Below, one piece after another: positions 1-64,000 of a DNA stretch of 64,000 bases. The translations under genes and the position numbers were made by a program. The DNA is taken from contig NC_088300.1 of assembly GCF_032854445.1 (NCBI RefSeq), positions 53,604,984 to 53,668,983 on the forward strand, read 5' to 3'. The stretch is from Liolophura sinensis (lineage: Eukaryota > Mollusca > Polyplacophora > Chitonida > Chitonidae). Positions within the stretch are counted from its first letter, which is position 1. Each line of letters begins with the position of its first letter. The notes under the pieces are model-generated. The model ran no database searches, had not been told where the DNA came from, and saw only the letters and a list, made by a program, of their open reading frames with translations.

Positions 1-1537
1 CCTGCGTTCAAACAGTGTTCCAGCTGCCCAAATTTAGTGTGTGGAAAGCAAGTAAATTTGGAAATTGTACTTGTACTCATTTAAAGGCCCTAGTCAGCCA
101 TGGATTTCCTGTTAGATGCTATAGAAGAAGACTAGGCGATGTTTTAATAATATTCTCCCAGCTTGGATAAAGGGAATCTTATCAGCATTGACAAGCTCCA
201 CATCAATATTGCCAGATTGTGTCTTTCAAAAGAGCACTTGAATATTCATGAGTTTGTACATTTTGTGTTGGTTCAGGAAAATCTGCTTACACATGTACGT
301 ATGTAATGGGCTCTGCAATCTGCTTACACAGCCTTATAAGCTTCAGCCCTAACACGCCGAAGGATTCCTCTGTGCATTTTTATATCCAAAGAGGCTTGGC
401 AGGCAACAAAAACTGTTACTATAAGATAATAGGGATGAAAATCACCAGCTGTGTATTACCATGTTCTCATAGAGCAAGAGTAGAAAGCTTCATCTGAATA
501 AGTAATCCTCATCTGAACGTCTTATCAGTAACATATATAACATATGTACATTTACTTACATGCTGCACATGTGTAGACTCACTCTTTATGATGCCCATGA
601 CCAACTTCATGCTTGTACATGTGCCAGCATGCTTACATAGGCATTTAGGAGGCTCATTTCACCTGTAGGACAATTACTGGCTTTTTAGTTACAGTCCTCA
701 ACTTTGTGTACAATAGCATAAAAACAATACATGTACATTTATGTGTAGATCCACACGTTCATGATTAGTAGTAATGACATATGTTGTATTGCATTTCACC
801 TAAGTTTGTTTATTTATTTTTTTTCAAGTGATACATTTTGGTCGATTCTGATTGATTAATCCAGATTATAGGGCCATTTAAGAGTTTTTTGTGAAGTTGA
901 AATAATTTCTTACCAGAAAAACAGTGCTCAGGGACCGGACCCAACCACCTATTATTGTGGTAATTGTTTGGAATTCTTCTCCTCGCAGATAGATAAAGTA
1001 TGAACATCATTATGATACACCTGCCTGTACATGACTTTAAGATGGCTTTACTGAAATGGTTTAGTAACAAGGTCAAGTCAGACTCAAAGTCCCAATTAAA
1101 ATATACAGAATCTTCTCTGGGCATGTGACAATATATAAAAATTTGAATTCCCGTCGAATAGATTTGGCAGGATCACCTTAATCACCCTTTGCTGTCATCT
1201 TGCAGCCAACACGGGACTGTGAGACAGTAATTAATTTATCTTCCAGGACCCAAGAAAAAAAAAGAATGACCGACCCAACTTTAAAAACAACAGCTTGTTA
1301 CCCACAACAAACAACTTTTGAATGATAGGCTTATGATCAGATAATAACATAAATGAAGTTATGTATCTAATGACTTTTAATATTTTTAACAATCTAACTG
1401 ACTGTTGGGTAGTCTTTGTGACCAGTGTTTCAAGCAGGTACATGTAGTGTTTGTCCTTTGATAAAATATACACCCATATGCCTATTTGTACATAGATACA
1501 TTAGATCTATTGCCTTACACAGTCCTTGAAACAAAAT

Positions 1538-1584
1538 TTGATGGGTACGTTATCAAAAATTTGATGGGTACGTTATCAAAAATG
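1538..1584 (+). repeat. 23-bp unit repeated twice
   Basis: TTGATGGGTACGTTATCAAA starts at 1538 and again at 1561, with identical following bases. This is a short tandem duplication inside the intron. Confidence 0.9.
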
Positions 1585-4185
1585 TAGTTTCCTAAAAAGC
1601 AAATAAAATGGGTGAAAACTACTGGTTTCACTTTTTCCAGCAAAGATATGCATGTAGCCAGAAATTCCTGGATCTAGCCTTGGGTGTGCTTGTACTCTGT
1701 GCACAGCGCACAGCGCACCTACAGTGTACAGCACAATTACTTCATGTCCATGTAAATGTACCTCTGATTCTTATTAATACATGTAGCACGATCCTCTTGT
1801 ACAGGACCTACAATGTAAGACGGCGAGTTTGCTCCATGTGCCTGTAACTGTGTAACATTATGGGTTGATTTAGGAGAAGGTTGTGTAACCCATAACTGGA
1901 GGAATGACCAAATTCCTGCACAGCTAGGTAAAGCTCATCTGCCAGCTGTCGGCTAGCAAAACACTCCCTGTACCTCCCTTGAAAAATTGCCAAGGAAATA
2001 CCGGAAGATGTAATTTGTACGTGAACGTTATAATAGATTTTTCTTCTTTTGTAAATTGTATACATATACATGTATGTAAACAGTTTTAGGTTTATTTTGA
2101 CATTTATTTTTTTCACATTTGGAATGTTCATGGATATACATTATGAAACCCTGAAGTAAATCAACCAAAATGACGTAATTGGCATGTATTTTTACTTTGA
2201 TGTTTATATGACTGCTTAGAAAAACACATTTCCATGCAGAAAACTTGCAGTTTTTTTTAGATCAAATGTTCATGTGACCCTTTATGTTAATAAATGGAGA
2301 ATGGTTGAAGGCATTCATGTAGGGGTAAGTTATGTAGAATTAGTGTACGGGGAGCTTGATTGGGTTGCCATCTGTACCAGTAAATACATGTGATCTAGAT
2401 ACAAAGAAGGTTGTACATGCACATGAATAATGCCTTGGGTTACATTGTTACATTGTAATCTAAATTTCAGAAAATATATGCCATTCACACCCAGGACTGT
2501 GTACATGTATGTACAATTTGCAATACCCTGCCCAAGCTCTAGTTGTTCTTCATAGGCATATAGCTACATGTAGATGGTTTAGACGGTTGGTGTACTTAGA
2601 CATACATGTGTGTTTGACATGATAATTGAGATAGCTCTACAAATATGACATTGTGAGATTGTGGAATTTGATTCTGATACAGATTTACATACATGTAGCA
2701 GATTTATGGGTCACTGTACATGGTAAATTGAAGCATATGTCCTAAATTTCTGCAACCTATGTTTATAGCATACAATATATAGCACATTAACCTTCAACTT
2801 GTCCATGTAACCTTATGGCTTTGCCAAAGATATGTGCCCTAATTCCTCACCCTTTTGACATATGAAAGAGCAACTTTCAGTACAATATATACACATTTTT
2901 AATTTGAATTGGGCTGCAAAACTACATCGGTTTCTATGGCCAATTTCAGGGCTGCACAAAAAGTATAATTTTATCAGTCAACACAGAATAATGCCTTCTA
3001 AACATGCTTGGATTTTAACACCTTGCAAACATGCAAAAAGATTGAAGAATTATAGTAGGTGGGGCTATGTATCGACTTAAAGAAAGAATAGTGCGCGTAT
3101 CATACTGTACTAATTTTCACACAAGATGTTCATAGTCTACAAAAAGGTGATGAAGGCAGTGCATTATTCATATGAGCATACATATTCATGAATAAATACC
3201 ATGTTTGCTGGGTATTAGCATGTAATTAACATAGTTATCTATTGCTGGATAATTGGGTGTACTTCTATGAGTACTATGAAGGTATTGATATCTGGTGTAG
3301 AAAGCTTCACATGAGAAGTAACAGTGCCTAATACTTGTACCATACTAAGTTCTGAAAACATAAAAGTACATATAATTGTGATCATGAATTTGAACAAGTC
3401 TTACATTTTTAACATTTTTAAATTTATACATTTAGCTGAGGTTGTGGTTAAGTTCTGATGTCAGGTTAAAAAAAAAAAACGTTATATGAAGCAATGATTT
3501 ATTGGGATTGTCATATGGATTGACAGCTTGCAGTGTGCATGTACATATAAAATACATGTATCATGTTGTTGTGTGTTAACATGTTATGTGGTGACAGTAC
3601 ATTTGCACTTTGTAGGTTAAGATGTATGGTGTAATCCTCTTACTGAGGTGTTGATTGATGCCTGGTTTGTCACAGGTGGCTCATATCAGCTAACTGTTAC
3701 ACTTGCCCACATGTATGTCAATTGCAGGGGCACAATGAACTCCCTTGTGTAATGTTTAAACTTGCTTGTTCAACCCTTTTCACCTTGCTCAAAAATCGAA
3801 CACTGGCATATTTGGTCAGGTATACAGTGTACAGTTATAGATACATGTAATATATGTGCTCATTTCCTAGCTACAGGTATACATTTGTTTCACTTGTGGC
3901 ATGAATTCAAGTCTTACTTCAGCTAAACTGGCCATATATGCACAATTATTATATACTTGTACACTGTTTTTTGATTTTCACACTCACCGTTGGTCTATCC
4001 AAACGTGGTGAACAGTGGTAAGATAAAGTGATGAACAATAGGCCTACTTCTGTTTACTGTACTTCTGTAAAGCACATGGCACATGTACATGTATATGTAG
4101 GGAATTATATTTGTGGAAAAGTCGGTTATTCAGTCTGTATACATTTACATATATATGACTTAGAATCACAGGCTTCACTAAGACT

Positions 4186-4297
4186 GCAGCTCATGCTGGC
4201 TTCCTCTCTGGCCATACATGGGAAGGTCTGCCAGCAACTTGAGGGTTGTAGTGGGTTTCCCCAGGGCTCTGCTCGGTTTCCTCCTACCATAATGCAA
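4186..4297 (+). mobile_element. SINE body fragment
   Basis: It carries the shared SINE body: GCTCATGCTGGCTTCCTCT, GGGAAGGTCTGCCAGCAACTT, GTGGGTTTCCCC and CGGTTTCCTCCTACCATAATG. The tRNA-like head and the AAATAAATA tail are missing. The same body occurs at 38308-38575 (minus) and 47866-48130 (plus). Confidence 0.75.
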
Positions 4298-5387
4298 GTG
4301 AGAACTGAAATTCCAAAGGATTTGGTAGGATAGGGAAATCCAGCTATACTGAAGTGGTAATGTTCAACAGTTGACACTGCCAAAGCTTGATTTTGAACTT
4401 TCACACCATAGCAATTGTGTGCAATCTTGTGGCAGCATGAAAATGAAAAGATCTGGTTTTAATGAGATCCTGGTAATATGCCAAGTACATTTATGTGTAT
4501 TGATTGTCATGTTGCAACATGTCCTTGATGTACTGGTACATGTAATTCAGCTAGTGCTGTTCAGCTATGGCCAGGTAGATACATGTACATGTAGAGGAGA
4601 CCTGTGATCAAAGGGATGCTGAGATGATCAGGGAAGGCTTTGAGGTGTATATACAATGTATGTAATTCTGTATCATACAGAGAATGACATCATTGTTGAC
4701 ATGAGAATCATTAGCCCCATAATAATTCATTAATATACACGTATTTGTGTACATGTACATGCATTATGTTACATGTAGACAGATATGATATCCTGATGCA
4801 CATGCTTGATCTCAAAGCCTTGGTGGCAGTCAGCAGTCAACATTGCTGGTGTACAATACAGGGGTGTTTTAGGTGGTTTTATATGAAGTTTGTGTGAAGT
4901 CACCGATATGGCAAACACATCAAGCTGCAGGTGAAAATTTAGGGATCCTATGTATGCATGCTTTCTGGAACAGTTAATACATGTAGTTAGTGGTAGACTT
5001 ACAGTGGTACTGTGGTTTCCTCCACAGGCGAAAATCTGTGCATCCTATATGTGGAAAAGTTAACAGTTAGTACGTGTACATGAATAGGGTAATGGTGGTA
5101 TTATGCTTTCCACCACATTTAGTATAAAAAAATCACATGCATTGTATATCTGTTATATGACTTAAAAGCTAATAAAATACAATGTATGTTGTGCTGTATT
5201 GTGTATATAGCTAGTTTACAGTATGCATGTTTGTGATACATGTACAGTACATGTGCACTGTACATACATGTGTATAAATGATTAATCTTGTACAGGAAGC
5301 TTTGTCTTTACTATCTTGTGTGTAAGAAATGGGGTTATAGATCTATATTCATATAATCCTCTCATATTGATCTTTGTTTTGTTCTAG

Positions 5388-8300
5388 GCAATGCAGTCTA
5401 ACCCTGACCCGTCTGGTGGTGACCAAACCCCTGGAGAATGATCTCACATCTTTACTGGTGGCTGTTAAAATGCAGGTAACAACATGTAGTCAAGAGTCCA
5501 TGGGAGACTCGAGGATGAGCTACACAGAAGGTCCAGATGACAGTAGAACGCATCATTTTCTTCTGTGATGTTTACATTATAGTGTGTGTGTACTTCATAT
5601 ATATTCTATGAGCACATGTACACCGACGTAATAAATTGTGACGTAAGAAAGGGAAGAATTAATGAGTTTTGAAGAGTTTTACAGGTTCCCTATTCTATGC
5701 ATTTCAATTTGTATCAGACATATATGTACATCACATATAAAAATGTTGGTGTAAAAAGTCCGGTCCTACTGAGTTTGAAGAGAAAAGACATGCATATAAA
5801 ATGAAGTTGTAGTTATAAATCCTTAACAGATTCGCCCACACATGCATGTGTAGTGCAGGGTTCGGCATATTACAACAATGTTACCTGATCTTGACAATTT
5901 TTGGTAAGTCCACATGTGCCTCTATTTAAACAAAACATTTACTGTTCAAAGTCTAATGAATTTTGCTTTCATATTACATCTAATATGATGTAATTTTTAT
6001 ATTACATTGACCAGTCAAGGTGTGCTTGACTGGTCAGTCTTTTTGAGGATTTGGGTATGTTTTGTATGGGTCATTTGTATGTCATTTATGAAACCAAGTA
6101 TTTTGTTTACAATAACTGTACATGTATGTACATGTGGGTACAGTTTTATTCCGTTCTGTTACGTCGAATGATGTAATTTAATAATTTTCATCATTAGTTT
6201 ACCCTCGATACATGTGTATGAGTCTCTGTGTGCAACTTAAAAATGTTGTATTTGAATGAGGAAGGGAAGTGTGGATGGGGTCAAAATGTTAATCTCTCTT
6301 TCACCATAATCTGTCATTCACAGAGATAAATGAAGAAGCAGTATGTAGATCTGCACAATGTTGGATGTATATTACTGGGTGTAGCATCTTCCTGCTTCAT
6401 GTACACGTATACTAATGATCAAGTGAAATGAATTTGGATTATTATTACCAACATGTACACTTGGCTGATTGCCCAGAAGCGGTAATGGTAGTAAAGGTCA
6501 TCCTGCTTACGTGTATGTTAGCTACATATGTGTGTGGTCCCCTCTGTCTCAGACCAGGGAGGTATAATTACTGATGCAACTTGACATCTCCCTGTTATCA
6601 CTAAGGGCATACATACATGTAGTACATTCACATACTTTTGTTGCCTATATTCCCACAGCAAGGCTGTTGGATAAGAGTGCTGGACTGTGCCAGAATAATG
6701 TCCTCAAATCTCCCCAGTTGTCATTACTTAGTGCTGCCTCACTGAAGAATGAGGTTGAAGACACCACATGTGATATCTCTCATAGTCACTGTGTACTAAT
6801 TACCCCATGCCGACTAGTTCTTGCCATTTCTACTGTACATCTATCAAATGGCACATTTTCATATGATTATAGTATGAACAGAAGTTTTGAACCATAATCA
6901 TTTCTGTAAACCACGCTGTAGTGGACGTATATGGATGTTACTCTGTGGGTGTTAGTGTTGCAAAGTCCTCTGTCTTCTGTCTTGTGATTTTACAGGTTTA
7001 TGTGTAGGCACTTAAACTCTTCAAATGCAACACACATCATAAAGTGGAGTTGGGTTAGTGGTGAACCATCTCTTGGTCAAGCAGGGAGTTGCTTGCTGAC
7101 TGTCTCGTTCTCTAGGCCTTACCCCTCTAACACCCATCTCATACACCTCACAGTAGTTAATTCAAGGTGCTAAGCTGTTAGGTCAATAAAGGGTGTAATG
7201 ATGTAATGGAAGTGTAGAGCTGTAGATAGTGGCTGACTGGCATTGCCTGACAGCCTTGGTGTGTGTTAAGAGGGGGAATGTGTTAGAGTGGAAGCTGATG
7301 CCTGCAGACACTTCTACCACTGTTTGCCATCAACCCTCAATAGTCATTAGGGATCTAGGGTATAGAAAACCAGCCCTGTCATTCCACCTTTGCCCTCACT
7401 AATCCACAGAAAACCCTTTTGTCCCTGCTTTGTTGACCACGACCTGATAGGGAAGTTTTGCCACAGCCGATTGGCTGGCTGTCTAACATTTGCCCAGTGG
7501 TGGTAAAGACACCAGTCAGCGGCAGTTTGATACAGGCCCTGGTTCAGGATGATACTGGGTACTCTGTACTCCCTGTGGCTTTGTGACTCTTAGTTTACCC
7601 TCAACCTAATCAAGCAAAACGGATCAGGTTATGCCCAACCGCAGACCAGCAGTATTCCACTGTTGGCAATCCATTAGTCTAAAGAATTACAAACATGGCA
7701 GCCGAGAGGCAGAAGGGTCCATAGCTTAGGAGTACATGTATGTGCAATGTGTTTTCTGACTTCCTCAGGTACATGTGCACTGTATATTATATTATATTAT
7801 ATGTACATTGCCTAAAATGTATAAGTATATATCTGTTATCAGGCCTTTGATTCGGTTCATCTATGTATATTTTGTAATGAGAGAAAAATTTATAATCAAA
7901 AAATTTCTACAATACATAGGTGTAAGGATTGCGGGAATTCTAGGAAACAGCTTTTCAGTTGCTTGGATTTAGATCCATGGCAAACACTGGGAAAATTTTT
8001 TTTTCTGGTTCCTAGTATCCTGTGCACTAGGAAACTATTTTGCAACTTTGAAGATACAGCTAGCCTGTGTCAAATAATGATATGGTTAGTGTGCTATATC
8101 TTGGACTGCCTGCATACCCTGCAAGTTAACCAGTGTTGTAGCATGATACAGTTAATACTGTGATGCATATCTGGAGGCGTAAAACGTGAAACTGGTGAAA
8201 AATAACCTCAGTAACTGCAGGTCACAAGTGATGTCTTGTTTTTCTGTATTCTTTGAGGCTGGACTTAATGTGGAAAGTAAAACATTTCAGATCATTACTG

Positions 8301-11300
8301 GGCAGATGACATGCTGACATGACAGTACATGAAGTGATGTCAGTCCTCATTAGACATCAACTAATGGTGCACATGCATTCCCCATCATTGTGTAAAATTA
8401 TCGACCCATAGAAGGTGGTGATTTAATTGTTGCCCCTGAAAGAGCACATTCAGCTGTGTAAATAGAGCAGATTACGTTTTACATGTATGTCTGACTAAGT
8501 TTGGCTACCAGTACTAGTAGCTGTTTTGGAGACATTTACGCACATACAGGTACAGGGATGCACAATGGCTACAGAAAGAGGTCATCATGCTGGAATATAC
8601 ATGTATAAGGTTTTGACCCCAATATAGAAAGAACGTATTTTGTACAGACACATTAAACCAACTACATATAAATGATGTCTACAGTGTGGGAAAAATTCTG
8701 ATTTTAGTTCTTTACAATATGGTGCATGGAGTGCCTAATATATAATATGTGTACAATGTACGTGGACTTTGTTCTGTGCATTTGACAAGCAGGCATTTTA
8801 TACATATTTATAATAATTTTGCTTTTTTGTTAGAATATAAAATAAAAATTCTGTTCGGTGATTTTATTATCAGGAAAACATCATGGTAATGAATCAGTTG
8901 TTTCTGTGAAATTCTCTTGCCTTTTATGTTGATTGTTTTATTTGATGGAAGTTAGGCTAAATAGTAATGGAGAAAAAGACGTACTGTCAGAAAACTAAAA
9001 TATGAAGTAAGGTTCATTAGATAGACAACTGAAAACTATGTGTAAAAATACTTTCATTTATTTTTTTTATTTTTAGATTTTTAGTGAAGAGTGTTGAAGG
9101 CCATTTAGATATTTAAATTCTATGGTGGGCTTTATGAGCCATACTGACAGTATCTAGGAACTCTAACCTCACATCATCATCTTTCCTGATGTTGACTAGA
9201 AGAAAGGAATTTTGTTTCTGTGATCTTTTACTCATGGGTAAAAAGAGTTATTCCAGAATTCAGTGTAGTGATTAGTGTTGAGAAAACTTCCTGTGACATT
9301 AGAGCTCTTAAACTCTAATAGTATGGGCCATAAAACCCACCTAAGAATTCAAGTGGTTGAACACCTTTAACTCTCTTCAGAAAAATCTAAAAAAGTAATT
9401 AAAAGTATATTTATGCATAATTTTAAGTGGTCTGTAAAGTGATGCTTACTTCAATTTTTATACTTCTTTTCCTTCAAACGCTCAATCTCCTAGATTGAGG
9501 GTCTACTGGACTGAATGGACTATATTTTAGTTCATTTTTAGTTGAGGATCAACTGCAAGCGATAGTAATATAGTTTGGAGACATTTACTTTTGTGAAAAG
9601 TGGGTTTGTGTACTATGTTATGTTGAATGAAAGGATGAATGAAAGTTTATGGCTTAATGCCATGTCAGCAGTATTTCATCAAAATTGTCGAGAGAACACG
9701 TTTATATCAGGAGACAGTGAATGGCTTTCGACATGATGGGAACATTGAAAATAAAACAAAAAAGATCAGTTAAAAGCAGTGAAAAAGAACCAAACCTCAT
9801 TAAATATTTTGTATTAAAGGCTGGCAATATAATGATACAAAACTTGGAATAAATAGTTGCTTTAAATGTATCAACAAGATCCATGACATGGCATGGGAAA
9901 AAATTCCCACCTAAACACATGTTGACCAGCCCCGATGGCTTAGTTGGTAGAGCGTCCACTTCTTTGGGGGTGGCAGTAGATTTAGGGTCAGACCTGGGCT
10001 GAGTCACACCTACTACCTTAAAAGAGGAAGTTGTAGCTTCCTGGCTTGGCATTTGGCATTAAGGGAAAGAGCAGTGACTGGTTGACCCGTATCTGTATGA
10101 TGGCTTTGGCGGTGCGGCTTACTTGCCTTCGGTAAGTTGTCTTAGTGAAGCAGCACTAGATAAAAGAGTGATGGAAATCTGTCCTGCAACAAGGAGATAC
10201 ATAACATGCTAACATTTACTTGTGAAATGTACTTGCAGTATGATGATGTATAGTGCAGTGTATATACTGTAAAGGTACCCTATCTGGTTTTACAGAGTTC
10301 AAAGAGAGTTCTTCGTTCCAACGAAATTGTTGTTCCTCAGAACGGTGTTTTGGACACAGAACTTGATCTCTACTTCTCATTGCCAGTAAGTACAGTAGCT
10401 CTGCCATCCGTGTATAAGTTTTTAAAATCATTTCTAATTTATGTAATTGAGAGTACTGCATTTACCCTAAAATTTGCCCTTTTAGAGGTGAAATGTAGTA
10501 TAGTAGATCTGTGCTGAAACTTACATTTTGCCAGGAGGATATTTTCCTACCTTCCGAACAAATCTCATAACACCTAAAACCATTAAAACTCACAGAATCA
10601 TGCAATAGGAGTGACTTAGTCTTGAACTAAGTTTTCTGTCAAACACAGTATAAATCTGGTTCATATATTCCCTCATGGTAACGTAAGGGTCTGGAAGAAC
10701 ATAAACATGTATGTGTATTTTCGTGTGACATCACATTTTTAATAATTAAAGGAGAAGAAAACTTGAAAACATGACGCTATAGGCTGAATAGAGCACATTT
10801 TTTTCTATCTGGTGGTGCCTGCTGTATCATTTTATGTTTTTTCCTCCCCATACACGTAAAGCCTGAAAAAGGCAAAGCTGGCATAATTCGCTGTCCATCG
10901 CATACTCCATCTTAACACCCTGTAATTTATGCTGGGGGTGTTGCCTCTCACCCAGTGAGAGTCGTTGAAACTGCCGGCTTGTTCGTGTAAACTCGGAACC
11001 TACGTCCAACTTTCTGGTTTCCGGATCGTCAAGCAGAAAACGAACTGTACTGTTCACTACGTTCTGGGATGAAGAGTTCCACCAGAAATGTACGAACTGT
11101 ACATCGGCGGTTTCCAACGGCAATTCTCCTAACACAGAAGACTTCAGTACTAGTTCAAAATGGAGTCGCCCAGCAGGTTTCGGTGCTGATTTTATCTATA
11201 ATTTATCAAATTGAGGTACACATTAGAATTTTTTTTATGGCATGCACCTGCGAGGAAATGCATACTCTTTTCAATGGTATTTGACTGATATTTAAATTTT

Positions 11301-14300
11301 CTTCTCCTTTAATATTAATAATATTTTTAACATTTTTGTAGTAGAAGTATATATGTTTCTCATCTGCAGTATCCTCATTTTATGAAGAGGGATGGAAATA
11401 AACTTCAAATCCTATTACAACGCCGAAAGAAGTACAAGAATAGAACAATACTTGGCTACAAAACCTTGGCGGTAGGGCAAGTTAGCATGGCACAGGTGGG
11501 TGGTTCTCTCACCTAACTTTCATATCTAAATTTGAAAGTTCTTCAATTTTCTTTTGTAGAAAATGAATAAATCTTTGTGTATAAAGTCAAGTGAATAAGG
11601 CGTTAATAACTGTAGACCAGTTTTACGAAGAGCATGTAGCGCTAGTTACAATATAATATGTATAATATATGCACATGTACTCTGAACTTTAGTTTAGATT
11701 TGTTCTGTTTATTCTGAAGTGGTTTATGTTGTAGGTATTGCAGTGCTCAATCAGCAAGGAGCTGAACTTGTATAGTGACCTGAAAGAGCGGACGAATGTT
11801 GCTGCTCAGGTCATGGTGATTGCCCTGTCCAGTCAGCCTGTTGACCACGAGGAAAACGGACATCGCAAACTGCGTACCTCTGATGTGGGTAAGTTGGCAG
11901 ATGGTAATCTTATAACCTACTGAATACACGATAGCCCTCACAGGGACATGCATCTGCTAAGGCTGCCAAATACATCCTTTACATCTGTTGCCCTTGTTCC
12001 ATAATGGTTTTTTTTCCTTTTTTTTAAAAAAGACATTCTTATGTATGATCACCAGCTGATTCAGTATTTATAGCAAACTCTAATTATCATCTTAACGTAT
12101 CCCTAATAATATTTTGCTTCATTTCATTATTTTTCCTGGTGTTTGTAGAGAATTACACAGACGATGAAGATGCTCCTTATAATGACCCTGAATACTCATC
12201 CAATGACGAGCTCAGTGACAGCGAGCCAATGATGTTAGAGGAAGATGGACGCTCAAGGCCTCGGAAAACTGGACGCTTACAGTTCAGACCTCTGATGTCC
12301 AGCGTAAGCCATGTGTTACTTGTCCACCTCTACATGTAGCTTTGTATCTGATATCATGTCAACTGCAGATTTCATTAAAATAATTGTCATCTGAACACCC
12401 TTTTTAAGTGCATGACCAGGAACTATGTTAAAGCCCTATGTCACTTAATAGTCACACACAGCTCTGTAAATTTTTGTTTTTGTCTCTGCATTTGGACAAA
12501 ATTTCCAGTCGAAAAATACACATATAAAACTTGAACCGAACATAATCCTGGGCTGTTGCTAAAGTCTGCCATGTTGTAGCATAGGCGCACATGTAAATGG
12601 CTATGTTGTGTAGATTATTACACTTGTGACCTGTTCTGCACATGGTGTGTACAGATACACCAGTGGAGACTGCCTTCTAACTCACAAAACATACAAATGT
12701 TCTTGAGTGCGGTGTTAAACACCAATCAAATAAATAAATAAAGCATACACTTGTGTTACATGTAGGCTGAAGTTATGTGAGGAAATTTATTACTTCAGAT
12801 GAACTGTTTATACATGATGTCAACTAATGTTCTGCCATAACACCGTGAAGCATGTACTGCTAGTTCAGGTTATGAATTACTTAATAATATTTTGTTATGT
12901 ATTTATGTTCACAAATGTATGACAGCACCTGTGATTGAAGTTTGAGTGAGTGAGTGAATGCTTGGGGTTTAACGTCATGCTCAACAATTTGTCAGTCATA
13001 TGACGACGATGATTACAGTTTGAAAAGCAAATCGGTGGTTTTGGACTAACAAAAAAAATACATTGTAAAGTGCTTTGAATGTTATGTCACTACCCACTCT
13101 AAACGTGACAAAATATGTAACTCATAAGCATACTGATGTGTAGGAGAAATGCATCACAGAATTTGCTGTTTTTTTCTGAAATATTATTGTGTTTTCTGAA
13201 ATATTAAGTAGTTTTGTTTAAGAAATTGTAAGCTGAGTATATATTAATAAGGGCACCAGTTCATGTTATACTTCAGCATCTTATATAAATGTAACCAACA
13301 CATTGAAGTTCATTTTTCTCTGAGGTACAGTCACTTGGATAATGTTGATTGTCTCTTCAATACATCTTACCACTTTCTTTGTATGAAAGACATTAAAAGG
13401 GAAGAATGATCAGGTGAATGAGACATTGTCATTAGTTAGCTAATCATTTTTTGGAGAGAATACATGTGCTTTGCATTCCTTTTAAATAAGGTTTATCCAT
13501 GCTGCAAAGAAAATCTCTTGTCCTAGAAAATGTTGCATGTGCATGTTTCATTTTACAAGATGATAAATCAGTTACATGATGTACTACCTCCCCTGTATAC
13601 TAGCAACTTGATTATCTCCCTTTAATTCCAGCAACGAAATTTCAAGCAGAAGTTTGTTGCCCTTTTGAAGAGATTTAAAGTGACAGATGAGGTAATAGTT
13701 TAATTCATTTGGTGTTGTGGCTAGTCACTGTTTCCTGTTTTGTTGGTGGTGATAGTCTTTATTGGCTTTTGGGCATTTGTTCTTGCAACCTGTTTTCAGT
13801 TAGCAACAATAAACATACCATTTATTTATGCATTTATTTCATTGATATTTTACACCGCGGTCAAGAATATTTCGCTGTGATAGGTATGATGGCTGAAAGT
13901 GGAGGAAATCAGACACAGGGTCTGGGGAATACCATGGCACTTACTCATTTATCTGAAGTATCCAATCAGCTGAGGAAATTAGTACATTTTTTATTTTCAT
14001 TTTTTTTTGCTTTTTCTCTGGAAGATGTAATTTAAGTGGTTTTGATTTTTATGCTCGTAGTTCAGTAAACTTTTAAAAGAAGTTTTGCAATCCATGATTT
14101 TCTGAACATGAATATCTGTATAGATTTGGTTTGAATTCTGTAAGGTTGCATGGGAAGTTATGCATGCGGAGTTCACATTTTAACTTAACCCCAGAGACAT
14201 ATCGAACCTTAGCTTCTGTTCATACAGCAGTATGTGAGAAGACATACATTTCATTAAATAAGGCATCGAGTACATGTGGCTCTTGACCAGGTGAATCTCA

Positions 14301-17300
14301 GTTTATCAAATTGGATAGTTTGTTTTGTACCTTTATTTCTTGTCTGCATTGTCCATGTGTTAACATATTCAAGACAAATGGAGCTTAAACCTAGCTTAAC
14401 TGCTTTACAAAATCTCACCGTCTAGTGAAATCCTAGCAAAACATTTGTTCTGGACATGGAGCATTTCCTCTCTGTAAATGAATGACATGTATATTTTTTT
14501 ACAGTTTGTGAGAAAATAAAGGAATTAAATCAGATTCTTTTATTCCTGAAGTTGACTAATAAGAGTAGACTGTAATAAGTCATCTGGATTAACTTTCATA
14601 AACCTAAAACTGTGAGTTATTTCTCTTGAAACCAAAAATTATCTCACTGGTGAAAGTTTGTTTTGTTAACCAAATCTTTGCATGTCCTAACTGTAGCAAT
14701 TGGTTGTTCATAACTTTGCTTTCGCTGTGGTGTCACATTATTTCGTGATGAACTTTCACATTTGTATGTATTTCAACTTTTCTATGTAAATTTAGCTAGA
14801 ACCTTTGTGAAGTTCTTTCTTCACATGCCTTGGATTGCATGTCTTGGACGTTTTATTGAGGCTTGATACTGGTGACTATTTGTGCATGAAATATTTGCTT
14901 GCTTTCTGTATGGCAGCATTTATGACATGTTCAGTTTCAGATGTTTCACAGTTGTGCTAATCCTCTTTTTAAGCTTAATTCAGTATTTTGTTACAAACCT
15001 CTTCACATGCTATTGTACTCTTTTTGTATAACAAGCTACTTGAGATAATGATCATAAAAAGCTGAGAGTACTGTACATGTGGTGTATATATTACCTCTGC
15101 ATTTTAAATTCGAGGTATTTTCTAATTGTGATAGCACATTAGTTCAGTCAAAAGTGATTTGTATGACAAAACTGGATATTTGAGATATGAGGTGTGGACA
15201 CAACATGTACGATTGTCTTGCTTGTTTACTTTTGCCAGATTGTGTAAATTTACAGATTTTCCCCAGGCTCTGTCCAGTTTCCTCCCACTCTAATACAGGC
15301 CGCAGTCATATAAATGAAATATTCTTGAGTAGAGAGTAAAATGCCAATAAAATAAAAAACATAAATAAATTTACTGACATTTGCATCACTTTCATTATGA
15401 TCAATGATTGACTGAAAAGAATAATTTAGCACACACAAAATTTGGATAATGGAATTGAATTATTGCCGAGGAACAATATTTTTTTGTTAGTAATATTTTA
15501 CTCTGAGGCTGTTAGTGTTACATAAGATTATAGCGTGAAGAAACAGTATATATGTAGCGTGTTTTTTTACCTGAACTTTTTGCCAGACAAGTACAGTAAA
15601 CCATGTTTTACAGGTTACAGCTTTTGTTGCATTTACTCATTGATGCATACATACATACATACATACATATGTGTACTGTGTCTAACTTTTACTCCGTTTT
15701 CTGTTGAAGACACTTCGGTGAGTGTTGCGTCAGACATTGTCTAATATACTGTACATGCGGTTGACCGGATATAGTGTTTTGTTCAGTCTGCTCTACCTGT
15801 ATGACACAAAATATTCAGTCCCATATGTATATATGTATATATATATATATATATGTATAAGTTAGTATAAGTGCTGAAGGCCCAACAACCAGTAAGTGTA
15901 CATGTTCATGCTCATCACTGACATGTGAGGTCAGTTTGATGAGAGGTTCACGGTATATGCATACGGGCGATTCCAGTGTGTATTAAAGATTAATCTTACA
16001 TGTACATTAGCATGAAAAAATAGAACAGCATTAATTAAAACACCAGTTACCACTGAAAACATACTAGATATTCAGCAAGTGATTATTGTCGAGAAATTTT
16101 TCTGATTCTTTTGGATAATAATGATCAGTGATTGTGTGGGTGGTGAAAACTTTATTTTCAGATATACGTGAAAAATCGCCATCATTATTGCTTGCCACAT
16201 AAAAAAAATGTGGTCTTAAAAAATTCTTTTTAGTGTTGTGTGCACATGTATCCTTGTCATTTTGTGTTATACACAAGGTCATAATTGGTGTTGTACACAA
16301 AAAGACAACCTTTCTGTTGTGGAAAAACTGAACTACATGTACATCTTTGAGGGATTTAAGTGCTAGTGATGTGATTTGTGAAGTAATGTGTGCATAAACA
16401 TATACTGCAATGAAGAAAAAATGTGTATGTATGTTGGACTACTCTGGATGAGTCTCTATTTACAGGTGCTGGATTCAGAACCTGACCAGGAGCTGGTAGA
16501 CACTGACCAAAACCCCCAGGACATTGATGACCTGTTTGAGGAGCTGGAGAATCTCAGTGATAGTGAACCTGACCTGGACACACTCAGTGTTATCTCTACT
16601 CCCAAACCCAGCCTCAGGTAATGATATTACTCCCAAACTAAATCTCAGGTAATGATAACTCCTAAATCCAGTGTCTAGTAATGATATCTACTCTCATCCC
16701 CAGTAACAGATAAGATTATCTGCTACCAAACCCTGATTCAGGTAATGATATCAACTCCCTAACCCAGTCTCTGGTAATGACATCTACTTCCAAATGCAGT
16801 CTCAGGGAATGATATCTACAAAGCCTCGGGTAATGATGTCTGCTACCGAACACATCCGTGTGCAATGATATCTACTCCCAAATGCAGTCTCAGGGAATGA
16901 TACCTACAAAGCCTCTGGTAGTGATATCTGCTACCAAACACATCCATGTGCAGTGATATCTACTCCCAAATGCAGTCTCAGGGAATGATATCTACGAAGC
17001 CTCGGGTAATGATATCTGCTACCAAACACATCCATGTGCAATGACATCTACTCCCAAGTGCAGTCTCAGGGAATGATATCTACAAAGCCTCGGCAGTGTT
17101 ATCTGCTACCAAACACATCCATATGCACTGATACCTACTCCCAAGTGCAGTGTTAGGTAATAACTACTCCTAACCTCAATTTTCGGTGATGATATCTACT
17201 CTACGGGGAAAGCAGTTCAAAGTTATACATTCATATGCCATGTTTTGAGGGGTGGCAAACCTGTTTACCAAATTCATAAGCTGTATCATTTAGCCAACGA

Positions 17301-20300
17301 TGTACAGTGTATGTACCTACATGTATTTATGAAACACTAACTTGAATGTAGTGATGTTTGAAAAGGAATACAAGGCCACTGTCACAAGACATCTAAGGCA
17401 ATCACCATGCCTTATATTGACAATGACAGAGGTTGTCAAATCATACGGCTGCTGTTTTACACAGTTGTAAATTTATGGTATACTACCTCTCCACATTCTG
17501 GATAGTAATATTTATATGTATTCTAAAGCGTTTCAAATCGTCTACACTAGAAAAAGTTAAACAGTCGTGTAAAAAATGTTGTTATTTAATACCTGTTTGT
17601 TGTTATCTGCCTCATTTTTGTTTGAAAGGACTATAATATTCCAACTTGATCTGCACAATATCAGGCATCTAAGCCTTGTTCTCTTACTATTTCAACCCAT
17701 TCGTCATCTATAGTATCGTGCTTTGCCTGTTCATTTGACTTGAACATCCCAAAATGACACATGAGGGCCTGGTCTTAAGTTAGAACATGTAATTTGATAA
17801 TTGTTTGACCTGTGTATTTTTGTTATCTGCTCCAGTGCTCATCCATCATAACAGCATCTCATTTTCACATATATTGTTGTTGGTATTACTTGTAGCTGTT
17901 TGATAATAGAAGTTATAACTTACCCTGAACTCTTCCTTTTTTTCCAGACCTTTCTTCACCGGTAAAGCCAGATCAGCTGAATCCCCAGAAATGACAAAGG
18001 TGAAGTGTTCACCTGAAAATAATTATATGTATACAACTATTTTGCTTGAATAATAAAGTCTGCCTTAGATTTTTATATTTTGCCTAAGTTGCTGAATGGG
18101 TAATCAGATCACTCCCTGTTGGCTGAAGGCACCTGACAGCAGCTGTCACCCAGGTGATTTAAGCATAGCACTGATTTAATGAAAATTCACATACATTCTT
18201 TAAGTGTTTTCCTGAGGAAGCAGAATCGATGATTATTGGCTTGAGAAGCTACATGTTGGTTGAAGGGTTTTGTCATGTGGGCACTTCAGTGAACACAAGC
18301 TATAATCTGATAATATACAGTCCCCATACATCAGCTTTGCAGCTTGTCATGGTATGGCTGAAATATTGCTGATTGGTGTTTAACCATAATGATTTGCTCT
18401 TCAGCTTAGGATAGGCTTCTCACAGCAGCCAGTCAGTGACAGTTCTGTTTCCTGTTACATATACATATAAATTTGATGATTTGCATTGAAGAAATTTGAT
18501 GTCGGGATGATCATCAGATGACAATAAACATCAGATGTTTTGTTACAGTATGAATAATGTAAATGATCGATGTCTGTGTTTCATCATGTATCTTTCAGTC
18601 TCTGGACAGTGGCTCTAAACTTCAGGAGGACATTCCTGGTGCCAGTATAAAGAGGATGGACTCTGAGCCTCACATGGTTAGTACTTTTTTGTGTAATGCT
18701 AGTTATCCAAAATTAACAATAGGTATCCAGAAAGTCTCATTGTGGCTTTCCAAAATTAAATATTTGGTTTTGTCAAAACTGCATTCTGCGAAATTTGAAC
18801 TTACCAAAATTCATATTAATGTTGTTCATATTTTTTAGTAATGTTAATAGCAGAGAATATGTATATAGGTGCTTTTATTGTTGTATTGCTTAAGGTCAGA
18901 TGCATGTTGACCCGGTAAAACCAAGTGTAGTAATATCAATTGATATGTTTCTGTGACTAGGCAATTTGTTACCCAAAAAGCTTTAGTCGTATAATTTAAA
19001 CTCACTGCCATTTTGGAGGGTTGTGAATGACATGGCCGTCTAATACAGTCACCATTCCTGATTTCGTTTGCTGTGTAATAGTGTATAACATGTTTTTGTG
19101 GGTACTGTGTTAGGTGATTGATAAATGGCAATAAATGCTCCTTAACTGTACATGTTACTTCCTCACGACTTATGGCTGTGCTAATTTCTTGACCTTTGTG
19201 CAATGTTATGATATTGTACCAATTTAAAACTTCAGATGATAACACACATATTGTAAATCCATGTATCGAAAAAGTGTGCCACCTAGACAGCCTCCCCATA
19301 AATTCAGTTTGTAATGTAAAATTGAATCTGAAGTTTCTATTCTTTTGGGCCCCCCCCCCCCCACACACACACACAAATTCAGAAGAAAGGTCATGTCAAA
19401 GCAATGTAAAAAATCTGTTGGTGGTAGAAGGTCAATGGACACTTCACTGACTAACTTGAGTTTAAATAATTGATGATTTTTTTCGTCAACTGCTTGTAAA
19501 AACGTAATAAATTGACATGTCATCATAATGCGTGTTCATGCACATTTCTTCTATCAGTGTTCATGGAATTTTAGCACAGACTAAATGGCCCTTCCGCTGT
19601 TCTCCTAATGATTTGACAATGTTCACAACTAAGTCACTGGCCTAGCACATTGTCAAACTGACTGCTGAGAGCTCACAAAGCCTATCTTTAAAACCACTTT
19701 TCACCTTAAAAAGAAGGTAGAGACTCCATTGTGCTCCGACATGTTAGGCCATAACCTGAAAAAGAGAGGGAAAATCATGTCTCATAAATGTTTAACAAAA
19801 TGACTTGTTGTTTTGGCTGGCCTGGATTCATGTTCTGAATTCTGAGCTGTACTAAGTGTGACTGTGGGTTATATTGTCTACACTAATTCACTGTTACAGG
19901 AGATACCAGAAATAAGCATTACTACCACCCCAGGCCCCGAGGTAGATATGTGTTTTGAGGTGTACTCCCTTGACTAACACATAACCTGTTAGCACCAATT
20001 TCTCTTTGTCTCTCTAACACCCTGTAACTCCCTAATTCCTGCCTCCTTATGCCATTCAAGGGTTGTGTCGTAGGTCAATATGATCTTCACTATTCTACTC
20101 CATTCTGTGGGTGAAAGTATTGCACCGGCATGGCTGTTACTGTGGTGTTTTACTGTTCATTTGTCCATAATGACCCACATCCTGTACTGGTATTTCATGC
20201 TGAAACCTTAAAGTTTAAAACTGTGCAGCACCTTGCTCCGTGAAATATCAGTTATTATGCTACATTCCAACATGACTTTGTGGTAAATACTGTGGAGTAA

Positions 20301-21170
20301 CCCAATATTAATGCTTTTTCCATGCCCATTCTTCGAACTACATGTATTACATATACATCCTATGTGTCTTTGCTGAAGTGTAGTTTTGCAATAATTCCTG
20401 TTTTCACAGTGCTTATCCACCATCTGGTAAAATGTATATGACCCAAATATTAGCACTCCAGTTAGGCTATAACAAATTAACAATGTCCATCAAAAATCCA
20501 TTTACCTTTGTGCTCTGTAACAACTGCGCTGGTTTTACTGGGGTAGGCTAAGCTAACAATAGTTGCGCCCATTTAAAGACATGCCACTGGGTGGTCAAAA
20601 TTGTCAGTTCTAGAATGTCACAGGATTAGCCATTATACGTTCAGATTTCAATGATGAGCCAGAATTCACCCATACTGGAGGATGAAACTATTATTTGTTC
20701 GAAAGAAGCATAATATCAGTAGCCTAACATTTGATATCCCCTAGAAGACATTGATGTTCAGACTGTTCATAAGACACATGTTGTCAGTGAATTGCCACTA
20801 AGTGTTTTGCAAGTTTTATTTTGGGCAGAATTTGGTAGTATTTGTTGTTTAGTATGTTGAAACATTTCATGTAAAGTTCACAACATTGACAGCCAGCTCA
20901 TCGTCACATAACCTTAATCCCAAAAGTCAGATCTCAGAAAGTCCCTCTCAACCAACTCTCCATCACTAACTCTGCATACTAACTCGGCTTTTTACAACTT
21001 TTAACCCTATCTACCAAAATATTCTGACTTTATGATTTTATTAACACATTACATTCCTAAAAGAGCAGTACTAGACATTGTGTGGCAAACTTTTGTCAGA
21101 AAAAGTGAAGTCCTCAGCAAATTTTTTTTACATCCTATATTAATTCTATTTTATGATTCCCTATATATAA

Positions 21171-21217
<47 letters not shown>

Positions 21218-24200
21218 CTCATGAAGTACAGTTATTAAGCATGAATGAAAGAGACCATGCAACCAAATTAAAATTAGGGCTGGATGAGTTAACCTTTCTT
21301 AATTTTCTGTCCATTATGTAATGGCAAAATTTTGTCCAAAAATCCCTGGTATATTTTAAAACATTCTAATATTTTTTGAATTCTTTGAATATTTTTTGTA
21401 TTCGGTTATTATATACAGTCTACATGTATTTCTAGTCTTCATGTGATGAAAATTGTGCTGTTAATTTGCATGCATGATGGTTTATTTATTTAACTGTTCC
21501 GTTGGTGAGTATTCATTGTTGTTGTTGAAGATGTCACCATAACTTTGTACATACAGTTCATATAGAAATGTGTACTCATGATTAATGGTAAATTTGTATT
21601 GTAATACCATGCATGTGTATAGTTTCATATCATTTTGTTATTATTATTTCTTTTGCTCTTATGGTAACGGGATACGCTTGTTTCTTTGTTTGTTGCATAA
21701 ATACTTTAAAAAATTATTTATATCAGCTAATGTGTACGTTATGTGATGAACATGTATTGTCTCGTTTATTTATGAACAGAGATAAAAATTGATTTGGCAT
21801 GGTGGCTGGCTTTCTACTTGTAGGCATGCATATATGGAGAGAACAGGTGTAAGGCTTGCTAATATGATCTCAGAAATAGTGACTAATAGCTTTGAAAGTG
21901 ATATGGCATTGCCGATTGTGCCTTCCAGTGTCAGTATGACTGTCCCATGCTTTTACATATGATACCCTCATCAGAGGACAAGGCCTTACACACATGTATC
22001 TCATTGAATTCAAATTAGACTGCTTTTTATGGGGTTTCTGATTAGATAAAAGTAGGAAGCTGACATTTAAACACAGGCTTACAATAGAGGCATACATATG
22101 TGTTTTGAACTGCGTGTACAGTGTGGCATGTGTCAGCACAGCAACGTCTACAACATGTATGACAGCTTTGCTTGTAATTAGATAAACAGCAAACTTATGA
22201 ACCCACTAATGTACTACATGTACCCAATTCCAGAATATGTACCAGAAAATGACATTTAACTGTGTGGTTTTGTAGCATATAGAATGTATGTATTGTTGCA
22301 TTTTTTGAACTTCTGATATGATTTGTTATGGATTTGAGTTCCACATTAAAAGAAAATGATGGCATCACATATGAATCTTACCTCAAACCTGTCCCAATGT
22401 ATGTTGCTGCCGCATTTTGAACGTGAAGGTGCTTATTTTTAAGTTTTATGTGCCATTTTAACATCAAGATTGTAAACATCCTGGTAACCTAAAAATCAAA
22501 TGGAATTAAACTTTCAATATTTTTAATATTACAGCCAGAATTCCACGTTAAGTTACACCGCACATTTAGAGATTGTCAACATTACAATGAATTCAAGCCA
22601 CTGGATGTTCTTAAATCTTACCTAGTAATTTGAATTACAAGAGCTTCAAAAGGTTGCTGTAAAATGCAGGAGTATTATTTACTATTCAGAGTTAGCTATA
22701 GGTGGTGTGGTTTAACGGTGTGAAAAGGTTATCATTAACCTTGCTCTTTTGTGCATCTCATCTAAAAAGGGAGTGAAAATGTTAAGAATAAATAGGCTTA
22801 CAGAGGATTGTCATCAGTACATTATTATTGTAATGGGGGTTTTGCTACTCAAGGCTTTGCTGGTGTTGGTGTTTTCATTAACTGCAAGGAGGTGTCTTCC
22901 CTGGTGTATGTCTTTGCCAAGGGTAAGATGGTGCCTTGGACGATTTTCATGTTGTGTCCTGTCCTTACTGTTCTTAAATTTGTCCCAAGCAGGAGTATGT
23001 AAATACAGGACTGGAGCTTAATGAGCCCCTAATGCCCACAGTTAAAGGTGAGCAGGCAGGACATACCGCCGAAGATAAAAAAGCCAATAAAACAAAGTCA
23101 CCACCTGTGCGGAGCAAGTTTTTCTCTCGGGAGCGGAGTTTGTCATATAGGGAGAAAAAGTCAAGGAAAGAAATAAAAAGTGTGCAGGCTGGCAGACGGT
23201 ACAGTACAGGAGCCACTGATCATTTGGTTAGTCCTCTACCCCAGGCCATGAGCCTTTATAGTAGTGGCCACCTAGTCACAGCTGTGTGTCATACACATTC
23301 ACACTTAACACAAGCTTGAACATGGCAGACTAACCTCGGTGTGAGAAGACTTCATGTAACACTGCATGGATCAGCTTAAGCCTGTATAACTGTTGTTACT
23401 TTTGACTTACCCTTAACCAAACTCTAATTCGCTGTTAATGATCATGCTTTAGTGAATGTTTTCTGTACATTTATTAACACTTGTGCGCATTGCCTTAAAA
23501 TGTTTCTGTATTAAGCAGTGTAAGTAGCATGTTATGTGGTTTAACATTTTTGTTGCATTGCATCCTAGAACGTAGAGGTGCATGCTGTTGGTATGAAAGT
23601 GTGGTGTGTTTGCATTAAAATATCAGTTAATTTTGTCATCATTGTATTAGAAAAGTAGGGAATTTTTAACAACTTTTTTGATTGATACTCCTGCCTAATT
23701 TTTAGACTGAGTGTGAGATGCTGGAGATAACCATGTTGGTAAGTCCCATCTCGGGCTGAAATTCTTCCCACAGTTATCACTTCACATTGTTTTTAGGTTT
23801 TAAATTCCATATAAACAAATTTGGAAATGTTACCCTTTGTATGCTGATTTGGTGTTGGCCTTGGTTTTGTTGCTCCCCAAAACACTTGAAGTTATTTGCT
23901 TTTTTTTTGTATTTTCCATTTATATTTTCTTTGTCTTTTTTTTTAATATTGTTAGACATTTGTTTATCACCACCTGGTGCTTTACTATTCAACACATGCA
24001 GGTCAGCCATGAACCAGAAAAAGCACTCCTATTAATTATTGTTTTTAATGAGTATTAATAACGTTTGAAAATAGTGTTGTCACATGGTAATCAAAGATGA
24101 TGCCCTGTGTTTAGTATTTTCATTAGCTTTATTCATAAATTTAAGTTTTCCTCTTTAAACATGTTAAGTGAAGAAGTACTTTTTGTAGGGTTGTGTTTTC

Positions 24201-27200
24201 AAACCTAAACGTCTAGTTTCTACACACGAAGCATGCCAGCACTTTTGCTGTGACAACATCCAGTTCCTCTACCCATTGAAGAACAGCTACCCATTTTTCA
24301 CCAAATCCTGATTTTAGCAACTGCCTACACTCTTTTTTTTTTTTTTAAACATCCTGTTCACCAACTGCACCCTGCACAACAGTTGTGGTAGCCCAATCTA
24401 TTCACATTTATAGAGCTGTTCAGTGTGGGGAAACTTGTGTAATGTAGGGTAAATCCGAGAAGATTCCAAGAATTAAAGTTACATTGATCTGAAGCTGGGA
24501 AGAATATGTGTAAGTAGTTCTTAACAGATTTTATATGGAAAAAGCTGAGCTTCTTAGTGCTCCTGTCTTTCATGAAATCATCCCAGGATTAAAAAGAAAA
24601 CAGATCATAATGGATTGATCTCTTGGACCAGGGATATATTTTCACTGTTTTCTGTAAACAATGAAATTTGAAAGGACAAAATACTTAAAAGAATGAACTG
24701 TCTACTTTTGTATAATGAATATATTATAGCCACTACAAGTGTTGTTCCCTTTACAAGCACTGACATGAATTTTAACATTTTGGAATAAGTCAACTCCAGA
24801 TATACTCTCCACTAGTGTGACAGTTAGATTTAATCTAATATTTGACTAATCTTCTTAACAATATTTCAACTTTATTTCGAAGATAAATGCCTGTTGTGAA
24901 TCTGTCATGAACTTTGTGTTGGTGTGGCACCTTATTTATATGTGCGAGTGTTGTGCTTATGGTATGGGTGTTACCTGTGTTACCCTATCTATATACTGTA
25001 GATGCTAAGCTTTATGGTAACTCTTTAACTTTGCATATACAATATATGTCATGTACATGTAACCTGTCACTAGTATGCATTATGAGTATTAATGCTGATG
25101 ACTAGATTTTGTGCATTGGTGCATTGTGTCCTAATAAGGCTTGTGCAAGAAGAGTAAAGTAGTATTAAACTAACAAACAGTTCTTATAGTTGTTGAGTTT
25201 CTATGTAGTTCTGAGTTGCATCGTTTACTGTGAATTGGTTCTGGATTGTTATTTTGTGTGTAACGTTGAATGCTGCATGGAAATGTAATACCTTCTCCGA
25301 AAACAGATGAGGCAGCAGGTGGGATCATGACTGAAGGTCATGTGATTGTTTTCTGTGATCTTATTGGTGTCTTGTCTGTCTTTCAACAGCCAAGGAAAGC
25401 TCTGCTTGACCAGCTCAAGACGGTGGTTGGAGAGAATGATGATAAGTTACCAGAGAGTGTCATTCTAGTGAACAATCAGGACTATCATGGGCAGGTAAGC
25501 TTGTGTTCTGGTGTGTGATATGTCCATTCTCTCCTCACCTTAAGCTTGGCAAACATGAAAGCTAAGACCCAAATCAAATTAACCGGAGAGTTGCTTTGGA
25601 TGGTAAGCGCTCGTGTATGCAAAATACTGATGTAACTTAAAAGGAGTTGCCCTTCAGACATTTTGTGTATGGCGGTTCAACCCAAAGCTGTATCTCCACC
25701 AGTGGCCATTAAAGCTATGTCCTAAAGTCCTTTGTACGTTGAGCTTAGAGGTCACGGGTGCAGTGAAACGGTAGCGGTTTGGTGTCAAGCTTATTTTGAC
25801 CCTTTGCTTATGGTATAGCCAGAAATAGACAATTTATTTGATTACCATTAGGCTTTGGTCAGTAGTCATAGTCCAAAACCATACTGATTAACACGTATAT
25901 GAAATTAAGTGCTTGTATTGGATAAAGGTGGGTAATGTTTTGTTGTTGTTGTTTTTTTTTTTCTCAGATTTTGGTGCAAAGGATGCAGGAGAAACCTATC
26001 AACTTTGTGTGCACATGTTCTAGTGCTGATGTGAAAGCTGCTCTGTGCTGTCTAGTCAATAAAATACAGAAATTGTAAGTCTGGTGTGATTAATGTGTGA
26101 TTTCTATCTCTAAAGTGAACAGCTTATCTTCTTTGAAAATTGAAAAAGGGATATGATTTTAATAGAAGGGAAAGATGTGTATGTCATCCTTATCTCAGAA
26201 ATGATTTATCCGAAAAGAGCAATTTACTGTCATATAATAGTCCAGTTATGTTAGACTGTCATAATTTACTTATGTTAGAAAGGCTTAGCTAAGAATGACC
26301 TGATTACATTTTTTTCTCCTCATTTGTTTTGGCCAGATTGATTGTGTATGGTCTTAAAGAGTTTTCAGTTATCCCATAATTGACATGAGAAGCAATTTTT
26401 TTACCTTTGTCTGGACTTTCAGTTGCCATAGTAACTCAAAGTCCCCAAAACCAATCAAAGTTGGCATAGCAGGAACGGATGGTTATGTGAATAGTGTTTT
26501 GCGACCATATTTGGACCTGTTCTCCAACAAGTCACCTGATTGGCAGACGTATATTCGATTTCTAGTCATTCCATTTGGTAAGTAAATCTGTTGAATCCTG
26601 ATTTAAAAAATGATACCCCTTAATACGACTGATAATTTAGTAATTAGTCATGTGACAGTTACGGTTGCTGTATATTTAACTCAGAAGTAATGATTTTTTG
26701 TTTATGTTGCGTTTGGTTTCACTGGTGACAATCAGTAGTCCTTCATTTGATTGTCGTAAGTTATGATAAAACTTTTTGGATTTTGCATGCAACACATTTG
26801 AATGATGAAGTGAGAGAATGGAGTATATCCTATGTGGATTAGTGCAGTGGCACCTCATTTGGAACTACATGTAGCTTTATAGATTACTATATTTCACCTA
26901 AAGTTCGGTATGTCAAAAAAGAAGCACAGCAGCACACAGTGATAATTTTGATGCCAGCATTAAGCCTTTCTGATAAGAAATTTCTCAAACTTGACAAAAA
27001 ACTCTTAAGTGACCCTATAAGGTGGATGATTCCAGCAGAATCAAGCAAAATGTGTTGCATGAAGAATGCTAAAGTTTAGGTGAAATGCAGTAACTGTTAA
27101 TGAGTAGTTGAACAATGTGACCTTTCATGCAGTTCAAGATGGCATCTCATTGATTTTAGAAAGAAGCACTCGTGTAATATTTAGCCAGTGCTATCCATAA

Positions 27201-30200
27201 GCCTCACTATTAAGTATCATTCTAAAACAACAGGGTTATTTGATGGCACGTTGATTTGGCAAGAGATAAAACAGCAAGATTTACATGATCTGGGTTTTTG
27301 GCTTATCTTGAGACAAAAACATCATTAGTTTTCAGGTCAACGTTTGTATTTGACTCATATCCATGCTTTGTGATTATAGCGACCACAAATGCTTTGGTTA
27401 GCATAGTTTCGTGCTTTTAATATTTCAGGAGCCAGCAATATTGCCAAGTACCTGGGCAGCATTGATAATGTCTACAACTCCCTGTTTCTGGATAATTTGT
27501 GGAAGGAAACATTTGAGAAAACAGACCAAGCTAAGCTGGGTAATTTTCATCAACAACTTCTATAATAAAGTTGTTTCATGTACACGAATGCTTCTAATAG
27601 TTTGACCATAAAGAGGATAAATGCACAGCATTTGAACAACAGAAAATGTTTAAGTTTAACATCCAGTTACAGTTTTGGCTGTGGTATTAATTAAGTCAGA
27701 CACTTGTCAAATACCTGGAGAAAGGTGATGGTTTCTTCTAGCCATAAACCTGACAATATAAGTAAATTATTTTTGAGTACATGGTTGAACAAAACTACAT
27801 TCAAATCAATAAATGAATTATACATTTTTTTAAGATCTAAGTTTATATGTCCAAGGGCAAGATAAGGAATTCAAGGCTGCACATTCATATAACCTCTCTG
27901 ACCCCTGTGTGAGAATTGATTTTTAGCATTGATCAAAGCCACACAGACAGTAACAAAGCACATCTGTAGAACTAGGCAAGAAAGTTGTCCTGGATTCCTG
28001 TTTTAAGTTGTATTATGGATTATACTGCTGATCGGACATGTGTAACGTGACCTTTCTATTTCCTATTGAAAAGATGTACACTTGTTACATGTAGAAACGA
28101 AATTCATGTTTCATTTCATTGCCTTACCTTATTTATGTACTGACATGCTACATGCTAACACATGTGTGACATGAAAACGTGTTTTATGTTTTTCAGATCA
28201 GCAGGAGCTATTCAATAGATTATCAAAGTATATGAGTAGCGCTAACTCTGTGGCTCAGATCCCTATAGCAGAGGCCATGGTCACCATTAAAGGCAAAGGG
28301 TAACGTACCAAATTATTCATTATTACTCTCTTTTCTTGGAATTTTTTGAGGGGTTGGGATGTGGGGTAGTTGTGCTAAAGTGTGTGTGTTGACTTGTTAA
28401 CTATGACGACATTTGCATATGCTGTTACATTTTGTTTGCCACACTGTTTACCTGTGGCTACATGGCATAGTGGAGGAAATGTACATTTCTAGAAAAGATG
28501 ACATAAATTGTTTTAATGAATTACCTTTACTGTTTTTTAAAAGTAAAGTTAATAAATGATTTCAGTGGTTCTTTTTTCAATTAATTATCAGTGATGTGTA
28601 AAAAGCTTTGATGTGCAATTTGCAAACTGTTTTCAATAGCCAGCCCTGTAACTGCATTACTTGTGTATTTCAGCACGGATGAAGAGTCGTCTCAGATCTT
28701 TCTCCCATTCATCAGTGTAAGGATTAACTTTACAGTACTGCTTCAGCCACACAGATTTGAGATGGACTCGTAGTATAGCTTCTTTCTGCTTTGAGTTTTA
28801 TAGTGTCTCAGCGTTATAAAGGCAAATCACGAACTGAAAAATGAAATTTTGTTATCCATATAGACAGTAAAAAGCATTTATACCTGTGCCAGTGTGTATG
28901 TCATTGTTCTATGCAATAGATTATTCTGGTGATGTGTGTGTATTAACATGCATGTTTCATCCAGCTGTTAAGACTGTGTGGCATAGTGATTAATTTCTTT
29001 CTTTATCTGTCTTCAAGGAGGTGAAGATTGGAACACCTGAGCTATTGAACACATCAGGTAAGCTCACTGGTCACAGTATTTACTGCAGATATCAGTGCTT
29101 ACCTATCATTTTGTTAATCATGCACTGTGCATGTAAAAGTGGTATTGTGTAAGAAATGAAAAGAAAGGCACTTTCAAGTAAAGTAATTTACATGTATGGT
29201 TCACTTTTGCACCTGTGTTTTAGTAATGTTTTTTTTTTTTTGGCAGTTGAAGTTAGATAATGTATATGTTGTCTATGCTTTGATATTAGATTGCTGGATA
29301 ACGGTCTGTTTCCTAGCTAATGTAATGATGACTGGAATCCTTATGTCTGCATCATGCTGTTGTAGTGGACTTTGAAGAGGGCATGATCAGCCCACCAGCC
29401 CTGTCTGGTTCTCCACCAGGGAGCTGTTCAGGGCTAATAGAGAAGGCTAAGGAAGGCCACACCCCTCCGAGCTCCCCCAGTGTCAACACCTCAATCCCTA
29501 TCCTCAGGTAAGCCTCACACTAGATGCATGTATGGGATACTGTATTTTAAAAATTTGCTTGTAATTTTACCAGCAAATGAAACGTTGCCTAAATTCTTTA
29601 GAGGCAGCTTTTCTCCAACCTTCACTTAAAGTGAAAGTGAAAACTTATTTGTCAAGGAAAAAGTGGTAACATGCCAAAGATCAGTGGTATATCATGGGCA
29701 CTCTTGTTTTCTCCATCGTTAAAGTGACTGTCATAATGTAAGAGTATGGCACTAAATAAACAACTGGCTGTGTATGTTTGTCAGTCCTGCCACGCCCTCC
29801 TCGTCAGCCTCCTCACCAGTAGGGGAGTACATGGAGCTACAGGTGGACTACTGGATGAACCAGGGCAAGCCTGACACAGGGGACAAAGACAAGGTGGGCA
29901 AGAAGGACAGCAACAAGTGTTCCCTCAAGTCTGCCTTCAGATCTCTCCACGTCAGCCGCTTCCCTCCCACCAGCGACGGTGCCATGCCCATGGTCATTGT
30001 CACCAAGGAGAAGAAACAGAAGAGTACGTATGGAGTCTGAAAGTGTTAATGGGTATTTGTGGATCAAGTGGTTCACGGTTCCTTTGCACAAAGCACACTT
30101 AGCGCTTCTTTCACGTACTGTAACTACCATGGCAGTGTAATACATTTAGTTGTGGTTGCCGCAGAAAATACATGCACATGATGCTTCCTGCACTTTGTGA

Positions 30201-31432
30201 AACAGGCTTCAAGATGACATGTTAAATATACAGGGTGTCCCAGAAGTCGTGCACCATCCAGGTTGAGGTTGAATGCTACAGAGTGATGTGTTGCCCACAT
30301 AAAAACCAATTCAACTCTTTCTTGTACTGTACTGTCAAAGATAGAAAAAAATTTAAAGTCAGTATTAAATCTGAAACATAGAAAAAAAATGAAAATCATG
30401 ATGGTGCACGACTTCTGGGACACCCTGTATATTTAGATTTTATTATAAAACCATCTAGATGCAGACATTTTCTTGACATAGTATATGGTATAATAAGAAT
30501 TTGTTGGTTTTCTTTTGGATTTGTAATAGTGTAATATTTGGCTGCCAGAGTTGGAAAACTCTTGACATACATTAAGGAGCTAATTCAGACTTGAACATCT
30601 GGACAGAAGTGTATAATGATGGTAATATTTCAGAAAAAACCTGTGACATGTTTGTTACCCATTGCTGTTGACAGTTATGAGGTTGGGAAAGAAGTCCAAA
30701 GATGTGGAGTCCAAGAGAGAGGCAATAGATGGAATCTGTCGGCTGATATGTACATCCAAGAGTCAGAACAACACTTTAAAAGGTGAGGATTGCTCGACCA
30801 TTTGATGGCGTCAATGCATTGCTGGCAGCTTGAAGGTTGGATCAGAATTTGATGTATTTGTTTATTTATTTGATTGGAGTTTTATGCCATACTCTCGCTG
30901 ACAGAATCTTCAAACCAACTACCCCAGCCAATGAATTTTGAGATTTGAATCCCTCTTCACTGGGCTCGTGTCGCTTGATGTTAGAAAACGTGTCTTGATG
31001 TGTAAATTACCTGGAGTACAAATATGATTCCTACCCGAACTCGATCACTGACTTGTATATGAATTTGTCCTGGCTTTGTTCAAATACACCAGTCATCTAA
31101 ATAAATGCATGTGCTTTTGTTGTGTTTAATGAAAAGGAATAAAAATCACATCTGTTGCAAAAGAAATTATGTGAAGATGTAAAATTTAATGGATATGATG
31201 TAGAAATTGCAAACAACCAATTTAGTTGAATCACATGGCCAAGTCTATTTAAACTAGAACTGACTAAAACCTTTTTTTCTTAAATCAGTTACTGTTTCCT
31301 TATTTGATTTCAGTGACTGTTGATGGCAATGAGTGGACAGGGGTGAAATTCTTCCAGCTGTCTCCGCAGTGGCAGACCCACATTAAACACTTCCCTGTGG
31401 CCATATTTGGTCATTCAGAGACTCCTTGCTGA
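5388..31432 (+). CDS. PACS: PACS family sorting connector (PACS1/PACS2 orthologue), 5' partial, 23 exons
   Basis: PACS proteins link acidic-cluster cargo such as furin to AP-1/AP-3 coats and to CK2, and act at the trans-Golgi network, endosomes and ER-mitochondria contacts. Exons: 5388-5475, 10296-10385, 11370-11495, 11735-11888, 12149-12303, 13632-13691, 16466-16617, 17948-17999, 18599-18676, 19900-19941, 22993-23226, 23706-23738, 25390-25494, 25968-26074, 26423-26577, 27429-27539, 28197-28299, 28674-28716, 29018-29057, 29366-29507, 29785-30023, 30675-30782, 31314-31432. All introns are GT..AG, phases agree throughout, and the joined frame has 844 codons plus stop TGA at 31430. Human PACS1 is about 960 residues, so roughly the first 100 are missing. 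The first exon here begins with the last base of a codon, so an upstream exon must exist outside the window. Recognisable stretches include [33 protein letters not shown]-like and [12 protein letters not shown]1 versus PACS2 cannot be assigned; invertebrates usually have one copy. Confidence 0.95.
6008..6036. repeat. Perfect 12-bp stem, 5-base loop hairpin
   Basis: TGACCAGTCAAG (6008-6019), loop GTGTG, then CTTGACTGGTCA (6025-6036). A second small palindrome, ATTACATC..GATGTAAT, lies just upstream near 5975-5997. Confidence 0.85.
9050..9406. mobile_element. Long imperfect inverted repeat (MITE-like foldback)
   Basis: The left arm 9050-9173 and the right arm 9292-9406 are imperfect reverse complements over about 115 bases, separated by about 118 bases. 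Shared blocks include GGTGGG(C/T)TTTATG(A/G), GCC(C)ATACT and TTAGATTTTT. No protein is encoded. Old foldback transposon or MITE is the likeliest reading. Confidence 0.65.
9923..10205 (+). mobile_element. tRNA-derived SINE, second family
   Basis: A Pol III A-box-like TGGCTTAGTTGGTAGAGCGT is followed by a B-box-like GGGTCAGACCTGG. The body contains GGCATTAAGGGA, CAGTGACTGGTTGACCC and CTTAGTGAAGCAGCAC, and it ends near CCTGCAACAAGGAGATACA. The body differs from the other SINEs in the window. It lies about 90 bp before PACS exon 10296-10385. Confidence 0.7.
10744..11316. mobile_element. TTAA-bounded inverted-repeat element, copy 1 (~0.57 kb)
   Basis: The left end TTAAAGGAGAAGAAAA (from about 10746) is the exact reverse complement of the right end TTTTCTTCTCCTTTAA near 11312. 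Both ends coincide with TTAA, so TTAA may be the target duplication, as in piggyBac-type elements. A second copy lies at 40385-40951 in the same orientation. On the minus strand 10827-11135 is open for about 100 codons; no known transposase was recognised. It lies within the PACS intron between exons 10296-10385 and 11370-11495. Confidence 0.75.
12700..12742 (+). mobile_element. SINE 3' tail fragment
   Basis: TTCTTGAGTGCGGTGTTAAA, then CACCAATCAAATAAATAAAT. This is the terminal part of the major SINE family. Confidence 0.6.
12943..13020 (+). mobile_element. Molluscan-type dispersed repeat fragment
   Basis: GAGTGAGTGAGTGAATGCTT leads into GGGGTTTAACGTCATGCTCA, then CAATTTGTCAGTCATATGAC and GACGATG. 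I recall this motif as widely dispersed in mollusc genomes. Only a fragment is present and the family name is not assigned. Confidence 0.5.
13821..13936 (-). mobile_element. SINE fragment
   Basis: On the minus strand it reads as the SINE 3' half: a diverged CCCCAGACCCTG, TTTCCTCCAC, a CATCATACC stretch, ATTCTTGA, GGTGTAAAATATCAATG and an A-rich AAATAAATG tail. Diverged and lacking the head. Confidence 0.55.
15257..15368 (+). mobile_element. SINE fragment
   Basis: TTCCCCAGGCTCTGTCCAG, TTTCCTCCCACTCTAATAC, ATATAAATGAAATATTCTTG and an AATAAAATAAAAAACATAAA tail. This is the 3' half of the major SINE family. Confidence 0.65.
16600..17200 (+). repeat. Minisatellite derived from the PACS exon 7/intron junction, 88-bp period
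   Basis: Exon 16466-16617 ends ATCTCTACTCCCAAACCCAG, CCTCAG and continues GTAATGAT. The following 550 bases repeat the same theme (TGATATCTACTCCCAAATGC, AGTCTCAGGGAATGAT). The CTCAGG block recurs at 16801, 16889, 16977 and 17065, an exact 88-bp spacing. Each 88-bp unit itself holds two related halves. Earlier units (16620-16800) are more diverged. Many units look like weak 5' splice sites. Confidence 0.9.
19350..19375 (+). repeat. Poly-C then CA microsatellite
   Basis: A run of about 12 C is followed by repeated CA. It lies in a PACS intron. Confidence 0.9.
19942..22992 (+). other. PACS intron, TA microsatellite only
   Basis: No supported exon was found. A long TA run lies at 21162-21213. 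The rest is AT-rich unique-looking sequence. A small open frame at 22749-23021 overlaps the next real exon in another frame and is not coding. Confidence 0.6.
21162..21213. repeat. TA microsatellite
   Basis: An almost uninterrupted ATATAT tract of about 50 bases with a few AAA interruptions. Confidence 0.95.
26891..27086. mobile_element. 196-bp MITE-like element with 12-bp terminal inverted repeats
   Basis: It starts ATTTCACCTAAA and ends TTTAGGTGAAAT, exact reverse complements. Internal blocks such as AACTCTTAA(A/G), GTGGATGA and AAAATGTGT recur at 61355-61501. It lies between PACS exons 26423-26577 and 27429-27539. Confidence 0.75.
30065..30140 (+). mobile_element. Partial copy of CCATGGCAAC-type foldback family
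   Basis: TTTGCACAAAGCACACTTAG, CGCTT and later GTAACTACCATGGCAG match the left arm of the palindromic element at 51282-51409. Half of the element is present. Confidence 0.5.
30224..30434. mobile_element. Mariner-type MITE with 35-bp inverted ends
   Basis: The left end AAATATACAGGGTGTCCCAG (30224 onward, continuing AAGTCGTGCACCATC) is the exact reverse complement of the right end at 30400-30434. TA at the borders and the start CAGGGTGTCCCA are typical of Tc1/mariner relatives. The 141-base interior has no transposase. It lies in the intron after PACS exon 29785-30023. Confidence 0.85.
30855..30897 (-). mobile_element. SINE tail fragment
   Basis: TGTTTATTTATTTGATTGGA then GTTTTATGCCATACTC is the reverse complement of the major SINE 3' end. 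Confidence 0.6.
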
Positions 31433-31958
31433 ATGCAGCATGGGGCAGGACTCCCCACGCAAAGGTGGACTGTGAACAACTTACGTTGATGTGTCAGTAT
31501 TATAGAGATGGAGGCCAAGGACTCTCTGATCAGGAGACTGTCTCCCACTCACACAGACTAAGTACTTGTGGATTAAGTTTATCGTAATTATCATGCTGCA
31601 GGATGTTGTTGTCGTCATGAATTAGCCAGTGTGTATGTAATTTCATGACTTCTGCAGGTCAGGGGGCAATGTGTTACATCTTATTTTGATGGAACTGACC
31701 TCCAGCCTTTAAACTGTAGCACAAGGAGATTGTGTTCAGATTTTTTTAATTTGTCACTGTGTGAACTGCCGCTGTGAAGTTTCCAACACCTTGTAAAGAA
31801 ACCATTTATAACAAAGCACCAGGATTTTTTTTTTTATCTCATTATGTTTTATTTTGCAAAATATCACTGTTGTCAGGGGACACCATGTATGTACATGTCC
31901 TCTATTATCTGTCATATATTTGACAACATTTTTAGTTTGCACACACTAAAATTAAGGG

Positions 31959-31964
31959 AATAAA
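31959..31964 (+). terminator. Candidate PACS polyadenylation signal (proximal)
   Basis: AATAAA about 530 bases after the stop codon, followed by a GT/T-rich stretch (TTCTTGGTTTGGATATGTG). Confidence 0.5.
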
Positions 31965-33840
31965 TCTGAGAGTTCTTGGTTTGGATATGTGTCTTTGTTC
32001 CCAGGTTTGTACAGTATATACATATGGTAACCAGTGTTATGTTTATATAACTCAATAATACTCACCACTCAGTTTGGGATACCCGTCATCAAGTTTTGAG
32101 AATCCAGGTTTTTTGAAGGTATACTCTCCATGCACTAGCCTGATCATCTCTTGTGTAACTATACCAATATCTGGGTGATTTTTTTTATCACCTTTTTCAT
32201 AATCATTTCCTTACATTTGGGCTTCAAGTAAGGCCTGATTTACAGAATTGTCACTGGAAAACATATTTGAAATTTTCATGATTGGGACTTTACTTTGAAG
32301 AATGTTCATCTGAAAAAATTATTTTCAGCTTTCTTTGATTTTTTGGAGAGGGACACTCAAAGGTTGATGTGCTTCCAGTCAGATTTCTCCAGCCACAGAG
32401 TTGGACTTTTCACAGATCAGCTTATTTCCATCCATTTTCCCTCTGCCGGTCTCGCTGTATTACATGGACATAATTGTTCTACGCATTGTAATGTTTTGTC
32501 TTATTTTAATCAGGATTTTTTCATTTTAATTGGAACTTTAATCATTACTTTTGCATTATTTCTTGTGCTTTGTGTAATACTTATATTTGTTCTATTACAC
32601 TGCAACACATTATTTAATCCATGTCATTGTATGCTACTTTTTTCATTTTAACTGCAAGTTTTGGATAATTTTTTTACGTTTCTTTATTTTCAGTAGGATT
32701 TAAAACACCTCTGGTGTTTTTTGTTTTGTTTTTTTTGTCACAGAGCTTGTCACTATCACTCAGCAATAGTTAACGATATTGACAATTTCAACACCAGTGA
32801 AATATAGAAATTATATGTATTGTGGATTTTGATAATGTGTCCTCATTTTATGAGTTTCCTACTTGAATCAGTTAATACATGCATTTGTATTTCAAAGATG
32901 CAATACAGTCCGATTTTACAATGATTGTCTCTAGTCTGGGCATGCCAAGTTATGTGGTGAATGAGCTGTGCTTCCAATGTGCTTTTATGATAGCTGTACA
33001 AAGGGGATTATTTACTATGTAGTCTAAGGTGCTGTTTTAGTCTGAGGTACAGTTGAGGAGGTTTAATCAATTGTGCTGATACGAAATAATTACAATTTAT
33101 AGGAGAGGCTCGTGGGCTCGAAATCTTTGCTGTAAAGTCTATGTTAAATGCTTTTATCCATCAAGTGATACAGGACATGAGCCCTTGGTTTTTAGCAGTG
33201 GGTGATTGTTAAAAAAAAAAAAGTTGTTTTGTGTTCAGGAATTGTTGAGTGTGACAAAGCAGTCAGTGCCATGAAACGGCCACGGATCAGTGAAGTCATT
33301 TATTCAGCTGATCAGTCAGTCAGTTCTTTAAGACACATCTGCCCGTGGGCTTGCTACGCGTGCAGAAATTTCCCAAAGAACATAAATTGGGTACAACATA
33401 TATCCATGAGACTTGCCGTAGCTTTTCTTTTCAGGCGTAGTGCTCTGTTGGTGAAAACCTTGCAGATCCTGTCTCACTGAAGGATAACATTTGTAAAGGC
33501 TTGTAAACGGGTACTGGTACTTAGGCCTATAGGACCAGGGTAATTATCCCTCCAAGAGGAACTATTTTGCTGTAGATGAGGTATTTTACTGCCATGATTT
33601 TCAATCAGTGATATTAGTTCAGTTGCATAGAAATCGGACAAAAGAATGAATGTTGTCAAGTTATTAAATTAATCTCCTTGTACACACCTTTGTTTTTACC
33701 CTTTTTTGGCAACTTTTATATTTTGCCTTTTGAAACACGCTGTACATGGCATGATAGAGCATCTTTAGTTCAAGGAAATTTTAAAGCAAAACACATTGTA
33801 CATTGGCAGATTAGGACCTAATTGTTATGTGGGAAAACTG

Positions 33841-34340
33841 TTGTAAGTTTGGAATGTCTTAGAAGGAAAAATGTGTGTGATCCTTATTAGTGCTAGAGTA
33901 TATGTAGGGTAAGATATGTGAAACAGTTTATTTGTAGATTTACTGAATGCTGTTTTGTTAGCAGTACTAGAGATATGAGTGAATGAGTGCGTATACAGCT
34001 TAGCTGGTAAGGTAAGCATTAAGCCGAGATATCTATAAGATTTAATGTGTTTGGATGTGGAATAAGGTGGATGGGTATGGATAGAGGCATATTTTATATG
34101 TTGTACTAAATGGAATGCTTTTAGTGTGTGAAAACTGGTGGATAAGCGTGCAATATAAACTGTATATGTGGATATGGACAGGAATGCTAAAGATATGGAA
34201 GATGTAGATGATATGGACTGAAGTAAAAGTTTAAAGGTTATGAATTGGTGAAAATGTATGGAAAGAAGTCCATAGGTGTAGAATGTCGTACAACATGGCA
34301 AATAAATTTTATGTTTGTAGGATGTGATTAAGCTGAATGT
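33841..34340 (+). other. C-depleted, strand-asymmetric tract
   Basis: By hand count, about 27 of the 420 bases at 33841-34260 are C. The asymmetry leaves the minus strand open for 209 codons (33825-34454). That frame is rich in Ser, Thr, Ile, His and Tyr with no recognisable domain and is almost certainly not a gene. GGATATGG/GGAATG-like words recur. Confidence 0.6.
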
Positions 34341-34714
34341 GTGCAGAATGGAGACCCATTTAGCCTGTGCTGTGATTGGTATGTCCCCTTTCCATGTACC
34401 ACATTTGTACAGCCCCTGGGGAATGCCTAGAAATACATGTATTGCACTTAGCACTGGCCAAGTTTGTATTTCTGCTGTTTTAAACCTCTATTCCTGTTTG
34501 TAGATATGTATTTACTGTGTCATGGTTTTGAAGACCTCTTTTGCCATACTGTATATTTTGTACTTTTGTGATACTGTATAAATAGTATACAAGCAGGTAG
34601 TTGCTCAAATATGTAGATAGATTGTAACATTTTTGTTTTCCTCATCATGTTATGTATATGTATTCCTTGGTATCTGAAAAATTGCTTTATAGCCAGAGTA
34701 TTGGATAGTTTGCA

Positions 34715-34830
34715 CAATATTGTGCTGGGCTGTCATCTTCCATAACAACATGTGGTGAAGAGATATGTCGTGATGGCAAATGCACATGGCGTAGTGTGTA
34801 GACAGCTTTGTGAAACGGGCCCCTGGTCTC
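34715..34830. mobile_element. Diverged copy of CACAAAGC/CCAT..CAAC foldback family
   Basis: It begins GTTTGCACAATATTGTGCTG, has CCATAACAAC and GTGATGGCAAATGCACATGG inside, and ends GACAGCTTTGTGAAACGGGC. The layout matches the 51282-51409 palindrome, with much divergence. Confidence 0.4.
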
Positions 34831-36872
34831 CATTGTACACAGTACAGGTGGGGTGGCTTTATCCCCAGGGTAATTTCCTGGAGAGTATAACAAGGCTATG
34901 GCTTTACATTATGTGTTAGCTAAAGCACATGTGCACACTCGTTACTTGTAGCTGAACCCATGGTTATACTCTGTATGCATGCAGTTAGTATGGTACTTTC
35001 CAGTAAGGTTTTGTAATCCATGTTATGATCTATTGATGGTTTTGCCAAAGATGAAAAGTGTGAATGTAATACTCATTACGTACACATACATTACATATGT
35101 GCTGTCAGCAAGAAAAATCTCATCTTCAAAATGCACAGGTCAGTGATGAAACTTTTGTGGAAGATAAAAATAATCACCTACTTATTGGAAAGACTAATCA
35201 CTAAAATCACTGTTTCAGATTATTACAGGACACACTGCTAGACATTTGGGATTTGTTATGTATTACTTGATTAGCTTATTTTTTTGGTTGAAGTCCCCTG
35301 TCCCTGCCCAGTAAACTTAGACCATTTGTAGACACCATTTTGGTTTAGTGATGCATCAGTTGAGTCATCATTATACATGTGACGTGTACTTTAAGAGTTC
35401 AGTCCATAGGAAGTTCAGACATTGAAAAATGTGCCAGGCTAAAAGTAGTGTCAATTGCAGTCTTCCAGGAACTGTGCAAGCACTGTAGATCTTCCATTTG
35501 TCTTCTTCCCTTGTGTTTTACATCTGGTCAATGTCACAACCAGTGCATGCCAGTGTAGCTTGCATGGTCAGGGACTTACAGGAAAAACAGAGCATGTTTA
35601 AATCAAACCTGCCAGCATTAATACTCAACATGTAGGTTCATTGGGAGTGGCTTTTTCAGCAGAACCAGTGCTGACGTTTACGTTTTCCATATACAGGTCT
35701 GTTGCAGTTCTGTGGTATACCTCGTGATATTAGTCTCCTTCCCATGGCTTACATCTCTACAGGTGGCCATACTGGACTGGACCTGTTAGATTGTTTGCTA
35801 GCATAGTATTCTCCTCACCATCATTGCATCAAGCCATTCAGTACACAGTAGTCTCAAAGTCGTTTTTGCACATGTCTGCATACATACTTCGAAAAAAATT
35901 TCCTTAGTGAAGATAACCATCAGATTTTAGTTACCAGTGGTCAGTGACCCTTGTGTAACGAGCTTCCGTTATTATGATCAGACAAATTTGCCTACTAGCA
36001 TGACAGGGTTTTAATTAGAGGAAGGTGTAACTGACACATGATCTGATTAAGAGTTGCTGGCCTCCTACCCAAAATACAAATTGATAATATTCTAATTTGG
36101 TGTGAATGTTTAATGTGTAAATTATCAGCAGGTCCTGCTTTATGAAACCTGAATATGACATCATCTTTAGAAGGGTAGACGGAGTCAACAAATAATTGAT
36201 AAACAAGATCAGTAATTGTTGCAGACAATCAAATTCTGTAAGTAAATTTGAGTACTCGATATTTTTCGTTTCTGAATAGTAATCAGCTTATTGTTAGGTT
36301 TGTATGTGTATTTTTTTTTTTTTTTTTTTAACTTTTAATGCTGTTTTCAATATTTTTTCTTGTTCAGAGCACAGGTTTTAATCACATTTGAGCGACGTTT
36401 GTGTAAAATTTGTAAGTATGTCATTATATGATTGTTGTTTTCATAGCAAAGTTGTATGATTAATTAGTCAGAATACCAAATATATCTGGGTTGGTCAGTA
36501 AACACATGAAGGTGTCTATCAGTATAAAATAATGTATGAAGTAGGCGATAAGATTCCCGGGCTGTGTTTATCTACATGTAGGTAGTGTGTGCTCATGAGG
36601 GTACATGCTCAGCATTGTGTATTATAACACTTACTCGATTTGTTATTGTTAAGCTCCTGTTGCGGAACTCCCATGTGCTGTGCTTCAAGTTTGCCTTATT
36701 ACTTACATGTACATGCTTGTACACCAGCCCTTAACCTTAACCTGCTCAAGTGAGCACTTCACTCCAGCTAGATCAAAGGCTTCTTGTACAATGTAACTTA
36801 GTCTTGTATATTCTTTTGAAAATAGCTAAGCTGTCACTGTATATATATTTATAGAGCTCTGTAGGTATGGAC

Positions 36873-36878
36873 AATAAA
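36873..36878 (+). terminator. Candidate PACS polyadenylation signal (distal)
   Basis: AATAAA with a CA-containing cleavage context about 20 bases on and a T/G-rich element after it (GGTATTGTCTCAGTTT). Confidence 0.45.
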
Positions 36879-36900
36879 GAGCCCATGTCAATATAACAAA

Positions 36901-38806
36901 CATAATATGGTATTGTCTCAGTTTATAGTCATCATGTACCTGGTGCACAAGTGATTCCTCCATCCAAAAACAGGACTCGTGTCATATATGTATGACTATA
37001 TACATGTACTTAAAGGGCAAACACAAAATTCTTGAACATGGCCTTGAACACCAATCAGTATTACAAACTAAATACTGAATATTATCAATTGTCATGGTAA
37101 TGATATACATGGTGGCTTTAGCCGAAATGATCATACTAGTATATATCTAAAATTGCTTGCGGAAATTATAATTTTTTCAGGTCATTGGTATGCCAAAATG
37201 AAATACTTCATAATATTCATAAAATATTTACAGTTCTCTCTCTTCTCTGAAGAATACACGATGTTGACCAACATGATAATCTAACGAGCTAACAAGTGAT
37301 AAAACTTTCAGGCATATGCCATGAATAGGTGGATATACTCCTTTATTTTACAATCACCGACAAGCATTCTGTGTCGTAACACATGAATACAGTCAGAAAA
37401 TATTCTTGGTTTAGTACCCATAATTTTGGAACCAGAACAGAGGTACAATTTGTTGTCTCACTGAAATATGTCTTATTGTGCAAGCATAAATGGATTACCT
37501 AATTTACCAGTGGTGTAACTTAATTTTTTTGGTGCCTGCTATCAGGGCAGCCTGTCCTCACTGGAAAGAGCCTGCCATCAGGGCAGGTAATAGCTTAAAA
37601 CTGCCTGCCCACAGCCAGTGTTCGACGGCTAAGTGTTACCAACTAAAATACCTTCGATGGAATAGATGAAACAATGAAGCACAAGCGTAACATACATTAT
37701 ATAAATTGATCGTTCTCTTGTTTTGGTCATACAACCTATTGTGATCAGACGATCGAGTAGCTTTATCTTTGTTTGGATTTTTCACAGCATGGTTTGTTAG
37801 AAAACAGTCCATCGTCACAAAATTGCGGCTTCTCGTTAGCAACAGACTTGACGTTACAAATACAAACTCTCCTTGGTATCGAGAAATAGCGGCTGCTTGA
37901 TCGGGCAGGCTACGCGAGTCTATAACATGCCTGCAGCAATTTTTGCCTGCTTACCCTATGCTCATAATTGTAGGAGTCAAAAAGAGAGAAAATCTGGTGA
38001 TATGATTTACTGGACCTTTTAAGTTTTATATACAAGCTGTACATTACATCATTTCTTTTAACCAGATAACTAGCAAAATTGTAATTTCAAAGACATGTCA
38101 TTTAAGTCATGCTGTTACATGCCTGTGCTCGTGCTTTCTTTTCAAAAAGGCATGAAGTGTTGAACTCCACGGCACTTTGGCTACACAGAATTACCAAACA
38201 AAGCAATGAAATTGCTCCTATCTGAAACAGCTTTAGGATGCCACCCACTCACTGCAGTTCTCCTTTCTTATTAAATGTAGGTCTACATGTTTTACAATGA
38301 TAAGTGTATTTACTTGTTTTATTAATTTAATTGGTGTTTACACTGTACTCAAGAAAATTATATTTCATGACAGCGGCCAGCATTATGGTGGGAGGAAACC
38401 ACGCAGAGCCTGGGGGATATGCATGACCATCAGCAGGCTGTTGCCAGACCTTTCCATGTACATACAGGGGGGAAGCCGGCATGAGCTGGACTTGAACTCA
38501 CAGCCACCAAATTGGTGACAGACTTTTAGGTTATTGTGCCGTATTGGTACACTAATCTCCTCTGAGAATGACAAATAAACCACAGTGCTAACAGTGATGT
38601 AACATTATGTACTACATGCAGTAACAACCTAGCCTGTTCAGTGATCTCCAATGATGTGATGCAAGTCAAGTGATACATGTACGGACTAATAAATCCAAAT
38701 CTTTCTTCAGAAAGAATTGCTACATTTATGTAGGCCACATAAAGTTGTAGACTGCTTGATATTCATGCCATGGAGTTCTTGAGGGCAAAGCAATACATTC
38801 AAGGGT
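36901..38806. other. Intergenic region between convergent PACS and FAM50
   Basis: No gene was recognised. A repeat-like block at 37530-37990 (GCCTGC(C/T)ATCAGGGCAG twice) and a SINE at 38308-38575 occupy much of it. The FAM50 3' UTR should lie in its right part; TTTATT (AATAAA on the minus strand) occurs at 38318 and 37342. Confidence 0.5.
38308..38575 (-). mobile_element. Near full-length tRNA-derived SINE
   Basis: Read on the minus strand it has a tRNA-like head with GTGAGTTCAAGTCCAGCTCA (B-box like). Then follow GGCTTCC, GGAAAGGTCTGGCAACAGCC, GATGGTCATG, GGCTCTGCGTGGTTTCCTCC, CACCATAATGCTGGCCGC and TTCTTGAGTACAGTGTAAAC, and an AATTAAATTAATAAAA tail. It probably overlaps the FAM50 3' UTR in the same orientation. 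Confidence 0.75.
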
Positions 38807-41800
38807 CTATTTCACAGTGATCTTAGCTGCATTTTTATCAGACACAGTATACTGATCCCACTTTTTCTCAGGATCATACGGTTCCCATCGACTTGCAGGG
38901 AAAATGTGCTTATTCCTCTCGTACCAGCTACGCAAACAGACTTTGCCCGCATGCGAGTCCTCCTTCTCCACTGTGGCATCGCTTATTATCCGAACATCTT
39001 CTTGCACTGAGAACGTAAACAAAGGACCGCTCTTTCCTCGAGCTTTAGTCACAATAAAATCATAAAAAGTGTAGTGATGTGGAATGATTAAGTCCTCTTT
39101 GACGTACATCAACTGATCAACGCTCACAGATTTCAAGTCATTGAACTCTCGTCGCAGCGTCTCCAGGCACTTCTGTAGGAACTGTTGCACGCTGTTTCCC
39201 TTCTTCATACGAACCTGTCGTCTGTGGCCAGAGCCATCCCAGTAACTGTAAGTGATGCTGATTTCTTCATTCTTCACCTTCTCCTGTTGACACACCCATT
39301 CCTGTCGTAACTGTTCTCTGTCAACAAAAATCTCTCAAGAATTGAACAAAACTTGATGTACATTGTAAATGTTAAACAAAATACCACAAACCTTCAAAAA
39401 CTCAATAAAACCTGCTGTTTAGTGCATTAGTGCATTTAATTTGGTAACATTCTGACATAAAGAGGTATGATATCAAGCCAAACTTCAAAACATGTGACTG
39501 ATAAACTTTCAACAAACCTCATTCTGTTCTCTTCTTCTTCCCTGTCTCTGTCTGGCAAGAAACTGGTGTCCACCTCAGGATTTTTACCTGTAAAGTCAAG
39601 CATTTTATGTCAATACTCAAAAACACAAAGATCAAAGCAAAGATCAACTCCTATAATTGCATGTTAACATGTTAATGCAAACATAATTTCAGCTTTATTT
39701 ACAATCAGAATTGATTACAAAAATGCTATAAAGTTTCAGATCTGACAATAATCAGAGAATCTTTATTACATGTAATTGAATTTCTAAAAATTATTCTCTG
39801 TAAAGCCTTGCCAATCAGTATCTTAAGATACATAAATTACAATTTGGATGGGCATTTATATGTGGACTTTTGCAGTTCTTTTAGAATAATTTTACTACCT
39901 ACTAAACAAGGTCATAAGGTAATATATGATACCATAAAACGAGGTCAAACAATGTTGTTTGATTCCCCAAAAATGTACCTATTAAACCCAGAGCGTTAAT
40001 TCCATATTTAAACCCCTAATAACTGTCTGCTTTCTTATGAAAAGGCCAGTGTCATCTTGGCCTACTACTCTCACCCAGCCTTCGTTTTTTCCCTGTGGCT
40101 ATCTGCCTCTCTAGCTCTCTCTGTTCCTCTTCTTCATCAGTTTCATCATCGCCTTCATCAGGATCAAATGACAGGTGAGCAATCTACAAAACATTGTAAA
40201 AAAACAGGTGTGTAAAACCATAACAAAAAGCAGCCAAATGATAGGTGGGTAATCAGCAAAATAAGATTAAGCAATGTTTTCACAATGTCAACCATGCACC
40301 ATGGAAGTGGGTACTTCTTGAAACTTAATGCATTCATGTATCTCATTATTTGGACAAATGACTGGACTGGTTTTCATTGTGACTTAAAGGAGAAGAAAAC
40401 TTTAAGAAATGACAATATAGGCTGAAAAGAGCACATTTTTTTTCTATCTGGTGTTGCCTGCTGCATCATTTTGCCATTTTTCCTCATCATGCACGTAAAT
40501 CCTGAAAACCGCAAAGCTGGCACTGAGTCCACCGCATCCTCCATCTTTCACACCCTGTAATTTATACTAGGGATGTGTTGCCTCTCACCCAATGAGAGTT
40601 GATAAAACTGCTGGCTCGTTCGTGTAAACTCGGAACCTACATCTAACATTCCAGTTTCCCGATCATCAAGCGGAAAACAAACTGTATTGTTCGCTACCTT
40701 CTGAGAAGAAGAGTTCTACAGGAAATTTACGAACTGCACTTCAGCGGTTTCCAACGGCAATTCTCCTCCTAACACAGAAGACTTCAGGACTAGTTCTTAG
40801 GCAAAATGCAGTCGCCCACAGCGGATTTTGGCGTTGACAGTATTTATAGTTTATCAACTTGAGGTACATATTAGAATCTTTTTATGGCATGCACCTGGGA
40901 GGAAATGCATACTCTTTTCAATGGTATTTGATTGATACCTAAATTTTCTTCATGAGAACTGATATAAGATTACATCAATGAATCTGAGAAAGTCATTTGT
41001 GCACTCTCACTCATATTATGTTTATGTGAAACATAAAAGCCTTTGGTTTATGAAAGGGATAGCGGAAAATACACAAGTCTTGGATACAAAGCATCTTTTC
41101 CTCTAAAATTCAACATTAGGTTTTCCATTTTACCTTCATCTTTTCTTTGCGCTTTCTCTCTTTATTCTGTTCCTCAACCAATCGAGCTTGAGCGTCTTTC
41201 TTCGCTAACTGTGCTTCTCGTTTTCTAATCACATCTTCCTGTTTAGCTTTCATCTGATCCAGGGTCACCAGACCTTAATAGTTCAAGGAAATAACGAGAA
41301 CAAAGGACAGCTAAACAAGTGATAAGAAACAAGCTGACTTAGACAGACATAAAACAGGTATACATATTATTATTATTATCTTGTCAAGTCTCCTCCGGCT
41401 TGATCTAACACTCATCACATATTCTTTTTTATCTCACCAAAAATGCATAAAGACTAACATTCTGACACGAAAAAAAGAGGCCAGGAAAATGAGGTCTGGT
41501 AAAGAAATGTTCTTACCTCACATCAGAAAAAATACTTATGTTTTTCATTAGAGAGTAAGGGTTAGATGAGGGAGGTGTATATTCCCATATTCTGCTGCCA
41601 ATATCACATGTTAGTGTTGAATAGGTTATCTCCCTTTGTTCAGGTGCAAAAACAATGGTCAAGTCGCTAAGGGGATTCACTGATACTGTGCTAAATATCA
41701 GCCTTGTGTGTTGACTTAATGGGTCTTTTGCAGGATAAATGACGCCTTGTCCAATATGAGGGTTACTGTCACCATATATTTCCATATCCGATCACTCGGT

Positions 41801-42922
41801 AACCATGTAACGAATCTTATCCAACATCAGACAAAATACTCTTCATTGTTGTGCTTTTCATTGCACAACAATGAGGGGGTAGAGATATATTCTCGAATCC
41901 TGCGGACGACGTCAAATGTGTCTGTGAGTAAGGTTATCTCTCTTTGACTACACATCGCTGCAGTGATTCACCTATTCATCGGTCTTCTTCACTGAATGGA
42001 TGGGTCTTTGCAGGATACATTTGTTACATGGTTATGTGGTGATAGGATACGGAAATATATGTCAGTAGCCTTCATATTGGGCTTGGCGTGGATTACTGAT
42101 ATTTCCGCATCCTATCACAGAGTAATCATGTAACTAATAATATGTGTTCCCCTATGCTCTGCCCGGTTTCCTCCCACCATAATGCTGGTCGTCGCTGAAT
42201 AAGTGAAACATTCTTGAGTAAAGCGAAAACACCTGTCAAATAAATAAATATATAAATAAATAATATGTCGTTAAACACTTACAGGCCATGTAATGCCGGG
42301 TGTTTTCAAAGTAATAAACAAACTTTTACACTTACAACCATGCAGAGATGCAACAAGGATTTACTGTGCTACGCTCAAAAATTTTTCACTAATTTCACTT
42401 AATACATGACAGAAATCATGGGTGGATAAAGCTGAAGTTTTGGGAGTAAACCACCGCCCTGTCACGCACTTATGAAATCTACTCACTTAATGCTGCAGGC
42501 AAAGCAGCAAATTCTGAATATGAACACCAGAATTCATTTGGTCATGGGAATGACAGTTACAATGTGCTTAACTGTTGAAGCCACCAAGCATACTGCAAAA
42601 CTTCAGGTATTAAAATAAAATTCAGCAATGCCCTTCAATCTGCAGTTCATTTCATTTTCCATTTAAAGATACATAGCTCCTTATCATACAGCTTTAAGTA
42701 TTTCATTTGATTCTTCAAACATATACTAACCCACTGTGTCAGATTTTAGTTGAGCTTCGATAGCATCATAATGTGTCGCAAATTTGTTCTGTATACTCCC
42801 AATTCTCAACTCTTCTTCAATCTTTTTCTTGCGAGCTTCTAACTCCTCCTGCTCTTTTTGACGTTTCTTGATGAGATTTAAAGCTCTTCCAGCCTCAGAA
42901 GCTGCTCCTTGTAATGTGCCAT
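38807..42922 (-). CDS. FAM50: FAM50 / XAP5 nuclear protein, one-base frameshift near the start
   Basis: FAM50A/XAP5 proteins are nuclear, associate with the spliceosome and are conserved from plants to man. Exons on the minus strand, 5' to 3': 42922-42731, 41273-41134, 40183-40075, 39587-39518, 39317-38807 (stop TAG at 38809-38807). All introns are GT..AG with matching phases. The protein has a basic N-terminal helix region, [21 protein letters not shown], an acidic stretch ([12 protein letters not shown]), basic GKKRRLGK (likely nuclear signal) and the XAP5 domain with [37 protein letters not shown] and [20 protein letters not shown]. With one base added the length is 340 residues; human FAM50A has 339. 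ATG GCA CAT TAC is followed by AAGGAGCAG, where GGGAGCAG would restore the family start [14 protein letters not shown]. Confidence 0.93.
40385..40951. mobile_element. TTAA-bounded element, copy 2
   Basis: It is similar over its whole length to 10744-11316, in the same orientation: start TTAAAGGAGAAGAAAACTTT, middle CCTGTAATTTATACTAGGGA, GAGAGTTGATAAAACTGC and the end TACTCTTTTCAATGGTATTT. The right terminal repeat is degraded (TTTTCTTCATGAG). It lies in the FAM50 intron between exons 40075-40183 and 41134-41273. The minus-strand frame is kept for long stretches but has stops. Confidence 0.8.
41540..42136. mobile_element. Two diverged tandem copies of an inverted-repeat element
   Basis: Blocks near 41571-41640 and 41879-41948 are direct repeats (GATATATTC, CTGC(G/T)G, GGTTATCTC(C/T)CTTTG). 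ATGGGTCTTTTGCAGGATA near 41728 recurs as ATGGGTCTTTGCAGGATAC near 42000. The arm GTTACATGGTTATGTGGTGA (42023 onward) is inverted at 42099-42134 and again at 41770-41810. It sits in the longest FAM50 intron. Confidence 0.55.
42146..42264 (+). mobile_element. SINE 3' half
   Basis: GCTCTGCCCGGTTTCCTCCC, ACCATAATGCTGGTCGTCGC, AGTGAAACATTCTTGAGTAA and a tail CAAATAAATAAATATATAAA. It abuts the preceding inverted-repeat element. Confidence 0.7.
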
Positions 42923-42949
42923 TATCAGAGTACTATAATGTCAATGCAC
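42923..42949 (-). other. FAM50: FAM50 5' UTR part of first coding exon
   Basis: On the minus strand a good acceptor (ATTTTCTTTGTGCAG) ends at 42950. The next 27 bases hold in-frame stops before the ATG at 42922. This fits a noncoding first exon spliced in from upstream. A candidate donor (CATAG then GTGAAA) lies at 43757. Confidence 0.55.
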
Positions 42950-43150
42950 CTGCACAAAGAAAATCACATAATCAATATCTAGACTTATATATCAACAGAG
43001 CTGCAAATAAAAAATTACAGAACTGAAAAAGTATCACTGTTTCCAAAAAATTCCAATTTTGTGGCACATTTTACATGTCTTAATTACTTCTGCATTTTGA
43101 TGCATATTTCCTGTCAATGGTTGGAAATTTTTAGAAATGATGTGAATGTA

Positions 43151-43232
43151 TCCTCCCAAAATAATGTTGCCGTATAAGTGAAATGCTCTTGACTATGGTT
43201 TAAAACACCAATCAAAAAATTAATCAAATAAA
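43151..43232 (+). mobile_element. SINE tail fragment
   Basis: TCCTCCCAAAATAATGTTGC, GTATAAGTGAAATGCTCTTG and AAAACACCAATCAAAAAATT. It lies just upstream of the first FAM50 coding exon. Confidence 0.6.
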
Positions 43233-43756
43233 TTTTGTTGTGGGTGTACTAGGCAGTTAAAATAAGTGACATAGCTGTCAATTTTAACAGTTAAATAAGC
43301 GCCGCATACATTTTTGGGAAAAAAATGGACCTGAGCAGCTACATGTTGGCCTACGTGTGTGTCCTGCTTCATGGTGGCGCAGATGGCGGCCACGGCCGAG
43401 GAGCGTGTGCCGTGGAAGCCTTCATGGCTATAATAAATCTGTTCTGAAGCGAATAAGGCCATACGGTGAGCTAAGTTACCATAATTCAAAAACAATATAA
43501 TGCAAGAGAAAGAACTAATGAACACAGGAGTATCTCGTTCAGAGAATTATTCTTTTCCAGTGCTGCTTATCTGTGTTGTTGTTGTACAGCTGCTCTAGGT
43601 AACGAACGATAAAAATACATGGCTGAATTAAATAAGATATCAAACAAGCAAAAGTAAAGAGAGACCTGTGTATGGTCTAAAAGGCCAATTCTTATCTGTG
43701 GTACACTGGTATAGATAAACCAGCATTAAAAAGAAACTGAAAAACAAATCTTTCAC

Positions 43757-43891
43757 CTATGCCAAGGATACCGTCCCTTTAATTTTCGTCTGCTTGACGA
43801 CCCGGAAGTGCATTGAAGAACACAAAAGTCAAGGCCACCCTTGTCGGTAGCGTGCGGTGCGCGTGCGTGCGCGTCATTAGAAACAACAGCG
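43757..43891. promoter_or_regulatory. Likely bidirectional promoter of FAM50 and NOXRED1
   Basis: The two start codons (42922 minus, 43892 plus) face away from each other, 970 bases apart. The sequence just before the NOXRED1 ATG is CpG-rich (GTGCGGTGCGCGTGCGTGCG), unusual in this AT-rich window. No TATA box is evident. A candidate donor for a noncoding FAM50 exon lies at 43757. Confidence 0.5.
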
Positions 43892-46800
43892 ATGGATCTC
43901 GTACCGCAAGAGACACCATCGCTAGAAGATAGCAATGACATTACACACAGGCTACCATCTTTACGGTTTGAAAGTGCTCTGACATCCGAAGAGAAAGAAC
44001 ATCTGAAACTACTACGAGCGCGGGCACACGCCATCACCGTATCACAATGTGCTCAAGCTGCATACTTCGTCAACATGTGCAATCAAGTCAGGTATCACAA
44101 CAACAACAACCTCTTGTTACTAACAAAAAAGTAGCTTATCTAACATACCTGGTCTAGCCCCACATGCATCTCAGGTCAGCTGCCAAAGGCTCTACCTGAA
44201 CCCGACCACATGATTTTTTTCTTTGTTGTCGCTGGTCATGTAATACTTTTCAGCCAGGTAAACACTCTCAAACCCCATTCCAAATTATAGTTTATTTAGA
44301 ATAGAGTATCATTTAGAATAGAATTATCTTGTGTAAGGTGCCCTAATAACAACAATCTGATCTGATCTGATCTTTTTTTACGAATTAATCTGAAAATCAC
44401 TCAGAGGGTATGACATGCAGTCCTGATCACGGTACAGGTAAGCCACAATCTTAGAAAGTTGCTTCAAAAAAGGCTGTTTTTTTGTAGTTAGATCTGACAT
44501 TGAGGTACTCGCATTCTGTGAGAAGCAGCTTTTTTTTTCAATGGGGCCAAATATGCGGCACATTTCTATGAGGCTAGGTACAAGGATCTCACTTTCGCGT
44601 CATCGACTTCTCAACTTTGACAGGAGGCCAGTGCACACAAAAAGAGTAGATTTGAGAAAGTTTAACCCAAATTTATGGTTACAGAATGTCAATCTAAAGT
44701 GAAATGAACTAGTTACGTGGGTAAGTGCACTATTCTACATATGCAAACTATTGATTTTGGGTTTGACCAGGTTTTTTGTCACAGATGTACATCCTACCAA
44801 AAGTGTTTATGGCGCTGTGAGTGTTGTAGTCATGTGGTAGACTTCACTTCACTAAGGTGCTTGTTTTTACAAAGAAAGATCTGAAAAACCGGCCAGGTAC
44901 AACAAATACAAATATAGTACATTTACTTTCTGGCTGTAACGTATATTTATACACTGTGTGCAGCTTTTGCACTTATAATGGACTGAGACAGCATTGTAGA
45001 CTACCTGAGAGACGTGAAAAGTGTTTTGTATCATTACTAAGTATCATATGAAAATCTGACGTTATTATATTTATTGTTCTAGACAAGCTATTGCTGTCAG
45101 AAGAAGTGCTTTTCAAGCAAAAGCATCCACAGCGAATTCAAGAGGGTATTCCCCGTTATGATGTGAAAATTGGTATCCTGGGCTGTGGCAGACTGGGCAG
45201 TCACTTGGCAGTGTCTCTGCTCTCTTATGGGATGGTAGAGGGCAGGAGATTAGAAATCTCAACACGCAGACCTGAATTACTGGGTAAAATATACAAATCC
45301 TTTTCAAACATTATGAACAAGAGAAAAAAGGAATAACAACAAAAAAATGTAACTATATCTACTCATATATAAGTAGACAGGAAGATGTAGAAAATTATCA
45401 GTTCTAAACTCACAGAACAAACATTTTGCAGTGGCTTCATCTTTTACCATAAAATTTATTCAGGCGGAATTGACGCCTTAACATTGTCATGTAAGGAATT
45501 TTTGTAATTTCAAGTTTACATGTTGTTTATTTATGTAAATTTCATTTTTTAGAGTATCTTCAGAACAAAGGTGTGACGTGTTACTTCGACAATATTCGAC
45601 TGGCTGCAAGAAGTGATGTGCTATTTTTGTGTGTGCTGCCTTCACAGCTCCATCTAGTGGTAGAGGAACTAAAAGCAGCGCCTCTCAAACCTACATGTCT
45701 GCTCTACACCTTCGTCCTCTCCGTCTCATCACCCAAGCTCAAATATTTACTGAACTTCACAAACATCATTAAACCTGAGATACATGGGACAATGATTGCG
45801 CTGAGAGGGAATGGGACTACACTTTACATATCAACACAGCACTGGAGAAACCCAGTGTGGTGGAGAAAACTAGCCCTCTCAGTCTGAACAAAGAGGGTGA
45901 GTATGTTGATCAAAATTCATTAAGGCAGTTCAATTAAATATGGTTAGAAAGGTTTGAAAACAAGATTGAGGCATATGAGGGTGATACTTTCTGGAAATTT
46001 GTATCAGGTTCTCATATTTAGGATTCACATATAAATGTCAAAACTCTGCAGGTTGTGTGGTTAGGACCAGTGAGAAATTCTCAGAGATGATGCTGTTTGC
46101 TATGGTCAACATGCTGACAATGTTAGGGGTACAGAAGACCGAGATATTGTATGTTATCAACTCAGAAGTGCTCGGGGAGACAGAGGAGAAGCCCCTGAAT
46201 TGTCCACTGGTGGAGGAAAATTTTGTGAAAATCCCCAAGGAAAGAATACAGTAAGTTATTCTTAAACATTGCCACCATAGTTACTGAACGTACTGAAAAC
46301 ATATCACAAAACCAGTTTATTTCGAACCATGTGATCATTTTTTATTATAGGTTCAGAAGTAAGTTAACCCAGATTACATACTGTATTATTTTGTGTATTG
46401 CCTGGTTTCTCACAGTTGTGATAAACAGTGAATAAGGGGGTTATACATGAGTGTATAAGGGGGTTATACACCGTTTATCACTCCCGATTTTAAATAAGCA
46501 GACCATACTGATGATACTTGAATTCTGTGCTTTCTGTCATGTACTGCCAAAGGGAATACAACAAGCAGAGAGAGAGAGAGCTTAAAGGATACATAAAAAG
46601 AAACTGTAAAACAAAGGTTATATTTCTAGGCTAAAAAAAGAAAGTTATGTCTGAGAAATGTTTTAATTTGGGGGGTATTTTGATACCTATTGATTACCTC
46701 TCTGTATTATGCACATTTTCAGTCAAGGGTCAGAATTTTTCAGAAATTACGTCATGGTTGATCTTGTTGGGAGCATGGTGAATTCCACATAGTGTCCTGA

Positions 46801-48381
46801 GCCTAGTGAACCGTGGTCGCTAAAATGGCGAGCCCGAGCATATTTAACTGGTCATTCAACGCCATTTTGTTTCTTGCTGAGATTTTCTTGAAGCAAACAA
46901 CACATTCATTCACAGACATTTCCCTACCTTCAGTGATGGTTTGTTGTGCCATTTTTAGCTGTTCCAAAAAAAGTGAGATGTTTTCATCAGCTTCTTCCAT
47001 GTGGTGTTAGATTTCATCAGGACAAGGATAACAAGGTGATCTAGCATTTCTCCATGTGACTGGATCGGAATGCTCAGAGCTATCACTCAAACTCCTTCTG
47101 TAAACGGTCATAGATTCTTGGTTCAAATTTATACCATTGTAAAATAAATGACGTCTTCCATGTTGTGTAAATTTACATTGGTCTCTGTTCACTTACATAC
47201 ACTGCACCTGATTTGTTGTCGGCTGGCTACTAGCCCTAGGTACATGCATATACATTGTGGGCAGGCTGACATTCTCGCACTTATATTTTAGAAATTGAGA
47301 TTATTTCTGCTGCCAGTGCATGTCCTAAGAACTGTAACTCAAAACTGGACAATAAGGAAAATAAAGCACTCACGGGCTAACAATGTCGTCATTATGTAAT
47401 AATTGTGTCTGCCGTCATACATGCAAAATATTTTTGAGTATGGCATAAAACACCCATCAAACAAATAAATAAATACGTGTACATATAACTTGATGGAGAA
47501 ATGGAAACTGTTTAAGTAAGGGTTCTTGTAATTTGCTTGAGATGTTATATGCTGTGAGTTCAAGCCCAGCTCATGCTGGCTTCCTCTCCGGCCATAAGTG
47601 GGAAGGTCTGCCACCAACTTGCGGATGGTCGTGGGTTTCCACCTTTTTCTGCTGATTCACATGTATTTATGCTCATGACCATCAGTGTCAACAAGTACAC
47701 AGATAATGCATACTCAGGCTGTATGTAAAGAAACTTTAACCTGTAGTCTGTTAATCTGTGTTATCCAGGTTTCAGTAATTTGATACATGACATAGCTAAA
47801 TGTCTACAACATTATATCAGTATTATTTTCTCAAAAACTGCTTCACAACACAGGGATAGGTGCAGGTGCCTCTTTGGCTCAGTTAGTTAGCGAGCTAGCA
47901 CAGCGTAATGGCTCAGGAGCCTCTTACCAATAAGGCTGTTGTGAAATCAAGCCCAGCTCATGCTGACATCGTGTGTGGCTGTAAGTGGGATGGTCTTGCA
48001 GCAACTTGTGGATGGTCATGGGTTTCCACTGGGCTCTTCCCGATTTCCTCTATCCATAATGCTCGCCACCATCATATAAGTGAAATATTCTTGAGTATGG
48101 CGTAAAACACCAATCGAATAAATAAATAAAAGACCTCTGGCTAAAGTCCTTGGTCTACTATGTAACCACCTACCAGGTGTATAACCGCGATCGAACTGTT
48201 TTGTTTCAGTTTCTTTCCCAAGTTTGACTTGACACGACTGGTCCAAGGCCACACACCTGTCCTGCGTAAGCTGAGTAGTGACATTGAACTACGACAGGCT
48301 TACCAGACCGTCTATTGTCAGCTGTTCCAGAAGTACATTCAGGCTCAGAAATATGCCCCAATCCAGTCAGGTGTCGCATGA
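43892..48381 (+). CDS. NOXRED1: NOXRED1-like NADP-dependent oxidoreductase, with a frameshift
   Basis: The family has a pyrroline-5-carboxylate-reductase-like Rossmann domain; its substrate is not known. Exons: 43892-44091, 45083-45283, 45553-45896, 46052-46250, 48210-48381 (stop TGA). The dinucleotide-binding motif is clear: VKIGILGCGRLGSHLA, then EISTRRPELL as in vertebrate NOXRED1. DVLFLCVLPSQLHLV, LLNFTNIIKP, ALEKPSVVEKTSPL and FFPKFDLTRL follow in family order. ATG at 43892 is the first in frame. Two oddities: in the third exon the frame must shift between about 45774 and 45800, because the match changes frame after NIIKP; and exon 1 ends in phase 2 while exon 2 needs phase 1. Either small assembly deletions, an unseen exon, or gene decay could explain these. 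Confidence 0.85.
44092..45082 (+). other. NOXRED1 intron 1, possibly hiding an exon
   Basis: Exon 1 and exon 2 phases do not agree, so a small exon may lie here. I did not find one with good acceptor, donor and open frame. Otherwise ordinary intron sequence. Confidence 0.35.
46803..47192 (-). pseudogene. Antisense open stretch interrupted by one stop
   Basis: Two minus-strand frames, 47192-47007 and 47000-46803, are the same reading frame separated by one TAA and two codons. They include YRRSLSDSSEHSDPVTWRNA and FLEQLKMAQQTITEGREM, which look protein-like. No family was recognised. It could be a decayed gene or transposon fragment, or chance. Confidence 0.25.
47412..47476 (+). mobile_element. 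SINE tail fragment
   Basis: CCGTCATACATGCAAAATAT, TTTTGAGTATGGCATAAAAC, ACCCATCAAACAAATAAATA. Confidence 0.6.
47540..47645 (+). mobile_element. SINE head and body fragment
   Basis: GTGAGTTCAAGCCCAGCTCA (B-box like), TGCTGGCTTCCTCTCCGGCC, GGGAAGGTCTGCCACCAACT and GCGGATGGTCGTGGGTTTCC. Its 3' half is missing and the sequence changes abruptly at about 47645. Confidence 0.7.
47650..47865 (+). repeat. Duplicated block, copy 1 (in NOXRED1 intron)
   Basis: GCTGATTCACATGTATTTAT through TGTGTTATCCAGGTTTCAGT matches 48757-48895 almost base for base over about 140 bp. The end ACTGCTTCACAACACAGGGA matches 49081-49103. The middle is shorter than in copy 2. Confidence 0.9.
47866..48130 (+). mobile_element. 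Near complete tRNA-derived SINE
   Basis: The A-box-like TGGCTCAGTTAGTTAGCGAG is followed by a B-box-like GTGAAATCAAGCCCAGC. The body has GGATGGTCTTGCAGCAACTT, GATGGTCATGGGTTTCC, ATAATGCTCGCCACCATCAT and ATTCTTGAGTATGGCGTAAA, and the tail is AATAAATAAATAAA. It is the best copy in the window and lies 80 bases before the last NOXRED1 exon. Confidence 0.85.
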
Positions 48382-48756
48382 GGGGACAGTCATGAGCACG
48401 CACAGGCATGGGGAAAGTGGCATGAGCACACAGAGGCATGAGAGTATAGGCCTATGAGGCACAATCATGAGCTGTTTGTATTGACAGTATTTTACTGGAT
48501 AAACTGGATATCAGTTATCTTCTATTTCTTCAGTATTGCAGCAGCATTTAAAGGTTGAAATGTCGATTTGTGAAAATGAAAGACACAAACAAGTTTTAAT
48601 GTAAAGCCAGAAGTATTAGCATGGCTTGATCATTTTGTTACTCAGGGGTATAATGTAGTCTTACACAGATTGTGAACTGCCTTACATATAGAAGGTCTGA
48701 TTTATTCCAACAACCTGTGCTGTTCATATTCAAGTTACCTGAACGGTTTTTATCTG

Positions 48757-49106
48757 CTGATTCACATGTATTTATGCTCATGTCCATCAGTGTAAACAAG
48801 TACACAGATAATGCATACTCAGCCTGTATGTAAAGAAACTTTAGCCTGTAGTCTGTTAATCTGTGTTATCCAGGTTTGAGTAATTTGTTACACGTATTTC
48901 TTAAATTACAAAATTCCTGTGATATTTATTGTTGTTGACTTTAATTTATACACTCATTATCAAACTTGATAATAAAATTACCATTTGTACTAAAACATAT
49001 ATCCTTCTGTTGTGTGATGTAGGCAAAGTCAAATATGCGATTGTTGTAGACATAGCTAAATAACATTTTATCTCCTCCAAAACTGCTCCACAACACAGGG
49101 ATAGTT
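48757..49106 (+). repeat. Duplicated block, copy 2 (downstream of NOXRED1)
   Basis: The left part 48757-48895 and right part 49081-49103 match copy 1. About 150 bases in between, including a candidate AATAAA at 48971, are absent from copy 1. Confidence 0.9.
48971..48976 (+). terminator. Candidate NOXRED1 polyadenylation signal
   Basis: AATAAA about 590 bases after the stop codon. It lies inside duplicated block copy 2. Confidence 0.4.
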
Positions 49107-49574
49107 GCATATGTGCTTGAAAGCCGTCCCTCATCTCTCCCCAGGATAAAACGTGATGAAAATGGTGACAGGGAGGTCACTTCTCATCAACCACCACGAG
49201 GTGTACATTACATGATAACTAAGCTATCATTGCTATGCACACTCATTCAGCTACAGTTGTGACAGGTCATGTGACCAATCTGATCACCACCAGTGAACTA
49301 TTGGAATCCTGATCCTACTAGCTTGGCTGTGGCTTTAAGTCAGAAGGTTTAACAGTTGCTTGACATAGGGAGTGGAGGGGGTGGGGGTGGGGTCATTTGT
49401 TTCATTGATTGGGCTTTTATATCACTTTACTCATGATGGCGTCTCCTGTAGCAGGCCAACATATTTATAGTGCTGCCTCACTTCAGCGCCATTCCGCACA
49501 CACACCAGACATGACACCACACCCGTCACATTATATCAAGAATGCTCAGCTACAGAAGAAATACTGTTACACGA

Positions 49575-49645
49575 TCAAAATAAAATAACCGCAGAAAATA
49601 AATAATCACAAAAATAAATAATGACAGAAAATAAATAATCACAGA
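49575..49645 (+). repeat. AAATAAATAATCACAG short tandem repeat
   Basis: CAGAAAATAAATAATCAC recurs with small changes about four times. Confidence 0.75.
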
Positions 49646-49667
49646 ATCATTTGGATTGAAAACAAAT

Positions 49668-49673
49668 TTTATT
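49668..49673 (-). terminator. Candidate PPP1R37 polyadenylation signal
   Basis: TTTATT on the plus strand, which is AATAAA on the minus strand. It lies at the border of a stretch of AAATAAATAATCACAG repeats. Confidence 0.35.
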
Positions 49674-50689
49674 ATTGCAGTTCTATTCACTTCAGCCATG
49701 AACACAATGTTAGAGCCGATTGCTTAGTGTATCACAATCAGCTGAAAACTGGAGTGTACAAGAATAATAGTCACCTTTAACACATCTGTATACCCCCAAA
49801 TAACAGCAAGAAAGATAAGGAGAGGAAGAAAATATGGAATGAATGTTTGCAAATTTCAGCCTCACCTGAATTGTATAAATTGTAGATTTAAAATCACAGG
49901 ATGAAAAGAAAAAAAATCATGCATCTTAGCTATATCGTAAACGACTTGGCTGCAAGTACACACTATAATATCGCAAGAGTTCTGTTTTCCTAGCGTCCTC
50001 TCCACTTAAATGCATGTTTGTATGCATAGCTGAAAACTACAAAAGTCTAATCAGTAAAGGTTTTCTATAGAATACAGGAAAGAATAATCGTCGGGTTATA
50101 CTCCCAAGACAAGCTCTGACAAAAAAAAAAAAACCAAGATCCATTTTCTGAACGCAAGTTTAGCACTATGGTAATCACACAGAGCTAAATTCATGATGTA
50201 ACTTACATTATCGAATCATAGTGCTAATAAAATATCCTGGCAAACCTACAAGTTGGCAGGTCTTAAGCTAAGATTATGTTTCACTTTTCATCATACTGCT
50301 CTGCCAAAGAACAATTTTTCAGCAAAGCCAACACATAGCCTTCAGTTCACAGTATCAGGGCATACATGTGTTACACTTTTCCAAACCCGCAGAAGATGCT
50401 TGTACGACAAAGACAGCACTCCCACATACAGGGCAAGTACAGCTGACAACAATATTCCAGTCTTGTGCAAACACCACTTCTGGCCAGTTCATGGCAGGCC
50501 TACTGTTGACACACTGAATAGACCTGAGGTACACCTTGGGATTGTGAAGATGAAACATACGAGGTGTACTTTTGTAGATGTTCAGTAGAATATTTTAGAT
50601 TTCAGTATCATTCCACAGCAGAGACATGGATATGTACATGTGAGTGCAATTTAGACCCATAGATTGAAATTATCAACCCACCATTGATA

Positions 50690-51180
50690 GAGTCACTATC
50701 AACCTGAATCTACTAACCTGCAGCTGAATGTATCAACGTGCAGCTGACATGGCTGAAAGTATCAGCTTCAAGCTGGAGGTAGGAACCTGCAGCTGCAGGA
50801 ATTAACCTGAAGCTGAAAGTCTGAAGCTTGAGGTATCAACCTGAAGCTGAAAGTCTGAAGCTTGAGGTATCAATCTGAAACTCAAGGTATCAACCTGAAG
50901 CTTGAGGTATCAACCTGAAGCTGAAAGTCTGAAGCTTGAGGTATCAATCTGAAACTCAAGGTATCAACCTGAAGCTTGAGGTATCAACCTGAAGCTGAAA
51001 GTCTGAAGCTTGAGGTATCAATCTGAAACTCAAGGTATCAACCTGAAGCTTGAGGTATCAACCTGAAGCTGAAAGTCTGAAGCTTGAGGTATCAACCTGC
51101 ATGTGAAGGTATTACCTCATAAAGGGAAGTCTCAGCCTGCCCCTGGAAATATCAGCCTATTGAACGTATTAACCTGCGGC
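50690..51180. repeat. Minisatellite, 74-bp period built from ~20-bp submotifs
   Basis: The block CAATCTGAAACTCAAGGTAT starts at 50871, 50945 and 51019, an exact 74-bp spacing. The unit is made of variants of GGTATCAACCTGAAGCTGAA. Diverged single submotifs extend to both sides, roughly 50690-50810 and 51100-51180. Confidence 0.95.
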
Positions 51181-51281
51181 TGAAGGTGTCAACCCGTAAT
51201 GATGTACATGTAGGCCTATCAACCTACAGCAGAACAATTTTACCATTAGCAAGTACATATTTATATATTAATCCATGACTG

Positions 51282-51409
51282 GGGCTGCTTGCACAAAGCG
51301 ACTGTAGGCTAAGTTGAATGTAACTACCATGGCAACACATGTTAAAAGCATACGTTGTCATGGCAGTTACCGTCAACTTAGGCTACAATCGCTTTGTGCA
51401 AGACAGCCC
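51282..51409. mobile_element. Palindromic foldback element, about 128 bp
   Basis: The left arm GGGCTGCTTGCACAAAGCGA, TGTAGGCTAAGTTGA, ACTACCATGGCAAC is the near exact reverse complement of the right arm at 51353-51409, with a loop of about 15 bases. Partial relatives occur at 30065-30140 and 34715-34830. Confidence 0.85.
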
Positions 51410-54400
51410 AAGGAAGTGCAGACTTTGCAGTTGGAAGATATGAAATTTAGCCTTAGTACATTACACAGCAATAAATTAATATTTAACAATACACCTATAT
51501 GTAAGTTATATCACTGACTGCCTAATAGTCAATCCATATGACCATTCACAAAAGCTCCTTTCATTTCTAATCAGTTAAAAGAGTCAACAATAAAAACAAC
51601 AATATTTGCCGACTTTCATGGTCTTGTTCATTCCTTTGTTGTTGTCATCATGCAAATTTCCACTTCATCACGGTCCACAAATCTTTTAATAATTAAACTG
51701 ATACTGTTCTCTTTGTAATTTTAATATTTGATGATTGTCTTGGTGTAACATGAACTCTCCTAACAAATATAGTGATGATAGAGATATTTATATACGTGTA
51801 ATCTTAGCGTCATCCCACTGATACATGTACAGATACACTGCATTACATACACATACCGGAATAGACAAAACCATAAAAGCTGGTGTGCACTTTCAAGCCA
51901 AGGTGATATCTGTGATGGTCTTTATTGCATAAGTATGTGCAACATGTATGTAATCTGCATGACGCCCATGACAATGATTAACTTCTAAAACCTACTGGGA
52001 ACACAAATCAGTCTGTACATGACAGGTCCAAATTCTGCTGTAAACAAGTAGAAATCTGACTCCATGAATAAATGGGGAATATGTTTTGGGGACTAGTTCA
52101 TTGAACCACTTTAACCATCATAATGCATGAATACTGCCAGACTATGAACTATATCCAGATGGAAAAATGGGCATCACAGGGGTTATGTCAAAATATCATG
52201 GCTTGTATTAAACAAGTGTTGGCAAAGTGCCGTAAAGAATGGACGGTCCAGCCGAGTGAAAAACACAAGATTACATGATATTCATGGCCTCTTGAGAAAT
52301 CACCAGTTACTTATGGCCAAACTTTGATAATAACTGACCCAACTGAATGTATATATTTATTTGTTTGCTTATTTTAATTTTTTTTTTGCCATTTTCCTGA
52401 AAAGTATCAAATGTGCTCTATTAAAAATTTTCTGTACAGAATTTCTAAGCGATCAGAAAGAGGCAGATGGTCTGGCTGTAAACCTACCCTCAAAATAAGT
52501 AACATGTCTGAAGATAACATTGTCTGAAGGTAAAAAGAACTCATGAAATCGTTTTTGTGCCAAATTTAATTTAGATTCCCATATTGTGGTCGTGTTAGAC
52601 AAAAATTGTCGATGCACTAGTGCACACAAATTTGCGGCTGCAAAGGGTAAACACTTTTGGGTGCAGTGGCTAAAGGCAGGTGCGTATGAGCACCCATGCA
52701 CCCTTAATTTTGAACCCTGAATACCTGTACCAGTCTGTCATATAACTTCTGCTAGAAAACTCTACTCTATTATATATACAAGTATAGGCAATTACAAGCT
52801 TTTACATTGCATAATCAATGAAAATCTACAAAAAGTGATCATAAATGAAAAGCAAACAACACAAACAGCAGGAAAGAAATTATAAACACAATTTGGAAGA
52901 CAGGGATAAGGAGCAAGGAATTTGCTAAACACAATGGCACATTGGTCCTTCTATTTCTGTCACTTTATATCTGAAGACGAAAGATTTGCACCAAGAGATC
53001 ACTCTGGAGCATAAGTGGTCAAGTTTTGAGACAGATATTCTCAAGCATGAGAAGCACACATACTGGCTTATGTTTCTCTGACAGCGAAAAAAGTATCATA
53101 AATTTTCAAGCCTTTGGTCCATAAACCTAAATATTCGCCTTTGTCTGAAGACGACAAATTGTGTTCTATAACTTGGACCAACTTAGAACGTCACAGAAAT
53201 TACAAATTTTTCATCTAGGTTACTCACTGCTCATATAAATGAAATCTTTCTGCACTGATACTTTTTAACTAGGTTGTGAACGAATGAAGTCTAGAATTAA
53301 TCAATCTGAAGGATGAAGAAACTTATAGGATTTTCCTAGTGCATTCTACATGTTTCCTGTGGAAAAAAGGGAGGAGCTGTACATGCATGGTAAAAAACTT
53401 TTACTAACCAACATTCTGCAAAGCAACAGGCTTACATATATATATTTAAATAGGAAAAACAGCCACAAAAAAGCACTACACAAGAATTCTATAAGGCACA
53501 TCTGCAAACTTATTAATGCCCAGCAATTTGCCCAATCAGGTTGATAACAACATCGGACTGTTACAAGATTAGTTAAATACCAATTTCCCATCATAAGAAC
53601 TACACATTCTCTGTCCCAGTCACCATTCCTGTTACAATAATCTGTTTATCACAGATGCTCGGCATGCAACACACTGTCAAGTTATTTGCAAATTTACTCT
53701 TGCATCTAATCTATTTACTTATATAGACATAATGAGTGTACAGATAGAATTTCACCACACAATCCTATTAGTTAAGTGCATAACTACTGTACACAAGAAA
53801 GAAACACGAACAAAGAAAACCCAATTTTTTAGGCTCATTATAAAAGATGTCATACTTAATATGAACCCTTATAACTTCTTTCAGACTGACCACTATGCAT
53901 ATCTTTTAACAACATTTTAACAAAAAAGTTCAAGAATGACTGTTTTCTCAATACATGCTGATTTCACACTGAATAAGACACTATTTAACAACCCAATGAA
54001 GATGATCGAAACAGAAGAGGGGGGTAAAAATAAAATTGCAGCACATATTCATAGCTACCAGACCTTGCTTTTTGCAAGAGAGCACATGTATGGATATCAG
54101 TCAGAGTCAGATCAAATGTATGATTAGAGACGGTCTGTCAGTAAATAAAGCAAATGGCAAGGGAATGTATAATTGTTTTCATCCTTTCATGGTAGAATTC
54201 AATTTTTTATCAGAAAAATACTGTTATGTCAGGTTTTTCTGGGTGAACTGGGACGATTGTCTTGTTGATCATATGCAAGTCTTTTGGATGACTGCAAATA
54301 CTGAGAGTGTTCAGCATGAAAATGTCATACAATCATGTTTTCCCTTGGCCTGTTCAAATATTACCCCACCATCTAAACTAAAAAGTCTTTGTATTGAAGC

Positions 54401-55044
54401 GAAAATATGTGTAATTTAGTATAGAGGGGCACTTAATTTAATAAATAGAAACCTTTCATTTTCATTTTGTGATTTAGGACAGTAACATGGGCAAAAAATT
54501 GTTTCCAAACCAAATGATACCAGATAAAATAAAAAAATACTAACAGATTCGCTCGGGAAATGTATAGATTTGACAAGAAACACGCAGCAATTTTTGAAAG
54601 GTATACAACATCATCTTTAAATGGCAATTTAATGCAGAGCAAAAGCAAGCAAAATTTATACTAAGTTGGGCACTCCACTATCTGAGGTTGAAACATTTAT
54701 CAGTACATAAATGGTATAGGGTGGTAAAATTAAATTCATATATATTCAGCTTTAATTTTTTCTACGGTGCTAAATCATCAAGGAACAATTGCATTGTCAT
54801 TACTTATTATTACTTCAGATCTGAAACAAAGTCACAGAAAGATCAATGTCTATTATAATTAAAAAAAAAAGACAAAAAAAAAAAACACCATAAACAAAAT
54901 TTTAAAATACCTTTTTTCAAAAACACTATACAGTACTCTAATATGTACACAATTTACATTTTGAGTTCAAATTTATAATACAATATATATAGATATACAT
55001 CTCAAATAGTAGGTCTGTATGTTTATAGTCATATGCATTTACCT

Positions 55045-55066
55045 ATATATATATATATATATATAT
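55045..55066. repeat. TA microsatellite
   Basis: An uninterrupted ATATAT run of about 20 bases. Confidence 0.9.
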
Positions 55067-55382
55067 CTGTGTTTTATACTTGAGATAACAACAACCAATA
55101 GGATATGATACACTATGGCAAAAAACGATTTTGTATGTTATGAACACTTGCCGACATGCAAATGAATCTGATCAACATACATGTACATGTAGTTAGTTCA
55201 TCCAGTTTGAAAAGTCATCAAAGTTTAGTCCGCATTCAATCTTCACACCACACTCGCTATATGTACATGTCTCTTGCTTCCCAAACAACATCCTCCAGTC
55301 TTTAGTGAAGTCAAGTGGCTATCTCCTGTATTTATAATCCTTCCTTTTTCTCTGCACATGTCAGGTAAAGGTATTTGAAAGA

Positions 55383-58300
55383 CTAGGTCTGTGTAGAGTT
55401 CTGTAATGCTTCATGTAGCACTCTATCGGCTGGGAGATCAGCCACTGAAAACAGATATACAGGCATCTTTGCTTGAATAAGATCACCACATTTACCCTTC
55501 ATCAATACTTCGATGAATTAAGTATTGAAATCCTACAACCTATTGAATCCTTCTTTCTATTTAACTGTTCATTTGCCTGCTTTTTAGCCTCAACAGGAAT
55601 ATCTATAGGTCACACTGTTTATGTATGTAAATCAATCAAATTGTTGAAATCTTACTTTTAACATACCCTACTTTTTCAATCTTTTGGGACACCCGACCTG
55701 CTAATTTTAGTCAATATATATGTAATTGCAGCTAGAATATTGAATTTCTTTTTTCTCACATGGTTAGACCATCTAATTGGCAATACACTCAAATCTTTAC
55801 TTTTCCCAAAGGCAGGTTAAGAAATGTAATATTCTACTTTCAGCACTACTAATATCTGTCCCAAAAAATAGAAGAATTAGGGTAGGTCATTCACTTTATA
55901 AGAAGGGGCCCAAGGTTAAGATGACACATCTACTGAAAATTTGTGCTTGTTTATGCCACGCTCCTGAAAATGATGATTTCAGTTAAATAATGGCTATGGG
56001 ATTATGAGAGACCAGTCAAAGTGCTTTCCCCTTCAATTCTATGCACCAATATGTATCTACTGGCACCACAAGTATCAATGTTATGAAGCCTTTGGTACGA
56101 TTTGACCTTGCAGTTACCCAAGACACATGTTGGAATCACCAGTGACCAGATTTCCACAACACTGCTACATAACAGGTCTGCCCACTGCTACATAACACGT
56201 CTACCCACTGCTACAGAACAGCTTACATGTAAACTTTTCAACTTTATTCTTGGTACTTGTTTACATTCAAATACAAGTATCCGTTTTTTTTATTATGGAA
56301 AACATGACTACACACAAAGCTGAAACACATACATTTCAGTACAGCAGTTAATTTGTATTTTAATACATACTTTCTAGTTTCAGATCCACTGCGCATCAAA
56401 TAAAATATTATATAAAAAAAAAATAAAAATGACAAGACATGTAGCTATATGTATGTCTGTTTTATGACATTTCTACCGCATAAATGGTGACCACAGATAT
56501 TGTTATGGTATGAAATTACGTAGACATTATTTATGAGGCATACATACGTCCTGTAGATGTGTTGAAGACCTTACCCCCACTGACTGAGGCTAGCATGGCA
56601 TCTAACTCCCTCTCAAACTCATCTGGGGTGGTTGCATCCTCTGTAACCAACACAGCAGAACACAAATCACTGAAAGAACGAGAAACTGTTACACAAGATG
56701 TGGTATCGTACTCGTGAAGATCAACCCGCAAGTTCACACAACTACCTATTTCTTACAAATCTGGACCTGTTTGCTGGACAATATATTGTACTACAATACT
56801 AGGAAATCTAGGATTTTGAGCAAAAAATCTATATTAGCTAGTACATCAAATCCAATTTTCTTTATTTACCACAAAAAGCTTAAACTATTCCCTGGCAATA
56901 AATACTCACACCTGTACAATTTATAGTGTTGAAATGATTCTAATGTTTGACAAACTTATATTCTGGCCTCTTTATAAATTTTAGGGGCTTTATTGTTGAT
57001 TTACACAATTTGTCAATTGACAAAGCCACAGGATTAGAACAACTGAAGAAACCGCACTTAAAATGGTTGGATTCATAGAAATGCCAAAAGACAGAATAAT
57101 GTGTGGTAAGGGAGCAAAAAGGTCATATAAGGTAAAGCTGTTATCCTACCAGATACATGTACACTATACACAAGTTTAATATCCATGTTACATATCAACA
57201 CACAAACCAGACAGACACACAGAACTAAAGGGATATAAGCGTAATGTCCCACATTCCTATATCATTCGTAGTCCGTAAAGGGTGTTGTTCCAAGTCGATA
57301 ATCGCAAGATCCATTTCCAAAACAACGTTTAACACTAGCTCCCAAAGACAAAGGTATGTAAAAAATTGTACAAATAGAAAATAAAGCCAGTAACACACAG
57401 GAGAGAAGCGGTCATCAGTTTCAATGATGCCGGGCAGACAATTCAAAATGAGTCTAAAATTCATATATACGGCTAAGCTGCAGACGTCTAAAGAGGAATC
57501 TAAAACTTTTGACAGTCTTAATTTCAGCTTGCTTTCTATTTCAATACTATAATTTGTTGTGAAGTATTCCTTGCGTGCAAAAAATCCAGATTAATAAAAC
57601 ATACCAATGGGATAGAAATTATGTTTAAAATTGCAGGCAATTTTTATCTGAGCATTTCACCACTCTTTTATGAACTGAGTCTGATTATTAAGGTTTCCAT
57701 TTTTTATTATTTCAGGATTATTATAATAACCTTCATCTACATGTAACAGTATGCTTCCATATTCATTATGTATTTTTATTATTTTTTCTTCTAATAATGT
57801 TCAACAATGCTTCCACAATCAGGCTTGTGGCTGTAGGAATTTGGGCACACAAAGGGGGAAATCAGCGCACAGTTCAAGATAATGGAGAGTTTTAATAGTG
57901 CCCCAACAAATTAAAATGTCCATTTACATGTACTTCTATTGAGGTACATGTAACTCTGCCATTTACATATGCTCTTTTAGGAGAAAATTGTGTCAAGATG
58001 GGACTTTTGTAAATGGCTAATTGCAATTTTTAAAATGGCACCAGCTATTTTAATTTTGTGAAGTGATTTGGAAATCCCAGTATCAATGTGATACAATTTT
58101 TTCACCACATTCAGGGAAATTTAAAACACAGCTATGAATACATAAAACTCGTTCAAATCCATAAATTCAACTCTTGCAAGATCTTGTTACATTTTTGCTA
58201 CGCTCAATGGCTAATATGGTTTTTTTTACATTCCGTTGCATACAAAATGGTTTTCGTTACATAACCTAGGCTCAAGGTTTCTGACCACAAATATTAATCG

Positions 58301-61300
58301 CGCGTTATGTCATAGATGCTGTTGACTGATGAGGAGGCCTATTGGGTACTTGGGCCACAAAGTGTGCATTTATATCAAGTACATGTACCCTAAATTATCT
58401 AAAAATTCGACCACAAAAGTGCATTTTTGGAGGCAAATAAATGCCACGAGACATTTTGGTGCTAAAATTTACATTTTCCCCAGTAGGATATCATCCTACC
58501 TTCCAAACATCTCTCAAAGCACCTTTCTTAAATCAATAGAGCTCCCACAATCTGGAAAAATGAGCAACTTAGTCATGGAGTAAATTTTAGGTTCCATGGA
58601 GGAAAGAACTACGGTATAATGAATGTATGTATGCTATGCATGCTTGGGTTTTTATGTTGGACTTCACCATTTAGAGTTATATGACTGCAAGGAGTCAACA
58701 CTAAATGCCACACTTACCCAGGGAATTAGCACTAGCAGTCTTGCTGGTCTGTTGGGTTAAATCTAATGTATCTAAGACACTGGCCAACTCTCTTGTCATG
58801 CCATTTATTGTCAGATTTGTTTGTAAATCTGGTAGAGTAGGGTCTACCAATCCTCGGTGACCAGTACCTGAACTGTCTAGCACTTTACCACGCCCAGATG
58901 AGTCTTTGGGTAACATCCCATTATTATTATTACACACACTCCCTCTATCATTAGACAGCTGTGCCTTGGCAGTTCCCAGACTCACGGAGGAGGGGGAGTC
59001 TGAGGACGTTGTCGTCGTTGTAGCACCAGAGCCTGAGGTACTGAGCTCACCACCATTAACCAAGCTCGAACTTCCATTAGAAGCCAACCTGTTACTCTCC
59101 GCGTGAATTTGATCAAGTCCATTCACCAACAAAGTCCTGTCAAGTGACTTTTGCGCAGCCACTGATCCCTGAGAACTTTTCCTATTCGACGACAGCAATG
59201 ACTCTTCCATTTCTGTCACTACTATATCAATTTTATTTTCAATGTGTGATTCACTGGATGAAATGTCTATGTCCAGTCCCTTCTGATGCATGTCGACTGC
59301 TTCACTGATGATCTGGTGTATGAGTGTGTGGACATTATGCGAGGGGGCTATTTCCGCGCCATCAATCCGATTCTCTGGGCTTGGCTGAGAAAACTCTGGC
59401 TGCATGGCCGACAATACATTAATAGGTGACGTGGGCCCGGGCAGTGCACTGGGTAACACGGACACAGAGCTAGGAGTGGTAGCTGAACATGTCTTCATGG
59501 GGGACACAGATCCTGTGCCAACTTTACTCACAGTAAACAATTTCTTAGCTTTAGTTCTAACGCAGTACTGTGGGCTGAGAAGTAGCTCCCCTGGGGGTGG
59601 AGACACCAGCTGATTAGCCCCGCTCACATCTGGTGAGAGAGGGATGTCAACCAGAGGGTCTGGCCAATGGTCCAGGTTAAATGTACCTCCAAGCCCAGGG
59701 GAGTCTAATGTTTGCTGCGGACAGTCCACAGGGAATAACAGGTTTGGTCGTCGAATTTTTGTGCAGGTTGGTATATATTCAATTGAGTCTGCGACTACAT
59801 TTTCTGCCATGGTTGCTTGCTCCTCTTCCAGCTGCTTTAATCGAGTGTTTTCTATTGCTCTCTCTTCCATCTTGCGCCTCTCCTCCTCTTCTCGTTTCAA
59901 TGCAAGGTCCTTGTTACGACTCAGAAAATTGTTGATGTCCATTTGAAGTCGCCTTTGCTGATCAGCGTAATCCTTCATTCCCTAATAAACGAAAGCAGGA
60001 AAAGCAATAATTAAAATAGAATTACACATATTGGTAGATATATGTTAGAGATATTAAACCAGGTGTTTTTGTTTTAATACACACTGTAGAATTTCAGGTT
60101 AAAATTTTGACAAAATACTCTCCAATACTTGAATAATATAGTTACACAAGTGCCACTGAATTTTGCAACAAAATATAAGGGTAATAAAATTGTACACAGT
60201 ATCAAAATTTGCAATGAAGCCAATGTAAGGTGGCATAATATCATCCAGGATTTATATATATTTGTTTAATATTATTATTATTACTTCTTTTTTTTTTGAT
60301 ACATGTACATTAAATTTTCTATACAACATGTAATTCATGAAAACATTTCTGCAATCTCACTGATGTTGGATGAGGAAACCAGGGTAGATAGCCACTGAGA
60401 CTCTTGTAACAGTCAAACTTACTGAGTCTTTTTTGATGTCTTTATCTACATCCATCTTTGTTACAGTTTCGTTGACTTTCAGTGCCAGAGACAGGGCCAT
60501 AAGGCCAGCAGTTTTGATATCATTCTCTCGCAAGTCCAGACGCAACAACTGTCTACTGTCAGCCACATATTCTGCCAAAGCCACAGAACCTAAAACACAC
60601 AGAAAATGTCCACTGATCACAACTGCACTATGTAACACCATCATATCTGACACCATCATATAAGCTCCATCTTACAACATGTAGGCTTTACCTTCACTAA
60701 TTGGTATTAATGGCAGTAAATAGTGCTTTGCCATTAGATAGTCAAGTCCACCAATGATTTTTCTGAAACCGAGTCACATTTTTTTCTAAATTAATTTTGT
60801 ATAATATCATGTGCTTATACATTAAGATGAAACTCAATTCTTCACTATTTTTCATTTACATCAAGAGAGTTTGTATGAACTCTAGTTTCTGAATAATTGG
60901 TGATTTTTTGGATTGACTCTTATATGAGTAATTGCTCTTTGATTTTTGCTGTAGTTCCTGGAGCTCTCAAGTCTTAACTAAGCTCACTAATGGAACAGGT
61001 AACATTAAATGGTTGATAATCTAAACATTAAATCTCTCTAAATAAATACTATAATGAATGTTAATAAATCTTGGCCTGTACAAAAATAAGACAACTAAAT
61101 GAAGTTACTTAGAATGAGACTTTTTGATCAAACCTCATGGATGAGATTTGTTACCCCTCAGTGTGTTTTGTGTTTTAGTTACTCAACTTGTATGAACAGC
61201 ACCAAAAAAAATACTCACTATTTAATTCACTGAACCACTGATGGGTGGCAGCAGATTGTTGTCCACCATGATTATCCCCACATATATTCCTATCGCATAC

Positions 61301-63989
61301 CACCTATTGCTGCATTTGACAGTTTAGTTCAAGTTTAGCATGTAAGCCCTTGAAATGATACTTTTGATGCCAACTCTTCATTTTTTTTCTGATAAAACTT
61401 TAATCAAACTTTAAAAAAAAACTCTTAAAGGACCGTATACCGTGGATGAATCCATCAGAACCATACAAAATGTGTCACTAGAAAAACGTTAGGTGAAATA
61501 CCTACATGAAATTCAGCTGATGTTCTTACCTTCACAGGTTATCTTTGTACATTGTAATCCGATCCTCAGCAGGGACTTGTTTTTCAACAGGCCCTCTTTC
61601 AAGCGGTATATCCCCTCATTTGTGATGCTGTTGTGTCCTAGGTTTAGTGTCTCCAGACTTTCTGTTGAGCCCTGTAAAGAGGCATGAAACTAGTTATAAG
61701 ACAGTACCGGTAATAAGTGCAGTGGAATTTGAAATTAAACTTCAGGGAATTTGCTTTACCATGCATTTTTTCATAAAAGTAACTCAAATGCAGTTTGCCG
61801 GCTCTCAGTAAAGGGAAGCAAATCTTGCAACTCATAAAACAGCATTTCCCAAGTAACAGTACCAGTAATTTCAATTACATGACAAGTCATCATGAATAAT
61901 CAAAGACCATAAAAGCACTTCTGTTGTGTGAGTTACATGATTTGCTTTCCCTTACAGAAGGCCACTGTTTGGCACATGAAGATTCAGTGTGTGTGTGTGT
62001 GCATGTAGTATTGGCTGTACACTGTTGGAACTAGTGTCAATGTTACTACTCTCCTGATGACGACAAACTAAAATACCAAAATATTAAGTCACAATGAACT
62101 CTTCATATTCAAAATTGATGTACACTACTTGTGTATTGAGCCAGGTTCTTCGATACTTTTAAGGTCATTTTGATCAACCTGCTAGATTAAAAAAACAAAA
62201 GAGTGTTACCAGTGCCCTAGCCAAAGCCGGCATGCCTTGGTATGTGATCTGGTTATTCCACAGTACTAAGGTATTCAGGCCTTGACCCAGATTCTGCTCA
62301 TATAACCCATCGCTCAGGTGGCCCACGCCAACATCCTACAACAACAATGTTTATCAACACATTCTTGTTACTTACTGCAAGGCCTATCCTAGGCTAGCAA
62401 GCTGTACATGTATATGATTACTTTAAACAATAAAATAGCGAAATATACCATCAGTACAGAAATACATGTAATTCCTTAGTTGTAGAGTTCCGTGCCATCA
62501 CACAAGCGATTACCTTATCATCTAGCATGTGAAATGCAAATGTACATGCATGTGTGCATGCAAGATGCTAGAAGTAAATTTTAATAAAATGTTTGAAAAT
62601 GTATGCCGTTATCCATATTGTGTTTAACGTTTCTATGGATTTCTGTGGATTTTCTTTTATTTCATTAGTGTGTTACACAGGACTAAATATCTCATTACTG
62701 TGATAGCAAGTGGAGACCACTGAACTTCGCAAAGTCACAGATTTCCAAAATATACCTAATATTTTTGAACAGCACAAAGGGCATTATGATATGACAGATT
62801 ATTAAATTAAGTACAACACCAGGAGCCAGTTTCATGAAGCTCACTTAGCTAAGTTTTCTCTCAAATACCATGACAACGTATGCCATAGAGATATTAAGTG
62901 CACATAGTTAAGGGCTACTTAGCAGTAAGTATCCTTTAGGTAAAAAATACACATCTGAAGGTAAGACTAAGTTAATCAGAAGAGAATGTTAAATATAAGC
63001 CACATAAACAAAGACTATATAGTGTACCTGTAAATGGTTGTTTCTGAGATCTAGGAGGTACAGTTTTTGATTAAACTTCAGCAAATTTCCCAGTTGAATG
63101 GCATCTGATGGCATCAGTTTGTTATCTGCCAGGAACAATTCTTGTAGTACTTCATTCATTTTGAGGGCAGCCACTGAAAATTACAAAGAACATTCGTCAT
63201 ATAGCCAGTTTAACAGAATATCTAAATAAAACTTCACATCAAAGATGTGACACGTATAACAGCAAGTTCAGTAGCTGACAGGTCACTCATCATTGTGATA
63301 TTACATGTATGCGCCAACTGCCATTCTCAGTACACGGTAACATGAGAAAAGCATAAACCCCAGGAAGTCCAAGATGGGCAGCTAGAATAGCATGAATTAC
63401 GTACAGTGATGGAATTCAATCACAGCCATCCCTATGCTGGAGACAAACCAGCATGCAAATAGGAACTTGATTGGTTGCAAATCTGCTTATAAAAGGAACC
63501 TCAAACAATACTTACTTGAAATAGTGGTTTAGTCCACAAAGTTGAACAGGGATAGAACAAGGGGTTTTATTTCCACATTTGTTACTGACTTCTGATGTAA
63601 ACATTGTAAATATTTAGGAAAATACAAAATCACATAAAAACTGTGAAATCTATTTTGCTCATATGATGCGGTGTAACAGAGGGACTAACAGACAAGGGGA
63701 AAGCATTTCCACGTTCACCACTTTTGTGATGGAGACAAAAACAGAAATATTGCTGGTAATTTTTTGGAAGGGAGGTGGGGGGAGGGGTGTTCATTTGACA
63801 AGAAGAGGTTTAGAGTGAGTCCCACCAAAGGAACTGACCTAATATAAGGAGTGGCCGTCCAGACATGTACGTGTTCTCAAGGTGGAGTGTGGTTAAGGTG
63901 GAGCCCACCTTGAGGGAGCGGCCAATGATTGGCATCATCCTCTCATTCAGCTCACAGTTCCTAGCATCCAGGTGTACTAGACACGGTGT
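55383..63989 (-). CDS. PPP1R37: PPP1R37 (LRR-containing protein phosphatase 1 regulator), 5' partial
   Basis: PPP1R37 binds and inhibits protein phosphatase 1. Exons in order: 63989-63839, 63173-63028, 62335-62210, 61671-61530, 60589-60423, 59981-58718, 56640-56575, 55444-55383 (stop TAG). All introns are GT..AG, phases agree and the sum is exactly 707 codons plus stop. The first five encode leucine-rich repeats: VHLDARN, LHLENTYMSGRPL, LFLADNKL, QLGNLLKFN, LDLRNNHL, LVLWNNQIT, LETLNLGHNSI, LRLDLRENDIKT and GLMALSLALKVN match the human protein in order. Exon 59981-58718 has a charged coiled coil and then a Ser/Thr-rich tail with a PP1-docking motif KLFTV. The acceptor at 63990 starts TPCLVHLDARN, so the N-terminal 200 or so residues lie beyond the right edge. 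Reading through the donor at 56575 gives an alternative end. Confidence 0.93.
56158..56225 (+). repeat. 23-bp tandem repeat, three copies
   Basis: ACTGCTACATAACAGGTCTG starts at 56161, with variants at 56184 and 56207. It lies in the last PPP1R37 intron. Confidence 0.85.
56531..56574 (-). other. PPP1R37: Alternative PPP1R37 C-terminus by intron retention
   Basis: If the donor GTAAGG at 56574 is not used, the frame continues through GKVFNTSTGRMYAS to a TAA at 56533-56531. Splicing instead leads to VADLPADRVLHEALQNSTQT. Only transcripts can tell which is used. Confidence 0.45.
56641..58717 (-). other. PPP1R37 intron, nothing recognised
   Basis: AT-rich intron of about 2.1 kb. No exon, SINE or foldback was evident to the eye. 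Confidence 0.5.
59529..59543 (-). other. PPP1R37: PP1-docking RVxF-type motif (KLFTV)
   Basis: RTKAKKLFTVSKV contains K-L-F-T-V, a fit to the [RK]-x-[VI]-x-[FW]-like docking class in relaxed form. It matches the position and context of KVFVVTRV in human PPP1R37 as I recall it. It is about residue 391-395 of the partial protein. Confidence 0.7.
61355..61501. mobile_element. Partial copy of the ATTTCACCTAA-ended MITE
   Basis: TTTTGATGCCAA, TTTCTGATAAAA, AACTCTTAAAGGACC, GTGGATGAATCC, AAAATGTGT and the end GTTAGGTGAAAT match 26940-27086. The left end is missing or diverged. It lies in a PPP1R37 intron. Confidence 0.65.
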
Positions 63990-64000
63990 CTGCAGACAGC

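Follow-up and report, generated by a model that had tools for sequence, protein, structure and literature searches.

A PACS exon-intron junction as the probable birthplace of an intronic minisatellite with an 88-bp higher-order unit and candidate decoy splice donors

Tandem arrays that lie at an exon-intron boundary and carry copies of its splice signals are already known from lancelets and humans, and the locus described here opens no new class. According to the title of an article in NAR (1995), a minisatellite reportedly gives an interferon-induced transcript more than one splice donor. This transcript is presumably that of IFI6/6-16. In amphioxus, the so-called mirages of the globin genes (with Adh3 and other loci also cited) are tandem repeats placed across exon-intron boundaries, at either edge of the exon. 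Many, not all, of their copies contain AG/GT, regular splicing is apparently undisturbed, the length of the clusters is unstable, and the cluster boundaries are excluded from homogenisation (PMC3087553). PGBD5 and TnC have also been listed among the mirage genes (PMC3902484). In the human ABCA7 gene, the first two bases of the VNTR of intron 18 constitute the donor of exon 18, and a cryptic donor located one unit downstream was observed in use, which results in the out-of-frame retention of 25 nt (PMC5954066). Human segmental duplications contain internal tandem repeats at exon-intron boundaries, with units averaging 30 bp, which have been linked with alternative splicing (PMC2812944). Minisatellites were also found in an intron of an earthworm, and the accessible part of that report states no unit at an exon edge (PMC12783039).

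Here we describe an array of this kind within a 64-kb stretch of DNA (referred to as the window). It probably represents a neutral minisatellite that arose at a splice junction of a PACS gene and was later amplified in 88-bp units, with 16618 most likely as the main donor. A literature search combining PACS1 and minisatellites produced no text on PACS1 among the matches listed, an outcome that does not prove the array to be undescribed.

The identity of the host gene is indicated by two exons located downstream of the array, which match the Pfam family PF10254 (Pacs-1) with 46.3 and 53.4 bits (cut-off 25; E-values of 4e-12 and 3e-14, respectively); a third downstream exon scored 16.6 bits, which is under the cut-off. 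The exon bordering the array (16466-16617, + strand; 152 nt) has no Pfam match above the cut-off. It is preceded by the acceptor CTATTTACAG, encodes VLDSEPDQ...STPKPSLR and ends in phase 2 (AG). We assigned it to PACS because its frame can run through a phase-2 intron into 17948-17999. This predicted intron (16618-17947, + strand; 1330 bp) contains the array and terminates with the acceptor CTTTTTTTCCAG, followed by ACCTTTC, and the frame is kept across the 16617/17948 junction. The predicted next PACS exon (17948-17999, + strand) completes an Arg codon, adds 17 residues and has the donor AAG/GTGAAG; read from the sequence, it ends in phase 0, ahead of the exon 18599-18676. In this phase, 25 AGs of the segment 17214-18600, that of 17948 included, are followed by 17 codons without a stop. 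We judged 17948 to be the best candidate acceptor on account of its pyrimidine tract, by our reading the longest, and of its fit to the exon that comes next. A search of solved structures with the exon at the array edge and with a C-terminal PACS exon matched no PACS chain.

The array is contiguous, is arranged head to tail and occupies positions 16595-17213 (+ strand). A hand parse, by which the unit cuts were set, divided it into (i) unit 0, the seed (16595-16626, + strand), (ii) 19 units within the intron, each of 23-32 bp, and (iii) a partial unit of 19 nt. In the unit alignment, unit 0 joins the last 23 nt of the PACS exon to the 9 nt with which the intron begins (TCTACTCCCAAACCCAGCCTCAG/GTAATGATA, with the junction context CAG/GTAATGATA). 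It crosses the predicted boundary 16617/16618, and the 19 further units are purely intronic. Tandem Repeats Finder (TRF), the program named for this purpose in the preliminary description, detected the array in two registers, with periods of 32 bp (16595-17083) and 88 bp (16776-17151), and the spacings obtained in a separate repeat search of the array agree with these periods.

Units 1-5 (16627-16782, + strand) are diverged, presumably older monomers of 28-32 bp, which include the exact decoy GTs at 16649 and 16742. They are followed by four higher-order copies of 88 bp (16783-17133, + strand), each built of an A (32 bp), a B (24 bp) and a C unit (32 bp). The B unit is a monomer with 8 bases missing, and the last copy has 87 bp, since unit 16 is one base short. 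The copies are identical to each other at 77-82 of 88 positions. The distal edge, which also appears to be old, is composed of units 18 and 19 and the partial unit 20 (17134-17213, + strand). This edge is closest to units 1-3 (48/67 matches, vs 40/67 for the next best block). The inner units are homogenised, and those of the edges are diverged and most like each other. Since the higher-order copies are more alike than the founder monomers are to the seed, and since the two edges are mutually closest, the pattern would fit growth from inside an older, short array.

Individual copies match the seed at 18/23 to 28/32 aligned bases (the lowest share being 22/32). The consensus of ten founder units (intronic units 1-8, 18 and 19), calculated with the exon left out, reproduces the junction in 31 of its 32 bases; the lone difference, AGC to AGT in the exon frame, is synonymous (Ser in both cases). 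For all 19 intronic units, the consensus agrees at 30/32 positions. The founder consensus supports the proposal of the preliminary description that a minisatellite was seeded from the edge of a PACS exon together with its donor. That description was also right in stating that the repeat unit keeps the exon end, CAG included, with the first intron bases, and that the exon edge has been copied many times into the intron. Its spacing of exactly 88 bp applies to 16783-17133, apart from the shorter last copy, and does not apply outside this block (28-32 bp). The range it gave, 16600-17200, falls slightly short of the array on both sides.

The possibility that the exon and the repeat are no more similar than unrelated sequences had been raised at the same time, and the analysis of the scores argues against it. 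The last 23 nt of the exon aligned with the intron with a score of 31, compared with 24 for the best of 1000 dinucleotide shuffles. None of the other 23-mers of the window (n=8904) reached 31 (best score 27), and neither did any of the reverse complements (best score 30). A 20-nt core derived from the seed and its copies, CCCAGYCTCAGGTAATGATA, was matched nine times with up to three mismatches on both strands of the 64 kb, the seed included, where 0.02 matches are expected by chance. All nine lie within 16607-17078, and none was found in the window outside the array, where the best ungapped 32-mer match (+ strand only) is 19/32. One exact pattern had no matches in the IMG/VR contigs, a collection that is irrelevant to an animal satellite, so that this result has no bearing on copies at unlinked loci.

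When its last 23 nt were removed, the exon scored 20 against the intron, which is the level of chance (500 shuffles: mean 18.2, with 123/500 reaching 20), and a full extra unit placed upstream inside the exon is not supported by this result. The match responsible for the score is a 10-nt sequence, CAGTGTTATC, common to 16585-16594 and 17094-17103. The best local alignment of the whole exon comprises 16589-16617 (score 33; maximum of 27 for 500 shuffled exons) and extends 6 nt further into the exon than the seed. Because of this earlier start and the CAGTGTTATC match, the left edge of the seed (16595) is soft, and can be regarded as accurate to a few bases only. The exon similarity that exceeds chance is limited to about the last 23-29 nt. 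Two neighbouring PACS exon ends showed no such similarity to their own downstream sequences (SW scores of 14 and 15); for one of these controls, the exon 18599-18676, the sequence searched was a fixed stretch of ~1300 nt and not a mapped intron.

The presumed authentic donor is the GT of CAG/GTAATG at 16618-16619 (+ strand), from which the frame to the 17948 acceptor is kept. The + strand of the window contains this 9-mer at three sites, with its GT at 16618, 16649 and 16742, and the U1 duplex has the same energy at each site (-8.1 kcal/mol). U1 pairing alone gives 16618 no advantage over the other two, and 16618 is predicted as most likely the main donor. The preliminary description had noted that some copies keep CAG/GTAATG. 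This is true of two of the 19 intronic units (16649 and 16742); AG/GT is present in 3/19 and GT at the donor position in 9/19. The other GT units pair more weakly with U1: -7.4 kcal/mol at 16830 and 17006, -6.5 at 17157 and -5.4 at 17186, with the weakest at 16918 (-5.2), 16774 (-5.1) and 16678 (-1.8). Within the 88-bp block, the donor is lost in 4/4 A units, which read GG, and in 4/4 C units, which read GC, and GT survives only in B units 7, 10 and 13; therefore, the expansion has mostly multiplied dead donors. The mean conservation among the copies is 0.86 for the intronic 9 nt vs 0.76 for the exonic 23 nt, a difference that may reflect maintenance of the intronic part, although the copies, being related, are not independent of each other. 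No sign of selection to keep the donor copies was seen in the 19 units, which are few and related.

Any transcript spliced from a later donor meets the in-frame TAA at 16619-16621 (+ strand; exon frame ...CTC AGG TAA). Every later donor lies past this codon, so that a protein made from a decoy-spliced transcript would end with ...STPKPSLR. The product was worked out for six of the nine units that keep GT, and in each case it stops at this TAA. Of the two outcomes named in the preliminary description, the stop thus applies in every case, and an exon lengthened with a repetitive peptide is ruled out by the position of the TAA, upstream of all the later donors. The expected product of a decoy donor, if made, would be a truncated protein or a degraded mRNA, and we regard the array as a minor contributor, at best, to unproductive transcripts.

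The presence of two exact donor copies beside 16618, each giving a truncated form, has a possible functional explanation, in which the copies are kept in order to turn part of the PACS transcripts into forms extended by 31 or 124 nt. By analogy with ABCA7, these forms, ending at the TAA at 16619, would tune dosage and vary with the repeat number, and the retention of a single unit is indeed known for that gene (PMC5954066). Such regulated unproductive splicing is, however, unlikely, as the donor has been lost in 10 of the 19 intronic units, among them every A and every C unit of the 88-bp block.

It is also conceivable that the array came first, i.e. that the intronic minisatellite pre-existed and the end of the exon was captured when the donor shifted into one of the repeat copies. 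The exon tail would then be one more unit of the array, a resemblance that by itself has no direction, and the match that continues into the exon for as much as 6 nt beyond the supposed start of the unit is in line with this order of events. The exon tail nevertheless has an open frame that runs on into the predicted next exon, whereas 0/3 frames from 16618 are open through the array, which makes this order quite improbable. Vertebrate PACS1 presumably contains a comparable sequence at this junction (STPKPKLRPFFEG). If this is right, the exon end would be ancestral; we treat it as a lead, and a literature search with strings of this stretch found nothing.

A further proposal, that the array acts as a length-variable splicing rheostat, in which the donor-bearing units next to the authentic donor, by their number and state, set the share of PACS transcripts ending at the TAA at 16619, has in our opinion very little probability. 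If it were true, repeat expansion would adjust the dosage of PACS from one individual or tissue to another. Although repeat arrays are easily mis-assembled, an artefact in which all the copies derive from a single exon edge is hardly credible, as collapse or stutter would not give copies that differ so widely from the seed (18/23 to 28/32), and only the number of the 88-bp units could well be wrong for this reason.

We therefore favour a neutral minisatellite born at the junction. It is supported by (i) the unit boundaries and multiplicity, (ii) the 31/32 consensus, (iii) the confinement of the exon match, (iv) the likeness of the higher-order copies and of the two edges and (v) the decay of the donor in the copies; the existence of an acceptor that preserves the frame and has a long pyrimidine tract is an additional point in favour of the 16618 donor. 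The points against it are the better preservation of the intronic 9 nt, the decoys that pair with U1 as 16618 does, and the exon match that passes the unit edge. It is probable that a local tandem duplication, by slippage or unequal exchange, doubled a 32-bp segment over the 3′ edge of the exon and its donor. The first duplication may have occurred between short direct repeats, e.g. TCTACTC (present in the exon at 16595 and at the distal edge at 17195). The extra copies, located on the intron side, would have been free to multiply and drift, and the exon-side copy would have been kept unchanged by the demands of coding and splicing. Later, three monomers that had diverged may have been locked as the 88-bp unit and amplified to four copies, both edges staying old and divergent. 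Occasional transcripts may be spliced from the donors at 16649 and 16742; these would stop at the TAA at 16619 and probably decay.

The window contains a second minisatellite (50704-51099), with units of 20, 34 and 74 bp, the last of which is 99% matched and present in 3.8 copies at 50821-51099 (TRF). AGGT occurs 12 times in the 397 nt of this array, beside which no exon was recognised by eye in six frames. Two dispersed copies of ~570 bp (40384-40951 and 10746-11304), 84% identical, are probably a transposable element. Partial copies of a short interspersed repeat family, with pairwise identities of 71-89%, are present on both strands (47550-48130, 38307-38524, 15259-15370, 4187-4295 and 42147-42262). 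An open frame at 38810-39334 (- strand) matches XAP5, also named FAM50 (PF04921, E-value of 3e-58). No tRNAs were predicted by ARAGORN (bacterial settings), and the Rfam search gave no matches. The G+C content is 37.1% and the CpG observed/expected ratio is 0.34. CpG is strongly depleted throughout the window (ratio of 0.28-0.43 per 16 kb) and TpG is in excess, which suggests a heavily methylated germline genome.

As in the mirages (Adh3, BflGb6, BflGb9, PGBD5 and TnC), units span an exon-intron boundary, which is a predicted one in the present case, some copies carry splice signals, and the edges of the cluster escape homogenisation; in BflGb9, as in the PACS array, it is the 3′ boundary of the exon that is duplicated. 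The differences concern the gene (PACS) and the unit, which has 32 bp with an 88-bp higher-order repeat, vs 150-160 bp in the globin genes and 10-72 bp in Adh3. Moreover, AG/GT is present in only 3/19 copies of the PACS array (GT in 9/19), whereas many of the mirage copies have it. In ABCA7, the repeats likewise adjoin the donor of an exon, and the 25-nt retention corresponds to the +31 nt form that would be expected for PACS. However, the 25-bp unit of ABCA7 starts at the donor GT and is intronic, whereas that of PACS starts ~23 nt inside the exon, so that 23 of its 32 bp are coding. The ABCA7 VNTR is highly variable in people, and the PACS array was read in one sequence. Going by its title, the interferon-induced case (NAR 1995) is similar in that a minisatellite supplies several splice donors. 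The repeats of the human segmental duplications (PMC2812944) share the position at an exon-intron boundary and a unit of ~30 bp, but they involve recent paralogues and novel introns, in contrast to the PACS array, which is found in one gene, with no new intron seen.

The PACS array is a clean example of its kind, as the seed, the founder monomers and the higher-order unit are all legible in one allele. It also provides a precise test case for the choice of the spliceosome among identical 9-base donors, located 31 and 124 nt apart. With this array, PACS is added to the genes named in the compared literature, and if the host is not a lancelet, arrays of the mirage type would reach a further group of animals, in addition to the donor VNTR of humans.
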